Assembly (NCBI RefSeq): GCF_016925615.1
Contig: NZ_CP070499.1
Span: forward strand, 4,464,001 to 4,528,000
Origin: Natronosporangium hydrolyticum
GTDB taxonomy: Bacteria > Actinomycetota > Actinomycetes > Mycobacteriales > Micromonosporaceae
Direction: 5' to 3'
Length of the DNA: 64,000 bases
Within the stretch, counting starts at the first letter, position 1. Each line of letters begins with the position of its first letter. The notes under the pieces are model-generated. The model made no database searches and had not been told where the DNA came from. It was given only the letters and a program-made list of their open reading frames with translations. Shown here piece after piece: positions 1-64,000 of the stretch. The position numbers were made by a program, and so were the translations under genes.

Positions 1-678
1 ATCTACGAGCAGGAACTCGCACGACTGGAGCGGGCTGAGTGGGGACAACTTGATACCGCCCTCGAACCAGCAGAGACGAGTACCAAGGCGGTCCCTACCC
101 GGGTGCGCATCTCCCGCCTCGATGTGGATGTCGAGGTGGGCAAGAGCGGCACCGATGCGGCGGACCTCGCTGCCGCAACCGCTTCCGCCAGCGACGCATC
201 GGTCACTTGGTACGAGCCCGGCCCGAGCCCAGGCGAGGTCGGGAACTCAGTGATCTTCGGGAAATCCGGCGGTGATTCAGACGCGAACGAGGCAGGCCTC
301 GCCGACCTCCGCAAGATTCGGGTCGGCGACGAGGTCGAAGTCGAGCGGGAGGAAGAGGAGTCCGTTCGGTTCGCCGTCGACCAGATCCGGGTCTGTCCGC
401 CTGAGCTTCCGAGCGATCTAGTGAGAAGCGACCCAGAAACACCGCAGCTTCATCTCGTCACCTGCGGCAGCGACGACGCTTCCGGTGGGGTCATCGTCTC
501 GGCGAGCTTAGCTGCCGATGCCGAGGACCCGGCTGACGAGGACGATGACGGAAGTGAGACGGGTTCCTCCAGCGAGGACGCTGAGCCGAGCGAGGAGAAC
601 CCCGATGAGGAGGACGAGCAAGCCGACGAGGAGAAGGCAGAGGAGGCGAAGGAGACGGAAGACGAGGATCAGACTTAG
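1..678 (+). CDS. Degenerate class F sortase-like protein with acidic tail (5' partial)
   Basis: The reading frame is open from base 1, so the start lies outside the window. The visible 225 residues follow the class F sortase pattern also seen in the gene at 1922: a TWYEPGPSPGEVG stretch, a GDEVEV strand and a PQLHLVTCG strand that keeps the catalytic Cys (codon 463-465). The catalytic His, normally in a GHVDS motif, is replaced by Lys in FGKSGG (codon 262-264), and the strand after the Cys has no Arg. The last ~54 residues are almost all Asp, Glu and Ser. The fold is probably kept but transpeptidation is unlikely; a binding or regulatory role toward the neighbouring surface proteins is inference. 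Confidence 0.7.
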   Translation: MYEQELARLERAEWGQLDTALEPAETSTKAVPTRVRISRLDVDVEVGKSGTDAADLAAATASASDASVTWYEPGPSPGEVGNSVIFGKSGGDSDANEAGLADLRKIRVGDEVEVEREEEESVRFAVDQIRVCPPELPSDLVRSDPETPQLHLVTCGSDDASGGVIVSASLAADAEDPADEDDDGSETGSSSEDAEPSEENPDEEDEQADEEKAEEAKETEDEDQT

Positions 679-708
679 ACCACGCGGTTGCGCTGCTACA
701 ACCGGATT

Positions 709-748
709 GGCTCGGCTCACCTGGCTACCAAGGCAGGTGAGCCGAGCC
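709..748 (+). terminator. Hairpin terminator after the sortase-like gene
   Basis: A perfect 15-bp inverted repeat (arm GGCTCGGCTCACCTG) encloses a 10-base loop 30 bases after the stop codon. There is no T tract, as is common for terminators in high-GC actinomycetes. Confidence 0.75.
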
Positions 749-999
749 ATACCCTGGGGCGTTTCTGAACCAGACAAGCGATGACTGACCTGTAACGGGA
801 TACTCCTACCACGTGATCTTGCTTACTCCGACATGATCACCTCAATAAACCAGCGACAGGTGAAAAGCTCTCTTATACCACCTCCTTACCCGCATGTCTC
901 CAGAACCCGAGTAATCGTCACAGAGCCTCTCCAACACCTCTAATTTGGTCATAGCTCGACTTCCGGAGCTAATGCCACAGGAAGGAGTTGGAGGAGAGT
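749..999 (+). other. AT-richer intergenic region upstream of the repeat protein
   Basis: This 250-bp stretch is clearly lower in GC than its surroundings and carries no gene that I can support. It presumably holds the promoter of the surface protein at 1000. I could not pick out a convincing -35/-10 pair. A purine-rich ribosome binding site (GGAGGAGAG, 990-998) lies directly before the ATG. Confidence 0.4.
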
Positions 1000-1938
1000 A
1001 TGAACAAGAGGTTCCTCAGCCGGCTGGCCGCGGGCGCGGCACTCGGCGGTATGGCACTGCTGGCCGCCCCCGGGATCGCCACAGCCGACGATCTTCGCGA
1101 CCACAAGCACCACGAGGACAAGGGTTGGATCTACACAGATCCGAAGGTGGTGAAGCCGGGCGACTTCGCGTACATCGTGATGATCTGCAAGAAGCCGCAG
1201 AGCGACCCCACAGCCTTCTCTGAAGTTACTGGCGAGGTCGACCTGGTCCCCGCCACGGATGACAAGAAGTGGCACCACGACGACAAGAAGTTCCACCACG
1301 ACGACAAGAAGTGGGACCACGAGAAGCGCTTCGAGCACCACGACAAGAAGTTCCACCACCACGACAAGAAGTGGGACGACAAGAAGCACTTCGAGCACCA
1401 CGACAAGAAGTTCCACCACCACGACAAGAAGTGGGACGACAAGAAGCACTTCGAGCACCACGACAAGAAGTTCCACCACCACGACAAGAAGTGGGACGAC
1501 AAGAAGCACTTCGAGCACCACGACAAGAAGTTCCACCACGACGACAAGAAGTGGGACGACAAGAAGCACTTCGAGCACCACGACAAGAAGTTCCACCACG
1601 ACGACAAGAAGTGGGACGACAAGAAGCACTTCGAGCACCACGACAAGAAGTTCGACCACGAGAAGCGCTTCGAGCACGACAAGAAGGCGGACCACCCGTT
1701 CGCGTACTTCGCTGAGGTGTTCATCCCGAAGGACACCAAGCCCGGCACCTACGACCTGATCGGCGACTGCGCCGAGGGCGAGCTGGTTGTCGCGCCGAAG
1801 AAGGGCGTCGATGCAGGCTTCGGTGGCACCACCACCAGCACCGGCGTGCTCGCCGGTGGGGCCGGCGCGCTCGCTGCGGCCACCCTCGGTGGCCTGGCGC
1901 TGATGCGGAAGCGGACCGCCGATGGGTCGCTCGCCTGA
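1000..1938 (+). CDS. Surface protein with His/Lys/Asp-rich tandem repeats, probable sortase substrate
   Basis: A 312-residue secreted protein. It starts at the ATG behind GGAGGAGAG; an in-frame TTG at 988 is less likely. A signal peptide ends near ATA-DD (residues 28-31). Residues ~45-85 and ~231-265 look like two halves of one small beta-sandwich (VKPGDFAYIVMICKK and TKPGTYDLIGDC, with a Cys in each half that could pair). Between them lies a ~145-residue array of 20-residue repeats of the type FEHHDKKFHHHDKKW. The C terminus has VDAGFGG, a Ser/Thr linker, a hydrophobic segment and Arg-Lys-Arg, which is a cell-wall sorting architecture without LPXTG. The sortase gene overlaps its 3' end. The His and Asp density suggests metal binding, which is inference. 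Confidence 0.8.
   Translation: MNKRFLSRLAAGAALGGMALLAAPGIATADDLRDHKHHEDKGWIYTDPKVVKPGDFAYIVMICKKPQSDPTAFSEVTGEVDLVPATDDKKWHHDDKKFHHDDKKWDHEKRFEHHDKKFHHHDKKWDDKKHFEHHDKKFHHHDKKWDDKKHFEHHDKKFHHHDKKWDDKKHFEHHDKKFHHDDKKWDDKKHFEHHDKKFHHDDKKWDDKKHFEHHDKKFDHEKRFEHDKKADHPFAYFAEVFIPKDTKPGTYDLIGDCAEGELVVAPKKGVDAGFGGTTTSTGVLAGGAGALAAATLGGLALMRKRTADGSLA
1258..1680 (+). repeat. 60-bp in-frame tandem repeat array
   Basis: Five to six near-identical 60-bp units run from 1321 to 1680, preceded by shorter related units. Each codes for KKHFEHHDKKFHHHDKKWDD with His/Asp exchange at one position. Units at 1381 and 1441 are identical, as are 1501 and 1561, which points to recent duplication by slippage or recombination. 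Confidence 0.95.
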
Positions 1939-2623
1939 CGCGGCGACGGTGAGGACCAGCGGGCGCCACGGTTCGCCGTGGCGCGCCGCTGGTTTCCTCG
2001 TCGTCGCCCTCCTGATAGTCACCGGCGTGAGCCTGGTGCTCGACGCCACGGGACGGAATCCGCTGCAACCACCGCAGCCGCCGGCTAGCGGGTTCGGACT
2101 TGGGGAGGACCGGCCCACCGACGGATTGCCGGACCTCACGGTGCCGCCGGAGCTACTCGCCGAGGTCAGCGGCCTGCCCCGGTCGGAGCCGGCCGCGATC
2201 AAGATCCCGGAGATCGATGTCGCCGCGCTGGTGATGAACGTCGGCATCGACGAGGAGGGGAAGGTCGACACCCCGCCGCTGGAGGAGGCCGACCAGGTGG
2301 GTTGGTACCAGTACGGACCGTCGCCGGGTGAGGTGGGCAGCGCGGTCATGGTGGGCCACGTCGACTCGCACATCACCGGCGAGGCGGTCTTCTTCGAGCT
2401 GGGGGCGCTGCGGCCGGGAGACCAGGTCGAGGTGCTGCGCCGCGATGGCCATATCGCCACCTTCACCGTGGATCGGGTGGAGTCATTCCCCAAGGATGCG
2501 TTCCCCAGCGAGGAGGTCTATGCCCCGAGCAACCAGCCGCAGCTGCGGCTCATCACCTGTGGCGGCGCCTTCGACGAGGAACTCGACGACTACCCGGACA
2601 ATGTCATCGTCTTCGCGTCGTAA
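1922..2623 (+). CDS. Class F sortase
   Basis: A 233-residue membrane-anchored transpeptidase expected to join the upstream protein to the cell surface. One N-terminal transmembrane segment lies at ~22-41, followed by a Pro-rich linker and the sortase barrel. His146 sits in VGHVDSH and Cys213 in LRLITCGG, both canonical. After the Cys the strand reads DDYPDNVIVFA; I do not see the catalytic Arg in that strand, so the third residue of the triad is uncertain (Arg209 lies four residues before the Cys). The ATG overlaps the last 17 bases of the repeat protein in another frame, so the two are probably translationally coupled and form enzyme and substrate. Confidence 0.88.
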   Translation: MGRSPDAATVRTSGRHGSPWRAAGFLVVALLIVTGVSLVLDATGRNPLQPPQPPASGFGLGEDRPTDGLPDLTVPPELLAEVSGLPRSEPAAIKIPEIDVAALVMNVGIDEEGKVDTPPLEEADQVGWYQYGPSPGEVGSAVMVGHVDSHITGEAVFFELGALRPGDQVEVLRRDGHIATFTVDRVESFPKDAFPSEEVYAPSNQPQLRLITCGGAFDEELDDYPDNVIVFAS

Positions 2624-2640
2624 ACCACCCCGCTCAACTA

Positions 2641-2677
2641 GACCGGCTCTGCCGTGCAAGCTGCGACGGGGCCGGTC
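2641..2677 (+). terminator. Hairpin terminator after the sortase gene
   Basis: GACCGGC at 2641 pairs with GCCGGTC ending at 2677, and the stem extends through CGT/ACG pairs. It starts 17 bases after the sortase stop codon. Confidence 0.55.
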
Positions 2678-2884
2678 GATTCTTGTTCCGGGTCTGTCCA
2701 CGAGCCGTGCGATCAGCTGGAGATCGACTGCTGCCCTCAGGTCACACGAGTATCAACCGTCACTACCATGCACTCGCGTCACATTCCCCGGTTTACCGAA
2801 GAACGTCACAGGGCCCGCGAATGCTCTTATATTCGGGCGAAAGGGACTAATCGCCCATCGACCCGAAGGGATGAAACCCGAATT

Positions 2885-3568
2885 ATGCTCAAGAACAGGA
2901 AACTCAGCCGCATCATGGCGGGTGTGGCGCTCGGGGCCGCCGCGCTCCTCATGACCTCGCCCTCAGCCAATGCCTACGACCCCGATCTGTACAAGTTCGC
3001 CGACCACAAGAAGGATGACTGCTTCGTCACCGGTTCACTCACCGTGCCACTCCCAACCATCAGTGAGGAAGGGGTTGAGTTGGACCTGGACGATTTTGAC
3101 ACCTTTGATGTTACGGCGACCGCTTACGTCAACCTCTCGTGCTCGACCCCACGCGGGACCGAGGCTGCCGCAATCGTCTCGCTACCGAACGGTGATGAAT
3201 ACGACATCGCAGTACCGCTGGAGTTGGTCTACCCGGACGCTGGCCTAATCTTCCACGAGATTTTCCAACTGCACCATGACAAGAAGTTCGACCACAAGGG
3301 GAAGTTCGACCACAAGAAGAAGTTCGACCACAAGAAGAAGTTCGACCACAAGAAGAAGTTCGACGACAAGAAGAAGCGCGGACCGCACTTCGTCTACGAA
3401 GGCACCGGCGCCCAGCTCCTCGACCTTCTTGATGACGACGACCTCGCCGTGTTCACCAGCCTGACTACCAACGGCGTGACCACCGTGCCCGTGAAGGCGA
3501 ACGGCGTCACCGGCACCTTGCTGGTGCAACTGGCGCCGGTTGTAGCCGACATTGACGGTAATGACTGA
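2885..3568 (+). CDS. Secreted protein with FDHKKK repeats
   Basis: A 227-residue exported protein of unknown function. The ATG at 2885 gives a signal peptide (KNRKLSRIMAGVALGAAALL, cleavage near SANA-YD); no strong ribosome binding site is visible. The mature protein begins with a beta-rich region. Residues ~131-163 contain about five 6-residue repeats of FDHKKK/FDDKKK type, encoded by 18-bp units, and a second beta-rich region follows. There is no C-terminal membrane anchor, so unlike the protein at 1000 it is probably released. The shared DKKFDH-type repeat links the two proteins and suggests a common partner, perhaps metal or an anionic polymer (inference). Confidence 0.7.
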   Translation: MLKNRKLSRIMAGVALGAAALLMTSPSANAYDPDLYKFADHKKDDCFVTGSLTVPLPTISEEGVELDLDDFDTFDVTATAYVNLSCSTPRGTEAAAIVSLPNGDEYDIAVPLELVYPDAGLIFHEIFQLHHDKKFDHKGKFDHKKKFDHKKKFDHKKKFDDKKKRGPHFVYEGTGAQLLDLLDDDDLAVFTSLTTNGVTTVPVKANGVTGTLLVQLAPVVADIDGND

Positions 3569-3602
3569 GGTTCGTCCGTTGGGTTGGTGATACAAGGAAA
3601 TG

Positions 3603-3630
3603 GGGCCGGCCGCCGGATGGCGGCCGGCCC
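3603..3630. terminator. Bidirectional terminator between convergent genes
   Basis: A perfect 12-bp stem (GGGCCGGCCGCC) with a GGAT loop lies between the ends of the repeat protein (+) and the TetR gene (-). It can serve both strands. Confidence 0.8.
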
Positions 3631-3653
3631 TCCGCTGTCAGGTTGGGGGCAGC

Positions 3654-4460
3654 TCATCGTCTTCGCGTCGTGATGAAGGCCTCGACGCCGTCGAGGAGGC
3701 GGGGCAGGCCGAACTCGAACTGGTCGAGCGCGAGCCGGACCGTATACGGGGTCGAGTCGTCGCCCGGCCAGTCGTCCGGGTCGTATGCCTGGGTCTGGCT
3801 GAGCCGGTGGATGGTCGGATACCGGCTCGGCCAGGCGTCGGGGGCGACCAGGTCGTCGAGCTGGGGCGAGCGGGCCAACCACCAGGCGTCGTCGCTGAGC
3901 CCGGTGGCCCGCTCGGCCCGGCTCGCCTCGGCCAACGCGGCCGCCGCGCCCCGGACGAAGGTGTCGACCAGCCCGACCAGTCGGGTCATGTCGACCCCGC
4001 TCAGCCCCAGGTCGTCGAAGATCCGCAGCTGTGCTTCGTACCGGGCCAGTTCGTGCGGGCCGAGCAGGGCCCGGGCCGAGGAGATGTCCAGCGCCCACGG
4101 GTGCCGCTGGTAGAGACTCCAGGTGTCGCGGGCGCATTGTTCGGCCGCCGGTCGCCAGGCGTCGCCGGCCCGCTCGTAGTGGGTGGGCAGCTCCCCCAGC
4201 ACGGTGTCGAGCATCAGCTCCAGGAGTTCACCCTTGCCGGGGACGTAGGTGTAGAGGGACATGGCGGTCCGGCCGAGCCGGCGGGCCACGTTGCGCATGG
4301 AGACCGCCGGCAGGCCTTCGGCGTCGGCGAGCTCGATGGCGTTGGTCACGATGTCGGCGATGGTGAGGCTGGGCTTGGGGCCCCGGCCGGGGGTTGTCTG
4401 CTGACCCCATAGCAGGGCCATGGACCGTCGCTGGTCGCCGCGTCCGGTGTACTCCGGCAA
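3654..4460 (-). CDS. TetR-family regulator of the UvrA-like gene
   Basis: A 268-residue regulator. The DNA-binding helix-turn-helix lies at ~residues 32-75 (IVTNAIELADAEGLPAVSM ... LGRTAMSLYTYV), followed by a long ligand domain of the tetracycline-repressor type. The TTG at 4460 has an AAGGAG ribosome binding site; an ATG at 4421 (MALLWGQQ) is the alternative. It is divergent from the UvrA-like resistance gene, and the 76-bp gap holds a matched pair of inverted 10-mers. The simplest model is a drug-responsive repressor of itself and the divergent gene. Confidence 0.85.
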   Translation of the reverse strand: MPEYTGRGDQRRSMALLWGQQTTPGRGPKPSLTIADIVTNAIELADAEGLPAVSMRNVARRLGRTAMSLYTYVPGKGELLELMLDTVLGELPTHYERAGDAWRPAAEQCARDTWSLYQRHPWALDISSARALLGPHELARYEAQLRIFDDLGLSGVDMTRLVGLVDTFVRGAAAALAEASRAERATGLSDDAWWLARSPQLDDLVAPDAWPSRYPTIHRLSQTQAYDPDDWPGDDSTPYTVRLALDQFEFGLPRLLDGVEAFITTRRR

Positions 4461-4475
4461 TTGCCTAGCAACTCC

Positions 4476-4519
4476 TTACGCCGTACGTTACTCTTGCCCG
4501 GTTTCTCTCTACGGCGTAA
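4476..4519. promoter_or_regulatory. Paired inverted operator-like sites
   Basis: TTACGCCGTA at 4476-4485 and its exact reverse complement TACGGCGTAA at 4510-4519 are separated by 24 bases, between the divergent TetR and UvrA-like starts. This placement fits TetR half-sites or two separate operators. Confidence 0.6.
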
Positions 4520-4536
4520 AGACTAACGGAGGTCGG

Positions 4537-6786
4537 ATGGCCCGGCACGAACAGATCGAGGTACGCGGCGCCCGCGAGCACAACCTGCGCGACGTCGACG
4601 TCGACATCCCCAAGCGCAAGCTGACGGTCTTCACCGGGGTCTCCGGGTCCGGGAAGTCGTCGCTGGTCTTCGACACCATCGCCGCCGAATCCCGACGGCT
4701 GATCAACGAGACCTACACGGCCTTCATCCAGTCGCTCATGCCCAGCCCGCCCCGGCCGGAGGTGGACACGCTGCGCAACCTCAGCGCGGCGATCATCGTC
4801 GACCAGGAGCGCATGGGCGCCAACTCCCGCTCCACCGTCGGCACCGCCACCGACGCGTACTCGATGCTGCGGATCGTCTTCAGCCGGATCGGGGAACCAT
4901 ACGTCGGGCCGTCGAACTACTTCTCGTTCAACGATCCGAACGGGATGTGCCTCGCCTGCGAGGGGATGGGGCGGGTCGCCACGGTCGACGTCGACGCCCT
5001 GGTGGACCGGGAGAAGTCCCTCAACGAGGGGGCCATCGACTTCCCCAACTTCCAGGTCGGCTCCTGGTATCTGCAGGTCTTCACCAACTCCGGGTACTTC
5101 GACCCGGACCGGCCGCTGCGGGAGTACACCGACGCCGAGTGGCAGCAGTTCCTCTACGGCACCGGACCGAAGGTCAGCGCGGGCGGTGTCAACTCGGCCT
5201 ACGAAGGGCTGGTCGACAAGCTCCGCCGGCTCTACCTGGCGAAGGACCCCGACTCCCTGCAGCCGCACCTGCGCGCCGCGGTGACGCGAATCGCCACCTT
5301 CGCCGACTGTCCGGAGTGCGCGGGGAGCCGGCTCAACGCGGCCGCCCGGCAGGCCACGATCCGGGGCCGGACCATCACCGAGTGCGCCGCCATGCAGGTC
5401 GACGACCTCGCCCGCTTCCTGGCCGAGCTCGACGACCCCTCGGTGGCACCGATCGTGGCTGGGCTCCGGGCGACGCTGGCGAGCCTGGACGAGATCGGGC
5501 TGGGCTATCTGAGCCTGGACCGGGAGTCCGCCACCCTCTCCGGCGGCGAGGCGCAGCGGGTGAAGATGGTGCGTCACCTCGGTTCCAGCCTCACCGATCT
5601 GACCTACGTCTTCGACGAACCCACCGCCGGTCTGCACCCGCACGACATCGCGCGGATGAACCAGCTGCTGCTGCGGCTACGAGACAAGGGCAACACGGTG
5701 CTGGTGGTGGAGCACAAGCCGGCGGTGATGGCGGTCGCCGACCACCTGATCGACCTCGGCCCCGGCGCCGGTGCGGCCGGCGGCACCGTGGTCTACCAAG
5801 GTGATCTGGCAGGCCTGCGCCGCTCCGGCACGCTGACCGGCGAGCACATCACGCAGCGGCAGTCGCTGCGCACCGAACCCCGACCCGCCACCGGCAAGCT
5901 CCGGATCGAGCACGCCCGCCAGCACAACCTGCGGGATGTCTCGGTCGACCTGCCGCTGGGGGTGCTGACGGTGGTCACCGGGGTCGCCGGCTCGGGTAAG
6001 AGTTCACTGATCCACGGCTGCCTGCCCCGCAGCGAGCAAGTGACCTTTGTCGACCAGTCGCCGATCCGGGGTTCCCGCCGCTCCAACCCGGCCACCTACA
6101 CCGGGCTGCTGGACCCGATCCGCAAGACGTTCGCCAAGGCGACCGGCACCAAGCCGGCGCTCTTCAGCGCGAACTCGGCGGGCGCCTGCCCGGATTGCAA
6201 AGGGCTCGGCCTGCTCTACACCGACCTCGCGTTCATGCCGGGGGTGGTGAGCGTCTGCGAATCGTGCGCGGGGAAGCGGTTCCTGCCCGAGGTGCTGCAG
6301 CATCGGCTGCGCGGCAAGGACATCAGCGAAGTGCTGGCGATGTCGGTGGCGGCGGCCCGGGACTTCTTCACCGAGCGGCCGGTGCGCACCATCCTGGACC
6401 GGCTCGACGATGTCGGGCTCGGCTACGTGTCGCTGGGGCAGCCGTTGAGCACCCTCTCCGGTGGGGAGCGGCAACGGATCCGGCTGGCGAGCCAGCTGGC
6501 CGGCCCGGCGGAGATCTATGTGCTGGACGAGCCCTCGACCGGCCTACATATGGCCGATGTGGACAAGCTGATCGGCTTGTTGGACCGGCTGGTCGAGCGG
6601 GGCAGCACGGTCATCGTGATCGAGCACAACCTGGACATCGTTGCCCGCGCCGACTGGGTGATCGACCTGGGCCCCGGCGCCGGCCACGACGGTGGCCGGA
6701 TCGTCTTCGAAGGGCCGCCGGGGGCGCTGGCCCAGGCCGGCCACTCGTTGACCGGGCAGCACCTGCACAGCTACCTCGCCGGCTGA
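4537..6786 (+). CDS. UvrA-like ABC ATPase, drug-resistance type
   Basis: A 749-residue soluble protein with two ABC ATPase halves. The first Walker A is GVSGSGKSS (~34-42) with signature [10 protein letters not shown]; the second is GVAGSGKSS with [10 protein letters not shown]. Zinc-type Cys pairs (CLAC, CPEC, CPDC, CESC) are present. It is some 200 residues shorter than genuine UvrA (~950) and close in length to DrrC, the UvrA-like daunorubicin resistance protein. It starts at the ATG behind ACGGAGG. The family is thought to act on DNA-bound drugs rather than in standard excision repair. Control by the divergent TetR is inferred from the operator pair. Confidence 0.88.
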
Positions 6787-6797
6787 CCGGTCGGTGG

Positions 6798-7583
6798 CTA
6801 GCGGGTGATCGCCCGGCCATGAGCCAGGCTGGTGACCTCCCGGGCGAGCACCTCCGGGCGGATGAAGTTCGCGCTGTGCCCGGCGCGCGGGGCGGTCACC
6901 AGCCGGCCCTGCGGCAGCCGGGCCGCCAGCTCGGCCGCCCAGCCGGCCGGCACCAGCGGGTCCCACTCTCCCCGTACCACGGTGACCGGGACCGACAGCT
7001 GCCCGATCCGCTCCTCCAGCGGATAGTGCAGGCACCGCAGGAAGGTGCGGAACCAACGCCAGAGCCCCGACTCGAACCGTTCCCGGAGCCGGATGGTGGT
7101 GAGGCTCATGCCGGCGTTGCGGTCCGCCCAGAAGTTGCGCAGCATCCGGCGCAGCTGCTGCCGGACGGTCCGGGCGTCCGCATCGAAGACCGGACCGCTG
7201 AGCACCGCCGGGCCGAGCAGCTCCGGCTCGATCACCCCCAGTTCGACGATCACCTGACCGCCGGTGGAGTCGCCGACCAGGATGGCGCCGCCCCGGTCGG
7301 TGGCGCGGAGCCAGTCGGCCAACGCCTCGGCCATGCCGCGGACATCCAGACCGGTACGCGGACCCGGGGTACGCCCGAAGCCTGGCAGGTCCAGGCCGAT
7401 GGTTTGGAAGTCCGGGGCCAACGCCCGCGCCAGCGGCCCGAAAGAGCGGAATGAGCAGCCCAGCCCGGGTATCCCCACGACTACTGGGGCATCGTCGGGG
7501 CCGGAACGGGCGGCTGACATCCGAGCCGCATGCATCCGGGTCCCGGCGGCGGGTGTGACCTCGTGGTGTTCCCAGACCTCCAT
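6798..7583 (-). CDS. Alpha/beta hydrolase
   Basis: A 261-residue alpha/beta-hydrolase fold protein. The nucleophile elbow is GDSTGG with Ser106, the acid is in GEWDPLVP and the His is in AGHSANF near the C terminus, so the triad is complete. The oxyanion region reads GIPGLGCSF. There is no signal peptide, so it is cytosolic. It ends 12 bp from the convergent UvrA-like gene. The substrate cannot be told from sequence; esterases, haloperoxidases and C-C hydrolases share this pattern. Confidence 0.85.
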   Translation of the reverse strand: MEVWEHHEVTPAAGTRMHAARMSAARSGPDDAPVVVGIPGLGCSFRSFGPLARALAPDFQTIGLDLPGFGRTPGPRTGLDVRGMAEALADWLRATDRGGAILVGDSTGGQVIVELGVIEPELLGPAVLSGPVFDADARTVRQQLRRMLRNFWADRNAGMSLTTIRLRERFESGLWRWFRTFLRCLHYPLEERIGQLSVPVTVVRGEWDPLVPAGWAAELAARLPQGRLVTAPRAGHSANFIRPEVLAREVTSLAHGRAITR

Positions 7584-7615
7584 GGCTACTCCATCCTCGC
7601 CGTCAAGCCAGGAGC

Positions 7616-7638
7616 GGCTCCGGGCAATGCCCGGAGCC
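7616..7638 (-). terminator. Terminator of the SPW gene
   Basis: A perfect 10-bp stem (GGCTCCGGGC) with an AAT loop lies 32 bases downstream of the SPW protein stop on the minus strand. Confidence 0.75.
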
Positions 7639-7669
7639 GACCTGGTGAACGGTCAACGGTTGGTGGGCG

Positions 7670-8101
7670 TCAACGCCGCAGTTGGTGCACCAACCCCACG
7701 GTGAACCCGACCAGGCCCAGCACGACCAGGACGGCACCGATGATGACGTTGTTGACGATGACGTTGGTGGTGTCGACGTTGCCGCTGACCACCCACGGGG
7801 TAATGATCGTCCATACCCCGACGAGTGGGACGACAAACGCCAAACCGTGCGTACGCCCGAAGGCGGACGCCAGCCCCATCGCGATCACCGCCACCGCGAT
7901 CCCGGTGAGCAGGTTGTTCACCGTGATCGTGGCTTGCCCGCTGAAGCCCACCACCCAGGGCGAGATGGCCAGATATACCCCGGCCAGGACGATCAGCCCG
8001 TGGGTAATCTGGGTCATCGGCGACTCGGCAGCACGCTCGTAACGCATCCGCATCGCGACGATGTCGGGGTGCTGCTCCATGGCCCGTGTCGGCGAGTCCA
8101 T
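7670..8101 (-). CDS. SPW-repeat integral membrane protein
   Basis: A 143-residue membrane protein with about four transmembrane helices in two related pairs. The first pair contains the ISPWVVGFSG motif and the second ITPWVVSGN, which is the SPW repeat of a small actinobacterial and proteobacterial membrane family of unknown function. The N-terminal ~30 residues are charged and soluble. No enzymatic motif is visible. Confidence 0.85.
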   Translation of the reverse strand: MDSPTRAMEQHPDIVAMRMRYERAAESPMTQITHGLIVLAGVYLAISPWVVGFSGQATITVNNLLTGIAVAVIAMGLASAFGRTHGLAFVVPLVGVWTIITPWVVSGNVDTTNVIVNNVIIGAVLVVLGLVGFTVGLVHQLRR

Positions 8102-8174
8102 CGCTCACCTCCTCGAATCGGGTAACCGCAACCTTGCCCGCCCGTCCCCCCGGTCCGCGGCCCCGCCGTCAACA

Positions 8175-9017
8175 TTACCCATCGTGAGCAGACAAACACA
8201 GGTTATCGGAGACCTCGCGTCGACGACAGGGGATGACCAGCGGGGCGCCGGTCTCCGGGTCGTCGATCACCCGACACGCCAGGCCGAAGATCTCCGCCAC
8301 CCGATCCGGGGTGATCACCTCGGCGGGGCGGCCGGCGGCGGCGACCCGACCGTCCCGCATCGCGATCAAATGGTCGGCGTACCGGGCGGCCTGGTTGAGA
8401 TCGTGGAGCACCGCGACCAGCGTGCGGCCCTGCCGCCGCTGCAGCCGGGTGCACAGCTCCAGCACCTCGACCTGGTGCGCGATGTCCAGATAGGTGGTTG
8501 GTTCGTCCAGCAGCAGCAACTCGGTCTGCTGCGCCAACGCCATCGCGATCCAGACCCGCTGCCGCTGCCCGCCGGAGAGCTCGTCGACCGGCACCGTGGC
8601 CAGGTCCGCCACCCCGGTAGCGGCCATCGACTCGGCGACCACCCGCTCGTCGGTCTCCGGATCCCGGCGCAGCAGCCGCTGATGCGGATACCGGCCCTGC
8701 GCCACCAGCTCGACCACGGTGATGCCGGCGGGCGCGGTCGGCGACTGCGGCAGCAGCCCCAGCCGGCGGGCCACGGTCCGGGTCGGCAACGCATGGATGT
8801 CCCGGCCCGCCAGCAACACCGTGCCGGCGCGTGGCCGCAGGGTCCGCGCCAACGCCCGCAGCAGCGTCGACTTGCCGCACGCGTTCGGTCCGATCACGAC
8901 CGTGAACGAACCCGGCGGGATCTCGGCGTCGAGCCCCTCCGCAACCACCCGACGTTCATAGGCCAGGGTCAGCCCCTGCCCGCTCAGGGTCACCTGCCCG
9001 CTCAGGGTCACCGTCAC
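8175..9017 (-). CDS. Iron-siderophore ABC transporter ATP-binding protein
   Basis: A 280-residue FecE/FepC-type ATPase that drives ferric-siderophore import. Walker A is GPNACGKST, the signature is LSGGQRQRVW, Walker B is LLLLDEPTT, and the switch His is in VLHDLNQAA. The GTG at 9017 overlaps the TGA of the preceding permease (GTGA), a sign of coupled translation. The first codons carry a small tandem duplication giving VTLSGQVTLSGQ. It is last in the three-gene operon that starts at 11112. Confidence 0.92.
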   Translation of the reverse strand: MTVTLSGQVTLSGQGLTLAYERRVVAEGLDAEIPPGSFTVVIGPNACGKSTLLRALARTLRPRAGTVLLAGRDIHALPTRTVARRLGLLPQSPTAPAGITVVELVAQGRYPHQRLLRRDPETDERVVAESMAATGVADLATVPVDELSGGQRQRVWIAMALAQQTELLLLDEPTTYLDIAHQVEVLELCTRLQRRQGRTLVAVLHDLNQAARYADHLIAMRDGRVAAAGRPAEVITPDRVAEIFGLACRVIDDPETGAPLVIPCRRREVSDNLCLSAHDG

Positions 9018-10048
9018 AATCGGCCCTCCCGCCGTCCGAGAATCAACAACCAGACCAGGTAGCCGCCGCCCAACAACGCGGTCAGCACCCCCACCGGCAG
9101 CGGCCGGCCCGGCACCAGCCGCTGCGCCACCAGATCCGCGGTGACCAGCAGCGCCGCGCCGGCGCAGAGCGCGGGCAGCAGGTTCGGACCGGGCGAGCGG
9201 GTCAGCTGGCGGGCCACGTGCGGCGCAGTCAACGCCACGAACGCGACCGGCCCCGCCGCCGCGGCGGCCGCGCCGCAGAGCAGCACCGCCGCCGCCACCG
9301 CGGTCAGCCGCACCGGACCGACCGACACCCCGAGCCCCACCGCGGCCTCGTCGCCCAACTCCAGGGCGCGCAGGCCCCGGCCGCAGCCGAGCAGGATCAC
9401 CGGCACCGCCACCACCACCACCAACAGCAGCGGCATCGCCTCGCTCCACCCTCGACCGTCCAGGCTGCCGGTGAGCCACCGGACCGCCCGGGCGGCGTCG
9501 ACCAGCTGGGCCCGGGTCAGCAGGTAGCCGTTCACCCCGGTGAGGGTCGCGGCGAGCCCGACGCCGATCAGCACCAGCCGGGCGCCAGTGACCCCGTGCC
9601 GCCACGCCAGTGCGTAGATGAGCAGGGCTGCGAGCACGGAGCCGGCCATCGCCGCGCCGGCCACCGCTACCGCCCCGCCGCCCGCCACCACGATCGCCAG
9701 CAGCGCCCCGGCCGCCGCCCCCTGGGTGAAGCCGAGGACATCCGGGCTGCCCAGGGCGTTGCGGGTGACCGACTGGAACACCGCCCCGGCCAGCCCGAGG
9801 GCGGCGCCCACCAGCAATCCGGTCACCACCCGCGGCAGCCGCAGTTGGAAGACGACGAACTGCTCGGCGGCGCTGCCCCGGCCGACCAGCGTCTGCAGCA
9901 CCGTCGGCAGATCGAGCGGGTAGTCGCCGGTGGCGATCGTCAACCCGCTCGCCACCGCGGCCACCGCCAGGCACCCCACCCCCACCAGCACCGGCCGGCG
10001 CCGGGACCCGCCCGCCCGCTGGCGGACCGGTGCGCTCGTCACAGCCAT
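9014..10048 (-). CDS. Iron-siderophore ABC permease (FecD/FepG type)
   Basis: A 344-residue polytopic permease of the FecCD family with about nine or ten helices. It has the family motifs LRLPRVVTGLLVGAALGLAG near the N terminus and GPVAFVALTAPHVAR in the ATPase-coupling loop. The ATG at 10048 lies inside the end of the upstream permease (10-bp overlap), and its stop overlaps the ATPase start. It pairs with the permease at 10039 as a heterodimer. Confidence 0.92.
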   Translation of the reverse strand: MAVTSAPVRQRAGGSRRRPVLVGVGCLAVAAVASGLTIATGDYPLDLPTVLQTLVGRGSAAEQFVVFQLRLPRVVTGLLVGAALGLAGAVFQSVTRNALGSPDVLGFTQGAAAGALLAIVVAGGGAVAVAGAAMAGSVLAALLIYALAWRHGVTGARLVLIGVGLAATLTGVNGYLLTRAQLVDAARAVRWLTGSLDGRGWSEAMPLLLVVVVAVPVILLGCGRGLRALELGDEAAVGLGVSVGPVRLTAVAAAVLLCGAAAAAAGPVAFVALTAPHVARQLTRSPGPNLLPALCAGAALLVTADLVAQRLVPGRPLPVGVLTALLGGGYLVWLLILGRREGRL

Positions 10049-11112
10049 AGCCGCCGCCCGCCCCGGACCACGAAGACCAGGAAGGCGCCGCCGAGCACCG
10101 CGGTGACGATGCCGACCTGCAGCTCGCCGGGGCGGCCGAGCACCCGGCCCAGTACGTCCGCGCCGAGCAGTAACGCCGGCGCCACCAGCGCACAGGTGGG
10201 CAGCAGCCACCGCAGGTCCGGTCCGGTGAACCGGCGCACCAGGTGCGGCACGATCAGCCCCACGAAGGCGATCGGGCCGCAGCCGGCGGTCGCCGCACCG
10301 CAGAGCAGCGTCACCGCGACCACCGTCACCGCCCGGGTCAGGCCCGGCCGCCCACCCAGCGCCCGCGCCGTCTCGTCGCCCATCGCCAGCAGGTTCAGCG
10401 GCTGCGCCAGCAGCGCTACCAGCACCACGCCGACCAGGATGAACGGTGCCAGCCGCAGGGCCGTGCCCGGCGGTGGGGCCGCCAACGACCCGACTGTCCA
10501 GAAGCGCATCCGCTCCAGCGAGGCGGTGTCGAGCAGTTGGACTGCGTTCACGTAGGCGATCAGGGCGACGTTCACGGCCATCCCCGCCAGCACCAGCCGG
10601 GCCGGGTTCGCGACCCGACCGCCGCCGATCGTCCACACCGCCGCCGCCACCGCCGCGGCCCCCGCGAAGGCGAACCAGACGTAGCCGAGCAGCGATGTAA
10701 TGCCGAAGAAGGTGATCGCGGAGACCACCGCCGCCGCCGCACCGGCGTTGATGCCGAGCAGCCCCGGGTCGGCGAGCGGGTTGCGGGTCAACGACTGCAT
10801 CATCGCGCCGGCCAGGCCGAGGGCCACTCCGGCGAGGACGCCCAGCGCGGTACGCGGCACCCGCATCTGCCGCACCACCCGGTACGCCTCGGCGTCCGGA
10901 TCGGTCAGTCCGGGCCAGATCTCGGCCAGCGGCAGCGGCCGGGCGCCCAGGACCAGGCTCAGCACTACCACGGCGAGCAGCAGCAGCCCGCCACCGGCGA
11001 GCACCGCCACCCGTACCGGGGTACGGGTGGGTGGCCGGTCGCCGCGGCGAGTCTGCCCGGGCGTCGGCGCCGGACCGGTGGGGTGACCGGACGTCGACGT
11101 GGTGGCCGCCAC
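10039..11112 (-). CDS. Iron-siderophore ABC permease (FecC/FepD type)
   Basis: A 357-residue permease and the first gene of the minus-strand operon. It contains MRVPRTALGVLAGVALGLAG and GPIAFVGLIVPHLVRR, the hallmark FecCD sequences. It starts at a GTG with an upstream GGAGGGGG. The start faces the binding-protein gene across a short region holding an iron box, so both arms are probably repressed together when iron is plentiful. Confidence 0.92.
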   Translation of the reverse strand: MAATTSTSGHPTGPAPTPGQTRRGDRPPTRTPVRVAVLAGGGLLLLAVVVLSLVLGARPLPLAEIWPGLTDPDAEAYRVVRQMRVPRTALGVLAGVALGLAGAMMQSLTRNPLADPGLLGINAGAAAAVVSAITFFGITSLLGYVWFAFAGAAAVAAAVWTIGGGRVANPARLVLAGMAVNVALIAYVNAVQLLDTASLERMRFWTVGSLAAPPPGTALRLAPFILVGVVLVALLAQPLNLLAMGDETARALGGRPGLTRAVTVVAVTLLCGAATAGCGPIAFVGLIVPHLVRRFTGPDLRWLLPTCALVAPALLLGADVLGRVLGRPGELQVGIVTAVLGGAFLVFVVRGGRRLWL

Positions 11113-11134
11113 TCAGGCACCCCCTCCGCCCCAC

Positions 11135-11167
11135 TTGACAACATGCGTTTAGGTGAGGCTAACCTAA
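11135..11167. promoter_or_regulatory. DtxR/IdeR iron box with promoter
   Basis: TTAGGTGAGGCTAACCTAA at 11149-11167 matches the DtxR/IdeR consensus TTAGGTTAGGCTAACCTAA at 18 of 19 bases. TTGACA at 11135-11140 is a likely -35 for the plus strand, placing the box over the -10 region where a repressor would block RNA polymerase. Confidence 0.88.
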
Positions 11168-11224
11168 TGCGCCACGAGGTTCGTGCGCCACCCACCGCCC
11201 CGCGGTGATTCTGAGGAGGTACCC

Positions 11225-12271
11225 ATGGCCGGCCGTCGCCCCCACTCCCGCTCCGCCGGGGGCCAGCTCACCCGCCGCGGTCTACTCTCCGCCGGTGGGG
11301 CACTGGCGATCGGCGCGCTGACCGCCGGCTGCGGTGACTCCGGCAACGACGAGCCAGCCGGCGGCGGCGATCCGGACGGCTGGTCGTTCACCGACGACCG
11401 CGGCGAAACCGCCACCGCCGCCGAGACCCCGCAGCGGGTGGTCGCCTACGTCGGCTCCGCCGCCGCCCTGCACGACTTCGGCGTCACCGACCAGGTGGTC
11501 GGCGTCTTCGGCCCCACCGGCGACGACCAAAATGGGCGCGACCCACTCGCCGGCGAGCTGGAGCTCGACCGGCTGACCGTACTCGGCCAGAACTGGGGCG
11601 AGTTCAATCTGGAGGCCTACCTCGCGCTCGACCCGCAGCTGCTGGTCACCGACGTCTGGCAGGGCGACGATCTCTGGTATGTGCCGGACGAGAGCGCGGA
11701 CGAGATCCTCAGCCAGGCACCCTCGGCCGGCATCCGGGTGGCGCACGTCTCGCTGCTCGACCCGATCACCCGCTACGCCCAGCTGGCCGAGTCGCTCGGC
11801 GCCGACCTCAGCGACCCGCTGGTCACCGACGCCCAGGCGCGCTTCGACGAGGCGGCCGAGGCGGTACGGGAGGCCGCGGCCGACAATCCTGGGCTTCGGG
11901 TGCTCGCCGCCTCCGCCAGCCCCGACCTGTTCTACGTCTCCGACCCCTCGGTCTACCCCGACCTGAGCTTCTTCGCCGAACTCGGCGTCGAACTGGTGGT
12001 CCCCGACCAGGTCGACGCCGGCGGCTTCTTTGAGCCGCTGAGCTGGGAGAACTCCGACAAGTACCCGGCCGACCTGGTGTTGCTGGACAGCCGCACGGTC
12101 GCCTTGCAGCCAGAGCAGCTCACCGACCTGCCCGGCTGGGGCGACCTGCCAGCGGTCACCGCCGCCCAGGTCACCCCCTGGCTCAGCGAGCCCCGGTTCA
12201 GCTACGCCGGCTGCGCCCCGCTGCTGACGGCGCTCGCCGACGCCATCCGCACCGCCCGGCCGGTCGCCTGA
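11225..12271 (+). CDS. Iron-siderophore ABC transporter substrate-binding lipoprotein
   Basis: A 348-residue FecB/FepB-like binding protein. The N terminus has a twin-arginine motif (TRRGLLS) and a lipobox (LTAGC, Cys36), so it is probably a Tat-exported lipoprotein. The mature part is a class III binding fold: a TVLGQNWGEFNLEAYLALDP region, a long linking helix, and a second lobe. The ATG lies behind GAGGAGGT; an in-frame ATG at 11171 is too close to the iron box to be the start. It is expected to hand the siderophore to the divergently encoded permease. Confidence 0.92.
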   Translation: MAGRRPHSRSAGGQLTRRGLLSAGGALAIGALTAGCGDSGNDEPAGGGDPDGWSFTDDRGETATAAETPQRVVAYVGSAAALHDFGVTDQVVGVFGPTGDDQNGRDPLAGELELDRLTVLGQNWGEFNLEAYLALDPQLLVTDVWQGDDLWYVPDESADEILSQAPSAGIRVAHVSLLDPITRYAQLAESLGADLSDPLVTDAQARFDEAAEAVREAAADNPGLRVLAASASPDLFYVSDPSVYPDLSFFAELGVELVVPDQVDAGGFFEPLSWENSDKYPADLVLLDSRTVALQPEQLTDLPGWGDLPAVTAAQVTPWLSEPRFSYAGCAPLLTALADAIRTARPVA

Positions 12272-12305
12272 GCCGGCATCGACCAAGACCCGCCCGGAGG
12301 ATCCT

Positions 12306-13133
12306 ATGAGCACCGTCGGAACCGCCGCCCCGTACCGCTTCTTCGACCTGACCGTGGCCGGGACCGAACCCGTGGGCCAGTCGACGATCCGGGTCACGCT
12401 GACCGGAGCCGGCGTCGAAGACCTGGTCAGCGGAGGCCGCGACCAGCGGCTGAAGCTCTTCGTGCCGCAGCCCGGCCAGGACCGGCCGGTGGTGCCGACC
12501 GAGGCCGGGACCGACTGGTTCAGCCACTGGCGGGCCATGGACCCGGGCGTGCGCGGGGTGATGCGCACCTACACGGTCGCCGCCCACCGGCCGGCGCGGC
12601 AGGAGCTCGACATCGACTTCGTCCGGCACACCCCGGCCGGGCCAGCCGCCCACTGGGCGGTGCACGCGCAGCCCGGCGACGCGGTGACGGTGCTCGGGCC
12701 GGTGGTCGACGAGAACGGCGGCTTCGACTTCCGCCCGCCGCCGGAGACCGACTGGGTGCTGATCGTCGCCGACGAGACCGCGCTGCCCGCCACCGCCGGG
12801 ATCCTCCGCTGGCTGCCGGCGGGCACCCGGGCCGTGGTCTGGGTGGCGGTGCCGCACCCAGCCGACCGCCGGGAGCTGCCGACCGCAGCCGACGCAGAGA
12901 TCCACTGGGTGGTGGATGGCCCAACCGGGGTGCTGGCCCAGCTTCAGTCCGCCGAACTGCCGACCGGCACCCCGTACGCGTGGCTCGCCGGTGAGACCGG
13001 GTTGGTCCGGGCCTTGCGGCGGCAACTGATCAGCGACCGCGGGTTCCCGAAGTCCCGGATCACCTTCAGCGGCTACTGGCGGCGGGGCGCGAGTGAGGAG
13101 CAGCTACTGACCGAGGCGCTCGCCGGCTCCTGA
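12306..13133 (+). CDS. Siderophore-interacting protein (FAD-dependent ferric-siderophore reductase)
   Basis: A 275-residue member of the SIP family (ViuB/YqjH-like), which uses FAD and NAD(P)H to release iron from imported siderophores in the cytosol. The FAD-binding core has MRTYTVAAHRP (R-x-Y-[TS]), and the family-typical C terminus is FSGYWRRGASEEQL. It lies 34 bp after the binding protein, in the same iron-regulated transcript. Its last 30 bases overlap the convergent channel gene. Confidence 0.92.
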   Translation: MSTVGTAAPYRFFDLTVAGTEPVGQSTIRVTLTGAGVEDLVSGGRDQRLKLFVPQPGQDRPVVPTEAGTDWFSHWRAMDPGVRGVMRTYTVAAHRPARQELDIDFVRHTPAGPAAHWAVHAQPGDAVTVLGPVVDENGGFDFRPPPETDWVLIVADETALPATAGILRWLPAGTRAVVWVAVPHPADRRELPTAADAEIHWVVDGPTGVLAQLQSAELPTGTPYAWLAGETGLVRALRRQLISDRGFPKSRITFSGYWRRGASEEQLLTEALAGS

Positions 13134-14921
13134 GCCCTCGTCGGCGGTGCTGCCCTCGGTCGGCGGGCCGCTGCCGCTGCTGCTCTCGGCCGGCGGTCCG
13201 CCCGCCCGGGCGAGCACCCGGCTGAGCCCGGTGCGGTTGGTGACCACGATCAGCCGGTCGCCGGGGGCGATCACCGTCTGGTCGGCCGGCGTCCACCGTG
13301 GCCGCAGCTCGTGCCGGTGCGAGAGCGCGATCACCCGCACCTCCCCGGCCCGCGCCAACTCCGCCACCCGGGTGCCGGCGAGCGCCGCCCCCGCCGCCAC
13401 CGGCACCTCGGCGATCAGCAACACCCGCCGCCGGACCGGGATAGTGGCGATCACCTCGCGTTCGAAGAGCGCGGCGGCGAAGGCCGGGGCGGCGAGCGAG
13501 GAGACGCTGGCCGAGCGGGGCATCGCGAACGCCCGCTCGACCCGCTGCGCGAAGTCACCGTCGAAGAGCCGCAACACCACCCGCAGGCCCGGCCGCATGG
13601 TCTGCGCGAGCAGCGCCGCCTCCAGGTTGACCACATCGGAGCTGGACAGCGCCAACACCGCCCGGCAGTGCGGCACCGCCGCCAGCCGCAGCGTCTCCTC
13701 TTCGGTGGCGTCGCCGATCACCACCGGCAGATCCAGCTCGCGGGCGGCCCGCAGCCCCCGCGCCGACTCGCTAGCGTCGATCGCCACCACCTCGTGGCCG
13801 AGGTCGTGCAGCATCCGCAGCACCCGGGTGCCGACGTTGCCGAGCCCGATCACCACCAGATGGTCGGTCAGTGGGCTCTGCAACCGGCCGACCGCCGCCG
13901 CCAGCCGGGCGTTCACCACCGCGTTGACCACCGTGGCGGTGATGATCGGCACCATGGCGATGCCGGCGAGCGCGACGGCGGCCTGGGTCAATTGCCGGAG
14001 CAGCCCCTGCTCCAGGTCGGGATCGCCAGCGTCGGCGGCGATGATCACCGTGGTGTAGAGCGCCTGCCACGGGGTAACCCCGTCGAGCAGGCCGATCGTC
14101 ACCACGCCGCCGACGAAGATCACGATCAGCGCCAACGTGGCGAGCTCCAGCTTGCTATCCACCAACGACAACAGCGCCCGGGGCAGCGCGAGCAGCCGCC
14201 GGCGCCGCCGGATGTTCCGCCGGTGCCGCCGCGGCGACGGGACCGGTGGGCCGTCGTCCTCATCCAGCGTCCGCGCCGCCCGCGCCGGACCGTGCCGCCG
14301 GTTCGCCACCGCCAGCACCAGGTCGGCCTGGGAGTCGTCGGCGGGCAACAGCTCCGGGGGATGGTCCGGGCCGGTGGCGGCGATGCCGCAGACGACGTCC
14401 TCGCGGCGGACGTCGGCCCGCCGGGTCACGTAGAGGGTCCGGCCGGGCAGCCGGACGAAGTTCGGGGCGACCTCCCCCAGCGCCTCGGCGACCAGCTCCG
14501 GCGCGGCCATCGACGCGTCGGAGAGCACCGCACAATCGCGGAACAGCCGGCGGACGCTGTGACCGAGGCTCATGTTGAACATCCGGACCACCAGCCGCAG
14601 CCCCGGGTACAGCTCCTGCGCCCGCAGCGCGGCGTGGATGTTGCCGGCGTCGTCCTGCTGCACCAGCGCCAACCCGCTGGCCCGGCCCAGCTTGGCGGCC
14701 CGGAAGGCGTCGGCGTCGAGCCGTTCGGCCTCGACGATCCGCACCCGGGGCAGCGCGGCCAGCTGTGGCCCGTGGTTGCGGCGCCGGGAACGCAGGATGA
14801 CCGTCACCTGTGCCCCGTAGCGACTGGTGAGCTCGTCGACCAGGCTGTGGGCGAGCGGATCATCACCACACACCACAAACCTCGTTCCCGTCACAGTGAC
14901 GACGTTAGCTGGCACGAGCAA
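13104..14921 (-). CDS. RCK-type ion channel with CASTOR/POLLUX-like filter
   Basis: About 605 residues if the TTG at 14921 is used; GTGs at 14915 and 14894 are alternatives. Order: an N-terminal RCK/TrkA-N domain (~12-175), a basic linker, one transmembrane helix (~262-280), a pore loop, a second helix (~313-333), then a second RCK domain (VVIGLGNVGTRVLR, ~356 on). The pore loop reads AADAGDPD (from ~295) instead of the potassium TVGYGD filter, resembling the ADAGNH/ADSGNH filter of plant CASTOR/POLLUX channels. It is probably a cation channel gated by nucleotide or ion binding; selectivity is unknown. Confidence 0.82.
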   Translation of the reverse strand: MLVPANVVTVTGTRFVVCGDDPLAHSLVDELTSRYGAQVTVILRSRRRNHGPQLAALPRVRIVEAERLDADAFRAAKLGRASGLALVQQDDAGNIHAALRAQELYPGLRLVVRMFNMSLGHSVRRLFRDCAVLSDASMAAPELVAEALGEVAPNFVRLPGRTLYVTRRADVRREDVVCGIAATGPDHPPELLPADDSQADLVLAVANRRHGPARAARTLDEDDGPPVPSPRRHRRNIRRRRRLLALPRALLSLVDSKLELATLALIVIFVGGVVTIGLLDGVTPWQALYTTVIIAADAGDPDLEQGLLRQLTQAAVALAGIAMVPIITATVVNAVVNARLAAAVGRLQSPLTDHLVVIGLGNVGTRVLRMLHDLGHEVVAIDASESARGLRAARELDLPVVIGDATEEETLRLAAVPHCRAVLALSSSDVVNLEAALLAQTMRPGLRVVLRLFDGDFAQRVERAFAMPRSASVSSLAAPAFAAALFEREVIATIPVRRRVLLIAEVPVAAGAALAGTRVAELARAGEVRVIALSHRHELRPRWTPADQTVIAPGDRLIVVTNRTGLSRVLARAGGPPAESSSGSGPPTEGSTADEGSGAGERLGQ

Positions 14922-14954
14922 ACCCGAGGCGACCTTGCGCTCCGTTGCTAAGCG

Positions 14955-14978
14955 TATTAGCCTTCAGGCTATGGCTAT
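14955..14978. promoter_or_regulatory. TetR operator-like inverted repeat
   Basis: ATTAGCC and GGCTAT, separated by TTCA, lie just before and over the ATG of the TetR gene at 14971, followed by another GGCTATTAGCC. The placement suggests autoregulation. Confidence 0.4.
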
Positions 14979-15576
14979 TAGCCGAGCTGGTCGGGGCGGC
15001 CGAGATGGGAGCGGTGGCCGAGCCGGCGACCGACTCACCCCAGACGTGATCGTCGACGCCGCCGCCGCGCTGGTAGACGACAGCGGCACCGCCGAGGTGA
15101 CCCTCGCCGCGGTCGCCGGCCGACTGGGCGTCGCCACCCCGTCGCTCTACAAGCACCTCGACGGCCTCGCCGACCTGCGCGCCCGACTCAGCGTCCGGAC
15201 CATGACCGAGATGACCGCGGTCTTCACCGACGCGGTCCTCGGCCGCAGCGGCGACGACGCGGTCCGGACCCTGCTGCACGCGTTCCGCGACTATGTGGTC
15301 CGCCACCCCGGGCGGTACGCGGCGATGTCACCGCAGCCGCTACGCGACCCCGCCCAGGCCGAGGCCGGACACCGACTGATCCAGGTGTTCCTGGCGGTCC
15401 TGCGCGACTACCAGCTCGCCGACAGCGACGCCATCCACTACACCCGCTGCGCCCGGGCGCTCGTCCACGGCTTCACCTCGATCGAGACCCAGGGTGGTTT
15501 CGGCCTCGCCGAGGACCTCGACGAAACCTTCGAGCGGCTGGTCGCGATGTACCTCGCCAGCCTGCCCCGACCCTGA
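14971..15576 (+). CDS. TetR-family regulator
   Basis: A 201-residue regulator: an N-terminal helix-turn-helix (VTLAAVAGRLGVATPSLYKH) and a C-terminal WHG-type ligand domain (DAIHYTRCARALVHGFTSIE). It starts at the ATG preceding AISRAGRG, since longer in-frame starts run into the divergent channel gene. It is followed after 28 bp by a membrane protein that it may control, a common TetR/effector layout. Confidence 0.88.
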   Translation: MAISRAGRGGRDGSGGRAGDRLTPDVIVDAAAALVDDSGTAEVTLAAVAGRLGVATPSLYKHLDGLADLRARLSVRTMTEMTAVFTDAVLGRSGDDAVRTLLHAFRDYVVRHPGRYAAMSPQPLRDPAQAEAGHRLIQVFLAVLRDYQLADSDAIHYTRCARALVHGFTSIETQGGFGLAEDLDETFERLVAMYLASLPRP

Positions 15577-15604
15577 CCGACCTAGCCGCACCGAAAGAGA
15601 GACC

Positions 15605-16279
15605 ATGCCCACCACAGTCGACACCCGTACCCGGCTCGGCGCGCTCGCGCTGATCGTCGCCGGCGCGTTACTCCTGCTCTACCCCGCTACCCGCCCCTGG
15701 GACGACGAGTCGCAGGCGGAGACCGCCCAGGCCGCCTTCAGCTCCGGCGCCTGGGTCGCCAGCCACAACTTCGGCATCCTCGGCTTCATCCTGGCCGCAC
15801 TGGGCCTGCTCGCCGTCGCCCACACACTCCGGCACACCGCCTCGGCCACCACCGCGCTCACCGCGGCGGTGCTCTTCTGGCTCGGCGCCGGGCTCGTCCT
15901 GCCCTACTACGGCGCGGAGACTTTCGGGCTCCATGAGGTCGCCGAGGCCGCCAGGGCCGGGGCAACCTTCGACCTGCTGGAACTTACCGACGCGATCCGC
16001 GACAACCCGGTGGCGATGACCACCTTCGCGCTCGGCCTGCTCGGGCTGGCGATCGGCGGCGTCATGGCGGGGGTGGCGATCGTCCGCACCACGGCCCTGC
16101 CCCGGATCCCGGCGATCCTGGTCGCGATCGGGTTCGCCACCTACCTGCCGCAGTTCTTCACGCCGGCGGCGGTCCGGATCGGGCACGGGGCGCTGCTCGC
16201 GATCGGGCTGGTCTGGCTCGGCGCGGCGCTGTGGCGCACCCCCGCCCCGACCACCGAAGCAGGGCTTACCCGCTCCTAA
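15605..16279 (+). CDS. Integral membrane protein, DUF4386-like
   Basis: A 224-residue protein with about six hydrophobic helices (LGALALIVAGALLLL; FGILGFILAALGLLAVAH; and others). The ATG follows AAAGAGAGACC. It shares an operon with the TetR regulator. There is no enzymatic motif, so the function is unknown; the family assignment is tentative. Confidence 0.72.
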   Translation: MPTTVDTRTRLGALALIVAGALLLLYPATRPWDDESQAETAQAAFSSGAWVASHNFGILGFILAALGLLAVAHTLRHTASATTALTAAVLFWLGAGLVLPYYGAETFGLHEVAEAARAGATFDLLELTDAIRDNPVAMTTFALGLLGLAIGGVMAGVAIVRTTALPRIPAILVAIGFATYLPQFFTPAAVRIGHGALLAIGLVWLGAALWRTPAPTTEAGLTRS

Positions 16280-16637
16280 GATTGACCACCGCTCGACCAT
16301 TGGCCTCGGCAGTTCACGCCGCACCGGTTGATGATCTTGGATTGTAGTTGGGTTCTTTGAGACCCGGGCGAATCGCCTACGAGACCTGCTAGCACAAACG
16401 GGGCAGTGTCTGGCCGGCGGCGGCCTGGATTCCGAAGGCGAACCCTAGTCCAAGCTGCCCGGCCGACACCGGGCAACCGGACGGGTGGACCCTGCTGACC
16501 TGGTCGCCGAGCGCAGCTCTCCTGTGGATCGAGGCGGCGGCGGGCGGGGGCGTCAAATCGGGCGGGCAGAACTCGCCAGCACTGGGTAGCGATCGATGGG
16601 ACGAGACCGACGAAAAGGCCATCGCCGTCGAGCGACG
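16280..16637. other. Intergenic region, nothing recognised
   Basis: This 358-bp gap separates the membrane protein (+) from the end of the broken ATPase gene (-). No coding frame with actinomycete codon bias, clear hairpin or known regulatory box was seen. Confidence 0.5.
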
Positions 16638-18000
16638 TTAGGCGAAGATGTCGGCCGCGGTCACCGGCAGGACGCCTTCGGAGCGGGTCACCCTGGTGCG
16701 GGCGCAGATGACGTACATGAGGTCGTCTGCCCGCCTCGGCAACGCCAGTGAGCGTTCGACCAGGGTGGGAAGCAGCGCCCGGGCGGAGACCTGCGCGGCC
16801 CACTTCGCCTCCCCGACCGCCACCGCCGTCGGGGGTGTGCCGGCGAGGACCACGGCGTCGATCTCGACGTCACCGCGGGCCCAGTACGAGCCGACCCGCA
16901 GAACCTCATCGCCGAAGTGGCCGGGGATGGCGAGCCGGCGCAGGTGGCACCGGAACGCCTCTTCGAACCGCGGTCCGATGTGGTCGTCGAGCCGGGAGTT
17001 GAGGGTCCGCGCTACCATGTCGCCCATACCACGGTCGATCTCGCCGAGGAACCTCGACAACGGCCCTAGCCAGAAGGCGAGGAAGTTGTCGGCGATCCGG
17101 TAGCCGGTCCGGCCGCTGCGGGCGCCGGCCTGTTCGGTGACCGGCACCACCCGGTCGACCAGCCGCAGTTTCTCCAGGTCGTCGAGGACCCGGGCGACCT
17201 GCCGGCCGGAGCCGATCGCCTGGGCAATCTCGGAGTAGCGGTTCTGGCCGGCCGCGATAGCCCCGAGGACCTGCCGGGCCAACCCACCAGCCACCCCGTC
17301 GGTGGCGAGAATCAACTCACCTTCGGTGCGCAGCGGGGCGCCGGGTTCCCCACACAGCCGCCGGAGGTTCTCCACGGTCGGGGCGGCCTGGTCCCACCAG
17401 GACAGGTAGAGGGGGGTCCCGTCGCAGACCGACCAGGCGCGGGCCCGATCCTCCGGGGACAGGTCGGGCAGCATCAGCGCGGCCTCGTGCGGTCGGAACG
17501 GATGCACGAGCAGCCGCAGGTCGAAACGGCCGTGTAGGGGCGAGCGGTACTCGACCATCGCTTCCATGGACCGGACCGCCGAGCCGCACAACAGCACCTT
17601 CAAGTTGGTTTGGTTGCGCTCTTCTTCCCACACGGCCCGGAGCCGGGTGTCGATCGCCGGGTCGCCGGCTGCCAGTTCTGGGTACTCGTCGAGCACCAGC
17701 AGCAACGGCTCCCGCCGCGGCGAGCGTGGAGATCACGTCTTCCCAGCTGGCGAAGGGCGCCTGGGCCAGCCGGCGGCCCAACTCGATGTCGGCCGGAATC
17801 TTGGTCGCCAGGGTGGCCAACTCCTCGGCGAGCCCCACCCCCCGAGCGGTGTGGAAGACCGCCCGGCGGTCGGCGGCGAACCTGCCGATCAATGCGGTCT
17901 TGCCGACCCGACGCCGCCCCCACACCTGCCCCATCGAGGCGCCCGGCCGCCGCCACCAGCTCTCCAGCGCGGCCAACTCGTTGACTCGGTTGACGAACAC
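16638..18000 (-). pseudogene. AAA ATPase with DUF234 nuclease-like domain, frameshifted
   Basis: Read with one frame change this is a ~450-residue prokaryotic ATPase of the DUF234 family. The N-terminal frame (GTG at 18000 behind GGAGGT) carries NRVNELAALESWW and Walker A GRRRVGKTAL. The second frame carries Walker B LLLVLDEYPEL, a winged-helix stretch (YSEIAQAIGSGRQVARVLDDL) and the C-terminal DUF234 domain with a PD-(D/E)XK-like pattern (EIDAVVL then GEAKW). The frames are offset by one base at a GGG run (17711-17713); removing one G gives AAAGEPLLLVLDEY. It is either a recent pseudogene or a sequencing indel. The family is linked to mobile or defence roles. Confidence 0.8.
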
Positions 18001-18021
18001 AGCACACCTCCGACTCGACAA

Positions 18022-18070
18022 GTGACATGCTAAGTCACTGACATCGCATGTCACTGACATCGCATGTCAC
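18022..18070. promoter_or_regulatory. Three phased dyads upstream of the ATPase gene
   Basis: Two identical copies of the dyad TGACATCGCATGTCA lie at 18039-18053 and 18055-18069. A related dyad, GTGACAT/GTCAC, lies at 18022-18038. The repeat period is 16 bp. This looks like an array of operators between the XRE remnant and the ATPase gene. Confidence 0.6.
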
Positions 18071-18087
18071 TTGGCCACCGAGTGCTG

Positions 18088-18390
18088 TCAGGGTTGCGCC
18101 GCCGCCCTGGGGGAGAAGGTCACCGCCAGCTCAACGCCGAGCGCCCGGGCCAGCCGTTCCAGCACCGGCAAAGTCGGCACCGTGCCCCCGGTCTCGAACC
18201 GGGCCACCGCGGACTGGGTCATCCCCGCCTGCCGGGCCAGCTCAGCCTGACCCCGAAGAGCGCCTGTATCCGCTCGGCGGGGGTTCCCTTCCCGCACGCC
18301 TCATCCAGCAGCGGGTCGAGCGCGGTGTCGAGCAACTGGTCGACCTGGGTGGTGGGGGTCCACAGGGTCTCCAGCCTACGAACGCCACAG
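18088..18390 (-). pseudogene. XRE-family HTH regulator, frameshifted
   Basis: The C-terminal part (QAELARQAGMTQSAVARFET, then VPTLPVLERLARALGVELAV) is a clear XRE helix-turn-helix of the antitoxin type. The natural N-terminal part (LLDEACGKGTPAERIQALF) lies in a different frame, ending at a GGGG run (18251-18254 as CCCC on the plus strand). One base change would join them. The true start is unclear. It lies upstream of the ATPase gene on the same strand, so the two may have formed a regulator/effector pair. Confidence 0.6.
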
Positions 18391-18546
18391 GGCCCAATGA
18401 ATCGACGCGACGACCGGAAGGTAACGGCTGCCTAACCGATGGTGCTCATCGGCGGTTACCGGAATACTGCCACGTGCACTCCCCGCAGGACGCTCCGCAT
18501 AGGCGAAGGCTGGCGACGCTGGCGACGCTCATCTACCGTCTGACGC

Positions 18547-21366
18547 GTGAACCCCAAGCTACGACGGGTGACAATGATCATCCTGGTTGCCGCTGGTATG
18601 GCGGCGGTGACCCTTATGGTGGGTCTGGTCACCAACGCAGCTTCCGAGCAGCAGCTATGGCCGGGTCCGCTGGCCTACGTGCAGCAATATCCTTGGCAGT
18701 CGCTGGCCGGGTTGGCGGTGGTGACCGTCGCCCTCACCTCCCTGTTCGCAGTGCTGTCCGCACCCAGCCCCCGCTCCACCACCGACGCGGCGGCTTCGCC
18801 GTCGCAGCTGGACATCACGGTCTCGGCCATCGCGCCCGTGCTCCGTACCCTGCCCCGCGACCTCCACCTGTTCGCCAATCGAGAGGCCGAGATCGACGAG
18901 CTGGTACGCAGCGTCGAACGGGTCGCCCGCGACGCGACGTTCCCTATCCACACTGTTGGTGGCATGCCCGGGGCCGGGAAGACCGCATTCGCGGTTCACG
19001 TGGGGCATCTCCTGGCTCCCCGTTTCCCCGACGGCCAGCTGTTCCTGGACCTCAATGGCCATACGCCCGGTCGAGCCCCGGTACCACCCAGCGAAGCGCT
19101 CGCGTCCCTGCTCCTCGCCGACGGAGTCCCACCACAGATGATCCCGGCCGGAGACGAGCCGTGGGCAGTGAACGAAGCACGTGCCGCCTTGTGGCGCAGC
19201 CGGATCGCTGACCGGCGAATATTGGTGATTCTCGACAATGCCGCGAGCTTCCAGCAGGTGGAGCACCTGCTGCCCGCTGCGAGCGGATCACTGGTGCTCG
19301 TCACCAGCCGTCGGCGACTGGTCGCCCCTGAGTCCATCACGCTGCAGGTTGGCGAGTTTGAACAGGAGGATGCTGCGGCCTTATTCGTCCGCTTGTCTGC
19401 GCGAAGCGACCTCTCCCCGGAGGCGGTGACGCACCTCGTTGACCTCTGCGGTCGCCTACCGCTGGCGATCTCGTTGTTGGCGGCACGGTTGCGGCATCAT
19501 CCCACCTGGCGCGCGGGCGATCTCGAACGGCGGGTTCGGGCCGCACGCTCCCGCCTGTCGGAGATGCACGCAGGGGAGCGTGGGGTGGCGGCGACCTTCG
19601 ATATGTCGTACCAGGGTCTCCCCGCCGACCGGCAGATTTTCTTCTTACGGTTGAGCGCCTGTCCTGGGCAGGATTTCGACGAATTCGCTGCGGCCGCTCT
19701 AGGGGACGTCGCCTCGGAGGTGGCGCGTCACCACTTAGAGACGCTCTATGAGTACCATCTGCTCGGCGAGAGTGACCATGGCCGGTACCGGTTCCACGAC
19801 CTGGTTCGTGACTATGCTCGCCATGTGGGACGCACCGGCCTGCCCGACGACGACCGGGCCGTCGAACGCCTGGCGACCCACTATGTGCAGGCTCTTGAAC
19901 GGGTCAATCGGTTCGTCGGCCGGAGCGGACGACCCGAATCGAGTCGCGCTGCGGCCCGTGGCACAGCGAGCGCACCGGCCGAGCTTCCCCCTGGCCTGGA
20001 CTCCCACGCTGCGGCGCTCGCTTGGCTGGATGCTGAGCACGCGAACGTACTGGCCTGCTTTGAAGCCTGCCGTACCCGCGAGGACCACCGGTTGGTGGTC
20101 AGTCTGGCAACCGCGATGTCGCCGTATCTCCGTCATGCCGGCCCGTGGGACCGGGCGGCGCACCTCCACCGCACAGCGGCCGCTGCCGCGCGTCAGCTCG
20201 GGAATCAGGCTGCGGAGGCGGAGGCCCTCGCCAACCTCGGCATGATCCATCGCCTGATGGCCGACTACCCGGCTGCGGTCGAGGCGCTGTCACAGGCCCG
20301 TGAGGCTCACCGTGCCGCTGGTGATCTCGCCGGCCAAGGACAGGCTCTCAACCAATTGGGCATCCTGTGGTACCTGACGGCGGACTACCCGCACGCGGAG
20401 GAGGCGCAGCAAGCAGCGCTGGAGTTGTGCCGGGAGGCCGGCGATCTGCTGGGCCAGGCCAACGCTCTGGCCGACCTCGGCATGGTGCTCCGGATGACCG
20501 GGCAGCTCCAACCATCAACCGAAGCGCAAACTGAGGCCCTCGCGCTGTATCGCCGGTTGGGAGATCGCTTCGGGGAGGCCAACGCACTCCGCGCGCTGGG
20601 GGTGGTCTGCCGCCTCACCGGCGCGTACGCCCACGCCGAACGCCATACCGCTGAGGCGCTCGCCATCTACCGCGAGATCGACGACCGGGTTCACCAGGCG
20701 TACGCGCTGAACGAACTAGGGGCGGTCTGTGGACTGAAGGGGGATCTGGCCGCCGCCACCAGTGCTCACGAGGCCGCGCTCGGGCGGTTCCGGGACCTCG
20801 GCGACCGGTTCGGGCAGGCCGAGGCGCTCCGACATCTGGGAGGACTTCGGCGCCTGAAGGATGACCTGGAGGGTGCGGCACAGGCCCAGACGCAGGCTCT
20901 GGAGATCTACGTGGACCTCCACAGCAGAGGCGGTGAGGCAGCGGCGACCTGCGAACTCGGGGCGATCCAGCTGCTCCGCGGCGACCTTTCGGCTGCCGAG
21001 GAGGCGCTGTCCCGAGCGTTAACGACCTTCCGGCAGCTGGGTGACCGCTGCGGTCAGGTGGAGGCGCTCAACCACTATGGCGATCTTGCCCTGGCCGGCG
21101 GAGACCCGTCAACGGGCGCTCGACACTTCGGCCAAGCGATGGACCTGGCACGGGCTACCGCCCTACCGTTGGAGGAGGCCGACGCGCTGCGTGGTCTCGC
21201 TCGATGTGATGCCGCCACTGGATCGCGGGAGGCGGCTACGGAGAACCTCCACGCCGCCGGGCTGACCTATCGCCGCATCGGCGCGGAACACCGGCTGTCG
21301 GAGGTTGGGCGAATCCCCCTACTCGGCGACACCGGCACGGACGAATCGGGGCAGCCCCCACCCTGA
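18547..21366 (+). CDS. Membrane-anchored NB-ARC/TPR (STAND) protein
   Basis: A 939-residue signalling-type NTPase starting at a GTG. Two transmembrane segments (~9-30 and ~50-72) precede an NB-ARC module: Walker A GGMPGAGKT (~138-146), Walker B RRILVILDNA, TSRRR sensor, and LCGRLPLAISLLAARL. Eight or more tetratricopeptide repeats follow (~540-900; units such as AEALANLGMIHRLMADYPAA). STAND proteins switch on ATP-driven oligomerisation after the repeats bind a ligand. The next genes are a small peptide and an FxsB-like radical SAM enzyme. TPR proteins occur in the described FxSxx-COOH systems, so a role in sensing or exporting the peptide is plausible, but this is inference. Confidence 0.85.
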   Translation: MNPKLRRVTMIILVAAGMAAVTLMVGLVTNAASEQQLWPGPLAYVQQYPWQSLAGLAVVTVALTSLFAVLSAPSPRSTTDAAASPSQLDITVSAIAPVLRTLPRDLHLFANREAEIDELVRSVERVARDATFPIHTVGGMPGAGKTAFAVHVGHLLAPRFPDGQLFLDLNGHTPGRAPVPPSEALASLLLADGVPPQMIPAGDEPWAVNEARAALWRSRIADRRILVILDNAASFQQVEHLLPAASGSLVLVTSRRRLVAPESITLQVGEFEQEDAAALFVRLSARSDLSPEAVTHLVDLCGRLPLAISLLAARLRHHPTWRAGDLERRVRAARSRLSEMHAGERGVAATFDMSYQGLPADRQIFFLRLSACPGQDFDEFAAAALGDVASEVARHHLETLYEYHLLGESDHGRYRFHDLVRDYARHVGRTGLPDDDRAVERLATHYVQALERVNRFVGRSGRPESSRAAARGTASAPAELPPGLDSHAAALAWLDAEHANVLACFEACRTREDHRLVVSLATAMSPYLRHAGPWDRAAHLHRTAAAAARQLGNQAAEAEALANLGMIHRLMADYPAAVEALSQAREAHRAAGDLAGQGQALNQLGILWYLTADYPHAEEAQQAALELCREAGDLLGQANALADLGMVLRMTGQLQPSTEAQTEALALYRRLGDRFGEANALRALGVVCRLTGAYAHAERHTAEALAIYREIDDRVHQAYALNELGAVCGLKGDLAAATSAHEAALGRFRDLGDRFGQAEALRHLGGLRRLKDDLEGAAQAQTQALEIYVDLHSRGGEAAATCELGAIQLLRGDLSAAEEALSRALTTFRQLGDRCGQVEALNHYGDLALAGGDPSTGARHFGQAMDLARATALPLEEADALRGLARCDAATGSREAATENLHAAGLTYRRIGAEHRLSEVGRIPLLGDTGTDESGQPPP

Positions 21367-21459
21367 AGGTTGCCATCGACCAGAATGACGCTGTAACCTC
21401 TCACGCACAGCGACCTGCCGATATCGATCGGTAGTAGCACTCGTGGAGAGGGGGCTACG

Positions 21460-21651
21460 GTGACCGCACCCAGCGATGCCACCACCGTCCAATTCGGGTC
21501 GGTCGGGGACGGCTGCGCGATGCCGTGGGCCGCCGGCGGTCCGGTGCTCAGCCACGTCGCGGAGCGAGTGCGGGTACGACTCGCCGCCGAGGCTGCTGCA
21601 GCGGGCGAGAGCTTCGCGGCTCATCCCGCCTCGATCTCCGATGCCGATTGA
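21460..21651 (+). CDS. Candidate RiPP precursor peptide
   Basis: A 63-residue ORF starting at a GTG behind GGAGAGGGGG, 93 bp after the TPR gene. Its last 11 bases overlap the start of the radical SAM gene, the coupling expected for a precursor/maturase pair. It has a helix-prone middle (HVAERVRVRLAAEAAAAGES) and a C-terminal FAAHPASISDAD. Aromatic or imidazole residues that a cyclophane-forming enzyme could use are F12, W23, H32, F52 and H55. It lacks the C-terminal FxSxx signature of known FxsA precursors, so the assignment rests mainly on position and size. Confidence 0.6.
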   Translation: MTAPSDATTVQFGSVGDGCAMPWAAGGPVLSHVAERVRVRLAAEAAAAGESFAAHPASISDAD

Positions 21652-22822
21652 CAGCGAGACGACGGCCCGACCGGAGGCGTTCCACACCTTCATTCTCAAG
21701 GTCGTCAACCGGTGCAACATCGACTGTGACTACTGCTATGTCTTCCACGCCGCCGACACCAACTGGCGGCGCCTGCCGCCACGGATGAGCGCACGGGTCG
21801 CGGAGGCGGCCGCCGCCCGAATCGCAGACCATTCGGCACGGCACGCCTCAACGAAGGTGCATGTGGTCCTGCACGGCGGCGAGCCGCTACTCGCGGGGCG
21901 CGAACACCTCCGGACGGTGCTTCAGACGCTGTCCGCCGGCCTGTCCGGTGTCGATGCGCGGGTCGAGTTGCAGACCAACGGCGTGCTGCTCGACGAGGCG
22001 TGGCTCGACCTCCTGGAGGAGTATCGAGTACGGGTTGGAGTCAGCCTGGACGGCCCACCGGCCGTCAACGACCTACACCGGCTCGACCACCACGGTCGAC
22101 CCACGTGGCAGCAGGCGATCCGTGGGGTAGAACTGCTCGGTACCCGACCCGACCTCTACGCCGGAATCCTGGCCGTGGTCGACCTTGATGCTGACCCGGG
22201 CGAGGTTCACGAATACCTCGCCGGCTTCGACCCGCCGGTGATCGACTTCAACCTGCCCCATGCGACCCACGATCGCCCACCGGAGCGCCGCCGCCCGGCG
22301 GAGGCTGAGTACGGCCAGTGGCTCAGCGCAGCCTTCGACGCGTGGGTGTCGGCCGACCGGTACACACACAGCATCCGCATGTTCGAGGACATCATCGCCC
22401 TCAGCTATGGCGTACGCGGTTCGGTGGATTCCTTGGGACTCACGTGGCCTGGCATGGTGGTCATCGAATCCGATGGGTCGATCGAGGATGTCGACACTCT
22501 CAAGTCGGTGGCCGAGGGTGCCGGCCGGCTGGACATGAGCGTCTTCGCGCACACTTTCGACGACGTGCTCCGGCACCCGGCGGTGGCCCGGCGGCTGGCT
22601 CCGATGGCGATGCTGTCACCCCAGTGTCGCTCGTGTCCGCTGCTCGAGGTGTGCGGAGGCGGGTACCTGCCGCACCGCCACAGCTCCGTCAACGGCTTTC
22701 AGAACCCGTCGGTCTACTGCCAGGATCTTGAGTATCTGATCTGGCACATCTGGCAGCGCCTCGCTGCTGACGTCCCGCGGCCGACGGGGCATCGAGCCCG
22801 GCTTAATCCTCACACCGAATGA
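21641..22822 (+). CDS. FxsB-like radical SAM/SPASM peptide maturase
   Basis: A 393-residue enzyme. The radical SAM cluster is C25-x3-C29-x2-C32 (NRCNIDCDYCYVF), with the SAM-binding HGGEPLL at ~78-84. The SPASM region has Cys329, Cys332, Cys338 (CRSCPLLEVCGGGYLPHR) and Cys360 in NPSVYCQDLE, the layout of FxsB. Members of this clade join aromatic side chains to nearby backbone or side-chain carbons of RiPP precursors. The C-terminal extension reported for many FxsB proteins is absent. The ATG at 21641 overlaps the precursor stop, and a GNAT gene follows after 18 bp. Confidence 0.88.
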   Translation: MPIDSETTARPEAFHTFILKVVNRCNIDCDYCYVFHAADTNWRRLPPRMSARVAEAAAARIADHSARHASTKVHVVLHGGEPLLAGREHLRTVLQTLSAGLSGVDARVELQTNGVLLDEAWLDLLEEYRVRVGVSLDGPPAVNDLHRLDHHGRPTWQQAIRGVELLGTRPDLYAGILAVVDLDADPGEVHEYLAGFDPPVIDFNLPHATHDRPPERRRPAEAEYGQWLSAAFDAWVSADRYTHSIRMFEDIIALSYGVRGSVDSLGLTWPGMVVIESDGSIEDVDTLKSVAEGAGRLDMSVFAHTFDDVLRHPAVARRLAPMAMLSPQCRSCPLLEVCGGGYLPHRHSSVNGFQNPSVYCQDLEYLIWHIWQRLAADVPRPTGHRARLNPHTE

Positions 22823-22840
22823 GCAGAGGAGCGAAGGATC

Positions 22841-23308
22841 GTGGAGAAGCTTGTGATCCGCTCGGCGGAGCCGGAGGACGTCACGGAGGTGGCCGAGCTG
22901 CTCGCGGAGATCGAGCGATACTACGGGGCCACCGAGGTCCAGGCTCTCGCCGAACGGGTCGTTCAGACGGAGCAGGCGCTCTTCGGGTCGACGCCGTTGG
23001 CCAGCGTGCTGCTCGCCGAGGTCGACTCGCAGCTTGTCGGCCTCGCCGCCTACTCCTTCTTGTGGCCGGCCGCAGGCTCCACCCACTCGCTGTATCTCAA
23101 GGAGCTATACGTCCGCCAGTCCTCGCGCCGCAGCGGTGTGGGTGCCCGGCTCATGGCCGAGATCCGGGCCATCGCTGCGGCCCGCCCCGGATGCAGCCGT
23201 GTGGAGTGGACCGCCGACCGGGACAACCCCACCTCGGTCTCCTTTTACCGCGCCCTCGGCTACGAGGAGTTCCACGGCAAGGTCATGTACCGCATTTCCG
23301 GCGAGTAA
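22841..23308 (+). CDS. GNAT N-acetyltransferase
   Basis: A 155-residue GCN5-related acetyltransferase starting at a GTG behind GAAGGA. Motif A is LYVRQSSRRSGVGARLMAEI (Q/R-x-x-G-x-G/A acetyl-CoA loop), and motif B is YRALGYEEF. It is 18 bp downstream of the radical SAM gene in the same direction, so it may acetylate the matured peptide or its immunity target (inference). On its own its substrate cannot be predicted. Confidence 0.88.
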   Translation: MEKLVIRSAEPEDVTEVAELLAEIERYYGATEVQALAERVVQTEQALFGSTPLASVLLAEVDSQLVGLAAYSFLWPAAGSTHSLYLKELYVRQSSRRSGVGARLMAEIRAIAAARPGCSRVEWTADRDNPTSVSFYRALGYEEFHGKVMYRISGE

Positions 23309-23647
23309 GGGCTGGGATTGACCCGATTCGACGGACAGGGTGATGTCCGCCAAACCGGGTCAGGCCCATCGAGAAACCATCGCCACCACACCAGCCCGCG
23401 CGCCGCCGCCCTCTATACCGCCGCTCTCGCCCGCGTCTACACACCCTCGGCGAACCCGATCACGCCCACCTCCTCGCTCGCCGAGCCGCCCGACACGCCA
23501 CCACTTCCGGCTCCGCCCACGCCACGACCGTGCTCAGACACTTCCAAGGGCTGTCGGCGACGCGTACAGGACCTACCCACGGCCCTATACTGCAGGCACA
23601 CTTGTTGTGATAACGCTTGTCCATGTGGTGACAGGAGGTGACAGACC
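23309..23647. other. Intergenic region before the VapBC45-like pair
   Basis: This 339-bp gap has no gene I can support; short open frames here lack conserved-looking sequence. A TATACT hexamer at 23586-23591 could be the -10 of the toxin-antitoxin operon, whose AGGAGGTGAC ribosome binding site is at ~23633-23642. Confidence 0.4.
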
Positions 23648-24346
23648 ATGGCAGGATCCGCCCACGCGGCAGCTGTCCCCTCTCTGCTTGATCCCCGACA
23701 ACAGTGGGGCCTGCTGAACCTCTCCCAGGCCGGTCGCTATCTGCGCATCGCCAAACGGACATTTCATCGTTGGGCACGAGGTTATCCCCATGGTCGCCCG
23801 CTACTACACGTACGTGAACCGGACGGCGACCATCTCCCCGTAACGTTCGTATCGTTGACCGAGGCTCACGTCCTTGATGGCCTCCGGGAGGCAGGAGTCC
23901 GGCCGGACAAGATCCGCCCGGCCCTGGACGTGCTAGCGCGGGAGTTCGGCCACGAATATGTGCTCATTGCTCCGGAACTCGCCACCGACGGCGTCGAAGT
24001 GCTGTGGGACTTCTCCCGCAGTCGAGCTGGCAGCGGTCTGATTGTCGCCGAAAGCGGCCAACATGTGTTTAGAGAGATCGTAGACGACTATCTCTACTAT
24101 GTTCACCGCGACGACCACGGCGCTCCGGAGGTCCTTGAGCTGAGGCACTGGCACCCAGCGAAGGTGATCGTGGATGTGCGGCGGTCGTTCGGGCAACCAA
24201 TCTTCGCCACTTCAGGAGTGCGCGTGGCGGACGTGGCGGGAATGCTGAAGGCAGGTGATGACGCTGAGATCGTCGCCGACGAGTTCGGCATCGGAATCGA
24301 AGATGTCCGAACCGCCGCCCGCCTCCTCCTGGGCCGAGCCACCTGA
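23648..24346 (+). CDS. DUF433-type antitoxin (VapB45-like)
   Basis: A 232-residue DNA-binding antitoxin. An N-terminal helix-turn-helix (NLSQAGRYLRIAKRTFHRWA) is followed by a central domain and a C-terminal DUF433-like helical part (VADEFGIGIEDVRTAARLL). The length and the overlapping PIN-like partner match the VapBC45 arrangement of Mycobacterium tuberculosis (Rv2018/Rv2019). Strong ribosome binding site AGGAGGTGACAGACC. It overlaps the toxin start by 44 bases and probably represses its own operon. Confidence 0.8.
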   Translation: MAGSAHAAAVPSLLDPRQQWGLLNLSQAGRYLRIAKRTFHRWARGYPHGRPLLHVREPDGDHLPVTFVSLTEAHVLDGLREAGVRPDKIRPALDVLAREFGHEYVLIAPELATDGVEVLWDFSRSRAGSGLIVAESGQHVFREIVDDYLYYVHRDDHGAPEVLELRHWHPAKVIVDVRRSFGQPIFATSGVRVADVAGMLKAGDDAEIVADEFGIGIEDVRTAARLLLGRAT

Positions 24347-24833
24347 ATTCTACCTCGACGAAAACCTGGCCGGACGGACTGTCCGCCGCTTCATTACCGA
24401 ACTCGGGTATAGAGTTCACACTGGAGCTTCGGTCTTCAGTAAGGCTGTTCTCGACAAGAGCCTGTCGGACAATGACTGGCTACCAATTGCCGGCAGAAAG
24501 GGATGGGTGGTGATTTGCCGAGATCAACACATCCTTTTGCGTGACGGGGAGCTGAAAGCCTACCTGGACGCAAAGGTGCACCTGTTCCTTTTACCGGGCG
24601 ACATTGCTCGTGCCCAGATTATCGAACTTCTGCAGGTAAACCTGCGGGAGATGTGTACACTCGCTGCGGCGAGAATCCCGAACGTCTACTGGTTGACGAG
24701 ACACGGCATCGAAACGTACGAAGACAAGTCTTCACGCCGTAGGCGCAGCAATACTCGCAAGAACCCTGTCCCGCGGCAGCGAGAACGCGTGTCACCGAGC
24801 CAGCGAAGCGCGCGGTCACGAAAGAGCGGCTGA
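24303..24833 (+). CDS. PIN-like toxin (VapC45-like)
   Basis: A 176-residue PIN-like ribonuclease candidate. The N terminus has the acidic FYLDENLAG motif, and the middle has LSDNDWLPIAGRKGWVVICRDQHI, both typical of the DUF5615/VapC45 group. The last ~40 residues are very rich in Arg, Lys and Ser and may bind RNA. The ATG at 24303 lies inside the antitoxin gene. Confidence 0.78.
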   Translation: MSEPPPASSWAEPPEFYLDENLAGRTVRRFITELGYRVHTGASVFSKAVLDKSLSDNDWLPIAGRKGWVVICRDQHILLRDGELKAYLDAKVHLFLLPGDIARAQIIELLQVNLREMCTLAAARIPNVYWLTRHGIETYEDKSSRRRRSNTRKNPVPRQRERVSPSQRSARSRKSG

Positions 24834-25113
24834 CGACAGGGTCGTTGTAACCAGCATCCCGTGCTTCAGGATGCCGAGGACGTTGACTGGGTGGAGGATC
24901 GAGCGGCGTCTCGTACGGGCGCCCGGTGCGGATAGCCTCGTCCATGGCGTCGGAACGCTCCGCCAGTTCAACCACCCGGACGCGGTGCTGCGCTGCCCCT
25001 CCCCCGGCCGGCGGATCGCGACTACGATCACTGGGTAGGCAGCGTTGGGCGATCCGTGGTCAGCACAGACCGGTCGGCTACGCTCAGGAAAACCGTTCTG
25101 CTGGAGAAGGCTG
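24834..25113. other. Intergenic region, nothing recognised
   Basis: A 280-bp gap. A minus-strand open frame runs through it (RPYETPLDPPPSQRPRHPEA and onward), but it lacks a convincing ribosome binding site and extends antisense into the toxin gene. I do not call it. It could be decayed coding sequence. Confidence 0.35.
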
Positions 25114-25431
25114 ATGCACCAACAGCGCGTGGAGACCCCTCGGGGTGACCGGGTCACCGTCGCACCCGTCGGCCCACTGGACCTGGCGACCTCGCCGTCC
25201 CTGGCGGAGGCGCTAGCTGCGGCGCAGGCGCCGGGGGTGGTGGAGATCGTCGTCGACCTCACGGAGGTCGACTTTCTGGATTCGGCAGGCATCGCGGCGC
25301 TGATCCGGGGCAGCCGCGAGCTGGCCAAGGCCGGTTGCCCGCTCTATCTGTGCGGCGCCAACGGGTCGGCGGCCAAGGTGTTGGAGATCACCAACGTCAC
25401 CCAGGATGTGCTGCCGCCGCCGCCCGATTGA
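25114..25431 (+). CDS. STAS-domain anti-sigma factor antagonist
   Basis: A 105-residue single STAS domain. VDLTEVDFLDSAGIAALI contains the conserved Asp-Ser pair whose Ser is phosphorylated by RsbW/SpoIIAB-type kinases; the unphosphorylated form binds the anti-sigma factor and frees sigma. Start ATG behind GGAGAAGG. No sigma or anti-sigma gene is adjacent, so its partner is elsewhere. Ends with four consecutive prolines. Confidence 0.9.
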   Translation: MHQQRVETPRGDRVTVAPVGPLDLATSPSLAEALAAAQAPGVVEIVVDLTEVDFLDSAGIAALIRGSRELAKAGCPLYLCGANGSAAKVLEITNVTQDVLPPPPD

Positions 25432-25443
25432 CCCGCGCGCGGA

Positions 25444-26052
25444 TCAGCGCGAGTAGAACTCCACCACCAGTTGGGTGTCGCAGATGATCGGCACCTCGCT
25501 GCGCGCCGCGTCGCGCAGGACGGTGGTGCGCAGCTCCGGCAGGTTCGCCGACAGGTACGCCACCGGACGCTCCGGGGCGTGCGCCCCCGCCGCCGCGGCG
25601 AGGAAGGGGTTCTTCGCCCGGCTGGCCGGGACGATCTCTACGACGTCGCCGGGGCGCACCCGGTAGGACGGCTTGTCCACCCGCCGGCCGTTGACCATGA
25701 CGTGGCGGTGGGTGACGGTCTGCCGCGCCTGGTAGATGGTCCGGGCGAGCCCGGAGCGCAGCACGGTGGCGTCGAGCCGGCGCTCCAGCAGCGCCACCAG
25801 GTTCTCGCCGGTGGGCCCGGGGCGCCGAGCCGCCTCGGCGAAGGTGCGGCGTAGCTGGCCTTCGCTGAGGTCGTACTGGTGGCGCAGCCGCTGCTTCTCC
25901 AGCAGCCGCGTCGCGTAGTCGCTGGACTTCTGCCGCCGCCGCCCGTGCACCCCGGGTGGGAAGGGGCGGCGTTCGAAGTAGCGGACGCACTTGGGCGTCA
26001 GCGGGATGCCGAGCCGTCGCGACAGCTTGGCCTTCGGTCGGGATTGATTCAC
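25444..26052 (-). CDS. rpsD: Ribosomal protein S4
   Basis: A 202-residue small-subunit protein that nucleates 30S assembly. The N terminus ([20 protein letters not shown]) and the RNA-binding S4 domain ([32 protein letters not shown]) are clear. It lacks the four-Cys zinc motif of some S4 proteins (only one N-terminal Cys), matching the zinc-free actinobacterial form. GTG start behind AGGAGTG. Its promoter region contains an iron box, unusual for a ribosomal protein; a second S4 gene elsewhere is possible. Confidence 0.93.
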
Positions 26053-26086
26053 TGTTTCACTCCTGTCACTTTGACTCTACGTACCT

Positions 26087-26105
26087 TAAGGTTAGGCTAA
26101 CCTAA
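26087..26105. promoter_or_regulatory. DtxR/IdeR iron box between rpsD and DUF2470 gene
   Basis: TAAGGTTAGGCTAACCTAA matches the consensus TTAGGTTAGGCTAACCTAA at 18 of 19 positions, with a perfect central palindrome. It is 34 bases from the rpsD start and 31 bases before the DUF2470 start. TTGACT at ~26070 may be a plus-strand -35. Confidence 0.88.
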
Positions 26106-26136
26106 TTCTCGTCCTTCACGGAGCGGAGGTCCACCC

Positions 26137-26859
26137 ATGCGCCCCAGCCCAGCCGAGATCGCGCGTACCCTCGCTACCGGCCGCCTGCTCGGCGTCGCCC
26201 ATCTCCGCGGGTACCCAGACCAGCTGCGGGTCCGCCACGCCACCGGCGCCGACGGCCGCCCGCTCCTGCTCACCCCCAGCACCGGCGAGCTCGCCGCGGC
26301 GCTGCAACCACCGCCGGGCGAACGCGACGTCGCCATGGTGCTGCGGGTCGACGACATCCCGCCGGTGGACGAGGCCCCCTGTTATGGTCGATTGTGGATC
26401 TCCGGGTGGGCGGCCCGGCTCGCCGGCCCCGAGGCCAGAGCGGCCGCTCAGGCGTACGCGGCGGTCAACCCCTGCAGCGACCTGCTCGACGTCGGCTACG
26501 GTCACACGCTGTACCGGCTGCACGTGGCCGAGGTCCGGCTGGCCCACGGCCCTTCGCTGGTCGAGCTGGAGCCGGAGGACTACCTCGCCGCCACCCCAGA
26601 CCCGCTGCACCGCGACGAACCGGAGCTGCTCGCCGAACTCGCCGATCGGCGCCGACTCCATGCGCTGGTCTCGACGTTGACCGGCCAGCCGGCTCCGGCC
26701 GGCAGCCGCGCGGTCCGGATCGACCAGTTCGGGCTGACTCTGGCCTGCCCGGAGCCGGGCCGCCGGCCGCACCGCTCCCGGGTGCCGTTTCCGCGCCCGG
26801 TCACCGACCGCCGCCACCTCGCCGAGCTGACCATCGGTGGGGCGGTTGGTCACCCGTAA
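26137..26859 (+). CDS. DUF2470 / HugZ-like protein, probably iron or haem related
   Basis: A 240-residue protein. The first ~150 residues resemble the split-barrel of HugZ/pyridoxamine-oxidase-like proteins. The C terminus (RVPFPRPVTDRRHLAELT) is the DUF2470 domain found in haem-utilisation proteins. The iron box 31 bp upstream supports an iron-related role. The ATG follows GGAGGTCCACCC. No catalytic residue can be named with confidence; haem binding or degradation is inference from family and regulation. Confidence 0.7.
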   Translation: MRPSPAEIARTLATGRLLGVAHLRGYPDQLRVRHATGADGRPLLLTPSTGELAAALQPPPGERDVAMVLRVDDIPPVDEAPCYGRLWISGWAARLAGPEARAAAQAYAAVNPCSDLLDVGYGHTLYRLHVAEVRLAHGPSLVELEPEDYLAATPDPLHRDEPELLAELADRRRLHALVSTLTGQPAPAGSRAVRIDQFGLTLACPEPGRRPHRSRVPFPRPVTDRRHLAELTIGGAVGHP

Positions 26860-26878
26860 GGGTGGGCACGAACCTCAC

Positions 26879-27610
26879 ATGATCCTGGTCGGCACCTCCG
26901 GTTGGCAGTACCGGCACTGGCGGGGTGAGTTCTACCCGCCAGCGGTGCCCAGCCGGGACTGGCTGGGCTTCTACGCCAGCCAGTTCGCCACCGTCGAGGT
27001 AAACAACGCGTTCTACCGGCTGCCGGACCGGAGCGTCTTCGAGGCGTGGCGGCACGCCACCCCGGAGGGTTTCACCATGGCGGTGAAGGCGAGCCGATAC
27101 CTCACCCACATCCGACGGCTCCGCGAACCGGCCGAGCCGGTGGCGCGGCTGATGAGCCGCGCCGACGCGTTGGGGGATCGACTCGGACCGGTGCTGCTGC
27201 AGCTACCCCCGAACCTGCCGGCCGAGCCGGCCCGGCTGGACGAGACGCTGGCCGCTTTCCCAGCCGGCGTCCGGGTAGCGGTCGAGCCGCGGCACCCGTC
27301 CTGGTGGACCGGGCAGGTCCGAGCCGTCCTGGAGCGCCGCGGCGCCGCCCTCTGCTGGGCCGACCGTCGCAGCCGACCGGTCACCCCGTTGTGGCGTACC
27401 GCGGACTTTGGTTATCTGCGCCTGCACGAGGGCCGGGCCACGCCGTGGCCCCGTTACGGCCGAGCGGCGTTGGACAGTTGGTTGGCGCGACTGCACGACA
27501 ACTTCGGCAACGCGCCAGCGTTTGTGTACTTTAACAACGACCAGCAGGCGGCGGCTATTTCCGATGCCCGAGCCCTCGCCTCCCGCGCCACCACCCACTC
27601 CCTGCGTTGA
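26879..27610 (+). CDS. DUF72 family protein
   Basis: A 243-residue TIM-barrel protein of the DUF72 (YecE) family. Hallmarks are VGTSGWQYRHWRGEFYP at the N terminus, FATVEVNNAFYRLP, AVEPRHPSWW and the C-terminal FVYFNNDQQAAAI. Biochemical function is unknown. It starts at the ATG 20 bp after the DUF2470 stop. A dispersed palindromic repeat begins at its stop codon. Confidence 0.92.
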   Translation: MILVGTSGWQYRHWRGEFYPPAVPSRDWLGFYASQFATVEVNNAFYRLPDRSVFEAWRHATPEGFTMAVKASRYLTHIRRLREPAEPVARLMSRADALGDRLGPVLLQLPPNLPAEPARLDETLAAFPAGVRVAVEPRHPSWWTGQVRAVLERRGAALCWADRRSRPVTPLWRTADFGYLRLHEGRATPWPRYGRAALDSWLARLHDNFGNAPAFVYFNNDQQAAAISDARALASRATTHSLR

Positions 27611-27666
27611 TCATGGACCTAGGTACATGATTGGGGCCAATCCCGACCCCGAACTCCATGGTCAAC
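27606..27666. repeat. Dispersed palindromic repeat, copy 1
   Basis: TTGATCATGGA at one end pairs with TCCATGGTCAA at the other, and GATTGG/CCAATC pairs inside. It overlaps the DUF72 stop codon. It shares TTGATCATGGACCTAGGTAC with copy 3 (60741) and a variant with copy 2 (51472). Confidence 0.8.
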
Positions 27667-27675
27667 AAGCCCGGC

Positions 27676-28263
27676 TCAGGCCGGTGGCGCCGTTGGCTCC
27701 GGCTGGGCCAGGAGCGCGAGCGCGGCCTGCACCGAGAGCTCCCGCAGCCGCGGCAACGGCACGTCGGTGAGCAGCGTGGCGGCGCGGCTGAGCCCGTTGG
27801 CCGCCATCACCGCGCAGATCCGCTGCCAGTCGGTGGGCTCCGGACCGGCCAACAACTGCTGAAACCCGTGCGCCAGCCGGGGCACCCAGTCGGCCGCCTC
27901 GATCTCCGCCAACCCGCTCGGATCTCGTAGCAGCGCCAGGAAGACCAGCCGGTGCCGGTAGTTGAGGTCGAAGAACCGCTCCAGCACCTCCCGGGTACGC
28001 AATTCGGCCGTCACCGACGCCGCGAGGAACTCGTCCACCTCGTCCACGGCGGGCTGCACCACGCTGCGTACCAGGTCGGCCTTGGTCGGGTGGTGGTAGT
28101 AGAGCGCCGACTTGGTCAACGAGAGCCGGTCAGCGATCTGCTGCATCGTGGTCTGCGCGAAGCCCTGGCTGACGAAGAGCTCCAGCGCGACCTGGTGGAC
28201 CCGGGCGGCGGTGTCGGTGCTCCGGCCGTCCCGCCGGCCGGTGGCCGAATCTCCGCGTGCCAC
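27676..28263 (-). CDS. TetR-family repressor
   Basis: A 195-residue regulator. The GTG at 28263 has AAGGAGG upstream; a longer frame to 28314 would run into the operators. The HTH is FAQTTMQQIADRLSLTKSALYYHHPTKADL. It is divergent from the hydrolase/monooxygenase operon, with two tandem operator-like palindromes between them, so it probably represses both directions in response to an aromatic or antibiotic ligand. Confidence 0.9.
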   Translation of the reverse strand: MARGDSATGRRDGRSTDTAARVHQVALELFVSQGFAQTTMQQIADRLSLTKSALYYHHPTKADLVRSVVQPAVDEVDEFLAASVTAELRTREVLERFFDLNYRHRLVFLALLRDPSGLAEIEAADWVPRLAHGFQQLLAGPEPTDWQRICAVMAANGLSRAATLLTDVPLPRLRELSVQAALALLAQPEPTAPPA

Positions 28264-28314
28264 GGCGGCCTCCTTCGGTGTGCTGCTCTGCCGTCGGGGA
28301 GCATAGCCGACCAC

Positions 28315-28351
28315 TTACCGACGCACTGGTAACTTACCGACGCGTCGGTTA
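28315..28351. promoter_or_regulatory. Two tandem TetR operators
   Basis: TTACCGACGCACTGGTAA (28315-28332) and TTACCGACGCGTCGGTTA (28334-28351) are 18-bp palindromes with the same half-site. The second has a perfect 14-bp core (ACCGACGCGTCGGT). They fill the gap between the divergent TetR and hydrolase genes. Confidence 0.85.
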
Positions 28352-28362
28352 CTATCGCGGGC

Positions 28363-29229
28363 ATGGTCACACCGAGCCCGCAGCCCACCGCCTGGGAAGG
28401 GCCGCCGTGCCGGAAGGTCGAGGTGAAGCGCGCCGGGAGCACCATCCGGGGCGAGCTGGTCGGCCCCACCGGCGCAGCGCTAGTGGTCTTCATCCACGGC
28501 GGGTTCATGGACCGGCGGATGTTCGACGGGCAGGTCCCAGCAGTCGTTGCGGCAGGCAACCAGGTGCTGTCCTGGGATGTGCGCGGCCATGGCGAATCGC
28601 TCCCCCGCGGCGCGGAACGCCCCTCCGTGGCCGACCTGGCAGCGGACCTGTTCGCGCTGCTCGACGAGGTCGGACACACCGCACCGGTGATCCTGGTCGG
28701 ACAGTCGCTCGGCGGCATGATCGCCCAGCGGGCGGCGCTCACCACGCCGGCGCGGGTGGCTGGTCTGGTCATCATCGGCGCCCCCTGCGTCAATCCGGCA
28801 GACCCGAAGATCAGCCGGCGGATGGCCGCCATGTGGCGCGTCTCCAACCTCATCACCGGGCTGCTGCCGAGCTCGGCGATCCGGCGACAGCTGCCGAAGG
28901 GGACCGCCGTCACGGCCCAGGCGCAGCAGTACGTGCGCGCCGCCGTGGCGACCGTCACCAAGGAAGACTTTCGCTGGCTCACCGAGGCGTCCCGCGAAGC
29001 CGGCCAGGGTCTGCGGGGGCAGCGCATCGAGGCTCCGCAACTGATAGTCCGCGGCGCTCTGGACAACAGCGGCGCCGGCCGGCTCACCGCCCTCACCGCG
29101 GCCCACTGGACCTCGCGTGACCCGCACGCGCGGTATGAGCTCATCCCGGCCGCGGGTCACCAGGCTCACCAGGACCAACCGGAGCTGTTCAACCGCCTGC
29201 TACTCGACTTCATCAGCGCTCGACGTTGA
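28363..29229 (+). CDS. Alpha/beta hydrolase
   Basis: A 288-residue alpha/beta hydrolase. The oxyanion motif is FIHGGFMDRR, the nucleophile elbow GQSLGG (Ser115), the acid lies in GALDNS and the His in AAGHQAH. First gene of the TetR-controlled operon; the FAD monooxygenase follows after 22 bp. Pairing with a hydroxylase suggests degradation or detoxification of an aromatic compound by hydroxylation and hydrolysis (inference). Confidence 0.88.
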   Translation: MVTPSPQPTAWEGPPCRKVEVKRAGSTIRGELVGPTGAALVVFIHGGFMDRRMFDGQVPAVVAAGNQVLSWDVRGHGESLPRGAERPSVADLAADLFALLDEVGHTAPVILVGQSLGGMIAQRAALTTPARVAGLVIIGAPCVNPADPKISRRMAAMWRVSNLITGLLPSSAIRRQLPKGTAVTAQAQQYVRAAVATVTKEDFRWLTEASREAGQGLRGQRIEAPQLIVRGALDNSGAGRLTALTAAHWTSRDPHARYELIPAAGHQAHQDQPELFNRLLLDFISARR

Positions 29230-29251
29230 CTTTGGAACTGGCGAGGAGGAC

Positions 29252-30847
29252 ATGGTGACCGACACCCCATCCCGCACCCCGGTCGCGATCGTCGGCGGCG
29301 GGCCGGTGGGGCTCGCCCTCGCGCTCGGGCTCGCCCGCCACGGCATCCACTCCACGCTGCTGGAGCGCCGCCCCGCCACCAACCAGCAGTCCCGAGCCCC
29401 CGCGATCCACCAGCGGAGCCTGGAGATCCTGCGGCAGTGGGCAGTGGCGGACACGCTGCTCGCCGCCGGCACGCTCAAACGCACCCTGCCGATGCACCCG
29501 GGGCCGACCAGCCGGCGCCCCATGCTCAGCTTTGACTTCACCACCCTCGACCACGACACGGATCAAGCCGGCCTGCTCTTCCTGGAACAGGGACAGACCG
29601 AACGGCTGCTGCTGGCGGCGCTCCGCGGCACCGGCCGCTGCGATATCCACTTCGGCACCGAGGTAGTCGGACTCGACGCCGGAGCCGACGAGGTCCGGCT
29701 CACCGTCCACGACGCCGCCGGCACCCGTACCCTGCCCGCCGACTACGTAGTCGGCTGCGACGGCACCGGCAGCTTCGTGCGCGATGCGCTCGGTCTGCCC
29801 TTCCCCGGCCATGACTTCCCGCTACGCCCGCTGCTCGCCGACGTACGCGTCACCGACCACCGCGACCAGCTGCCCTGGCCACGCATCCACAATGGGCGCC
29901 GCGGGGTCACCGGCGCGCAGCGGCTCGCCCCGGGGCACTGGCGGATCATCCGGGTGGAGCCGGGCGACCCGGCGCCGGCGGATCCGGTGCCGGACCACGA
30001 GCTCGACGCCCGCGTCCGCGAGGTCCTCGGCGACGGGCCGGTCGAGGTGCTCTGGGCCAGCCGGTTCCGGTTCCAGCGCCGCAGCAGCCCACGCTTCCGG
30101 GTCGGCCGGGTCCTGCTCGCCGGCGACGCCGCCCACGCCTTCCCGCCCGCCAATGGTCAGGGCATGAACGCCGGCATCCAGGATGCCCACAACCTCGCCT
30201 GGAAACTCAGGTACGCGCTCACCGGTGGCGACGCCGACCGGCTCCTCGACTCGTACGATGTGGAACGCCGCGCCATGGTCGGTTCGGTCTCCCGGAACGT
30301 CAGCCAGCTCACCCGCCTCGGGCTGCAGGCGCCGCGCGCCGTCCGTGGTGCGGTATTCCAGCTGATGCGGCTCGGGCTGGCGATCCCGGCCGGCCACCGG
30401 GCCCGGGTGCGTAACCTCGCCATGCTCGACCAGCGGGTGCCGGCCTCGCCGCTGATCGCGGCGACCGACCGGGCCGCCGGCCAGCGCCTACCCAACCCGC
30501 TGCTGATCGCCCCGAACGGCGACCGGGTCCGGCTCTACGACCTGCTCGGCGTCGGCCCGGCGCTGCTGCGGCTTACCCAAGCCGCCGAGCCCGCGCCGAC
30601 TGCCGAGCCCGCGCCGACCGCACCCGGGCTGCGCCAGCTCATGATCGGTCCGACCGGCCACCGCGATCCGAGCGGAGGGCTTTCCCGGCTACTCGGTGCC
30701 GACGCTGGCTGGCTGCTGGTCCGCCCCGACCTTCAGCTCGCCTGGGCCCGCACCACCTCGTCCGACTTGGCGGGCGCGATCGACCACGCCCTGGGTCTGA
30801 CCGCGGACGGGCGTCGCGAGCTGGCGGGCGGTGTCACACCCGGATGA
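29252..30847 (+). CDS. FAD-dependent aromatic monooxygenase
   Basis: A 531-residue class A flavin hydroxylase. The Rossmann motif is VAIVGGGPVGLALALGLA, the DG motif YVVGCDGTGSFVR, and the GD motif GRVLLAGDAAHAFPPANGQGMN. It matches the PheA/TetX/MhpA-like group, with a C-terminal thioredoxin-like tail. The ATG follows GAGGAGGA. A small in-frame duplication gives AEPAPTAEPAPTAP near residue 450. Substrate unknown; a role in antibiotic inactivation or aromatic catabolism fits the operon. Confidence 0.92.
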   Translation: MVTDTPSRTPVAIVGGGPVGLALALGLARHGIHSTLLERRPATNQQSRAPAIHQRSLEILRQWAVADTLLAAGTLKRTLPMHPGPTSRRPMLSFDFTTLDHDTDQAGLLFLEQGQTERLLLAALRGTGRCDIHFGTEVVGLDAGADEVRLTVHDAAGTRTLPADYVVGCDGTGSFVRDALGLPFPGHDFPLRPLLADVRVTDHRDQLPWPRIHNGRRGVTGAQRLAPGHWRIIRVEPGDPAPADPVPDHELDARVREVLGDGPVEVLWASRFRFQRRSSPRFRVGRVLLAGDAAHAFPPANGQGMNAGIQDAHNLAWKLRYALTGGDADRLLDSYDVERRAMVGSVSRNVSQLTRLGLQAPRAVRGAVFQLMRLGLAIPAGHRARVRNLAMLDQRVPASPLIAATDRAAGQRLPNPLLIAPNGDRVRLYDLLGVGPALLRLTQAAEPAPTAEPAPTAPGLRQLMIGPTGHRDPSGGLSRLLGADAGWLLVRPDLQLAWARTTSSDLAGAIDHALGLTADGRRELAGGVTPG

Positions 30848-31045
30848 TCTGCTGCCGGCGCCACCCAGGCCGCGACCGGCGCGCCAGTGGAGCAGACCGA
30901 GGCGGAGATCGCGGCCTTCGCCGCGCTCCAGGGCTCCGGCGACGGGCAGCCCACCGACGTGGTGCGCCGGGTGACCGGGCGGCCCGCCACCGACTTCGAA
31001 AGCTACGTCAAGACGGCCGCAGCTGCCGGAGCCTGGCACGGCTGA
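30848..31045 (+). pseudogene. Remnant of an NmrA/SDR-like C terminus
   Basis: Directly after the monooxygenase TGA, the same frame stays open for 65 codons and reads VEQTEAEIAAFAALQGSGDG, then VVRRVTGRPATDFESYVKTA, ending AGAWHG-stop. This resembles the end of NmrA-type NAD(P)-binding proteins (TGRP.DF.DY). There is no good start, so it looks like the tail of a deleted gene; a 53-residue product from the GTG at 30887 cannot be excluded. Confidence 0.45.
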
Positions 31046-31105
31046 CCCGCTGGGCACCGGGGATCCGGTGGGCAACCGCACAGGTCAGTGGCTACGGTCG
31101 GCGGG

Positions 31106-32842
31106 ATGCGCACCCGCGAAACCCTGGAACGTACCCTCGCCCAGCTCGACGGGCGGGGGTACGCCTCCTACAAGCAGCTCCACGGCAGCTACGACCTCGG
31201 CAGCTGCCAGCTCGCCATCGACCACGTCCAGGTCGACCCGTACGCCCCGCCGTCCAAGGTCCGGGCGATCGTCGACCGTGCCACCAGCGACCTGCCCAAG
31301 GAGCTGATCGACACCCCGGCCCACCGGGTGGCGGTGGCCGACTTCCTGACCCGCCGCTTCCGGGACGCCATCGACCGGCTGGCCCCACGACCATCGGGCG
31401 GTGGCGGTGGCCCGATCAGCATCGGCGCCCCCGGGCAGCAGGTGCTCGCGCGTACCAGTGTGCTCATCGCCGATGACCGGGTCGAGGCCCGGTTCCAGGT
31501 CGAGCTGCCGGCGGCGGGCCGCCGGGCGTTGGGGCGCAACGCGGCGCGGCTACTGACCGAGACGGTGCCGGCGATCGTCGAGGCGTCGCTGCGGCATGCC
31601 AACCTCGACGCCGAAGCGCTGCGCCGGCACGTCGAGCTTTACCTGGATCAGGAAGCGCTGCGCTCGGCGCTGCCGGAACGCGGCCTGGTGGCGTTCGTCG
31701 GCGACGGCGCGGTGCTCCCCCGCCGGTCGGGCGATTCCGACCTGCCGCTCACCGACGGGGCCACGGTCTTCGAGAGCCCGCCGTCGTTGCGGGTCTCGTT
31801 CGACCTGCCCAGCGGCCGGAGCGTCACCGGGATGGGGGTGCCGGCCGGCATCACGCTGATCGTCGGCGGCGGCTACCACGGCAAGTCGACGCTGCTGCGC
31901 GCCATCGAACGCGGCGTCTACCCGCACCTCGCCGGCGACGGCCGCGAATGGGTCGTCACCAGCCCGGAGGCGGTGACGATCCGCGCCGAGGACGGCCGGG
32001 CCGTCACCGGCGTCGACATCTCGCCGTTCATCACCAACCTGCCCGCCGGCACCGACACCACGCGGTTCACCAGCACCAACGCCAGCGGCTCCACCTCGCA
32101 GGCGGCCAACCTGGTGGAGGCGGTCGAGGCCGGCGCCGCCCTGCTGCTGATCGACGAGGACACCTCCGCCACCAACTTCATGATCCGCGATCAACGGATG
32201 CGGCACCTCATCCCGGCCGATCGGGAGCCGATCACCCCGTTCGTGGACCGGATCCGCCCGCTCCACAACGAGCGGGGCGTCTCCACCATCCTGGTGGCCG
32301 GCGGCTCCGGGGCGTTCTTCGACGTCGCCGACCAGGTGATCGCGCTCGACGCCTACGTCCCCCGCGACGTCACCGCCGCCGCCCGCGAGATCGCCGCCAG
32401 CGACCCGGCCGGCAGCGGCGTCGAGGCCGGCAGCGGGCCGGCGGCGGCACGGTCCGGGCCGGTCTTCGACAGTTCGCTGCCCCGAATTCCCACGGCGGAG
32501 GCGCTGCGGCCGCGGGGCAAGGGCAAGCCGGCCAAGGCCCGGGGCCGCACCGCGATCCAGTACGGCCACGAGACGATCGAGCTGTCCGCCCTGGCCCAGC
32601 TGGTCGACCCGGCCCAGACCACCGCGATCGCGCACATCCTCGACCGGCTCGCCTCGCGGCTCGACGGGCGACTCACCCTGGCCGAGGCAGTGACCGAGCT
32701 CTACCGGCAGATCGCCGACGACGGGCTCGACGCCGTCTCGCCCCACACCGGCCACCCCGGAATCCTCGCGCTGCCGCGCCGCCACGAGGTCCACGCCGCC
32801 GTCAACCGCTACCGGGAGCTGGCCCTCCGACCACCACGGTGA
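31106..32842 (+). CDS. Predicted ABC-class P-loop ATPase
   Basis: A 578-residue member of the uncharacterised 'ABC-class ATPase' family (PF09818-like). The N-terminal region has ASYKQLHGSYDLGSCQLAID. The P-loop is GGGYHGKSTLLRAIERGVYPH, then STNASGSTSQAANLVEAVEAG and a Walker B-type LLLIDEDTSATNFMIRD. The C-terminal ~120 residues form a helical domain. The ATG at 31106 is preferred over a GTG at 31088. Soluble, no known substrate. Confidence 0.88.
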   Translation: MRTRETLERTLAQLDGRGYASYKQLHGSYDLGSCQLAIDHVQVDPYAPPSKVRAIVDRATSDLPKELIDTPAHRVAVADFLTRRFRDAIDRLAPRPSGGGGGPISIGAPGQQVLARTSVLIADDRVEARFQVELPAAGRRALGRNAARLLTETVPAIVEASLRHANLDAEALRRHVELYLDQEALRSALPERGLVAFVGDGAVLPRRSGDSDLPLTDGATVFESPPSLRVSFDLPSGRSVTGMGVPAGITLIVGGGYHGKSTLLRAIERGVYPHLAGDGREWVVTSPEAVTIRAEDGRAVTGVDISPFITNLPAGTDTTRFTSTNASGSTSQAANLVEAVEAGAALLLIDEDTSATNFMIRDQRMRHLIPADREPITPFVDRIRPLHNERGVSTILVAGGSGAFFDVADQVIALDAYVPRDVTAAAREIAASDPAGSGVEAGSGPAAARSGPVFDSSLPRIPTAEALRPRGKGKPAKARGRTAIQYGHETIELSALAQLVDPAQTTAIAHILDRLASRLDGRLTLAEAVTELYRQIADDGLDAVSPHTGHPGILALPRRHEVHAAVNRYRELALRPPR

Positions 32843-32846
32843 CCGC

Positions 32847-34736
32847 TCACGAGGTGGGCAGCCAGACCCGCATCGCGCCCGGTTCGCGGTTGCCCCACCG
32901 GCAGTACGGGACGGCGGTGACCTCGGCGGGCGACCATTCGCCGGGGTCGCCGCCGTCCCGTATTCCGCGCTCCCCGGCCCGCTCGTAGAGCGGCTCGGGG
33001 CGCGGCCGGCGGGCCACGTCGGTGATGCCGAGCAGCGGCACGCCGAGCTGCTCGTCCCACCCGCGGTCGACCAGCCGAGAGTCGGCGGTGAGCGCAACGT
33101 CCTCCAGCGACACCCCGGGCGGCAGGTCCGCGGACTCGACCGCGAAGTAGACCGGGCCGCGCCGCACCGCCACAGTGCCGCGAACCGCGTCGACCCACGG
33201 GTGCGCCCGCTCCCACGCCGGCTGCACCGGCAGGGTGAGCTCGATCCGCCGGGCGCCGGCGCCGGCGGTGACGTAGCCCGGGCCGGGGACCGGCACCTCG
33301 GCGCCGTCGACCACCAGCCGCGCGCCCGGCGCCCACCACGGAATCCGCAGCTCGATGTCGGTGACCGCCGGCCGGTCCAGCGTTATCGACACGTCCCCCC
33401 GCCACGGGTACGCCGTCTCGACCCGGGCGGTGACCCCGTCGCCCAGATCGAACTCGCCAGCCGCGTAGAGCTGAAACTGGACAGCACCCTCGGTACGGGT
33501 CAGCACGTACCCGGAGATCGACGAGAGCAGCCGGGCCAGGTTCGGCGGGCAGCACGCGCACGCGTACCAGTCGAGGCGGCGCGACGGTGCATCCTCCTCA
33601 TGGGTGTGTCCGGTGCGCAGCTGCAACGGGTTGGAGTAGAAGAACGACCGGCCGTCGACCGAGGTGGCCACCGCGATCGCGTTGTAGAGCGCCCGTTCCA
33701 GCTCGTCGGCGAAGCGCGCCTCGCCGCGCCACAGCAACATCCGCCAGTTCCACTGTAGGTTGGCGATGGCCGCGCAGGTCTCGGCGTAGGCGCGGTCGGG
33801 GGGCAGCTCGTACGGGTCGCCGAACGCCTCGCCCCGGTGCCGCGAGCCGAGCCCGCCGGTGACGTAGAGCTTCGCCAGGTGGACGCTGCCCCACAACGCT
33901 GCCAGCGCTTCGCCGTACCCGGCCGCCGGGTCGTCGAGCTGCAGATCGGTCACTCCGGCGAGCAGATAGAGCTGACGCACCGCGTGGCCGGTCGCCTCCC
34001 GGGCTTCCCGCACCGGCACCAGGTCCTGGAAGTAGCCGGCACCGAAACCGTGCTCGCCCAGCAGCGAGCGCCCGCGCAGCTCGACCATCCGCCGGGCCAA
34101 CTCCCGGTGCCGGGGGTCGCCGGTGTGCCGGGACAGTTCGACCAGCGCGGTCTCGATCTCGGGGTGGCCGCAGACCCCGTCCCGGCCCTCCGGGCCGAAG
34201 ATCTGGTGCACCAGCTCGACGTAGCGCAGCGCGATCTCCAGCAGGTCGCCCCGGCCGGCGCAGCTCCAGGCGATGGCGGCCTGCACCAGGTGTCCCAGAC
34301 AGTAGAGCTCGTGACCGTGGGGCAGGTCGGTGAACCGCTCCCCCGCCCGCGGCCCCTGGTAGTAGCTGTTGAGGTAGCCGTCGTCGGTCTGCACGAGCGC
34401 GAGCAGCCGCACCGCGTCATCCACAAAGGAGGCAAACTCCGGAGCGCCGTCGCGGACCGCCTCCCACCCCACCGCCTCCAGCGTCTTGAACAGGTCCGAA
34501 TCGGCGAAGAGCATGCCGCGGAAGGGGGCGTCGCTCTCGCCGACCAACCGGCGCAGGTTGTCCATCACGCCGGAGGTCTCGAGCCGCGCGATGCAGTGCG
34601 GGATCGTCGCCTGGCGGTTGCGCGTCTGCCAGTCACCGAGAAAGCCGCGACCGAGCCTTACCTCGCGAACATCGAACGGCTCGCGGGCGGCTCGGGCAGC
34701 AGCGGGGGCTGCCGGGATGGGGTAGGGCTCAGGCAT
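32847..34736 (-). CDS. GH127 beta-L-arabinofuranosidase-like glycoside hydrolase
   Basis: A 629-residue member of the DUF1680/GH127 family. All catalytic residues known from HypBA1 of Bifidobacterium longum have counterparts at the same spacing: Glu303 (acid/base, GEAFG), Glu319 and Cys321 (ETC, zinc ligands), and Cys395-Cys396 (CACCPPN; the first is the nucleophile, both bind zinc). There is no signal peptide, so it would act on imported oligosaccharides. The ATG at 34736 has GAGGA upstream; a GTG at 34766 overlaps the MFS stop as GTGA and is the alternative. Confidence 0.92.
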   Translation of the reverse strand: MPEPYPIPAAPAAARAAREPFDVREVRLGRGFLGDWQTRNRQATIPHCIARLETSGVMDNLRRLVGESDAPFRGMLFADSDLFKTLEAVGWEAVRDGAPEFASFVDDAVRLLALVQTDDGYLNSYYQGPRAGERFTDLPHGHELYCLGHLVQAAIAWSCAGRGDLLEIALRYVELVHQIFGPEGRDGVCGHPEIETALVELSRHTGDPRHRELARRMVELRGRSLLGEHGFGAGYFQDLVPVREAREATGHAVRQLYLLAGVTDLQLDDPAAGYGEALAALWGSVHLAKLYVTGGLGSRHRGEAFGDPYELPPDRAYAETCAAIANLQWNWRMLLWRGEARFADELERALYNAIAVATSVDGRSFFYSNPLQLRTGHTHEEDAPSRRLDWYACACCPPNLARLLSSISGYVLTRTEGAVQFQLYAAGEFDLGDGVTARVETAYPWRGDVSITLDRPAVTDIELRIPWWAPGARLVVDGAEVPVPGPGYVTAGAGARRIELTLPVQPAWERAHPWVDAVRGTVAVRRGPVYFAVESADLPPGVSLEDVALTADSRLVDRGWDEQLGVPLLGITDVARRPRPEPLYERAGERGIRDGGDPGEWSPAEVTAVPYCRWGNREPGAMRVWLPTS

Positions 34737-34762
34737 CGCGTCCTCAGGTGTCGAACCACTGG

Positions 34763-36229
34763 TCACTGCTGATCCGGATGGAGACTACCGGGGAGCCCGC
34801 GTCGGGCGCTGGCGCCGATGTCCACCACCGCCACCACCAGCGCCGCCCCCATCAGCGCGACCGTCACCAGCAGCGCGTGCCGGGCCGCGGTCGGCCAGTC
34901 GCCGGTCGCCGCCACCTGGGCGAAGAGGACCGCACCAATCAGGGCGATCCCGGCCGCGGCGCCGACCCGCTGGGCGGTCTGCAGCACACCGCCCGCGCTG
35001 CCGGCCTTCGGCACCGGCACCTGGCTCAGGGTAAGGGTCACGTTCGGTGTGATCACCAGGCCGCTGCCGAGGCCCGCCAGCAGCAGCGGCGCCGCCATCG
35101 CCCAGCCGACCGCGGGTCCGTCGGCCAGTCCGACCGCCACGGTCACCGCCCCGATCCCGAGCGCCACCATCACCAGCCCGACCGCCACCAGCGGCCGGCC
35201 GAACCGGTCGACCAGCCGGCCTCCGATCCCCGCCGCGACCGCCGATCCGACCGCGAACGGGGTCAACACCAGCCCGGTCACCAGCGCCGAGTAGCCGAGC
35301 CCTTGCTGCAGCAGCAGGCTGATCGTGAAGAAGACCGCGCTGAAACCCCCGAAGTAGCACAGCGCGAGCAGGGACCCCAGCGCGTAGGAGCGCCGCCGGA
35401 AGAGGGTCACATCGACCACCGGTTCACCGGTACGGGCGTACCGGCGCTCCCACCACCAGAAGACACCCAGCACGGCGGCGCCGGCGATGCTCACCGACCA
35501 CACCTGCCACGCCGGCCACACCTGGTTCTCGATCAGCGGGGTCAGGATCAGCAGCACCCCCGCCCCGAGCAGCACCATGCCGACCAGGTCCAACCGCTGA
35601 CCGGCGGTCCGCGGCGGCCCTCCCGCGGGGATCAGCCGGCTGCCCAGCAGCAGCGCCAGGACCCCGATCGGCAGGTTCACGAAGAAGATCCACCGCCAGC
35701 CGTGCTCCGGTCCGCCGAAGTGGATGAGCACCCCACCGAGCGTCGGCCCGACCGCGGTCGCGATCCCGACCATGGCGCCGAACAGCCCGAACGCCCGACC
35801 GCGCTCGGCGCCGTGGAACAGCTGTTGAATCAACCCGCTCACCTGCGGCATCAGCACACCACCGCCGAGCCCCTGCAGGGCCCGGGTGGCGATCAGCACG
35901 CCAGCGTTGGGCGCCAACCCGGAGGCGACGCTGGCGAGCGTGAACGTCGCAACCCCCGCCAGGAAGACCCGCCGCCGGCCGCGGGCGTCACCGACCCGGC
36001 CGGCGATCCCCAGCACGACGCCGAGGGCGAGCGCGTACCCGGCGACCACCCACTGCAAGTCCTCGGTTCGCGCCCCCAGGCCGGTCTCGATCGAGGGCAG
36101 GGCGACGTTGACGATGGTGACGTCCAGCAGCGCCATGAACCCTGCCACCAGACAAACCGCCAGGGCCCGCCAACGCCGCGGGTCAGCCGGCGCGGGCAGG
36201 GAAGCAAGCTGCTGCGGCAACGCCGCCAT
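34763..36229 (-). CDS. MFS transporter, DHA2 (EmrB/QacA) type
   Basis: A 488-residue drug:H+ antiporter-type protein with about 14 helices. Motif D1 is LDVTIVNVALPSI, motif A GRVGDARGRRRVFL, and motif C a Gly-rich TAVGPTLGGVLI. ATG behind AAGGGAGCGGG. Its stop overlaps a possible GTG start of the GH127 gene, so the two are co-transcribed; such proximity could be chance, because DHA2 proteins normally export drugs rather than import sugars. Confidence 0.92.
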   Translation of the reverse strand: MAALPQQLASLPAPADPRRWRALAVCLVAGFMALLDVTIVNVALPSIETGLGARTEDLQWVVAGYALALGVVLGIAGRVGDARGRRRVFLAGVATFTLASVASGLAPNAGVLIATRALQGLGGGVLMPQVSGLIQQLFHGAERGRAFGLFGAMVGIATAVGPTLGGVLIHFGGPEHGWRWIFFVNLPIGVLALLLGSRLIPAGGPPRTAGQRLDLVGMVLLGAGVLLILTPLIENQVWPAWQVWSVSIAGAAVLGVFWWWERRYARTGEPVVDVTLFRRRSYALGSLLALCYFGGFSAVFFTISLLLQQGLGYSALVTGLVLTPFAVGSAVAAGIGGRLVDRFGRPLVAVGLVMVALGIGAVTVAVGLADGPAVGWAMAAPLLLAGLGSGLVITPNVTLTLSQVPVPKAGSAGGVLQTAQRVGAAAGIALIGAVLFAQVAATGDWPTAARHALLVTVALMGAALVVAVVDIGASARRGLPGSLHPDQQ

Positions 36230-36267
36230 CCCGCTCCCTTACCCAGCGCACGAGCACCCTAGCCGGG

Positions 36268-37263
36268 TCAGGTCCAGACCTTGGCGATCCGGGCCAGGGT
36301 CTCCTGCCGGGTGGCCACGTCGTACGCGGCCCCGGCCAGCATCAGCTCATCGACACCGGTGCGCTCGACCAGAGCGTCCAGCGCCGCCACCACCTCCTCG
36401 GCCGTGCCCGCGTACTGGGTGGCGGGCAACTGGGCGAGCAGCTCACGATCAAGGTCGGTCAGCTCGACCGCGGCGGCGGTCTCGGGGGAGACGATCGGGC
36501 CGAGCTTGCCGGTGCGCAGGCTGAGCGCCATGATCCGGCTCGGGCCAGCCAGATAATCCGCCTCCGCCGTGGTCTGCGCCGCGATCGCCGAGACGCTGAC
36601 CATGGCGTACGGCCGGTCTAGCCGGGTCGAGGGCCGGAAGCCCTGCCGGTAGAGCTGCAGCGCCGCGTCCACGGCCGAACCGCCGGTGGCGAAGTGGTAC
36701 GCGTAGCAGAAGGGCAACCCCAGGGCGGCGGCCAACTGGGCGCTGTAGGTAGAGGAGCCGAGCAGGAACACCTGCGGGTACGAGGTGGCGGCTGGGGTGG
36801 CCCGCAGCCGCTGCCCCCCGTCGGCGCTGAGCAGGGCGAGCACAGTGTCCAGATGGTCGGGGAACTGCTCCACGGTCAGGTACGGGGAGACTCCGCGCAA
36901 CGCCGCCGCGGTGACCTGGTCGGTGCCGGGCGCCCGCCCGATGCCCAGATCGATCCGGCCGGGATGCAGCGCCTCCAGCATGGCGAACTGCTCAGCCACC
37001 ACAAAGGGCATGTGGTTGGGGAGCATCACCCCGCCGGAGCCGACCCGGATCCGGCTGGTCTGGGCCGCCACCGCCGCGATGAGCACCGGTGGGGAGGTGG
37101 CGGCGACGGCCGGCATGTTGTGGTGCTCAGCGATCCAGAACCGGGCGTACCCGAGATCGTCGGCGGTACGGGCAAGCTCGATCGTGCCGCGCAGCGCGTC
37201 GGCGCTGTCGTGTCCGGCTCGCACGGTGGCCAGATCGAGAACAGAGAGGGGTACACGGACCAT
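36268..37263 (-). CDS. Luciferase-like flavin monooxygenase (MsnO8 type)
   Basis: A 331-residue bacterial-luciferase-family protein. Typical sequences are RFWIAEHHNMPAVAATSPPV, RIRVGSGGVMLPNHMPFVVAEQF and RIDLGIGRAPGTD. The enzyme would use reduced FMN (or F420). ATG with AAGGAG upstream. Located behind the MFS gene on the same strand; substrate unknown. Confidence 0.92.
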   Translation of the reverse strand: MVRVPLSVLDLATVRAGHDSADALRGTIELARTADDLGYARFWIAEHHNMPAVAATSPPVLIAAVAAQTSRIRVGSGGVMLPNHMPFVVAEQFAMLEALHPGRIDLGIGRAPGTDQVTAAALRGVSPYLTVEQFPDHLDTVLALLSADGGQRLRATPAATSYPQVFLLGSSTYSAQLAAALGLPFCYAYHFATGGSAVDAALQLYRQGFRPSTRLDRPYAMVSVSAIAAQTTAEADYLAGPSRIMALSLRTGKLGPIVSPETAAAVELTDLDRELLAQLPATQYAGTAEEVVAALDALVERTGVDELMLAGAAYDVATRQETLARIAKVWT

Positions 37264-37300
37264 CCCCCGAACCTACTCCTTGTCAACTCCTTGGCCGCGT

Positions 37301-37317
37301 GCATGCGTCGCGCATGC
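37301..37317. promoter_or_regulatory. Operator-like palindrome before the VapBC pair
   Basis: GCATGCG and CGCATGC arms flank TCG, 12 bp before the antitoxin start, where ribbon-helix-helix antitoxins usually bind. Confidence 0.5.
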
Positions 37318-37329
37318 TACGTTCGAGGT

Positions 37330-37566
37330 ATGGCGACCACCTTGCAGATCAGGAACGTCCCAGCAGAGCTTCACGCCGCCATTGCTGAGCACGCCCGTGC
37401 CCAGGGGTTGACGATCTCCCAGTACCTCCTCCGCCGGATAGCGCAGATCGAAGGCAAACCAGAAGTCGGCCACGCACTCGACGCCCACTGGGAACATTCC
37501 AAGCACCGGAAACGGGCGGCGCCCGGGGCCGCTGCCGCCATGGTCGCTGAGGACCGTGAGCGGTAG
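37330..37566 (+). CDS. Ribbon-helix-helix antitoxin (FitA/VapB type)
   Basis: A 78-residue antitoxin. The N-terminal LQIRNVPAELHAAIAEHARA and GLTISQYLLRRIAQIE form a ribbon-helix-helix DNA-binding dimer; the C-terminal tail (HWEHSKHRKRAAPG) would wrap the toxin. ATG with GAGGT immediately upstream. The toxin starts 2 bp after its stop. Confidence 0.88.
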   Translation: MATTLQIRNVPAELHAAIAEHARAQGLTISQYLLRRIAQIEGKPEVGHALDAHWEHSKHRKRAAPGAAAAMVAEDRER

Positions 37567-37568
37567 CG

Positions 37569-37982
37569 GTGCTGGTGATCGACACCTCCGCTCTAGTGGA
37601 GGTGCTCACGACCGATCCGGCCGCGATACCTGAGCTGGCGCAGCGGGTGCACGGCGTCGAATGGATGAGCGCACCGAGCTTGATCGACTACGAGGTCTTG
37701 AACGTCCTCCGCAAGCTTGTGCTACGGCAGTCGATCGACATCGAGCTGGCCGAGGATTCTCGCCGCACCCTGCGGGCGCTGCGACTGGTGCGCTATCCGA
37801 TGAGTGAGGAGCTTGCCGACCGGGTGTGGCAGCTGCGGCACAACGCCTCGGCCTACGACGCCTCGTTCGTCGCGCTAGCCGAACACCTCAACGTGCCGTT
37901 GGTGACCGCGGAACGTCGACTTGCTGAAGGAGTACGCGGGCTCACCAGCGCCCCGGTCGAGTCGTACGCCGTTCCTGAGTAA
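37569..37982 (+). CDS. VapC-type PIN-domain toxin
   Basis: A 137-residue PIN ribonuclease. Asp5 in VIDTSALVEVL, the Glu in LIDYEVLNVL and the Asp in AYDASFVALAEHL are the usual metal-binding acids. The last motif reads TAERRL where TxDxxL is common. Starts at a GTG, coupled to the antitoxin. Expected to cleave tRNA or rRNA when freed. Confidence 0.9.
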   Translation: MLVIDTSALVEVLTTDPAAIPELAQRVHGVEWMSAPSLIDYEVLNVLRKLVLRQSIDIELAEDSRRTLRALRLVRYPMSEELADRVWQLRHNASAYDASFVALAEHLNVPLVTAERRLAEGVRGLTSAPVESYAVPE

Positions 37983-38006
37983 GCAGTCCTGATCATCGGC
38001 GTATAC

Positions 38007-38546
38007 CTACAGGTGCTCCGGTCCACCCCGGTCGGCGAGGTCGCCGAACCACGTGACGGCGTGGCGTCCGGAGGCCAGCCCGTAGGCCAGGGTCGCCCGC
38101 TGGTACGCCACGATCTCGCGATGTTCGGCCGGAACGGTCATCGCGTCGAGGTGCTGCTCCAGTGCGGTGAGGTCGACCAGGTCAGCCGCTGCCCGCTGCT
38201 GCATCCGTCGCAGCACGGGGGTGCGGTCCTCGGGATCGAGCAGCCCGAGGAAGAACAATCGCGGAAGCGCCGCGACCTCCAGGTTCGTCCCGCTGAGTTC
38301 GCCGGTCATCCAGTCGTGGAACTCCTGGCGGCCCGCCTCGGTGGTGCGGTAAACCTTCTTGCCGCGCCCGCCCGGTTCGACGCTCGCGACCTCGATCAGC
38401 CCCCTGTCGAGCAGCGTGTCGAGGGCACGCTTGATGCTGCCGGAACTGGCGCTGTAGACCAGCGCGACCCCCGCCTCGAAGTTCTTGATCAGGCCGTAGA
38501 GGCTCTGCGGGGCGAGGAGCAGCAGCCCCAGGATCACGTGTGCCAC
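38007..38546 (-). CDS. PadR-family regulator
   Basis: A 179-residue PadR protein. The winged helix is ILGLLLLAPQSLYGLIKNFE and SGSIKRALDTLLDRGLIEV with a GRGKKVYRTTEAG wing, followed by a helical dimerisation tail. GTG start. It is divergent from a serine hydrolase gene, with a 27-bp palindrome between them that is a very likely operator. Confidence 0.9.
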   Translation of the reverse strand: MAHVILGLLLLAPQSLYGLIKNFEAGVALVYSASSGSIKRALDTLLDRGLIEVASVEPGGRGKKVYRTTEAGRQEFHDWMTGELSGTNLEVAALPRLFFLGLLDPEDRTPVLRRMQQRAAADLVDLTALEQHLDAMTVPAEHREIVAYQRATLAYGLASGRHAVTWFGDLADRGGPEHL

Positions 38547-38572
38547 GTCATGACCCTAACCGATTGACCCTC

Positions 38573-38599
38573 TGAGACATGTCTAGTAGACATGTCTCA
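38573..38599. promoter_or_regulatory. 27-bp near-perfect palindrome, probable PadR operator
   Basis: TGAGACATGTCTA and its inverted copy meet at one central mismatch; each half also contains the self-complementary AGACATGTCT. It lies 27 bp from the PadR start and runs into the AGGAGG ribosome binding site of the serine hydrolase gene. Confidence 0.85.
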
Positions 38600-38611
38600 G
38601 GAGGATGTTCC

Positions 38612-39760
38612 ATGAGCCCACCCCGGCGCACCTTCACGGCGCCCGGCAATCGCGTGGCCGGCGACGTCGACGCCCGCCTGACCAGCTTCGTCCAGCGGCT
38701 GGGCGCCAGGCCCGGCCTGCACCACGTCAGCCTCGCCATGACCAGCGCCGACGGGCGGTACCACTGGGCAGGCGGTTCCGGGCCGGCAGTCGCCGGCGAG
38801 CCGGAGGTGCGCCCCGAGGCGCCCTTCTTCATCGCCTCGATCACCAAACGGTTCATCATCACGCTGGTCTTGCAGGCTCACGAGCGCGGTGAGCTCGACC
38901 TGGCCACACCCATCACCGGCTACCTACCCCCAAGCATCACCACGGGGCTGCACATGAGCGACGGCTTGGACCGGACGCCGAGCATCACCGTGCGGCACCT
39001 CGCCAGCCACACCTCGGGGCTGCCGGACTTCTTCGAACGACGCCGAGCCGGCCCCAGCCTCTACCGACAACTCCGCGCCGGGCACGACACATCCTGGAGT
39101 TTCGACGACGCCATCACCATCGCCCGCGAGCAGCAGCGCCCACACTTCGCCCCGCAGGACCTCACCGCCGAGCGGCAGCGGGCCCGCTACTCCGACACCG
39201 GCTTCCAACTGCTGATCCGGATCCTCGAAACCGTCACATCGCGACGCTTCCCGGATCTGCTCGCTGAACGGATCACCGGCCCGCTCAGCCTCACCCACAC
39301 CTGGCACCCCGCCGGCCGGCCCGCCGAGCCGCCCCCGGCAACCCCCCTGCCGCTCTACGCCGGGCGGCGACGCGTCGATGTGGACGGGGTCATCAGGTCG
39401 AGCAATGATCTGTACAGCACCACCGACGACCTGCTCACCTTCGAGCGGGCCCTCGTCGCCGGTGAGCCATTCCGCGACCCGGCTACCCGACATCTGCTGA
39501 CCGAGCGCCGCAACCGCCTGCGCAACGCCCCGGTCCTCCGGTACGGCCTGGGCACCATGACCTTCTCGGTCAACCGGCTCATCTCACCGCAGCGCCGGCC
39601 CGTGACCCTCGTCGGGCACTCTGGATCGACCGGCACCTGGCTGTTCACCTGCCCGGAACTCGGCCTGCACCTGGCCGGGACGGTCGACCAGACCCAGGCC
39701 CAAGGCCTGCCCTTCCGCATCATGGCCAAGTGTCTGCGCCGCTGGGCACGCTGGCCCTGA
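38612..39760 (+). CDS. Serine hydrolase of the class C beta-lactamase/PBP family
   Basis: A 382-residue penicillin-recognising hydrolase fold. The nucleophile motif is SITK (Ser76, Lys79), the second motif YSDTG (Tyr193), and a GHSG near residue 335 serves as the KTG-box equivalent. No signal peptide is visible, so it is probably cytosolic. Such proteins range from esterases to D-aminopeptidases. Strong AGGAGG ribosome binding site within the PadR operator region, so PadR control is likely. Confidence 0.88.
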   Translation: MSPPRRTFTAPGNRVAGDVDARLTSFVQRLGARPGLHHVSLAMTSADGRYHWAGGSGPAVAGEPEVRPEAPFFIASITKRFIITLVLQAHERGELDLATPITGYLPPSITTGLHMSDGLDRTPSITVRHLASHTSGLPDFFERRRAGPSLYRQLRAGHDTSWSFDDAITIAREQQRPHFAPQDLTAERQRARYSDTGFQLLIRILETVTSRRFPDLLAERITGPLSLTHTWHPAGRPAEPPPATPLPLYAGRRRVDVDGVIRSSNDLYSTTDDLLTFERALVAGEPFRDPATRHLLTERRNRLRNAPVLRYGLGTMTFSVNRLISPQRRPVTLVGHSGSTGTWLFTCPELGLHLAGTVDQTQAQGLPFRIMAKCLRRWARWP

Positions 39761-39799
39761 TCGGCTGCCCAGCTCGCGAGCTAGGGCCAGCCCAGCCGT

Positions 39800-39946
39800 C
39801 CGGAGGACACCCTGGTCCACCACCAGGAAGACGCCGTCGGTGTGCGGGACGAACTCGCGCCCATCGTCGCTCATCTGGGTGACGAAGCCACCGGCCGGCC
39901 GTACGTCGAGCCGGTCGACCCGGGGTGCAAGTAACCCTGACCACAC
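39800..39946 (-). pseudogene. SRPBCC (AHSA1-like) gene fragment
   Basis: The minus strand reads PRVDRLDVRPAGGFVTQMSD, then GREFVPHTDGVFLVVDQG, similar to the middle of AHSA1/SRPBCC proteins (DVRPGG.F...M.DDG..F). The frame then continues into unrelated sequence and there is no start, so only a scrap of the gene survives between the hydrolase and the TetR gene. Confidence 0.45.
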
Positions 39947-39962
39947 GTGCTAGTATCTGGCC

Positions 39963-40610
39963 ATGCGGTCAGATTCTCAGGCAGCCGGCCAGAAGCCTCG
40001 CTCGTTCATTGAGGATGCACGCCGTGCGCAGATCGTCACCAGCGCCGTCGAGACCCTCGCGGAGCACGGGTACGCCGGGACCTCATTGGCTCGGATCGCC
40101 ACTCGCGTCGGCATCAGCAAGGGCGTCATCTCCTACCACTTCGCCGGCAAGGATGAGTTGATCGAACAGTTGGTGGAGCAGATCTACGGCCGGATCAGTG
40201 CGTTCGTCGCACCCGAGGTCAAGCGGGAGCAGACGGTCGTCAGGCGGCTCGCGGCTCGTTTCCGGGCGCTCGCCAACTACGCGAGCACTCATCGCGCCGA
40301 GATGGTCGCGCTGACCGAGATCTTCAACAACCTGCGCGACTCGAACGGTCAACTCCGATACGGAGATGGCTACAACGAAGACCTCTATCAGCAGCTGGAG
40401 GAGGAGTTTCGCGCGGGCCAGGCGACCGGCGAGCTCCGCTCTTTCGATACCCGGGTCATGGCGGTCACTGCGCAGGCAGCGATCGACGCCATGATCGCTT
40501 ACTCCGACACCAACCCCGATCATGACATCGGAGCGCACGCCAGCGAGCTCGCGCTCCTCTTCGAACATGCCATCAAGGCGCCGACCACCGCCCCACCGCA
40601 AGAAACCTGA
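39963..40610 (+). CDS. TetR-family regulator
   Basis: A 215-residue regulator with HTH (YAGTSLARIATRVGISKGVISYHFAGKDELIEQL) and a TetR_C-type ligand domain. The ATG lies just after GCTAGTATCTGGCC, which may hold its operator. The DUF418 membrane gene follows after 137 bp in the same direction and may be its target. Confidence 0.9.
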   Translation: MRSDSQAAGQKPRSFIEDARRAQIVTSAVETLAEHGYAGTSLARIATRVGISKGVISYHFAGKDELIEQLVEQIYGRISAFVAPEVKREQTVVRRLAARFRALANYASTHRAEMVALTEIFNNLRDSNGQLRYGDGYNEDLYQQLEEEFRAGQATGELRSFDTRVMAVTAQAAIDAMIAYSDTNPDHDIGAHASELALLFEHAIKAPTTAPPQET

Positions 40611-40747
40611 AGCAGGATCGTCCCCGTACGCCCATCATCGCGGCGTCAACCCCGTTGGACGGGGCCGACTCGCCCCGCCGCCAAAGCCAGCGAGCCACCA
40701 CTCCCGGATCTCCCAAGCCCCGGCGGCAATCGACATTGCGAGGAACC

Positions 40748-41995
40748 ATGACATCGACTACCGGGCGTCCCCCTGAGACCGCGGCACCTACCGAGCAGAC
40801 AGCTCGAATCCCGGCACCGGACCTGGCACGAGGGTTCATGCTGTTGCTGATCGTGCTGGCAAACACCGTCTACTATCTTTATAGCCGGGACCACTCTGGA
40901 AGCAGCGGCCATCCGCTCGATGGCTCGGCCGTCGACAAAGTCGTGCAGGCAGTTCTGATCATCGGCGTGGACCTACGGGTCTATCCGATGTTTGCCTTCC
41001 TCTTCGGCTACGGCCTCGTGATGCTGCTCCGCAGTCAGCAACGGAGAGGGCGTTCGGACCAGGATGCTCGGAGACTGGTGCAGCGACGAAACCTGTGGTT
41101 GATTCTCTTCGGCGCTGTCCACGCGATCCTCCTCTGGGGCGGAGACATCCTGGGCGCGTACGGATTGACCGGCCTGATTCTGGTCTGGCTCTTCCTGCGC
41201 CGGTCGGACCGCACCTTACTGATCTGGGCGGGGGTCGGCGCGACGCTGGTGTTTCTGTTGGCGGCTCTCTCCACCCTTGAGGGGGTGGCTATCCTGGCCG
41301 GCGAGGAGACTCCTTCCGAGGTCGGTGGATGGATCACCGCCATCATGACCGAAAGCGTCGCCACCGAGAGTGTCGTGGCCGCGGCCCTCCTGCGGATTAC
41401 GATGTGGCCGATCCAGATCTTCATCGTGCAGGGCATCCTCGGGCTAGTCGTCCCAGTCTCCATACTCCTCGGGATCTGGGCCGCCCGGCGTCAGATCCTC
41501 GAGCGTCCGAGTGAGCACCGGCGGCTGCTCTGGATCGTCGCCGTGGGCGGTGTCGCCATCGGCTGGGCAGGCGCGATGCCACACGCGCTGACGCACGTTG
41601 GCATATTTAGCGGTCTCGAACCGGTGCTGTCGTCGTTCGCCGCACCACAGATGCTCACCGGGCTGGCCTGCGGCCTAGGTTACGTCGCAGCCTTCGGCCT
41701 GATCGGCGACCGACTCGCTGGCCGGCCGCTCGGGCGGTGGGCAGGCGCAGTCAGCGCGGTGGGGAAGCGATCGATGACGTGTTACCTCGCCCAGTCGGTC
41801 CTGTGTGCACCGCTGCTCGCCGCCTGGGGGCTCGGGCTCGGCGCACACCTCGGCAGCGCCACCATGGCCACGTACGCGGTCGGCGTCTGGCTGATCACCG
41901 TGGTCTACGCCGTGTACCTGGAACGAGCAGGCAAAGCCGGCCCGGCCGAGACCCTGATGCGGCGTCTGACTGGGAGGGATGGGCGAGCCCCATAG
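40748..41995 (+). CDS. DUF418 integral membrane protein
   Basis: A 415-residue protein with about ten transmembrane helices. Signature regions are DLARGFMLLLIVLANT, YPMFAFLFGYGL, RRNLWLILFGAVHAILLWGGDIL (the conserved DIL after a Gly-rich helix) and the C-terminal GKRSMTCYLAQSVL typical of DUF418/YeiB proteins. The ATG follows GCGAGGAACC. Function unknown; often found next to a TetR gene. Confidence 0.9.
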   Translation: MTSTTGRPPETAAPTEQTARIPAPDLARGFMLLLIVLANTVYYLYSRDHSGSSGHPLDGSAVDKVVQAVLIIGVDLRVYPMFAFLFGYGLVMLLRSQQRRGRSDQDARRLVQRRNLWLILFGAVHAILLWGGDILGAYGLTGLILVWLFLRRSDRTLLIWAGVGATLVFLLAALSTLEGVAILAGEETPSEVGGWITAIMTESVATESVVAAALLRITMWPIQIFIVQGILGLVVPVSILLGIWAARRQILERPSEHRRLLWIVAVGGVAIGWAGAMPHALTHVGIFSGLEPVLSSFAAPQMLTGLACGLGYVAAFGLIGDRLAGRPLGRWAGAVSAVGKRSMTCYLAQSVLCAPLLAAWGLGLGAHLGSATMATYAVGVWLITVVYAVYLERAGKAGPAETLMRRLTGRDGRAP

Positions 41996-42061
41996 CGGAC
42001 GGCGCCCCGCAGCGGGCCGTGCTCGACACCTTGACCTGAGCTTCGGCCGACTACCCTGAGC

Positions 42062-42640
42062 ATGATGCATTCCATGCGACAGGTGAACCGGCATGAAGGC
42101 CTGGCAGTGCTTCCCCTCGCGGACGAGCTGCACGATGTCTACGCCGACACATTCTCCGGACCACCGTGGAACAAGCGCCAAGCCGGTATCGACCAGTTTC
42201 GCCAGCGCCTCGACACCGACGCGGGCCGACCCGGGTTCCGGTCGGTGGTCACCACCTCGCCAGCCGGGATCGACGGGTTCGCCACCGGCTGGATCACCGG
42301 GCAACCGTTCCGGTCCGACCGCGCCTACGGATTGGTCGCCGAGCAGCTCGGGCCGGAGCGGGTCGAGCGGATGCTCATCGGCGCGCTCGAAGTGGACGAA
42401 CTCGCGGTCCGCCCTCGCGCCCGGCGGGACGGGCTTGGCCGCCAACTACTCGGCGAGCTGATCTCCGATGCGCCCAGCGGGCGAGCGTGGCTCCTGACCT
42501 CGCGGCAGATCACCGACACCGTCGCGTTCTACCGCCGAGTCGGCTGGTACGAGGTGCCGCCGCTGCTCGGTCAGGAGAACGACATCGTGGTGTTCCTCAG
42601 CCCGGCCCACCCGGCCCGGGACACCCCTACTCCGCCGTGA
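42062..42640 (+). CDS. GNAT acetyltransferase
   Basis: A 192-residue acetyltransferase-fold protein. The acetyl-CoA region is VDELAVRPRARRDGLGRQLLGEL, followed by TDTVAFYRRVGWYEVPP. The N terminus contains YADTFSGPPWNK, typical of one actinobacterial GNAT subgroup. Start ATG at 42062 (or 42065). Substrate unknown. Confidence 0.85.
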   Translation: MMHSMRQVNRHEGLAVLPLADELHDVYADTFSGPPWNKRQAGIDQFRQRLDTDAGRPGFRSVVTTSPAGIDGFATGWITGQPFRSDRAYGLVAEQLGPERVERMLIGALEVDELAVRPRARRDGLGRQLLGELISDAPSGRAWLLTSRQITDTVAFYRRVGWYEVPPLLGQENDIVVFLSPAHPARDTPTPP

Positions 42641-42669
42641 CCGGCCGCCTGTTCGAAGCACCTGCCGGA

Positions 42670-42729
42670 GGTTAAGAATACTTGACATGATGTCGCGCCT
42701 GCTTTACTTTGGTTAAGAATCTTTGACAT
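42670..42729 (+). promoter_or_regulatory. Promoter with two direct-repeat operators
   Basis: GGTTAAGAATACTTGACAT (42670-42688) and GGTTAAGAATCTTTGACAT (42711-42729) are 17/19 identical and 41 bp apart. The first contains TTGACA, spaced 17 bases from TACTTT (42705-42710), a near-consensus promoter. The second copy covers the likely transcription start, so a bound regulator would block initiation. Confidence 0.75.
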
Positions 42730-42747
42730 CACACCTAGGGGCCCGAC

Positions 42748-43239
42748 ATGTCGTACGAAGAGCGAGGCACGTGGGTCTATCTGCTCACGACGTTGGGGGT
42801 CTACACGGCGTACGTGATCGTCGTGCTGTCCCGGGCGACCGATCCGATCACCGAGACGGCGTACCAGGTGCCGTTGCTGGTGTCGATAGGGGCGGCGATC
42901 CTCGCGTCGATCCTGCTGCGGATCGTCGTCGAGATCGGCGCGGGAGTCGCCCGCGGCGTCCGCGACGAGGTCGCGGCGGAGATCGAGGCGCACACCGGGG
43001 CGAAGACCGAGCGACGCACCGCCGATCCGTATCGCACCGACGCCCGCGACCGCGACATCGCCCGGCTCGGCGACCAGCGCACCTGGATCGTCACCGCCGC
43101 AGGCGCGCTCGCCGCCATGCTCATGGCCCTCGCCGAGTGGCACTTCTTCTGGATCGCGAACGTCATCTACCTGAGCTTCGTGCTGCAGGCCGGCTCAAGC
43201 GCGATCGTCAAGCTCGTGCTCTACCGGCGGGGGTTCTGA
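42748..43239 (+). CDS. DUF2178-like membrane protein
   Basis: A 163-residue protein with four hydrophobic helices in two pairs (WVYLLTTLGVYTAYVIVVLS; VPLLVSIGAAILASILLRIV; then two more after a charged linker). This type is regularly encoded next to a small XRE regulator, as here (1 bp gap). It may sense a membrane signal for the regulator (inference). Confidence 0.78.
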   Translation: MSYEERGTWVYLLTTLGVYTAYVIVVLSRATDPITETAYQVPLLVSIGAAILASILLRIVVEIGAGVARGVRDEVAAEIEAHTGAKTERRTADPYRTDARDRDIARLGDQRTWIVTAAGALAAMLMALAEWHFFWIANVIYLSFVLQAGSSAIVKLVLYRRGF

Positions 43240-43240
43240 C

Positions 43241-43465
43241 GTGGCCAAGCCGACCAAGGTGACCAACCGCATCCGCGCCCTGCGGTTCGAGCACGGCGAG
43301 CTGACCCAGGCGCAGTTGGCCGACACCATCGGCGTCACCCGGCAGACGATCATCGCGATCGAGCAGGGTCGCTACTCGCCGTCGCTGGAGATGGCGTTCC
43401 AGATCGCGCGCGCCTTCGGAGTAGGCCTCGACGACGTGTTCCAGTACCCGGAGGAGCAATCATGA
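43241..43465 (+). CDS. Small XRE-family HTH regulator
   Basis: A 74-residue Cro/CI-type protein that is nearly all helix-turn-helix: ELTQAQLADTIGVTRQTIIA, then YSPSLEMAFQIARAFGVGLDDVFQYPEE. GTG start 1 bp after the membrane protein stop. It probably binds the 19-bp direct repeats upstream of the pair. Its TGA overlaps the ATG of a truncated downstream gene (ATGA). Confidence 0.9.
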   Translation: MAKPTKVTNRIRALRFEHGELTQAQLADTIGVTRQTIIAIEQGRYSPSLEMAFQIARAFGVGLDDVFQYPEEQS

Positions 43466-43557
43466 AAGCCGCCGTCGACCGCCCCACCCCGCAGGGCGTG
43501 CGCGAGCTCCCGATTGTCGAGAGCGCATGCCGCCGAGCTAGTCTTCGCCGATCATGA
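43462..43557 (+). pseudogene. Truncated 5' end of a zinc-type alcohol dehydrogenase-like gene
   Basis: From the ATG overlapping the XRE stop, the frame reads MKAAVDRPTPQGVRELPIVE and stops after about 31 codons. MKAAV is the typical start of MDR-family oxidoreductases. The rest of the gene is missing, and the VOC gene begins at 43554. Confidence 0.35.
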
Positions 43558-43943
43558 CCGATCTTGGCGGAATCAATCATCTGACCCTGTCCACGATCGA
43601 CCTCGACCGGCTCGTGGCCTACTACTCAGGGCTGCTGGGAGCGGAGCTCGCGTTCGAGCGTGCCGCCACCCCGGCTGAACCTCGACTTGCAGTCATCGAT
43701 GTCGGTGGGGGCGACCACCTGATGATCGTTGAGACCGCTGCTCCCCCCACCGCCGAGCTCGACCCCCTGAGCAGGGCGGGGTGGGGGCTCCGAGTGGCAA
43801 CGTACGCGCAGCTGTGTGAGGTCCGCGAACGAATCTTGGACGCTGGGTTGCCGGTCGATCAGATCGAGACGCTGCCCACGCAGTGGACGATGACAGCTCG
43901 CGATCCCGACGGACGCCCCGTGGACATACGGGCCCATCGCTGA
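43554..43943 (+). CDS. VOC-family (glyoxalase-like) protein
   Basis: A 129-residue single vicinal-oxygen-chelate domain: INHLTLSTIDLDRLVAYYSGLLGAELAF at the N terminus and MTARDPDGRPVDI at the C terminus, with a metal-type His in the first strand. Could be a glyoxalase, dioxygenase or drug-binding protein. Starts at the ATG shortly after the truncated oxidoreductase gene. Confidence 0.88.
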   Translation: MTDLGGINHLTLSTIDLDRLVAYYSGLLGAELAFERAATPAEPRLAVIDVGGGDHLMIVETAAPPTAELDPLSRAGWGLRVATYAQLCEVRERILDAGLPVDQIETLPTQWTMTARDPDGRPVDIRAHR

Positions 43944-43984
43944 CAGTGGCGACTCGCCCGGTGGTTCGAGCAAATTGCGAAAAG

Positions 43985-44057
43985 TGGAGCCGAGGGGACT
44001 CGAACCCCTGACCCCCTCCATGCCATGGAGGTGCGCTACCAGCTGCGCCACGGCCCC
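43985..44057 (-). tRNA. tRNA-Ala (GGC anticodon)
   Basis: The minus strand folds into a complete 73-nt cloverleaf: acceptor GGGGCCG/CGGCTCC with the alanine-identity G3-U70 pair, D arm GCGC/GCGC, anticodon stem CCTCC/GGAGG with loop ATGGCAT (anticodon GGC, codons GCC and GCU), T arm AGGGG-TTCGAGT-CCCCT, discriminator A. CCA is not encoded. Confidence 0.97.
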
Positions 44058-44112
44058 ACGTGCCCGCTGCATCTGGGCACCGCGCAATACTACACGCCCT
44101 GCGGGGCTCGGG

Positions 44113-44760
44113 TTAGTTCAGGGTCGGGTCCGTCGGGTAGGTCGCCACCGCCGCCACCAGCCCGCGCTGGCGCCGCAGCACCACCGTCCACAGATCGTCC
44201 GGCCGGGTCACGAACGGGTCCTGCGGCAGCGCCTCGAAGGTGAACCAGGAGCCGCCCTCGATCTCCTCCTCCAACTGGCCCGGGGACCAGCCCGCGTAAC
44301 CCGCGAAGACCCGCACCGCGTCGACCTGTTCGCGCAGCGGCTCCGGCTCCCGCCCCAGGTCGACCGTGCCCAGCGCACCGAAGAACGGCTGGAACCCGGT
44401 CGGCCGGTCAGCCCCCTGACCGTCGACGCCGGCCCGGATCCGGGCCACACAGATCGCCGAGTCGGGCTGCACCGGGCCACCCTCGAACAGCACCGCCGGA
44501 TCGTCGGCGAGCCCACCCCAGCCGCCCAGCACCTCAGAGACCGGCACCTCGGTGGCACGGTTGAGCACCACCCCCATCGCGCCGCCGGACTCGTGCGCGA
44601 CGAGCAGCACCACCGTGCGCTCGAAGCTGGGGTCCCGCAACAGCGGGGTGGCCACCAGTAGCGACCCGACCAACGAGCCGGTCGGCCGCTCGAAGCTCAC
44701 CGCGGGTTCACCCGTGCCGGGGTCACCTGGCACCCCCGGCTCACGCGCCATGCCAGCCAT
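44113..44760 (-). CDS. YqgE/AlgH family protein (UPF0301)
   Basis: A 215-residue cytosolic protein. Typical sequences are GSLLVATPLLRDPSFERTVV, GAMGVVLNRATEVPV, FEGGPVQPD and VFAGYAGWSPGQLEEEI. The family is widespread, with one member (AlgH) tied to alginate regulation; the molecular function is unsettled. The first ~25 residues are Pro/Gly-rich and poorly conserved. It ends 56 bp from the tRNA. Confidence 0.93.
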   Translation of the reverse strand: MAGMAREPGVPGDPGTGEPAVSFERPTGSLVGSLLVATPLLRDPSFERTVVLLVAHESGGAMGVVLNRATEVPVSEVLGGWGGLADDPAVLFEGGPVQPDSAICVARIRAGVDGQGADRPTGFQPFFGALGTVDLGREPEPLREQVDAVRVFAGYAGWSPGQLEEEIEGGSWFTFEALPQDPFVTRPDDLWTVVLRRQRGLVAAVATYPTDPTLN

Positions 44761-44868
44761 GCCGGAACGATAGCCTGCGGGCTACCTGTCTCGCTACGCT
44801 CCACGATCACCGACTGGAAACCTGTCGGCACAGATCGGGAGCAGCCCCCGCCCCGAGAGGAGACATCC

Positions 44869-45651
44869 GTGGCACCCACTGCCGAGTTCGCCGTGATCGG
44901 CGGCTCCGGTCTCTACGCCCTACTCGAAACCGCCGAAGATCATCATGTGGTGACGCCCTACGGCGCCACCTCCGATCCGGTCACCGTCGCCGAGGTGGCG
45001 GGTCGGAAGGTAGCGTTCCTACCCCGCCACGGCCGGGAGCACCAGTACCCGCCGCACAAGATCCCCTATCGAGCGAACCTGTGGGCGCTGAACGAGCTGG
45101 GCGTACGGCAGATTCTGGCCCCCTGCGCGGTCGGCGGCCTCCGCCCAGAGCTCGGCCCCGGCACCTTCGCCGTCCCGGACCAACTGCTCGACCGCACGTA
45201 CGGTCGGGTGCAGACCTTCCACGACAGTGGTGCGGTGCACGTCTCCTTCGCCGACCCGTACTGTCCGACCGGCCGGGCCACGGTGCGGGCCACCGCGGCC
45301 GAGCAGCAACTGGCGATGGTCGACGGCGGGACCATGGTGGTGATCGAAGGGCCCCGCTTCTCCACCCGCGCGGAGTCCCGCTGGTACGCGGCGGCGGGCG
45401 GCACGCTGATCAACATGACCGGCCACCCGGAGGCGGTGCTGGCGCGCGAACTCGGCATCTGCTACACCGCGATCGCGCTCGTCACCGACCTCGACGCGGG
45501 CGTGGAAGACGGCGCCGGGGTGACCCAGGAGGAGGTCTTCCGGGTCTTCGGCGAGAACACCGAACGGATGCGCACGCTTTTGCTGGCCGCGCTCGGCGGG
45601 CTGCCGGACGAGCCGACCTGCGGCTGCGCCGCCGCGGTGCCAGCGCACTGA
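44869..45651 (+). CDS. mtnP: S-methyl-5'-thioadenosine phosphorylase
   Basis: A 260-residue purine nucleoside phosphorylase-family enzyme that splits methylthioadenosine into adenine and methylthioribose-1-phosphate (methionine salvage). Motifs: VIGGSGLY, LPRHGREHQYPPHKIPYRAN (phosphate and base binding), VIEGPRFSTRAESRWY, INMTGHPEAVLARELGICY. GTG start behind GAGAGGAGAC. The MTAP-type INMTGHPE with VTDLD favours MTA over inosine. The end of the gene, including its stop, is partly duplicated downstream. Confidence 0.92.
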   Translation: MAPTAEFAVIGGSGLYALLETAEDHHVVTPYGATSDPVTVAEVAGRKVAFLPRHGREHQYPPHKIPYRANLWALNELGVRQILAPCAVGGLRPELGPGTFAVPDQLLDRTYGRVQTFHDSGAVHVSFADPYCPTGRATVRATAAEQQLAMVDGGTMVVIEGPRFSTRAESRWYAAAGGTLINMTGHPEAVLARELGICYTAIALVTDLDAGVEDGAGVTQEEVFRVFGENTERMRTLLLAALGGLPDEPTCGCAAAVPAH

Positions 45652-45679
45652 GCCGCCACGGTGCCAGCGCACTGAGCCG
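45635..45679 (+). repeat. 21-bp direct duplication over the mtnP stop
   Basis: CGGTGCCAGCGCACTGAGCCG occurs at 45635-45655 and again at 45659-45679. The first copy contains the mtnP stop codon. Confidence 0.85.
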
Positions 45680-45694
45680 GACCGCTGGGCCCGG

Positions 45695-46153
45695 TCAGTA
45701 CCGCCGGGCCGGCCGGGTGCTCTTCGCCTCCGCGAACCGCTTCAGCGACTGCGAGCGGTAGTCCAGGCCCAGCATGGTCAGCAGCAGTACGCCGACGGCG
45801 GCGCCACCGGCGGCGAAGCCGGCGTACTGCCAGGCCGCCTCGAAGCTGTCGCCGGCACCGACCTCGGCCGGGGTGGTGCCGCTGACGAACGGGCCGACGG
45901 TGAGCACCAGCACCCCCGCGGCGACCGCGGCGCCGGCCAGGTCGGCGGCGACGATCCCCAGCGGACGCCGGCGGGCCCAGCTCACCCCGGCGACCGCCAT
46001 CGCCAGACCGATCACCCCGTACGCGACCAGGGTCCACCGCTGCTGGGCCGTCACCTCCTCGACCCCGCCGATCCGCACGATCAGCCGGCCCACCACGTTG
46101 ACCGCGAACAGGACTCCAGCGAGGATCCCGATCCGCAGCAACCGCTCCCTCAT
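45695..46153 (-). CDS. Four-helix membrane protein
   Basis: A 152-residue protein with four hydrophobic segments (LLRIGILAGVLFAVNVVGRLIV; WTLVAYGVIGLAMAVAGVSW; and two more). ATG at 46153 behind GGAGGGCGG; a longer frame to 46228 exists but overlaps the VanW gene. No family recognised. The C terminus is basic (RSQSLKRFAEAKSTRPARRY). Confidence 0.7.
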   Translation of the reverse strand: MRERLLRIGILAGVLFAVNVVGRLIVRIGGVEEVTAQQRWTLVAYGVIGLAMAVAGVSWARRRPLGIVAADLAGAAVAAGVLVLTVGPFVSGTTPAEVGAGDSFEAAWQYAGFAAGGAAVGVLLLTMLGLDYRSQSLKRFAEAKSTRPARRY

Positions 46154-46202
46154 CCGCCCTCCACCTCGTACCGTCGGTCCTGGCCGCCGTTGCCCCGCCG
46201 GG

Positions 46203-47945
46203 TCAGTCGTCGTCCGGGTCCTCGCCACAGATGACTTCCGGCTGCGCGGAGTACGTCCAGGTGAACTTCTCTCGATTGACTTCTATACCGTCCCGGTGGA
46301 AAATGCGCCAGGCGTCTTGCGTGAACCCTTCGATACCCTGAGTTTCGATGCAGGTGTCGTCCGGCTCCACGTACCGGCGCTCCGGTTCGGTCACCTCGCG
46401 CCGGTCGCTCCACTCGGTGGTGACGTCGTCCCACACCTTGGTGCTCCACATCGACACCGTGATCGAGTCGTCGTCGTAGGAGGTGTCGATCAGCACGCCG
46501 TACTGGGTGTCGTTGCGGAACTGCATGTCCAGACTTGGATAGAAGATCGTCGCCTCGATCACCGCCGGGTAGCGGGAGTAGTGGTAGGAGTGCGGGTGGT
46601 GCTCCACATCCTCCAGCCCGGCGTAGTAGGACGCGTTGAACAACGTGGTGGTGAACTGGGAGATCCCGCCGCCCACCGCAGGCTGCAGCCGGCCGTCGAG
46701 GATCACCGGGGCGTCCTGGAAACCCTCGTCGTAACCACGCTCGCCGGTGTAACCGTTGAGTGAGAAGGTCTCCCCCGGCAACACCACGGCGCCGTCGACC
46801 ATGTCCGCGACGGTGGCGATGTTGTGGTTGCGGGGCGTGCTCAGGCCACCCTCGAAGTTTGTGGTGAAGCTGGAGACCTGCTCCCGGATGCCCAGGTCCT
46901 CGGCGTCGGCGGTGGTGAAGTCGGCCGAGACGGTGGTCATCTCGGCGGCCACCGTCCGCGGCGCGGGCTCGCTCACCACGGCCAGCAACTCGTCGGCGAG
47001 CGCCTCGATCTCCACCGCCTCGCCGTCCTCGCTCTCGACCACCGTGGGCTCGCCGCTGCGCAGCGCCACGGTGGCGTCGACCGGCGCGGTCTCGATCTCG
47101 TCGAGTTCCTCAGCCAGCGCCTCCCGCAGCGCCTCGTCGTCGATCCGCGGCACGATCTCACCCTGCTTGTCGGCGGTGAGATCGAGGCTGGCGGCGATCG
47201 CGGCCGGCGGGACCTGCCACTCCTGCCCATCGCTGGTGACCGCGACCGGGGCGGCCACCGCCGGCTCGGCGACCTCGGTGACCAGCCGGTCGACCTCCTC
47301 GGCGGTGGTGACCGGGTGAATCTCGACCAGCGGTAGCGCGACCACCCCGGGCTGCCGCCAGCCGCCGGCGTCGCCCAGGGCCTGCGGCCATCCCTCGGCG
47401 AGCGCCTGGACGGTCTGCTCCTGGTCGAGGCCGAGCCCGGGCTCCGGGTAGACCGGCACCGGCTCGGTGCCCTCGAAGGTGATCTCGGGCATGGTCATCG
47501 AGGCACCGGCCTCCGCCGCCGGCTCGGCCAGCTCTTCCTCCAGCGCCTCCTCGTCGACGGTGACCACCGGCGGGACATCGCGGGTGCCGAAGAGCGCGGC
47601 GAACGGCCCGACCCGTTCCGCGGCGGCCGCCACCGTGGCGTCGACATCTACGGCGAGGCCGATCTCGGCCGGGTCGAGCTCCAGCTCGACCTCGCCGACC
47701 CGGACCGGCACCGGCGCCGCCAACTCGTCCGCGTGCTGCTCCAGCGCCTCCTGCAACGTCTGCCGGGCGGCGTCGTGGCTCTTCGCCCCCAGGTCGACGC
47801 CGAGCACAGTGGTGCCACGGGGGACGTCCCCGGCGTACGCGTAGGCGGTAGTGGCACCGAGGCCGGAGGCGAGCACCGCCAGCACCCCTGCCAGGACCAG
47901 CACCAGGGTCCGGGAGAGGCGGGGTAGCTTAATGATCTTCAACAA
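46203..47945 (-). CDS. VanW-family exported protein
   Basis: A 580-residue membrane-anchored extracellular protein. One transmembrane anchor (~13-37) is followed by two putative peptidoglycan-binding (PG_binding_4-like) domains, the first starting VPRGTTVLGVDLGAKSHDAA. The C-terminal VanW domain (~370 on) has FTTNFEGGLSTPRNHNIATV, VLPGETFSLNGYTGERGYDE and GGGISQFTTTLFNASYYAGL. Starts at a TTG behind GAGGA. VanW proteins are associated with cell wall metabolism or vancomycin loci; the reaction is unknown. The acidic C terminus ends in EDPDDD. Confidence 0.88.
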   Translation of the reverse strand: MLKIIKLPRLSRTLVLVLAGVLAVLASGLGATTAYAYAGDVPRGTTVLGVDLGAKSHDAARQTLQEALEQHADELAAPVPVRVGEVELELDPAEIGLAVDVDATVAAAAERVGPFAALFGTRDVPPVVTVDEEALEEELAEPAAEAGASMTMPEITFEGTEPVPVYPEPGLGLDQEQTVQALAEGWPQALGDAGGWRQPGVVALPLVEIHPVTTAEEVDRLVTEVAEPAVAAPVAVTSDGQEWQVPPAAIAASLDLTADKQGEIVPRIDDEALREALAEELDEIETAPVDATVALRSGEPTVVESEDGEAVEIEALADELLAVVSEPAPRTVAAEMTTVSADFTTADAEDLGIREQVSSFTTNFEGGLSTPRNHNIATVADMVDGAVVLPGETFSLNGYTGERGYDEGFQDAPVILDGRLQPAVGGGISQFTTTLFNASYYAGLEDVEHHPHSYHYSRYPAVIEATIFYPSLDMQFRNDTQYGVLIDTSYDDDSITVSMWSTKVWDDVTTEWSDRREVTEPERRYVEPDDTCIETQGIEGFTQDAWRIFHRDGIEVNREKFTWTYSAQPEVICGEDPDDD

Positions 47946-48144
47946 AACCGGGTCCTCGTGGGTGGGGCGCCACGGTCAACGGCGCCGCGAGCCCTACCTT
48001 ACGCGGTGCCCGCCATCGGGGCCGGATCGGCGGATCCCCCAAACCGGCGGTCTTTACTCACCAGCACCGGCGGCACACAGCCACCACCACCCGAGGTGTC
48101 GCAGCTCACCGTGCCGGCGCGGCAACGCAGCGCAGTGGCGTTGC

Positions 48145-48624
48145 TCACTGGCCACGACCGCCCGCCGCGAAGCCGATCACCGCCCCCACCACCAGCACCA
48201 GGGTGCCGCCGAAGAGCGCCAGCGCGCCGACCCAGTCGTCGGGGACCATCAGCCGGTCGCCCGCGTCGCTGCCGCGCAGGGTCAACACCACCACCAGGAA
48301 CCAGCCCGCCAGCGGCAACGCCGTCGCCCAGCGCAGACCGGTGGCCCGGCGGGAGAACCAGACCAGGAACCCGGCCCCGCCGGCCGCGACCAGCAACGCA
48401 ACCGGAACCCGCAGCCCCCGGGCGTCGCCGGCCAACTCCGCCAGCCACGGCACATGGGCGACCCGCAACGGCACCAGCAGCACCGTCAGCACCCCGGTGA
48501 GCAGGCCACCGAGCAACGCCAGCCCGCCGCCGGTGACCCGCAGCGCCCGGTCCAGCAGCGGCCACCGCTGCTCCGCCGGGACCGCCGGGGGCGCCGGCGC
48601 CACCTCCAGCTCGGCCTCGCTCAC
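48145..48624 (-). CDS. Membrane protein encoded after mshB (DUF6113-like)
   Basis: A 159-residue protein with an acidic N-terminal tail and four helices. It starts at an ATG overlapping the mshB stop (ATGA), so it is translated with it. A similar small membrane protein follows mshB in other actinomycetes; its role is unknown. Confidence 0.75.
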
Positions 48625-49481
48625 TGCGGCTTCAACCCCGCGAACAGGTCATCCTCCCAGCCGTGGGCACCGTTGCCGGGGCCCCGCTCGCCCGCGGCGA
48701 GCAGAAAGTGCTCCACCGCCAGGAAGCCATCGTCGGCCCGCCCCGCGAGCGTGTGCAGCCACGAGTCGGCCGGGATCTGGCTAGCGTGGGCCCGCATCGC
48801 CGCCGCCTTCGCCGCCTGCGCGGCCGGGGCGGTGATCTGGGCCGCGATCTCCTCGTCCGGCGTCCCGAACGGCAGCTCATCCACGTGGCCCACGTCCGCG
48901 AACGGATTGTCCGGCGCCCCCTGGAACTCCGCCATGCTGGCGACCAGCGCCGACTTCGGCACCGCGGTCCAGTAGACCTTGGCCGGCCCGATCCCCTCAG
49001 CGGCCGCGAGCTCCGCCGCCCGCATCGCCACCCGGTGCGCCTGGATATGGTCCGGATGCCCGTAGAACCCGTTCGGGTCGTAGGTGACCAGCACCCGCGG
49101 GCGAACCTCCCGGAACACCGCCAGTAGCTGCTCCGCCGCCTCCGCCAGCGACGCCTGCCAGAAACACCGGGGATGGTCGTTGGCCGGAGTGCCCATCATC
49201 CCGGAGTCCCGGTACCGGCCGGCGCCACCGAGAAACCGGTAGTCGGCCACGCCGAGCGCGGCGCAGGCGGCGGCCAGCTCACCGATCCGGTACCCGCCCA
49301 GCTGGTCGGCCGCGTCCGGCGCCAGCAACGCCAGCTCCGGCAGGTGGATCTCCCCCTCCTCGCCGAGTGTGCAGGTCACCAGCGTCACCGGCACCCCAGC
49401 TGCGGCGTAGTGCGCCATGGTGGCACCGGTGCCGATCGTCTCGTCGTCCGGGTGGGCGTGGACAAACAAGATTCCATTCAC
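48621..49481 (-). CDS. mshB: GlcNAc-Ins deacetylase of mycothiol biosynthesis
   Basis: A 286-residue zinc-dependent LmbE-type deacetylase that removes acetate from N-acetylglucosaminyl-inositol, the second unique step of mycothiol synthesis. The zinc/catalytic motif AHPDDE (His10, Asp13; Asp12 general base) and the third ligand in [12 protein letters not shown] are present. [14 protein letters not shown] is typical of MshB versus the mycothiol conjugate amidase Mca. No other msh gene is nearby, as usual. Confidence 0.95.
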
Positions 49482-49557
49482 CTGGTCACTGTACTTCGCC
49501 GCAGGTCAGCAACTGGACACCCGGAACCGGTCGCATTCGGCGCCGCCGCCGGGCACC

Positions 49558-51474
49558 ATGGCTACTGTGGAGGTGGAGCAGAGCGGACCGGCGCCCGGCG
49601 CGCCGAGTCGGGTGACGGTGGCGGCCGACGGCAGCCGGGTGGTCTCGCTGCGCGTCGGCGACCTCTGGGTCTACGACGTGGCGGCGGCAACCGAACGGCC
49701 GGTCACCGGTGTGGCGGCGCGGTTGACCCGGTATGCGACCGACGCCGCCGCCACGGTCGCGGCCGCGGACCACGACGGCCAGCTCTACCGCGCCGACCTG
49801 GCCACCGGCCGGCTCACCGCGCTCGACACCCCCGGACCGGTCGCCGATTCGCGCCCCGACCCGACCGGCCGGCGGATCGGCTACCTCACCGGCGGCGGGC
49901 TCCGGGTCATCGACGAGACCGGCGCCGACACGCTACTCGCGGGCGAACCCGACCCGGCCGCCGGCGGCCTGCCGTACCTCACCTGGGGTTCGGCCGAGCC
50001 CGCCGCGCGCCGCTACTTCCGGCGAGGTCGGGGCTGGTGGTGGGCGCCCGACGGGGAGAGCGTGCTCGCCGCCCGGGTCAACTACGCCCGGTCCCGCCCG
50101 GAGGTCTCGCTGCACCTGCTGGACCTCGACGGCGGCTGGGTCGACGTCCACTGGGATCGCGAGACCTACCCATACCTGGTCAGCGTGCGCTGGGCGGACC
50201 ACCGCGACCCGCTGATCGCAGTGCTGCGCCGGCCGCAACAACACGGCCTCGTGCTGGCGGTCGACGCCCGGACCGGCGAGACCCAGGTGCACGCCGAACT
50301 CGCCGACCCGCGCTGGGTGGAGCCGGTGCCGGGCACGCCCCGGCACCTGCCCGACGGTCGGGTGCTGGTCGGCGGCGAGTTGGCCCACGACGGCTACGAC
50401 GCCCGCTGCCTGTTCGCCGACGGCACCCTGCTCACCCCGCCCTCGCTCTACGTGCGGCGGGTGGTGGGTCGGCTCGCCGGCGGGGCGCAGCTGCTCGTCG
50501 AGGGGTCCGCCGGCGAGCCCAGCGAGCAGCACCTGTTCCGGGTCAGCACCGGCGTGGGCACCGGCGGGGTGGATGCGCAACGAGTCACCACCGCCCCCGG
50601 TTGGCACCACGGTGCGGTGGGCGGCGACACCATGGCGATCGGCACCGAGTCCCTGGAGCAGGTCGGTGTTGGCTGGACGATCTGGCGCCACGGCCAGCAG
50701 GTCGGTGAGCTGGCCACCACTCCCGCCCCGGGCAGTGGGCGGATGCAGCTGCGGCTGCCGGCTGACGCGGCCGGGCTGCGGGGCCCACAACCCCAGCTGG
50801 CTCGGGTGACCGACCGCCGGCTGCCCACCGGAGTGCTGTACCCCCGGCAGTACGTCACCGGCCGGCGGCTGCCGGTCCTGCTGCACACCACCGGGCTGCG
50901 GCAGGGGGTCCGGGCGGTCCGCGCCGACTGGTTCGACCGGCAGCGCTGGGCCGACGCCGGCTTCGCGGTGGTGGCGGTCGACCCCCGGGGTACGCCGGGG
51001 GTGGCGCCCTCGTTCGAGAAGGTCGTGCACCGCCGGCTCGTCGACCTCGCCATCGGCGACCTCGCCGATGCGCTCGCCGCGCTCGCCGGCAAGCACCCGG
51101 ACCTCGACCTGGAGCGGGTGGGGCTGCGGGGCGCCGGGGTCGGCGGTTGGCTCGCCGCCATGGCGGTCCTGCTCCGCCCGGAGCTGTTCCGGTGCGCGGT
51201 CGCGGTGCGGCCGGTGCGGGAGTGGGGCGAGGTCGACCCGGTGCTAGCTGAGCGTTACCTCGGCGCGCCCGACGAGGGGTCGGAGGTCTACCGGCATCAC
51301 AGTCTGGTCGCCGCGGCCGGGGAGTTCGGCGGGCCTGCCCCGCTGCTGCTGGTAGGAGAATCGCCCGGCGGCGCCGGCGGCGCGGTCGGCGAGACGCTGC
51401 CCGCCGACACCCCAGCGGACCAGCGGGAACGTCTCGAGCTGGAGTTCCTGCACCGCCACCTCTCCCCTAGTTGA
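49558..51474 (+). CDS. S9 peptidase homologue lacking catalytic residues
   Basis: A 638-residue protein with the architecture of dipeptidyl-peptidase IV/prolyl oligopeptidases: an N-terminal ~400-residue beta-propeller (YLVSVRWADHRDPLIAVLRR and similar) and a C-terminal alpha/beta-hydrolase domain (PVLLHTTGL, VVAVDPRGTPG). The nucleophile elbow reads RGAGVGGW: Gly527 stands where the Ser of G-x-S-x-G should be. The usual Asp and His motifs near the C terminus are also absent (VGESPGGAGG instead of a GxxDxxV motif). It is therefore probably a non-enzymatic scaffold or binding protein. ATG at 49558; a palindromic repeat begins at its stop. Confidence 0.85.
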   Translation: MATVEVEQSGPAPGAPSRVTVAADGSRVVSLRVGDLWVYDVAAATERPVTGVAARLTRYATDAAATVAAADHDGQLYRADLATGRLTALDTPGPVADSRPDPTGRRIGYLTGGGLRVIDETGADTLLAGEPDPAAGGLPYLTWGSAEPAARRYFRRGRGWWWAPDGESVLAARVNYARSRPEVSLHLLDLDGGWVDVHWDRETYPYLVSVRWADHRDPLIAVLRRPQQHGLVLAVDARTGETQVHAELADPRWVEPVPGTPRHLPDGRVLVGGELAHDGYDARCLFADGTLLTPPSLYVRRVVGRLAGGAQLLVEGSAGEPSEQHLFRVSTGVGTGGVDAQRVTTAPGWHHGAVGGDTMAIGTESLEQVGVGWTIWRHGQQVGELATTPAPGSGRMQLRLPADAAGLRGPQPQLARVTDRRLPTGVLYPRQYVTGRRLPVLLHTTGLRQGVRAVRADWFDRQRWADAGFAVVAVDPRGTPGVAPSFEKVVHRRLVDLAIGDLADALAALAGKHPDLDLERVGLRGAGVGGWLAAMAVLLRPELFRCAVAVRPVREWGEVDPVLAERYLGAPDEGSEVYRHHSLVAAAGEFGGPAPLLLVGESPGGAGGAVGETLPADTPADQRERLELEFLHRHLSPS

Positions 51475-51528
51475 TCATGGACTTAGGTTCATGATGGGTG
51501 CCCCATCATGAACCTAAGTCCATGATCA
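51472..51528. repeat. Dispersed palindromic repeat, copy 2 (perfect hairpin)
   Basis: Two perfectly complementary 27-base arms (51472-51498 and 51502-51528; outer end TGATCATGGACTTAGGTTCA) enclose TGC. The hairpin begins at the stop codon of the S9 homologue and could terminate transcription or protect mRNA ends. Confidence 0.92.
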
Positions 51529-51550
51529 GCCGGCGGGTAGGGTGGCGCGC

Positions 51551-52987
51551 ATGAGTGAGTTCGACGCCGCGAGCGCCGCCGTCCAGGCCGCCCTCGACGC
51601 CGGCGCCCGATACGCCGACGCCCGGGTGATGCACCGCCGGTACGAGTCGATGGGTGCCCGCAACGGCGAGATCGAGGCACTGAGCCAGAACGAGAGCGTC
51701 GGGCTCGGAGTCCGGGCCCTGGTCGGCTCCGGCTGGGGGTTCTACGCCGCCGCCGAGCTCGATGACGCCGCCGCCCGAACGGCCGGCGCCCGCGCGGCCG
51801 CGATCGCCGAGGCGAGCGCCGCGGTGCCCGGGCCGCCGGCGGCGCTGGTGCCCGCCACCGCGGTGGTCGACTCCTGGGCCTCCGGCTGCCGGGTCGACCC
51901 GCTGGCGGTGCCGCTGGCCGACAAGGGCGACCTGCTGGTCCGGGCCACCCAGCTGATGCGCGACTACGGCGCCGACCAGGCCGCGGGCACCTACCAGATC
52001 TGGGACACCCGAAAGTGGTTCGTCTCCAGCGAAGGACACCGGATCGACCAGCACATCCGGGAGTGCGGCGGCGGGATCCACGCCACCTCGATCGGCGAGA
52101 CCGAGAGCCAGCGCCGCTCCTACCCGTCGTTCCGGGGCCAGTACGGCACCCGCGGCTGGGAGCTCATCGACGAGCTGGACTTCCTGGCCCACGCGCCCCG
52201 GGTGGCGGAGGAGTCGCGGGCGTTACTGACCGCCCCGTTCTGCCCGGAGGGCGAGACCGCGCTGATCCTCGGCGGCGAGCAGATGTCCCTACAGATCCAC
52301 GAGTCGGTCGGGCACGCCATCGAGCTGGACCGGATCCTCGGCTGGGAGGCCGCCTACGCCGGCACCTCCTGGCTGGACCTGAACCAGCTGGGCTCGCTGC
52401 GCTACGGCTCGGAGCTGATGAACATCACCATCGATCCCACCATCCCGGGTGCGCTCGGTTCGTTCGGCTACGACGACGAGGGCACCCCGGCGGCGGCGCG
52501 GGACGCGGTCCGCGACGGCCGCTGGGTGGGCGTACTCGCCGGTCGGGACTCGGCCGCGGTCGCCGGCCTCGGCTACGGCGGCAGCGTCCGCGCCGACGGG
52601 TGGGCCCGGCTGCCGATGGTGCGGATGACCAACGTCGGGCTGGAGCCTGGACCGCACACTCTGGAGGAGATCATCGCGAACACCGACGACGGCATCCTGA
52701 TGGACTTCAACCGTTCCTGGTCGATCGACGACCGCCGGCTCAACTTCCAGTTCGGCTGCGAGATCGGCTGGGAGATCAAGAACGGCCAGCGGGGGCGGAT
52801 GCTGCGCAACCCGACCTACACCGGCATCGGGCCACGCTTCTGGAACTCGATGGACATGCTCTCCTCCGAGTCGATCGCCTGGGGCACCCCGAACTGCGGC
52901 AAAGGCCAGCCGAGCCAGATCGGCCACACCGGGCACCCGGCGGCGCCGGCCCGGTTCACCAACGTACGGGTGGGGGTGCGCGGATGA
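51551..52987 (+). CDS. tldD: TldD metalloprotease subunit
   Basis: A 478-residue TldD/PmbA-family protein. The zinc-binding HExxxH motif is in LQIHESVGHAIELDR, with the downstream GCEIGWEIKNG strand. In the TldD-TldE heterodimer, TldD holds the active zinc and cleaves unfolded peptides, including RiPP leaders and the antitoxin CcdA in E. coli. tldE overlaps its stop by ATGA. The RiPP-type locus at 21.5 kb makes leader cleavage a possible but unproven role here. Confidence 0.93.
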   Translation: MSEFDAASAAVQAALDAGARYADARVMHRRYESMGARNGEIEALSQNESVGLGVRALVGSGWGFYAAAELDDAAARTAGARAAAIAEASAAVPGPPAALVPATAVVDSWASGCRVDPLAVPLADKGDLLVRATQLMRDYGADQAAGTYQIWDTRKWFVSSEGHRIDQHIRECGGGIHATSIGETESQRRSYPSFRGQYGTRGWELIDELDFLAHAPRVAEESRALLTAPFCPEGETALILGGEQMSLQIHESVGHAIELDRILGWEAAYAGTSWLDLNQLGSLRYGSELMNITIDPTIPGALGSFGYDDEGTPAAARDAVRDGRWVGVLAGRDSAAVAGLGYGGSVRADGWARLPMVRMTNVGLEPGPHTLEEIIANTDDGILMDFNRSWSIDDRRLNFQFGCEIGWEIKNGQRGRMLRNPTYTGIGPRFWNSMDMLSSESIAWGTPNCGKGQPSQIGHTGHPAAPARFTNVRVGVRG

Positions 52988-54402
52988 CCCCGCAGCAGCT
53001 CGCCGAACATGTCCTGACGGTCACCACCGACCGCGCCGGCGGCGACGCCGAGATCGAGGTCAGCGTCGACCGGCAGGAACTGGCGCTGACCCGGTTCGCC
53101 AACTCGGCGATCCACCAGCACGTCACCGACGACACCACCACGGTGCAGCTGCGGCTGCACCTCGACGGCCGCACCACCAGTACCTCCACCACCGTCAGCA
53201 ATCCAGCCGGGATCGACGCGATGGTCGACCGGGCGGTGGCCTCGGTACGGGTGGCGCCGGCCGAGCCCGGCTGGCCCGGCCTGACCCCGCCCCCGCCCGG
53301 TGAGGCCTCCGCGGCCGGCGAGGTCTTCGCGGCCGGCGGCGCCGGTTACGACGAGGCGACCGCCGACGCCGACCCGCGCGCCCGGGCGGAGCAGGTCCGA
53401 GCCTTCGTGGCCGCGGTCGGCGCCGACGCCACCGCCGCCGGCTACTGCCGCACCCTGGGCTGGCAGGGCGCATTCGTCAACTCCGCTGGGCACGCGGTCA
53501 CCGCCCGGACCACCGAAGCGGCGCTGGACGGGATCGCCCGGCAACATGGCCGCGATGGCGTCGCCCGACAAGCCGCGGTCTCACTCACCGACCTCGACGG
53601 GGCCGCGCTCGGCCGCCGGGCCGGGGCGAAGGCGGCCACCGGGCAGGACCCGATCGAACTGCCGCCCGGCGAGTACGAAGTGGTGCTGGAGCCGTGCGCG
53701 GTGGCGGATGTGCTCGCGAACCTGGCGGCGTGGGGGTTCAACGGCCGCACCTACGCCGACGGTCAGTCCTTCGCCCAGCTGGGCGAAGCGCAGTTCGACC
53801 CCGCGGTCACCATCGTGGACGACCCGTACGCCGCCGGGTCGCCCGGCCGAACGTACGACCGGGAGGGGACCGTCCGCCGCCGGCTGACCCTGGTCGAGCA
53901 GGGTGTGACCCGCGCGGTGACACACAATCGGCGCAGCGCCGCGCTGGCCGGGCCGCCCGCCGTGGCCACCGGCCACACCAGCCCGATCCCGCTGCTGCCG
54001 GGCGCCGTCGCCGGCAACCTGGGGCTGCGCCCGGATCCGACCAGCGGCGCCGGTGCCGCCGCGCCGGCCGCGGTCGACCCGGCCGCCGTGCCACTGATCG
54101 CCGGCGTCGGCCGGGGTCTGCTCGTCTCCGACCTGTGGTACACCCGGGTGCTGGACCCGAAGCGGCTGGTGATGACCGGACTCACCCGCAACGGGGTCTG
54201 GCTGATCGAAGACGGCGAGATCACCAGGCCGGTGCAGAACCTCCGGTTCACCCAGTCGTACCCGGCGGCACTGGCCCCGGGCGCGGTCCGCGGGGTCGGC
54301 CCGACCGCCCCGGTGCTGCCGACCCCATGGGGTGTGGCCTGGTGGCGGGCGCCCGGCCTGCACCTGGCCGGGTGGCGGTTCACCGGTGGCGCCGCCGGCT
54401 AA
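52984..54402 (+). CDS. TldE/PmbA subunit
   Basis: A 472-residue partner of TldD of the same fold but without the HExxxH zinc site, as expected for TldE. Typical sequences: ELALTRFANSAIHQHV, VVLEPCAVADVLANLAAWGF, GLLVSDLWYTRVLDPKRLVM, RNGVWLIEDGEITRPVQNLRFTQS. It starts within the tldD stop, so the subunits are made in equal amounts. Confidence 0.93.
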   Translation: MTPQQLAEHVLTVTTDRAGGDAEIEVSVDRQELALTRFANSAIHQHVTDDTTTVQLRLHLDGRTTSTSTTVSNPAGIDAMVDRAVASVRVAPAEPGWPGLTPPPPGEASAAGEVFAAGGAGYDEATADADPRARAEQVRAFVAAVGADATAAGYCRTLGWQGAFVNSAGHAVTARTTEAALDGIARQHGRDGVARQAAVSLTDLDGAALGRRAGAKAATGQDPIELPPGEYEVVLEPCAVADVLANLAAWGFNGRTYADGQSFAQLGEAQFDPAVTIVDDPYAAGSPGRTYDREGTVRRRLTLVEQGVTRAVTHNRRSAALAGPPAVATGHTSPIPLLPGAVAGNLGLRPDPTSGAGAAAPAAVDPAAVPLIAGVGRGLLVSDLWYTRVLDPKRLVMTGLTRNGVWLIEDGEITRPVQNLRFTQSYPAALAPGAVRGVGPTAPVLPTPWGVAWWRAPGLHLAGWRFTGGAAG

Positions 54403-54502
54403 CCCAGCCGCGTCGAAAGATCACACCCGGGTAGCCCCACTGGCGCTAGGCGGCAATGGCCGCGTAACGTGTCCCGCGATTCGGAAGGGAGCGCAGAGGG
54501 GC

Positions 54503-55309
54503 ATGACGACGGCAGAGAAGCCATCGGTGGTCGCGGCGCCCCGCGCCACCATCGGGGCCAAGACCCTACGGAAAGACCGGTGGTGGCTAGCCCCCGGGTT
54601 AACGGCTGCCGGCTTGATCGCCTGGCTCGCGTACTCAGTCACCCGCGTCTTCCAGCAAGACAACTATTGGGTGGGCGAGTACCACTATCTGACGCCTTAC
54701 TACTCACCCTGCACTTCGACCGGCTGTATCGAGGGCGCGGCGGTGTTCGGCAGATTCACGCCGGACCATCCACTGCTCCCGTACGCGATGCTCAGCCTGC
54801 CGATCCTGCTGGTCTTCCGGTTGACCTGCTACTACTACCGCAAGGCGTATTATCGCACGTTCTGGCTGTCGCCCCCGGCCTGCGCAGTGCCGGACGGGCA
54901 CAAGAGCTACAGCGGTGAGACCAAGTTCCCGCTGATCTTCCAGAACATCCACCGCTACACCTTCTACGTCGCGGCCGCGATCGTGGTGCTGAATACGTAC
55001 GACGCGATCCTCGCCTTCAACACCGAGAACGGCTTCGGGTTCGGCCTCGGCAACCTGGTGTTGCTGCTCAACGTGACGATGCTGTGGGCGTACACGCTCT
55101 CCTGCCACTCCTGCCGGCACGTCACCGGCGGGCGGCTGAAGCACTTCTCCCGCAGCCCGCTGCGCTACCGCTGGTGGACCTTCGTGTCGAAGCTCAACGT
55201 CCGGCACATGCAGTTCGCCTGGTTCTCCCTGGGTACGCTGGCGTTCGCCGACTTCTATGTCATGGCCGTTTCCGCCGGCTGGTTCAGCGACTTCCGGTTC
55301 TTCAACTAG
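54503..55309 (+). CDS. sdhC: Succinate dehydrogenase membrane anchor subunit
   Basis: A 268-residue membrane protein with about five helices, directly upstream of sdhA and sdhB. It matches the single large anchor of mycobacterial-type Sdh1 rather than the short SdhC/SdhD pair. Cys70 and Cys75 (SPCTSTGC) and Cys201-His202-x-Cys204-x-His206 (SCHSCRH) are candidate metal ligands; mycobacterial Sdh1 was reported to hold a membrane-embedded Rieske-type cluster. It passes electrons from the iron-sulphur subunit to menaquinone. ATG behind GGGAGCGCAGAGGGGC. Confidence 0.85.
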   Translation: MTTAEKPSVVAAPRATIGAKTLRKDRWWLAPGLTAAGLIAWLAYSVTRVFQQDNYWVGEYHYLTPYYSPCTSTGCIEGAAVFGRFTPDHPLLPYAMLSLPILLVFRLTCYYYRKAYYRTFWLSPPACAVPDGHKSYSGETKFPLIFQNIHRYTFYVAAAIVVLNTYDAILAFNTENGFGFGLGNLVLLLNVTMLWAYTLSCHSCRHVTGGRLKHFSRSPLRYRWWTFVSKLNVRHMQFAWFSLGTLAFADFYVMAVSAGWFSDFRFFN

Positions 55310-55332
55310 CGGCGACGAGGCGAGGCAAGACG

Positions 55333-57282
55333 ATGAAGAACATCGAACGACACCAGTACGACGTGGTGGTCATCGGCGCTGGCGGGGCGGGCCTGCGGGC
55401 CGCGATCGAGGCCCGGCTAGCCGGCAAGAAGACCGCGGTGATCTCCAAGTCGCTCTTTGGCAAGGCGCACACGGTGATGGCCGAGGGCGGCGCCGCGGCG
55501 GCGATGGGCAACGTCAACAGCAACGACAGTTGGCGGGTCCACTTCCGGGACACCATGCGCGGCGGGAAGTTCCTCAACAACGTCCGGATGGCCGAACTGC
55601 ACGCCCAGGAGGCGCCGCAACGGATCTGGGAGCTGGAGACCTACGGCGCCCTCTTCGACCGGACCAAAGACGGAAAGATCTCGCAGCGGAACTTCGGCGG
55701 CCACGAATATCCGCGACTGGCCCACGTCGGCGACCGCACCGGCCTGGAGCTGATCCGGACCCTGCAACAAAAGATCGTCTCGCTACAGCAGGAGGATTTC
55801 GCCGCCACCGGCAGCTACGACGCCCGGCTGAAGGTCTTCGACGAGACCACTATCACCGAGCTGCTGCGCGATGGCGAGCGGATCGCCGGGGCGTTCGGCT
55901 ACCGGCGGGAGACCGGCGAGTTCCTCCTCTTCGAGACCCCCGCGGTGGTGCTCGCCACCGGCGGCATCGGCAAGTCCTACAAGGTCACCTCGAACTCCTG
56001 GGAGTACACCGGCGACGGGCACGCGCTGGCGATGCGGGCCGGCGGCACGCTGATCAACATGGAGTTCGTGCAGTTCCACCCCACCGGCATGGTGTGGCCG
56101 CCCAGCGTCAAGGGCATCCTGGTCACCGAGTCGGTGCGGGGCGACGGCGGCGTGCTGACCAACAAAGACGGCAAGCGGTTCATGTTCGACTACGTGCCCG
56201 CGGTCTTCCGCAACTACTACGCGGAGACCCCGGAGGAGGCCGACGGCTGGTACGAAGATCCGGACAACCATCGCCGCCCGCCGGAGCTACTCCCCCGCGA
56301 CGAGGTCGCCCGGGCGATCAACTCCGAGGTGAAGGCGGGCCGCGGCAGCCCCGCCGGCGGAGTCTTCCTCGACGTCTCCGGCCGGCTGAGCGCCGAGGTG
56401 ATCCGCAAGAAGCTGCCGTCGATGTACCACCAGTTCAAGGAGCTGGCCGACGTCGACATCACCGCGCAGCCGATGGAGGTCGGGCCGACCTGCCACTACG
56501 TCATGGGCGGCATCGAGGTCGAGGCCGACTCCGCCGCCGCGGTGGGCGAGGTCGAAGGGCTCTTCGCCGCCGGTGAGGTCGCCGGCGGCATGCACGGCTC
56601 GAACCGGCTCGGCGGTAACTCCCTTTCGGACCTGCTGGTCTTCGGCAAGCGGGCCGGCGAGCACGCCGCCGCGTACGCCGACAACTTCCCGCTCAGCGGT
56701 GGCCCCGGTGGCCGGTCGCAACGGCCGAAGGTCGCCGAAGCAGAGGTCACCGCGGCGATGGACGCGGCGCTGGCGCCGCTGTCCCGCGAAGGCGGCGAGA
56801 ACCCGTACACCCTGCAGCAGGACCTGCAGGACGTGATGAACAGTCTGGTCGGCATCATCCGCCGCAAGGGTGAGCTGACCGACGCCCTGGGGCGCCTCGC
56901 CGAGCTACGGGAACGGGTCGCGAAGGTCGGCGCCGCCGGCGGCCGGCAGTACAACCCCGGCTGGCACCTCGCCCTGGACCTGCGCAACATGCTGGTGGTC
57001 TCGGAGTGCATCGCCCGGGCAGCGCTGACCCGGGACGAGTCCCGCGGCGGACACACCCGCGAAGACTTCCCGGAGATGGACCCGAGCTGGCGCCGGGTCA
57101 ACCTGGTCTGCGCGCTGACCGCAGACGGCGGAGTGTCGCTGGCCCAGCAGCCGGTGCCGGAGCTGCCGCCGGAGCTGGCGGGGCTGTTCGACCGCGACGA
57201 GCTCGCCAAGTATTACACCGAGGAAGAGCTTCCCCCCGCGGCCAGCGGGTCGGACTCGGCAGAGAAGGAGAGCACCCGATGA
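55333..57282 (+). CDS. sdhA: Succinate dehydrogenase flavoprotein subunit
   Basis: A 649-residue flavoprotein that oxidises succinate to fumarate in the TCA cycle. FAD-binding VVVIGAGGAGLRAAIEARLA, the covalent-FAD His46 in KAHTVMAEGG, substrate-site HPTG (VQFHPTGMVWP) and the flavin-capping LFAAGEVAGGMHGSNRLGGNS are present. 23 bp after sdhC; its end overlaps sdhB by ATGA. Confidence 0.96.
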   Translation: MKNIERHQYDVVVIGAGGAGLRAAIEARLAGKKTAVISKSLFGKAHTVMAEGGAAAAMGNVNSNDSWRVHFRDTMRGGKFLNNVRMAELHAQEAPQRIWELETYGALFDRTKDGKISQRNFGGHEYPRLAHVGDRTGLELIRTLQQKIVSLQQEDFAATGSYDARLKVFDETTITELLRDGERIAGAFGYRRETGEFLLFETPAVVLATGGIGKSYKVTSNSWEYTGDGHALAMRAGGTLINMEFVQFHPTGMVWPPSVKGILVTESVRGDGGVLTNKDGKRFMFDYVPAVFRNYYAETPEEADGWYEDPDNHRRPPELLPRDEVARAINSEVKAGRGSPAGGVFLDVSGRLSAEVIRKKLPSMYHQFKELADVDITAQPMEVGPTCHYVMGGIEVEADSAAAVGEVEGLFAAGEVAGGMHGSNRLGGNSLSDLLVFGKRAGEHAAAYADNFPLSGGPGGRSQRPKVAEAEVTAAMDAALAPLSREGGENPYTLQQDLQDVMNSLVGIIRRKGELTDALGRLAELRERVAKVGAAGGRQYNPGWHLALDLRNMLVVSECIARAALTRDESRGGHTREDFPEMDPSWRRVNLVCALTADGGVSLAQQPVPELPPELAGLFDRDELAKYYTEEELPPAASGSDSAEKESTR

Positions 57283-58322
57283 GCAAGCGTGAGTTCCGGA
57301 TCTGGCGGGGCGACACCGAGGGTGGCGAGCTGACCGACTACCAGGTCGAGGTCAACGAGGGTGAGGTCGTCCTCGACGTCATTCACCGGTTGCAGGCCAC
57401 CCAGACCCCCGACCTCGCCTGCCGGTGGAACTGCAAGGCCGGCAAGTGCGGCTCCTGCTCGGTGGAGATCAACGGCAAGCCGCGGCTCGCGTGCATGACC
57501 CGGATGTCCACCTTCGAGGAGGAAGAGACGGTGACGGTGACGCCGCTGCGCACCTTCCCGATCATCCGCGACCTGGTCACCAACGTCTCCTATAACTACA
57601 CCAAGGCCCGGGAGACCCCGGCGTTCGCCCCACCGCCGGAGCTGGCCCCGGGCGAATACCGGATGCAGCAGGTCGATGTGGAGCGCTCGCAGGAGTTCCG
57701 CAAGTGCATCGAGTGCTTCCTGTGCCAGACGGTGTGCCACGTGATCCGCGACCACGAGGAGAACAAAGAGGCGTTCTCCGGCCCGCGAATGTTCATCCGC
57801 GCCGCGGAGCTGGACATGCACCCACTGGACGACCGCACCGACCGGGCCGAGCAGGCCAGCCACCAGCAGGGCATCGGTTACTGCAACATCACCAAGTGCT
57901 GCACCGAGGTGTGCCCGGAGCACATTAAAATTACCGATAACGCCATCATTCCGATGAAGGAGCGGGTGGTGGATCGGCGGTATGATCCGCTGGTCTGGCT
58001 CGGTCGCAAGATTCTCCGGAGGGATCAGGTGGAGCAGCAAGCAACGGCGGGCAGCGCCGCCGCGGGTGTCTCAGGCAGCCCGGGAACCCCGGGCGGGGAG
58101 GCAGGGCCGGTCCACTACGCGGCCGAACCCACTCCCGGTGGCCTGAGCTTCGCGCAGGAGATCCCGGCACCGCAGCCACCGGTGCTAGACGCGGACGGCA
58201 AGCTGCCGATGACGGAGACCCGCTTCGACAAGCCCGGTCCGGCCTCGCCATTCGGCGAGGATGTCACCTTCCCGGTCGACCCGCAGCAGCTCAACTACCG
58301 GTACTGGCAGGCGCAGGCCTGA
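57279..58322 (+). CDS. sdhB: Succinate dehydrogenase iron-sulphur subunit
   Basis: A 347-residue electron-transfer subunit. The [2Fe-2S] ligands are Cys52, Cys57, Cys60 and Cys72 (WNCKAGKCGSC, then LAC). The second domain has CIECFLCQTVC and YCNITKCCTEVCPEH for the [4Fe-4S] and [3Fe-4S] clusters. It is about 100 residues longer than most SdhB; the extra C-terminal part is Pro/Gly/Ala-rich and low in complexity (GSAAAGVSGSPGTPGGEAG). Confidence 0.95.
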   Translation: MSKREFRIWRGDTEGGELTDYQVEVNEGEVVLDVIHRLQATQTPDLACRWNCKAGKCGSCSVEINGKPRLACMTRMSTFEEEETVTVTPLRTFPIIRDLVTNVSYNYTKARETPAFAPPPELAPGEYRMQQVDVERSQEFRKCIECFLCQTVCHVIRDHEENKEAFSGPRMFIRAAELDMHPLDDRTDRAEQASHQQGIGYCNITKCCTEVCPEHIKITDNAIIPMKERVVDRRYDPLVWLGRKILRRDQVEQQATAGSAAAGVSGSPGTPGGEAGPVHYAAEPTPGGLSFAQEIPAPQPPVLDADGKLPMTETRFDKPGPASPFGEDVTFPVDPQQLNYRYWQAQA

Positions 58323-58416
58323 ACGATCGTGGTGGTCCCGTCGGCCGGACCGGGTGCTGGGTCACCTGATCCGGCCGATGCTGCCGGTCGGCCGGACCGC
58401 GCTGCTCCCCGCGAAC

Positions 58417-58857
58417 TCAGTGGGCTGGCGCCGGCAGCAGGCCGTGGATAGCCGCCAGGATCGGTGCGTCCGCCGGCAGCCAGGCGACGCTGTCGAAACG
58501 GTCCGGCGCCAACCAGCGCAGTTCGGCATGCTCCAATGGTTGCGGCTCAGCCTCCCCGACCAACGTAGCGAGATAGACCTTCAACACCGCCTCCCGGCCC
58601 GGGATGGGGACGGTCGGTCCGATCTGGTCTCCGACTATCACCGGCACCGCCAGCTCCTCCCGGCACTCACGCAGCAGCGCGTCCCGCTCAGACTCCCCTG
58701 GCTCGACCTTGCCGCCCGGCAGCTCCCACCAACCCGCCAGCTCGGGCGGCCGAGCCCGGGCGCAGGCGAGCAGTCGGCCCGCCCTGATGAGGGCGGCACC
58801 GACGATAACCGGGAGCAGACTCGTCCGTTCGTTGCGCACGAGAGACAACAGTGCCAC
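58417..58857 (-). CDS. Nudix hydrolase (MutT-like)
   Basis: A ~146-residue Nudix enzyme. The Nudix box is GGKVEPGESERDALLRECRE followed by ELAV, which fits G-x5-E-x7-R-E-x2-E-E. The pattern VGAALIRAGRLLACAR and ELAGWWELPGGK is that of MutT/CTP-pyrophosphohydrolase proteins that clean oxidised nucleotides. The start is uncertain: GTG at 58857 or 58839; the frame stays open to 59037 but the upstream part is not Nudix-like. Confidence 0.88.
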   Translation of the reverse strand: MALLSLVRNERTSLLPVIVGAALIRAGRLLACARARPPELAGWWELPGGKVEPGESERDALLRECREELAVPVIVGDQIGPTVPIPGREAVLKVYLATLVGEAEPQPLEHAELRWLAPDRFDSVAWLPADAPILAAIHGLLPAPAH

Positions 58858-59017
58858 AGAATCTGTCGGGTCGGCCGCGTCCGGTGTCCCAATGGTGCCC
58901 GGACGCCGGAAATGTAGCCGTGGACAGGACGCCGGCCTCCCGGCAGACTGAGGGCGAGGGTGACAGTTCGGCGACAAATTGGCCACAAGCCAGCAACGGC
59001 GTCCGGGGAGGGTTAGC

Positions 59018-59347
59018 ATGCGCGCATCCTGGGACACCAGACGTGACGACTACTTACACGACGCGCTGGCGCTACTCGACGGGTGGACCCGCGAGGATCG
59101 GGAACTCACCCGCACCCTACCGATAGACGACAACCAGCACGCAGCGCTCACCGAGCGGATCAAGGTCGCCGCGGATGCGCTGCAGTGCCGCCCGGAGATC
59201 CGTCGAGTCGACGGCGAGACCCGGATCCGGCTCAGCACCCCCGACTCGGCTGGCCTCACCGACGGGACAGTCGCGCTCGCCGCGCGCATCGAGACCGCCT
59301 ACCAGACCGTCACCGGTCAGCTTAACAACGGCGCCCCCCGACCCTGA
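59018..59347 (+). CDS. Degenerate pterin carbinolamine dehydratase-like protein
   Basis: A 109-residue protein whose C-terminal half (PEIRRVDGETRIRLSTPDSA, then GLTDGTVALAARIE) aligns by eye with 4a-carbinolamine dehydratases (HHPEI...V.V.L.THD..GLT..D..LA..ID). The catalytic HHP is CRP here and the second THD is TPD, so the active-site His residues are missing. It may be a non-catalytic relative. ATG behind GGGGAGGG. Confidence 0.6.
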   Translation: MRASWDTRRDDYLHDALALLDGWTREDRELTRTLPIDDNQHAALTERIKVAADALQCRPEIRRVDGETRIRLSTPDSAGLTDGTVALAARIETAYQTVTGQLNNGAPRP

Positions 59348-59379
59348 GGCTGACTCCCCAGCGCCGGCGCGGCGACAAT

Positions 59380-59646
59380 TCACCGCTGGTACGCGTCACG
59401 GCGATGGCGGATGGCGACGACTCGGACCACGACCCGATCCTCATAGATCTGATAGATGACTCGAAACTCGCCACGACGGGCCGAGTAGTGGCCCGCCAGT
59501 TGATCACGCAGGGCCTTGCCCACCCGGTGCGGATGTTCGCTGAGCGGGCCCCGGATGAATTCCCAGCAGGCCACCGCGGCGACCTCGGGCAGATCTTTTA
59601 CCAACGCCCTCCGGGCCGCCCTGGTCAGCTCGATCCGGTAGGTCAC
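59380..59646 (-). CDS. RelE/ParE-family toxin
   Basis: An 88-residue toxin of the RelE superfamily: YRIELTRAARRALVKDLPEV, then RVGKALRDQLAGHYSARRGEFRVIYQI and VRVVAIRHRRDAY. These proteins cut mRNA on the ribosome. GTG start overlapping the antitoxin stop as GTGA. Confidence 0.92.
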   Translation of the reverse strand: MTYRIELTRAARRALVKDLPEVAAVACWEFIRGPLSEHPHRVGKALRDQLAGHYSARRGEFRVIYQIYEDRVVVRVVAIRHRRDAYQR

Positions 59647-59927
59647 CGCGGCAACCGCCCGTGGGCGCGCATCTCCTCAGTCACCTCTTCGAGGCTGAAT
59701 ACCTCGCCCTGCTCCGCTTCGGCCGTTGCTGCCCGGATCTCGCGGACCAGCTCCGGATCGCTCAGGATGTCGAGCGTCTCCATGATCGAGTCGTAGTCGT
59801 CCGCGCTCATGATCACCGCCGCCCGCCGCCCCTTTCGCGTCACCTCCACCCGCTCATGAGTGCGCACAGCCTCGTCGACCAGGCGGGAGAGGTTGGCTCT
59901 GGCCTCGGCGAGCGGGATTGTCGTCAT
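59643..59927 (-). CDS. Phd/YefM-family antitoxin
   Basis: A 94-residue antitoxin: IPLAEARANLSRLVDEAVRT, HERVEVTRKGRRAAVIMSAD and a C-terminal helical tail that would neutralise the toxin. ATG at 59927; earlier in-frame starts are less likely. Its start overlaps a TCATGTACATGA palindrome, a probable autoregulatory operator. Confidence 0.92.
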   Translation of the reverse strand: MTTIPLAEARANLSRLVDEAVRTHERVEVTRKGRRAAVIMSADDYDSIMETLDILSDPELVREIRAATAEAEQGEVFSLEEVTEEMRAHGRLPR

Positions 59928-59935
59928 GTACATGA
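59924..59935. promoter_or_regulatory. Operator-like palindrome at the antitoxin start
   Basis: TCATGTACATGA is a perfect 12-bp palindrome spanning the antitoxin ATG, matching the usual site of Phd-type autorepression. Confidence 0.5.
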
Positions 59936-59999
59936 TTCTAGCGCACATGCCCGGGGAAAGTCCTTCGCGCTGGCTGGCGACCGCCTATACGCTCCCGCC

Positions 60000-60734
60000 A
60001 TGATCGATGATCCATACCGGGACACCGAGCTCGTCGAGCTCTACGACGTAGACAACCCCGACGGGCCGGACCGTGCGTACTATCGGGCGCTCGCCGGCGA
60101 AATCGGCGCCGAGAAGATCATCGACCTGGGCTGCGGCACCGGGCTGCTGACCCGGTCGCTGTGCACCCCGGGCCGTACCGTCATCGGGATAGACCCGAGC
60201 GCCACCATGCTCGACCACGCCCGCAAGCAGCCCGGCGCGGACGCGGTCAGCTGGATCCTGGGGGACGCGGCGGCGATCCCGCCGACCGGCGACGCCGACC
60301 TAGCCATCTCCACCGCCAACGCGATGATGCACGTCCGCCCGGCGGCGCTGCCGGCCACGCTCGCCGCCCTCGCCGCCGCCCTCCGACCCGGCGGCACCCT
60401 CAGCTTCGAGAGCCGCCAACCGGCGTACCGGCAGTGGGAAGAATGGACTCCGGATGCCACCTACGGCGAGCGGGTCATACCGGCGGGGCTGCTACGCGAG
60501 TGGCTGGTGGTCACCGAGGTGGCCGACGGGCGGGTGGTCTTCGACGCCCACAACGTCTTCCCGGACGGCGAAGACCGGGTCTACACCTCCGTGCTCTACT
60601 TCCGCGACGAGGCCGAGTTCCGCCGGGAACTCGCGGCGGCCGGCTTCGCCGACATCACCGTCGCCGGCGACTGGCACGGCGGACCGGCCCTGGACACCTC
60701 CCGCATCCTGGTCTTCCGGGCAGCCCGGGCCTAA
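60000..60734 (+). CDS. Class I SAM-dependent methyltransferase
   Basis: A 244-residue Rossmann-fold methyltransferase. Motif I is KIIDLGCGTGLLTRSL, followed by VIGIDPSATMLDHARKQ and LRPGGTLSFESR. The acceptor is unknown. It faces away from the Phd/RelE pair. A palindromic repeat begins 7 bp after its stop. Confidence 0.92.
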   Translation: MIDDPYRDTELVELYDVDNPDGPDRAYYRALAGEIGAEKIIDLGCGTGLLTRSLCTPGRTVIGIDPSATMLDHARKQPGADAVSWILGDAAAIPPTGDADLAISTANAMMHVRPAALPATLAALAAALRPGGTLSFESRQPAYRQWEEWTPDATYGERVIPAGLLREWLVVTEVADGRVVFDAHNVFPDGEDRVYTSVLYFRDEAEFRRELAAAGFADITVAGDWHGGPALDTSRILVFRAARA

Positions 60735-60740
60735 CCCTTT

Positions 60741-60805
60741 GGGTTGATCATGGACCTAGGTACATGGATGGGGCCCATTCTGGTCCCAAACCTCATGGTC
60801 AACCC
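60741..60805. repeat. Dispersed palindromic repeat, copy 3
   Basis: GGGTTGATCATG and CATGGTCAACCC form the outer arms (one mismatch). The left half shares TTGATCATGGACCTAGGTAC with copy 1 at 27606. It lies just after a stop codon, like the other two copies. Confidence 0.8.
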
Positions 60806-60917
60806 ACGCGCGGCGGGGGGCGGCCCTGGACGGAGGCGCTGCCCAACCAGTTACGCCGCCCTCCGATCCGACGCTCTCCGCGAAGCTGTCCCCGACGTCG
60901 CTCGGCACCTCAGCCCC

Positions 60918-60997
60918 CTTGGTGGGTTGAGTGGTGATCCACTAGGGCGACAAACCAGGCTGAACCTGACAGATCAGGCGCCACTCAGCCCACCAAG
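60918..60997. repeat. 80-bp imperfect hairpin in an intergenic region
   Basis: CTTGGTGGGTTGAGTGG at the left pairs with CCACTCAGCCCACCAAG at the right, with one G-U type mismatch in 17, and GATC occurs in both arms further in. Could be a small inverted-repeat element, a structured RNA or a remnant of one. Confidence 0.5.
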
Positions 60998-61252
60998 AGA
61001 TAGATGCTCGCCGGCGCGGGCGAGATAGTAACGGCTATCGTCGCCCCCTTGCGGCTCAGTCAAATGAGGCGAGCTGCCCGGAGCCGATTCTGCAGCGATT
61101 TCCCCCGACAACCCGGCCGCTGGCAGATGCCTAAGCAAACCCCGTAGCCCCACCTGAGCTGCGGCGACGCCTGATGATCACGTGACCCGAGCTAGCCAGC
61201 AGAGTCCTACGGCCGCCCCGATCAGTGCAGAACCGTAGGCATCGCCGCCGGC
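60998..61252. other. Intergenic region downstream of ychF, nothing recognised
   Basis: With the hairpin and repeat to its left this forms a 518-bp gene-free stretch between the methyltransferase (+) and ychF (-). No coding frame, tRNA or clear terminator was seen in this part. Confidence 0.4.
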
Positions 61253-62338
61253 CTATACGTTGAACCTGAACTCGACCACGTCGCCGTCGTGCATGACGTA
61301 CTCCTTGCCCTCGATCCGCACCTTCCCGGCGGCCTTCGCGGCGGCGTGGGAACCGGCGGCGACAAGATCGTCGTAGGAGACCACCTCGGCCTTGATGAAG
61401 CCGCGTTGGAAGTCGGTGTGGATCGCCCCGGCCGCCTCGGGCGCGGTCGCCCCCACCGGGATCGTCCAGGCCCGGGACTCCTTCGGCCCGGCCGTGAGGT
61501 AGGTCTGCAGACCCAGCGTGCGAAACCCGACCCGGATCAGTTGGTGCAGACCCGGCTCCGCCTGCCCGACCGAGGCGAGCAGTTCACGGGCCTCCTCCTC
61601 GGGCAGGTCGGTAAGCTCAGACTCGATCTTCGCGTCGACGAAGACCGCTTCGGCCGGCGCCACCAGCGAACGGAGCTCGTCGAGCCGCCCCTCGTCGGCC
61701 AACGTCTCCTCGTCGACGTTGAAGACGTAGAGGAACGGCTTGGTGGTGAGCAGCTGCAGCTCCCGCAGCTCCGCCAGGTCGATGCCGGCCGCCGTCGCCC
61801 CCGCGTACAGGGTGGTGCCGGTGTCGAGCAGCTTCGCCGCGGCGGCCGCAGCGGCCGCCAGCCCGGCCCGATCTTTCCGGGCCTTAGCTTCCTTCTCCAA
61901 CCGCGGCAGGGCCTTCTCCAGCGTCTGCAGGTCGGCCAGGATCAGCTCGGTATTGATGGTCTCGATGTCGCTCGCCGGCGAGACATCGCCGTCGACGTGC
62001 ACCACGTTCGGGTCGGAGAAGGCGCGCACCACCTGGCAGATGGCGTTGGCTTCGCGGATGTTCGCCAGGAAGGCGTTGCCCCGACCCTGGCCCTTGGAGG
62101 CGCCGCGGACCAAGCCTGCGATGTCGACGAACTGCACCGGGGCCGGCACCACCCGCGCCGACTCGTGCATCTTCGCCAGCACGTCCAGCCGCGAATCCGG
62201 CAGACCGACCATCCCGACGTTCGGCTCGATAGTGGCGAAGGGGTAGTTCGCCGCTAGCGCCCCGGCTTTGGTGAGCGCGTTGAACAGCGTGCTCTTGCCG
62301 ACGTTGGGCAGCCCGACGATCCCGATAGTGAGTGACAT
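61253..62338 (-). CDS. ychF: Redox-responsive ATPase/GTPase YchF
   Basis: A 361-residue OBG-family P-loop protein (YchF/OLA1), which prefers ATP and binds ribosomes. G1 GLPNVGKST, G3 DIAGLVRGASKGQGRGNAFL, G4 replaced by NVDEE as usual for YchF, and a C-terminal TGS-like domain (HTDFQRGFIKAEVVSYDDLV, then YVMHDGDVVEFRFNV). Full length. Confidence 0.96.
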   Translation of the reverse strand: MSLTIGIVGLPNVGKSTLFNALTKAGALAANYPFATIEPNVGMVGLPDSRLDVLAKMHESARVVPAPVQFVDIAGLVRGASKGQGRGNAFLANIREANAICQVVRAFSDPNVVHVDGDVSPASDIETINTELILADLQTLEKALPRLEKEAKARKDRAGLAAAAAAAAKLLDTGTTLYAGATAAGIDLAELRELQLLTTKPFLYVFNVDEETLADEGRLDELRSLVAPAEAVFVDAKIESELTDLPEEEARELLASVGQAEPGLHQLIRVGFRTLGLQTYLTAGPKESRAWTIPVGATAPEAAGAIHTDFQRGFIKAEVVSYDDLVAAGSHAAAKAAGKVRIEGKEYVMHDGDVVEFRFNV

Positions 62339-62403
62339 CCGAACCCGTTTACCCCTTCAGCTGGTGCGCCGCGCCCCTGACCAGACCGGCCAACCTCGCA
62401 AGT

Positions 62404-63215
62404 CTACGAGTCGACCGCCGCCAGCAACCGGTCGGCCAGCGCCGCGAAACTAGCGCCGGTGACCGGGTCACCGCCGACCGCTTCCGCCGCGAGTTGCGCG
62501 AATAGCGCCCCTGTGCCTCGGCCATAGGCAGTGAGGTATGCCATCGCGTCTTCTGAGACCGACTTGGCGTACTCACTCGACCGGTGTGACCGGAGCCCAG
62601 CGACAAGAGTCCCGTAGTGAGTAGCTTGGAGGATCCGCAGCACGTCGAGCGCGTCCTTGGCATGTATGCGCTCCGGGGCACCCTGCCCAACCCGCTCCCC
62701 AAGCTTGATCAGCTTTGCAACCAGCAGCGCAGCCGGACCGGCAACCGCAAGCTGGTAAACACGAGGACCCGCATCCGGATCAAGCGACGCGATTCGCATC
62801 GGTTCGTGGTCGAGGATCGCTGCCTCCAGCCCGTGGGTGATCCGGGCAACGCCGTTGCGATGCGGAGGTATGTACGCTGACCGGGCACTCTTACCCGAGC
62901 GGTTGCTCTGGTGCGGCACGGTCATCAAATCGACCGCAACCCCGCCAGCACCGATCCAACTGCCTGGCTGGACCCTGCCACGAAGCCAGCCTTCTCCATC
63001 GCGGCGAAGATCTCGGGCTCGTCCTCAATACGAGCAACGTCCAACGCAAGGTCCGCGTCGGTCGTCATAGGCGCCACCGCAAAATCGCCTGCGCCACACC
63101 TGAGGTAGATGGCCTGGGCTCCGACGAGGATGGCTGACTCCGCGTGACTTCCTAACGCCTCGACGGCGTCGAGGAGTACGCGACGCGCGTCGACGTAGGG
63201 CGACGTGAACTCCAT
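62404..63215 (-). pseudogene. Nucleotidyltransferase (AbiEii-like), frameshifted
   Basis: Two overlapping frames make one ~270-residue protein. The first (ATG at 63215) has ILVGAQAIYLR and TTDADLALDV, the nucleotidyltransferase G-x-Q and D-x-D motifs. The natural continuation GSWIGAGGVAVDLMTVPHQS, then VASPAA-like AVAGPAALLVAKLIKLGERV, lies in the second frame. The break is near 62975-62986. It follows the HTH gene by 2 bp, the layout of AbiEi/AbiEii-type (type IV) toxin-antitoxin pairs, where this would be the toxin. Either inactivated or a sequencing indel. Confidence 0.75.
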
Positions 63216-63217
63216 CG

Positions 63218-64000
63218 TCAGCGCCAGCCCCGGTCCTCTGAGGCCAAAGCGTCCATCAGCTGTTCTGCCTCTTGCCTGGCACGGCCCGGCATGGTCAGGA
63301 GGTCAGCCACTGTCTGGCCAGGGCCCACCGACACAAGATCACCACCAGTATCGTTTCGAGTACTCAACAGCTCCACATCGTATGGCTGAGCCAGCAGGAC
63401 ATTCGCACTGGGAGGAGTCGTCTCCACGAGCTCAAGCGCTCCGGCCGCCGACTCTATGTCGGACACATAAAGAGCGAGCTGCGTCATTGCGGTCAACGGG
63501 ACGGTTGAGCGAGGCAAGAGTCGTTGAGCCGCATATGAGCCGGTCACGGCTACCCGAGCACCCGCACCAGCCACCTCGTCCAGCACGGATTGCAGCCCGC
63601 GCGGCGCGAGGTACCAACCGACCCGGTTCGCCTTGACGAACGTGTAATCCTGGACCCATCGTTCGACGAGGTGCCGCTTGTACACCTGTTCGAAGCGCCC
63701 CGCTCGCTCGGACCGCGCCAGGACCCCTGCGTCATCCAAGGTGCGCAACACCTTCGAGACTGTGCCGGGGGCCACCCGGGCAAGCCGCGCCAGCTCCCGC
63801 ACTGTCACCGTGGGCTCGTCCTGTTTCGAGGGCGACCGGTCAAGCAACGATCGGATGACCCGCCCAGCGCCTGGGCCGCTAAGCCTCGCGATTTGACCTC
63901 GGCGGCGAGGTCTCGGATCGGCTGCGGCGCCGACCGATCGCACGAAGACCGCTGGGGCATCTGCCCTGAGCCGACACCACCCGGTCAGGTCCAGGTAGTC
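63218..64000 (-). CDS. AbiEi-like winged-helix antitoxin/regulator (5' partial)
   Basis: At least 260 residues; the frame is open to the window edge (DYLDLTGWCRLRADAPAVFV), so the start lies outside. The winged helix-turn-helix is TVRELARLARVAPGTVSKVL, then RTLDDAGVLARS. The C-terminal part (VAVTGSYAAQRLLP, ANVLLAQPYDVELLS, ADLLTMPGRARQEAEQLMDAL) is typical of AbiEi-type antitoxins paired with nucleotidyltransferases. The toxin-like gene follows 2 bp downstream. Confidence 0.78.
   Translation of the reverse strand, partial: DYLDLTGWCRLRADAPAVFVRSVGAAADPRPRRRGQIARLSGPGAGRVIRSLLDRSPSKQDEPTVTVRELARLARVAPGTVSKVLRTLDDAGVLARSERAGRFEQVYKRHLVERWVQDYTFVKANRVGWYLAPRGLQSVLDEVAGAGARVAVTGSYAAQRLLPRSTVPLTAMTQLALYVSDIESAAGALELVETTPPSANVLLAQPYDVELLSTRNDTGGDLVSVGPGQTVADLLTMPGRARQEAEQLMDALASEDRGWR

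Follow-up and report, generated by a model that had tools for sequence, protein, structure and literature searches.

The Haa locus in Natronosporangium hydrolyticum

The DNA analysed here, referred to below as the window, is a stretch of 64,000 nucleotides from Natronosporangium hydrolyticum, and all positions are counted from its first letter. Between positions 18,547 and 23,308 it carries four open reading frames on the + strand, and the places given for them in a first-pass annotation, made from the letters of the DNA, were recovered when the sequence was reread. In this reading, 93 bp lie between haaT and haaA, haaA and haaB overlap by 11 bp, and 18 bp separate haaB from haaN. The genes and their main features are as follows.

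18547..21366, + strand: haaT, 939 aa; matches NF041717 with 1510 bits (cut-off 1125) over residues 6-888; two N-terminal TM segments, then an NB-ARC ATPase domain and, at the C-terminus, TPR repeats (NB-ARC and TPR_12 by HMM)
18565..18759, + strand: HaaT transmembrane hairpin (residues 7-71, approximately), its two helices joined by the loop GLVTN..S....WP, as judged from hydropathy and loop conservation
18961..18984, + strand: HaaT Walker A motif GMPGAGKT, residues 139-146, read from the sequence and from conservation among HaaT proteins
21460..21651, + strand: haaA, 63-residue precursor with a GTG start; NF041708 at E 1e-7 and 32.1 bits (cut-off 55); place and motif kept in 25/25 loci
21544..21591, + strand: HaaA leader motif VLSHVAERVRVRLAAE (residues 29-44), probably a helix by which the maturase recognizes the precursor; VL, an R and an E invariant in all 25
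21622..21633, + strand: HaaA core motif H55-P56-A57-S58, where a ring from His C2 to Ala C-beta is predicted; H-x-A-S in 25/25; chemistry by analogy with HaaB and ScaB
21641..22822, + strand: haaB, FxsB-family radical SAM/SPASM maturase, 393 aa; TIGR04269 at 420 bits (cut-off 370); member of the haaB clade, kin of ChlB
22841..23308, + strand: haaN, GNAT acetyltransferase, 155 aa; NF041716 at 230.7 bits (cut-off 250)

Upstream of the GTG of haaA there is a purine-rich stretch, GGAGAGGGGG, which ends 5 nt away, and the HaaB sequence contains the motifs CNIDCDYC, CRSCPLLEVCGGG and NPSVYCQDL. The FxsB-family radical SAM, GNAT, NB-ARC and TPR domains were all matched in HMM searches. NCBIfam already has models for HaaA, HaaT and HaaN, and the annotated plasmid NZ_CP108236.1 of Streptomyces sp. 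NBC_00080 carries haaT-haaA-FxsB-haaN in the same order as the window; hence, the Haa system has already been named. The first-pass annotation was borne out in reading the locus as a RiPP cluster, which is supported by the HMM identities and the gene order of the plasmid, and in describing a TPR protein that is anchored in the membrane at its N-terminus and has an NB-ARC domain. Its suggestion of a wholly new RiPP system is ruled out by the matches to the Haa models, and the consulted excerpts of a review (PMC11002830) give an account of the His-Ala rings made by HaaB and ScaB. What had looked unusual, namely, the membrane NB-ARC protein, the extra GNAT and the absent FxSxx end, turns out to be ordinary for the Haa type.

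The locus, with its observed gene order, motifs, conservation and clade membership, is very probably a haaT-haaA-haaB-haaN cluster, a known type of RiPP cluster for triceptides (three-residue cyclophanes). The bond predicted for HaaB here runs from C2 of His55 to C-beta of Ala57. Within this type, the locus is a short-tail, probably early-branching variant. The plasmid cluster is similar to that of the window in its T-A-B-N order, in the homologous haaT, haaB and haaN (53%, 60% and 65% protein identity, respectively) and in the H-x-A-S end of the precursor, but its tail is LIWTWPL instead of ISDAD and its x is Gln instead of Pro.

Conservation of the four-gene unit

When 295 genomes of the genus of genome G338 were searched with HaaB, 18 matches of at least 477 bits were obtained, the next match scoring 353 bits, and haaT, haaA and haaN were present in 18/18 cases. 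In the 299 further genomes searched from the window's family, there were 4 matches of at least 446 bits, again with the three partner genes in 4/4. Taken together, haaN accompanies 22 of 22 close HaaB relatives. In the same family, one genome (G070) has a HaaB match of 398 bits with no haaT or haaN match nearby, and another (G246) has an interrupted haa locus; the congeners G001 and G002 gave no HaaB match at 1e-104. No HaaN exceeds the NF041716 cut-off of 250 in any of the 300 genomes of the family sample, yet four of them besides the window carry uninterrupted haaT, haaA, haaB and haaN.

The neighborhood was surveyed over a few kb, with ORFs picked by GC3 and clusters named by eye, and no protease or transporter/exporter gene was seen among the neighbor clusters common to at least 3 of the 25 loci; the lack of a recurrent protease or exporter among these neighbors counts against the interpretation favored here. 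A PADLOC search returned only generic TPR, viperin-like and weak effector matches. In the open-access literature, which leaves most subscription papers aside, we found nothing on the function of HaaT or HaaN or on short-tail HaaA.

The precursor and its two kinds of tail

A search of a large protein set with the window's precursor recovered only the precursor itself among 5 candidates, so that its relatives were read from the loci instead. The comparison includes the window and 24 loci with haaT, haaB and haaN matches, 23 of them uninterrupted, the remaining one being L080, where haaT and haaB are both split in two. A candidate haaA was defined by position (an ORF of at least 30 aa on the same strand, with its end no more than 60 bp before or 40 bp after the point where the HaaB match begins) and by motif (H-x-A-S within the last 25 residues). 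An ORF with an H-x-A-S end adjoins haaB in all 25 loci. The position rule sufficed to pick it out in 24; in L160, only the motif revealed it, because the frame stays open for more than 700 bp. Another 15 ORFs satisfy the position rule and none of these contains H-x-A-S. Judging from this comparison of sequences, the occurrence of an H-x-A-S ORF beside haaB is more than chance. The first-pass annotation had taken the 63-residue ORF as the likely precursor and had staked its reading in advance on the conservation of this small ORF next to close homologues of the enzyme; both claims gain from the retention of place and motif in 25/25 loci.

In the alignment of the 25 distinct precursors, the invariant positions are VL, an R, an E and H.AS. 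The middle position of the predicted ring, x, is occupied by Ala (16), Pro (3), Ser (2), Gln (2) or His (2), and only 3 of the 25 have a lysine in the tail or within the 12 residues that precede the His. The precursor of the window ends with HPASISDAD and, by analogy, its ring is predicted at His55-Pro56-Ala57. The Pro inside the predicted ring, seen in 3/25 precursors, counts against this interpretation, and we found no report of Pro being tolerated inside such a ring.

The precursors fall into two classes. In the 19 long-tail precursors (18 from the genus of G338 and that of the plasmid), the His is followed by 10 residues, for the most part LIWPWPL-like; in the 6 short-tail ones (the window, L079, L080, L081, L082 and L084), it is followed by 6-8 residues with no Trp among them. 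The NCBIfam model of HaaA, NF041708 (cut-off 55 bits), misses 6/6 short-tail precursors, with 32.1 bits for the window, 23.1-31.8 bits for three others and no match at E <=1 for the remaining two, whereas the long-tail precursors score 98 to 115 bits (3 of the 19 scored). That both HaaA and HaaN of the window fall below the NCBIfam cut-offs speaks against the assignment; as regards HaaA, we take the miss to reflect how closely the model is fitted to long tails and, at the same time, to mark a short-tail subclass.

The maturase HaaB and the predicted bond

The first-pass annotation had described the enzyme as FxsB-like and, in agreement with this, it groups with cyclophane-forming maturases: TIGR04269 is matched with 420 bits, and the nearest solved structure by sequence is ChlB (PDB 9gm3, E 1.4e-74), which is called a "multiple cyclophane synthase" in the title of a 2025 paper (as cited in PMC12636437). 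The triceptide maturases YhhB and XyeB belong, by HMM, to the same cyclophane-forming rSAM/SPASM group, but HaaB of the window, with 377 and 171 bits, falls short of their curated cut-offs (445 and 450 bits, respectively). According to the consulted excerpts of the review (PMC11002830), HaaB and ScaB join C2 of His to C-beta of Ala, the latter in a His-Ala-Ala maturation found by SPECO; the ScaB system resembles the cluster of the window in this predicted chemistry. The His-Ala bond in the window product is, from these published relatives, a prediction by analogy.

A midpoint-rooted tree was built from 24 haaB and 31 other enzymes of the FxsB family, L080 being left out because its gene is interrupted. 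All haaB form a single group (support 100/98) apart from the 31 other enzymes, and within it the window splits off as the sister lineage of the remaining 23 (99/94); the enzymes of the short-tail loci L079, L081, L082 and L084 also fall outside the 19 long-tail ones (100/98). Since the window branches first and the other short tails lie outside the long-tail group, a short tail may be the ancestral state. The HaaN tree, where the window groups with L079-L083 and L085 (90/92), L084 stands apart and the window is not the first branch, speaks against this possibility, as do the long terminal branches of the HaaB tree (0.55 for the window and 0.77 for L084). The HaaB proteins P0133 and P0159 are named from Catenuloplanes nepalensis and Dactylosporangium roseum, and P0185 from Streptomyces sp. 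NBC_01232.

A possible course of maturation

The pathway can be envisaged as follows. HaaB would grip the precursor via the conserved leader stretch VL..V..RV..RL.AE, a putative helix recognized by the maturase, and would close the ring between His55 (C2) and Ala57 (beta-carbon) of the HPAS end. A protease encoded elsewhere would then release a short C-terminal peptide, and HaaN would probably acetylate its new alpha-amine, since the precursors have no conserved lysine close to the core. HaaT, held in the membrane by its pair of helices, could serve as an ATP-driven switch that senses the product.

HaaT: switch, exporter or tether?

Two N-terminal hydrophobic segments, with 19-residue Kyte-Doolittle means above 1.6, are seen in each of the 5 HaaT proteins (of 24) for which these were computed, and in 24/24 the helices are separated by a loop with invariant G, L, V, T, N, S, W and P. 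The 10 HaaT relatives found by scanning genome contigs align from residue 90 or later, and tblastn gave no HaaA, HaaB or HaaN match at their loci; in a second list of HaaT relatives, 14 of the 15 listed align from residue 70 or later. As nearly all of these relatives align only from such residues onward, the anchor looks, from the alignments, specific to HaaT; this is not firm because a few matches in the phylum begin at profile positions 40-61. In the phylum sample, with scoring limited to at most two candidates per genome, the window alone exceeded the HaaT cut-off (1/396).

It could be argued that HaaT is not a sensor but an exporter of the product or a membrane tether for its biosynthesis, which would fit both the conserved hairpin loop (24/24) and the lack of a recurrent transporter gene beside the cluster. 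However, a transport channel usually needs more than two helices, and NB-ARC/TPR proteins of known function are mostly regulators, so that this alternative appears rather unlikely.

HaaN: acetylation of the product or self-protection?

A fold search places HaaN nearest to polyamine and thialysine acetyltransferases. Since N-terminal and aminoglycoside acetyltransferases also match, its substrate is not decided by the fold; a fold does not reveal function, but the closeness to enzymes acting on small amines counts against acetylation of a peptide.

In several lineages, haaN is found without an intact haaB, and in the tree such orphans (L083, L085, L167, L179 and L184) nest among cluster-borne HaaN; in addition, one haaN of the haa group adjoins genes for a lantibiotic dehydratase and cyclase. 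An alternative is that HaaN confers self-protection, either by acetylating and disarming the finished cyclophane or by shielding an intracellular target, and is worth keeping without the synthase. In line with this, L083 retains only the hairpin of HaaT and L167 only the C-terminal half of HaaB, whereas in L080 haaN is intact with transposase-like ORFs inside haaT and haaB; the presence of haaN beside every close HaaB relative fits as well. Yet haaN of L184 is frameshifted, the match in L179 lacks the first residues, and L085, with no trace of other haa genes, may reflect transfer rather than loss. Moreover, being the short last gene, haaN would most often be spared by chance decay, and most loci were selected by haaN, only two sets having been selected by haaB. 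The pairwise dN/dS of the orphans is 0.10-0.22, a measure without power here because the frameshifted L184 copy (0.20) and the HaaB remnant of L167 (0.25) are equally low. Self-protection is, on balance, unlikely.

A broader and more speculative scenario, to which we would give still less credence, takes HaaN as the immunity component of a peptide that acts inside the cell as a weapon or signal: HaaN would cap the His-Ala cyclophane, be kept after loss of the synthase and move between RiPP classes, with the membrane-tethered HaaT gating the peptide and the window representing an ancestral short-tail form that preceded the gain of the tryptophan tail by Streptomyces-type clusters.

Other rings and other systems

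In addition to the predicted His-Ala ring, HaaB might make a second one on Phe52-Ala53-Ala54, which directly precedes H55-P56-A57, yielding a fused FAAHPA product. The maturase MscB uses Phe with a Ser two residues on, as stated in the excerpts of PMC11002830, but Phe is found at this place in none of the 24 other precursors, which makes a second ring very improbable. That the cluster is an FxSxx-COOH (Fxs) system with an aberrant FxsA can hardly be maintained: although the enzyme passes the FxsB model (420 bits against 370) and a TPR model for Fxs systems exists in NCBIfam, this reading, already disfavored, is rejected by the precursor end (HPASISDAD, with no FxSxx), by the TPR model score (1510 bits for the HaaT model against 89.7 for NF040586, cut-off 300) and by the separation of haaB from the 31 other FxsB-family enzymes. 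The window shares with Fxs systems an FxsB-family maturase and a TPR partner and differs from them in the peptide end, enzyme group, TPR model and the added GNAT.

Implications for triceptide clusters

What is added here to the named system is the invariant H-x-A-S, the short-tail class, the first branch in the HaaB tree, the conservation of the HaaT loop and the haaN orphans. Because the HaaA model misses 6/6 of the tested short-tail precursors, such precursors may go unannotated, and the invariant H-x-A-S together with the leader motif offers a way to find them. The short-tail branch suggests that HxAS is the old part of the core and that the LIWPWPL-like tail is, perhaps, a later addition. 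Natural variants of the middle ring position are on offer (Ala, Ser, Pro, Gln and His), and the haaN orphans provide a setting to test whether acetylation protects the producer. As a separate observation, and a conceivable hint of a defense island, CBASS-type genes are located near the haa cluster on plasmid NZ_CP108236.1.

Surroundings of the cluster

When considering the setting of the Haa triceptide cluster in the window, the following neighbouring features can be listed:

16638-18060, - strand, upstream of the cluster: ATPase_2/DUF234 gene broken across two frames
18023-18071, 5' of haaT: 16-bp unit repeated in 3.1 copies
23648-24833, + strand, immediately 3' of the cluster: HTH_66-DUF433 ORF overlapping a PIN_10 ORF

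The split ATPase_2/DUF234 gene is either a pseudogene or a sequencing error, and the two overlapping ORFs on the other side are likely to form a toxin-antitoxin-type pair. The GC content is 0.63-0.69 in positions 17000-26000, as compared to 0.70-0.74 on either flank, a dip that resembles an acquired island.

Within the precursor HaaA, Phe52-Ala-Ala immediately precedes, on the N-terminal side, the His55-Pro-Ala of the predicted ring (the six residues together at 21613-21630); in the alignment, none of the 24 other precursors has Phe at that position.

Related loci

On the Streptomyces plasmid that carries haaT, haaA, an FxsB-family gene and haaN (L099), CBASS-type genes, namely, SAVED, ThiF-type and DncV-like ones (351-4245), lie approximately 8-12 kb 5' of haaT. 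The cluster of L080 (genome G246) is interrupted by transposase-like ORFs within both haaT and haaB, with haaA and haaN still intact.

The closest outgroup to haaB is an FxsB-family enzyme of genome G070 (L228, 6991-8385), which is preceded by an 85-aa ORF with a leader of the haaA kind (SVVLTEAVRRARRRLAAE) and an end, GSYTSRPDHCTAP, that is unlike the end of haaA. Neither haaT nor haaN has a match at this locus, which possibly represents a sister triceptide system with a different core.

Relatives of HaaN

The weaker HaaN relatives of loci L087-L098 (44-50% identity) appear to form a separate family of HTH-GNAT pairs: directly 5' of most of them, as judged by eye, is a gene for an HTH protein of 420-510 aa.

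Genes for a PCMT-like methyltransferase, a lantibiotic dehydratase or a LanC-like protein, which are found at none of the 10 loci of HaaT relatives, occur at nine of the 50 fetched loci holding HaaN-type GNATs (L085, L087, L089, L097, L163, L166, L171, L172 and L175); since five of these nine (L163-L175) are closely related to each other, they represent fewer than nine independent events.
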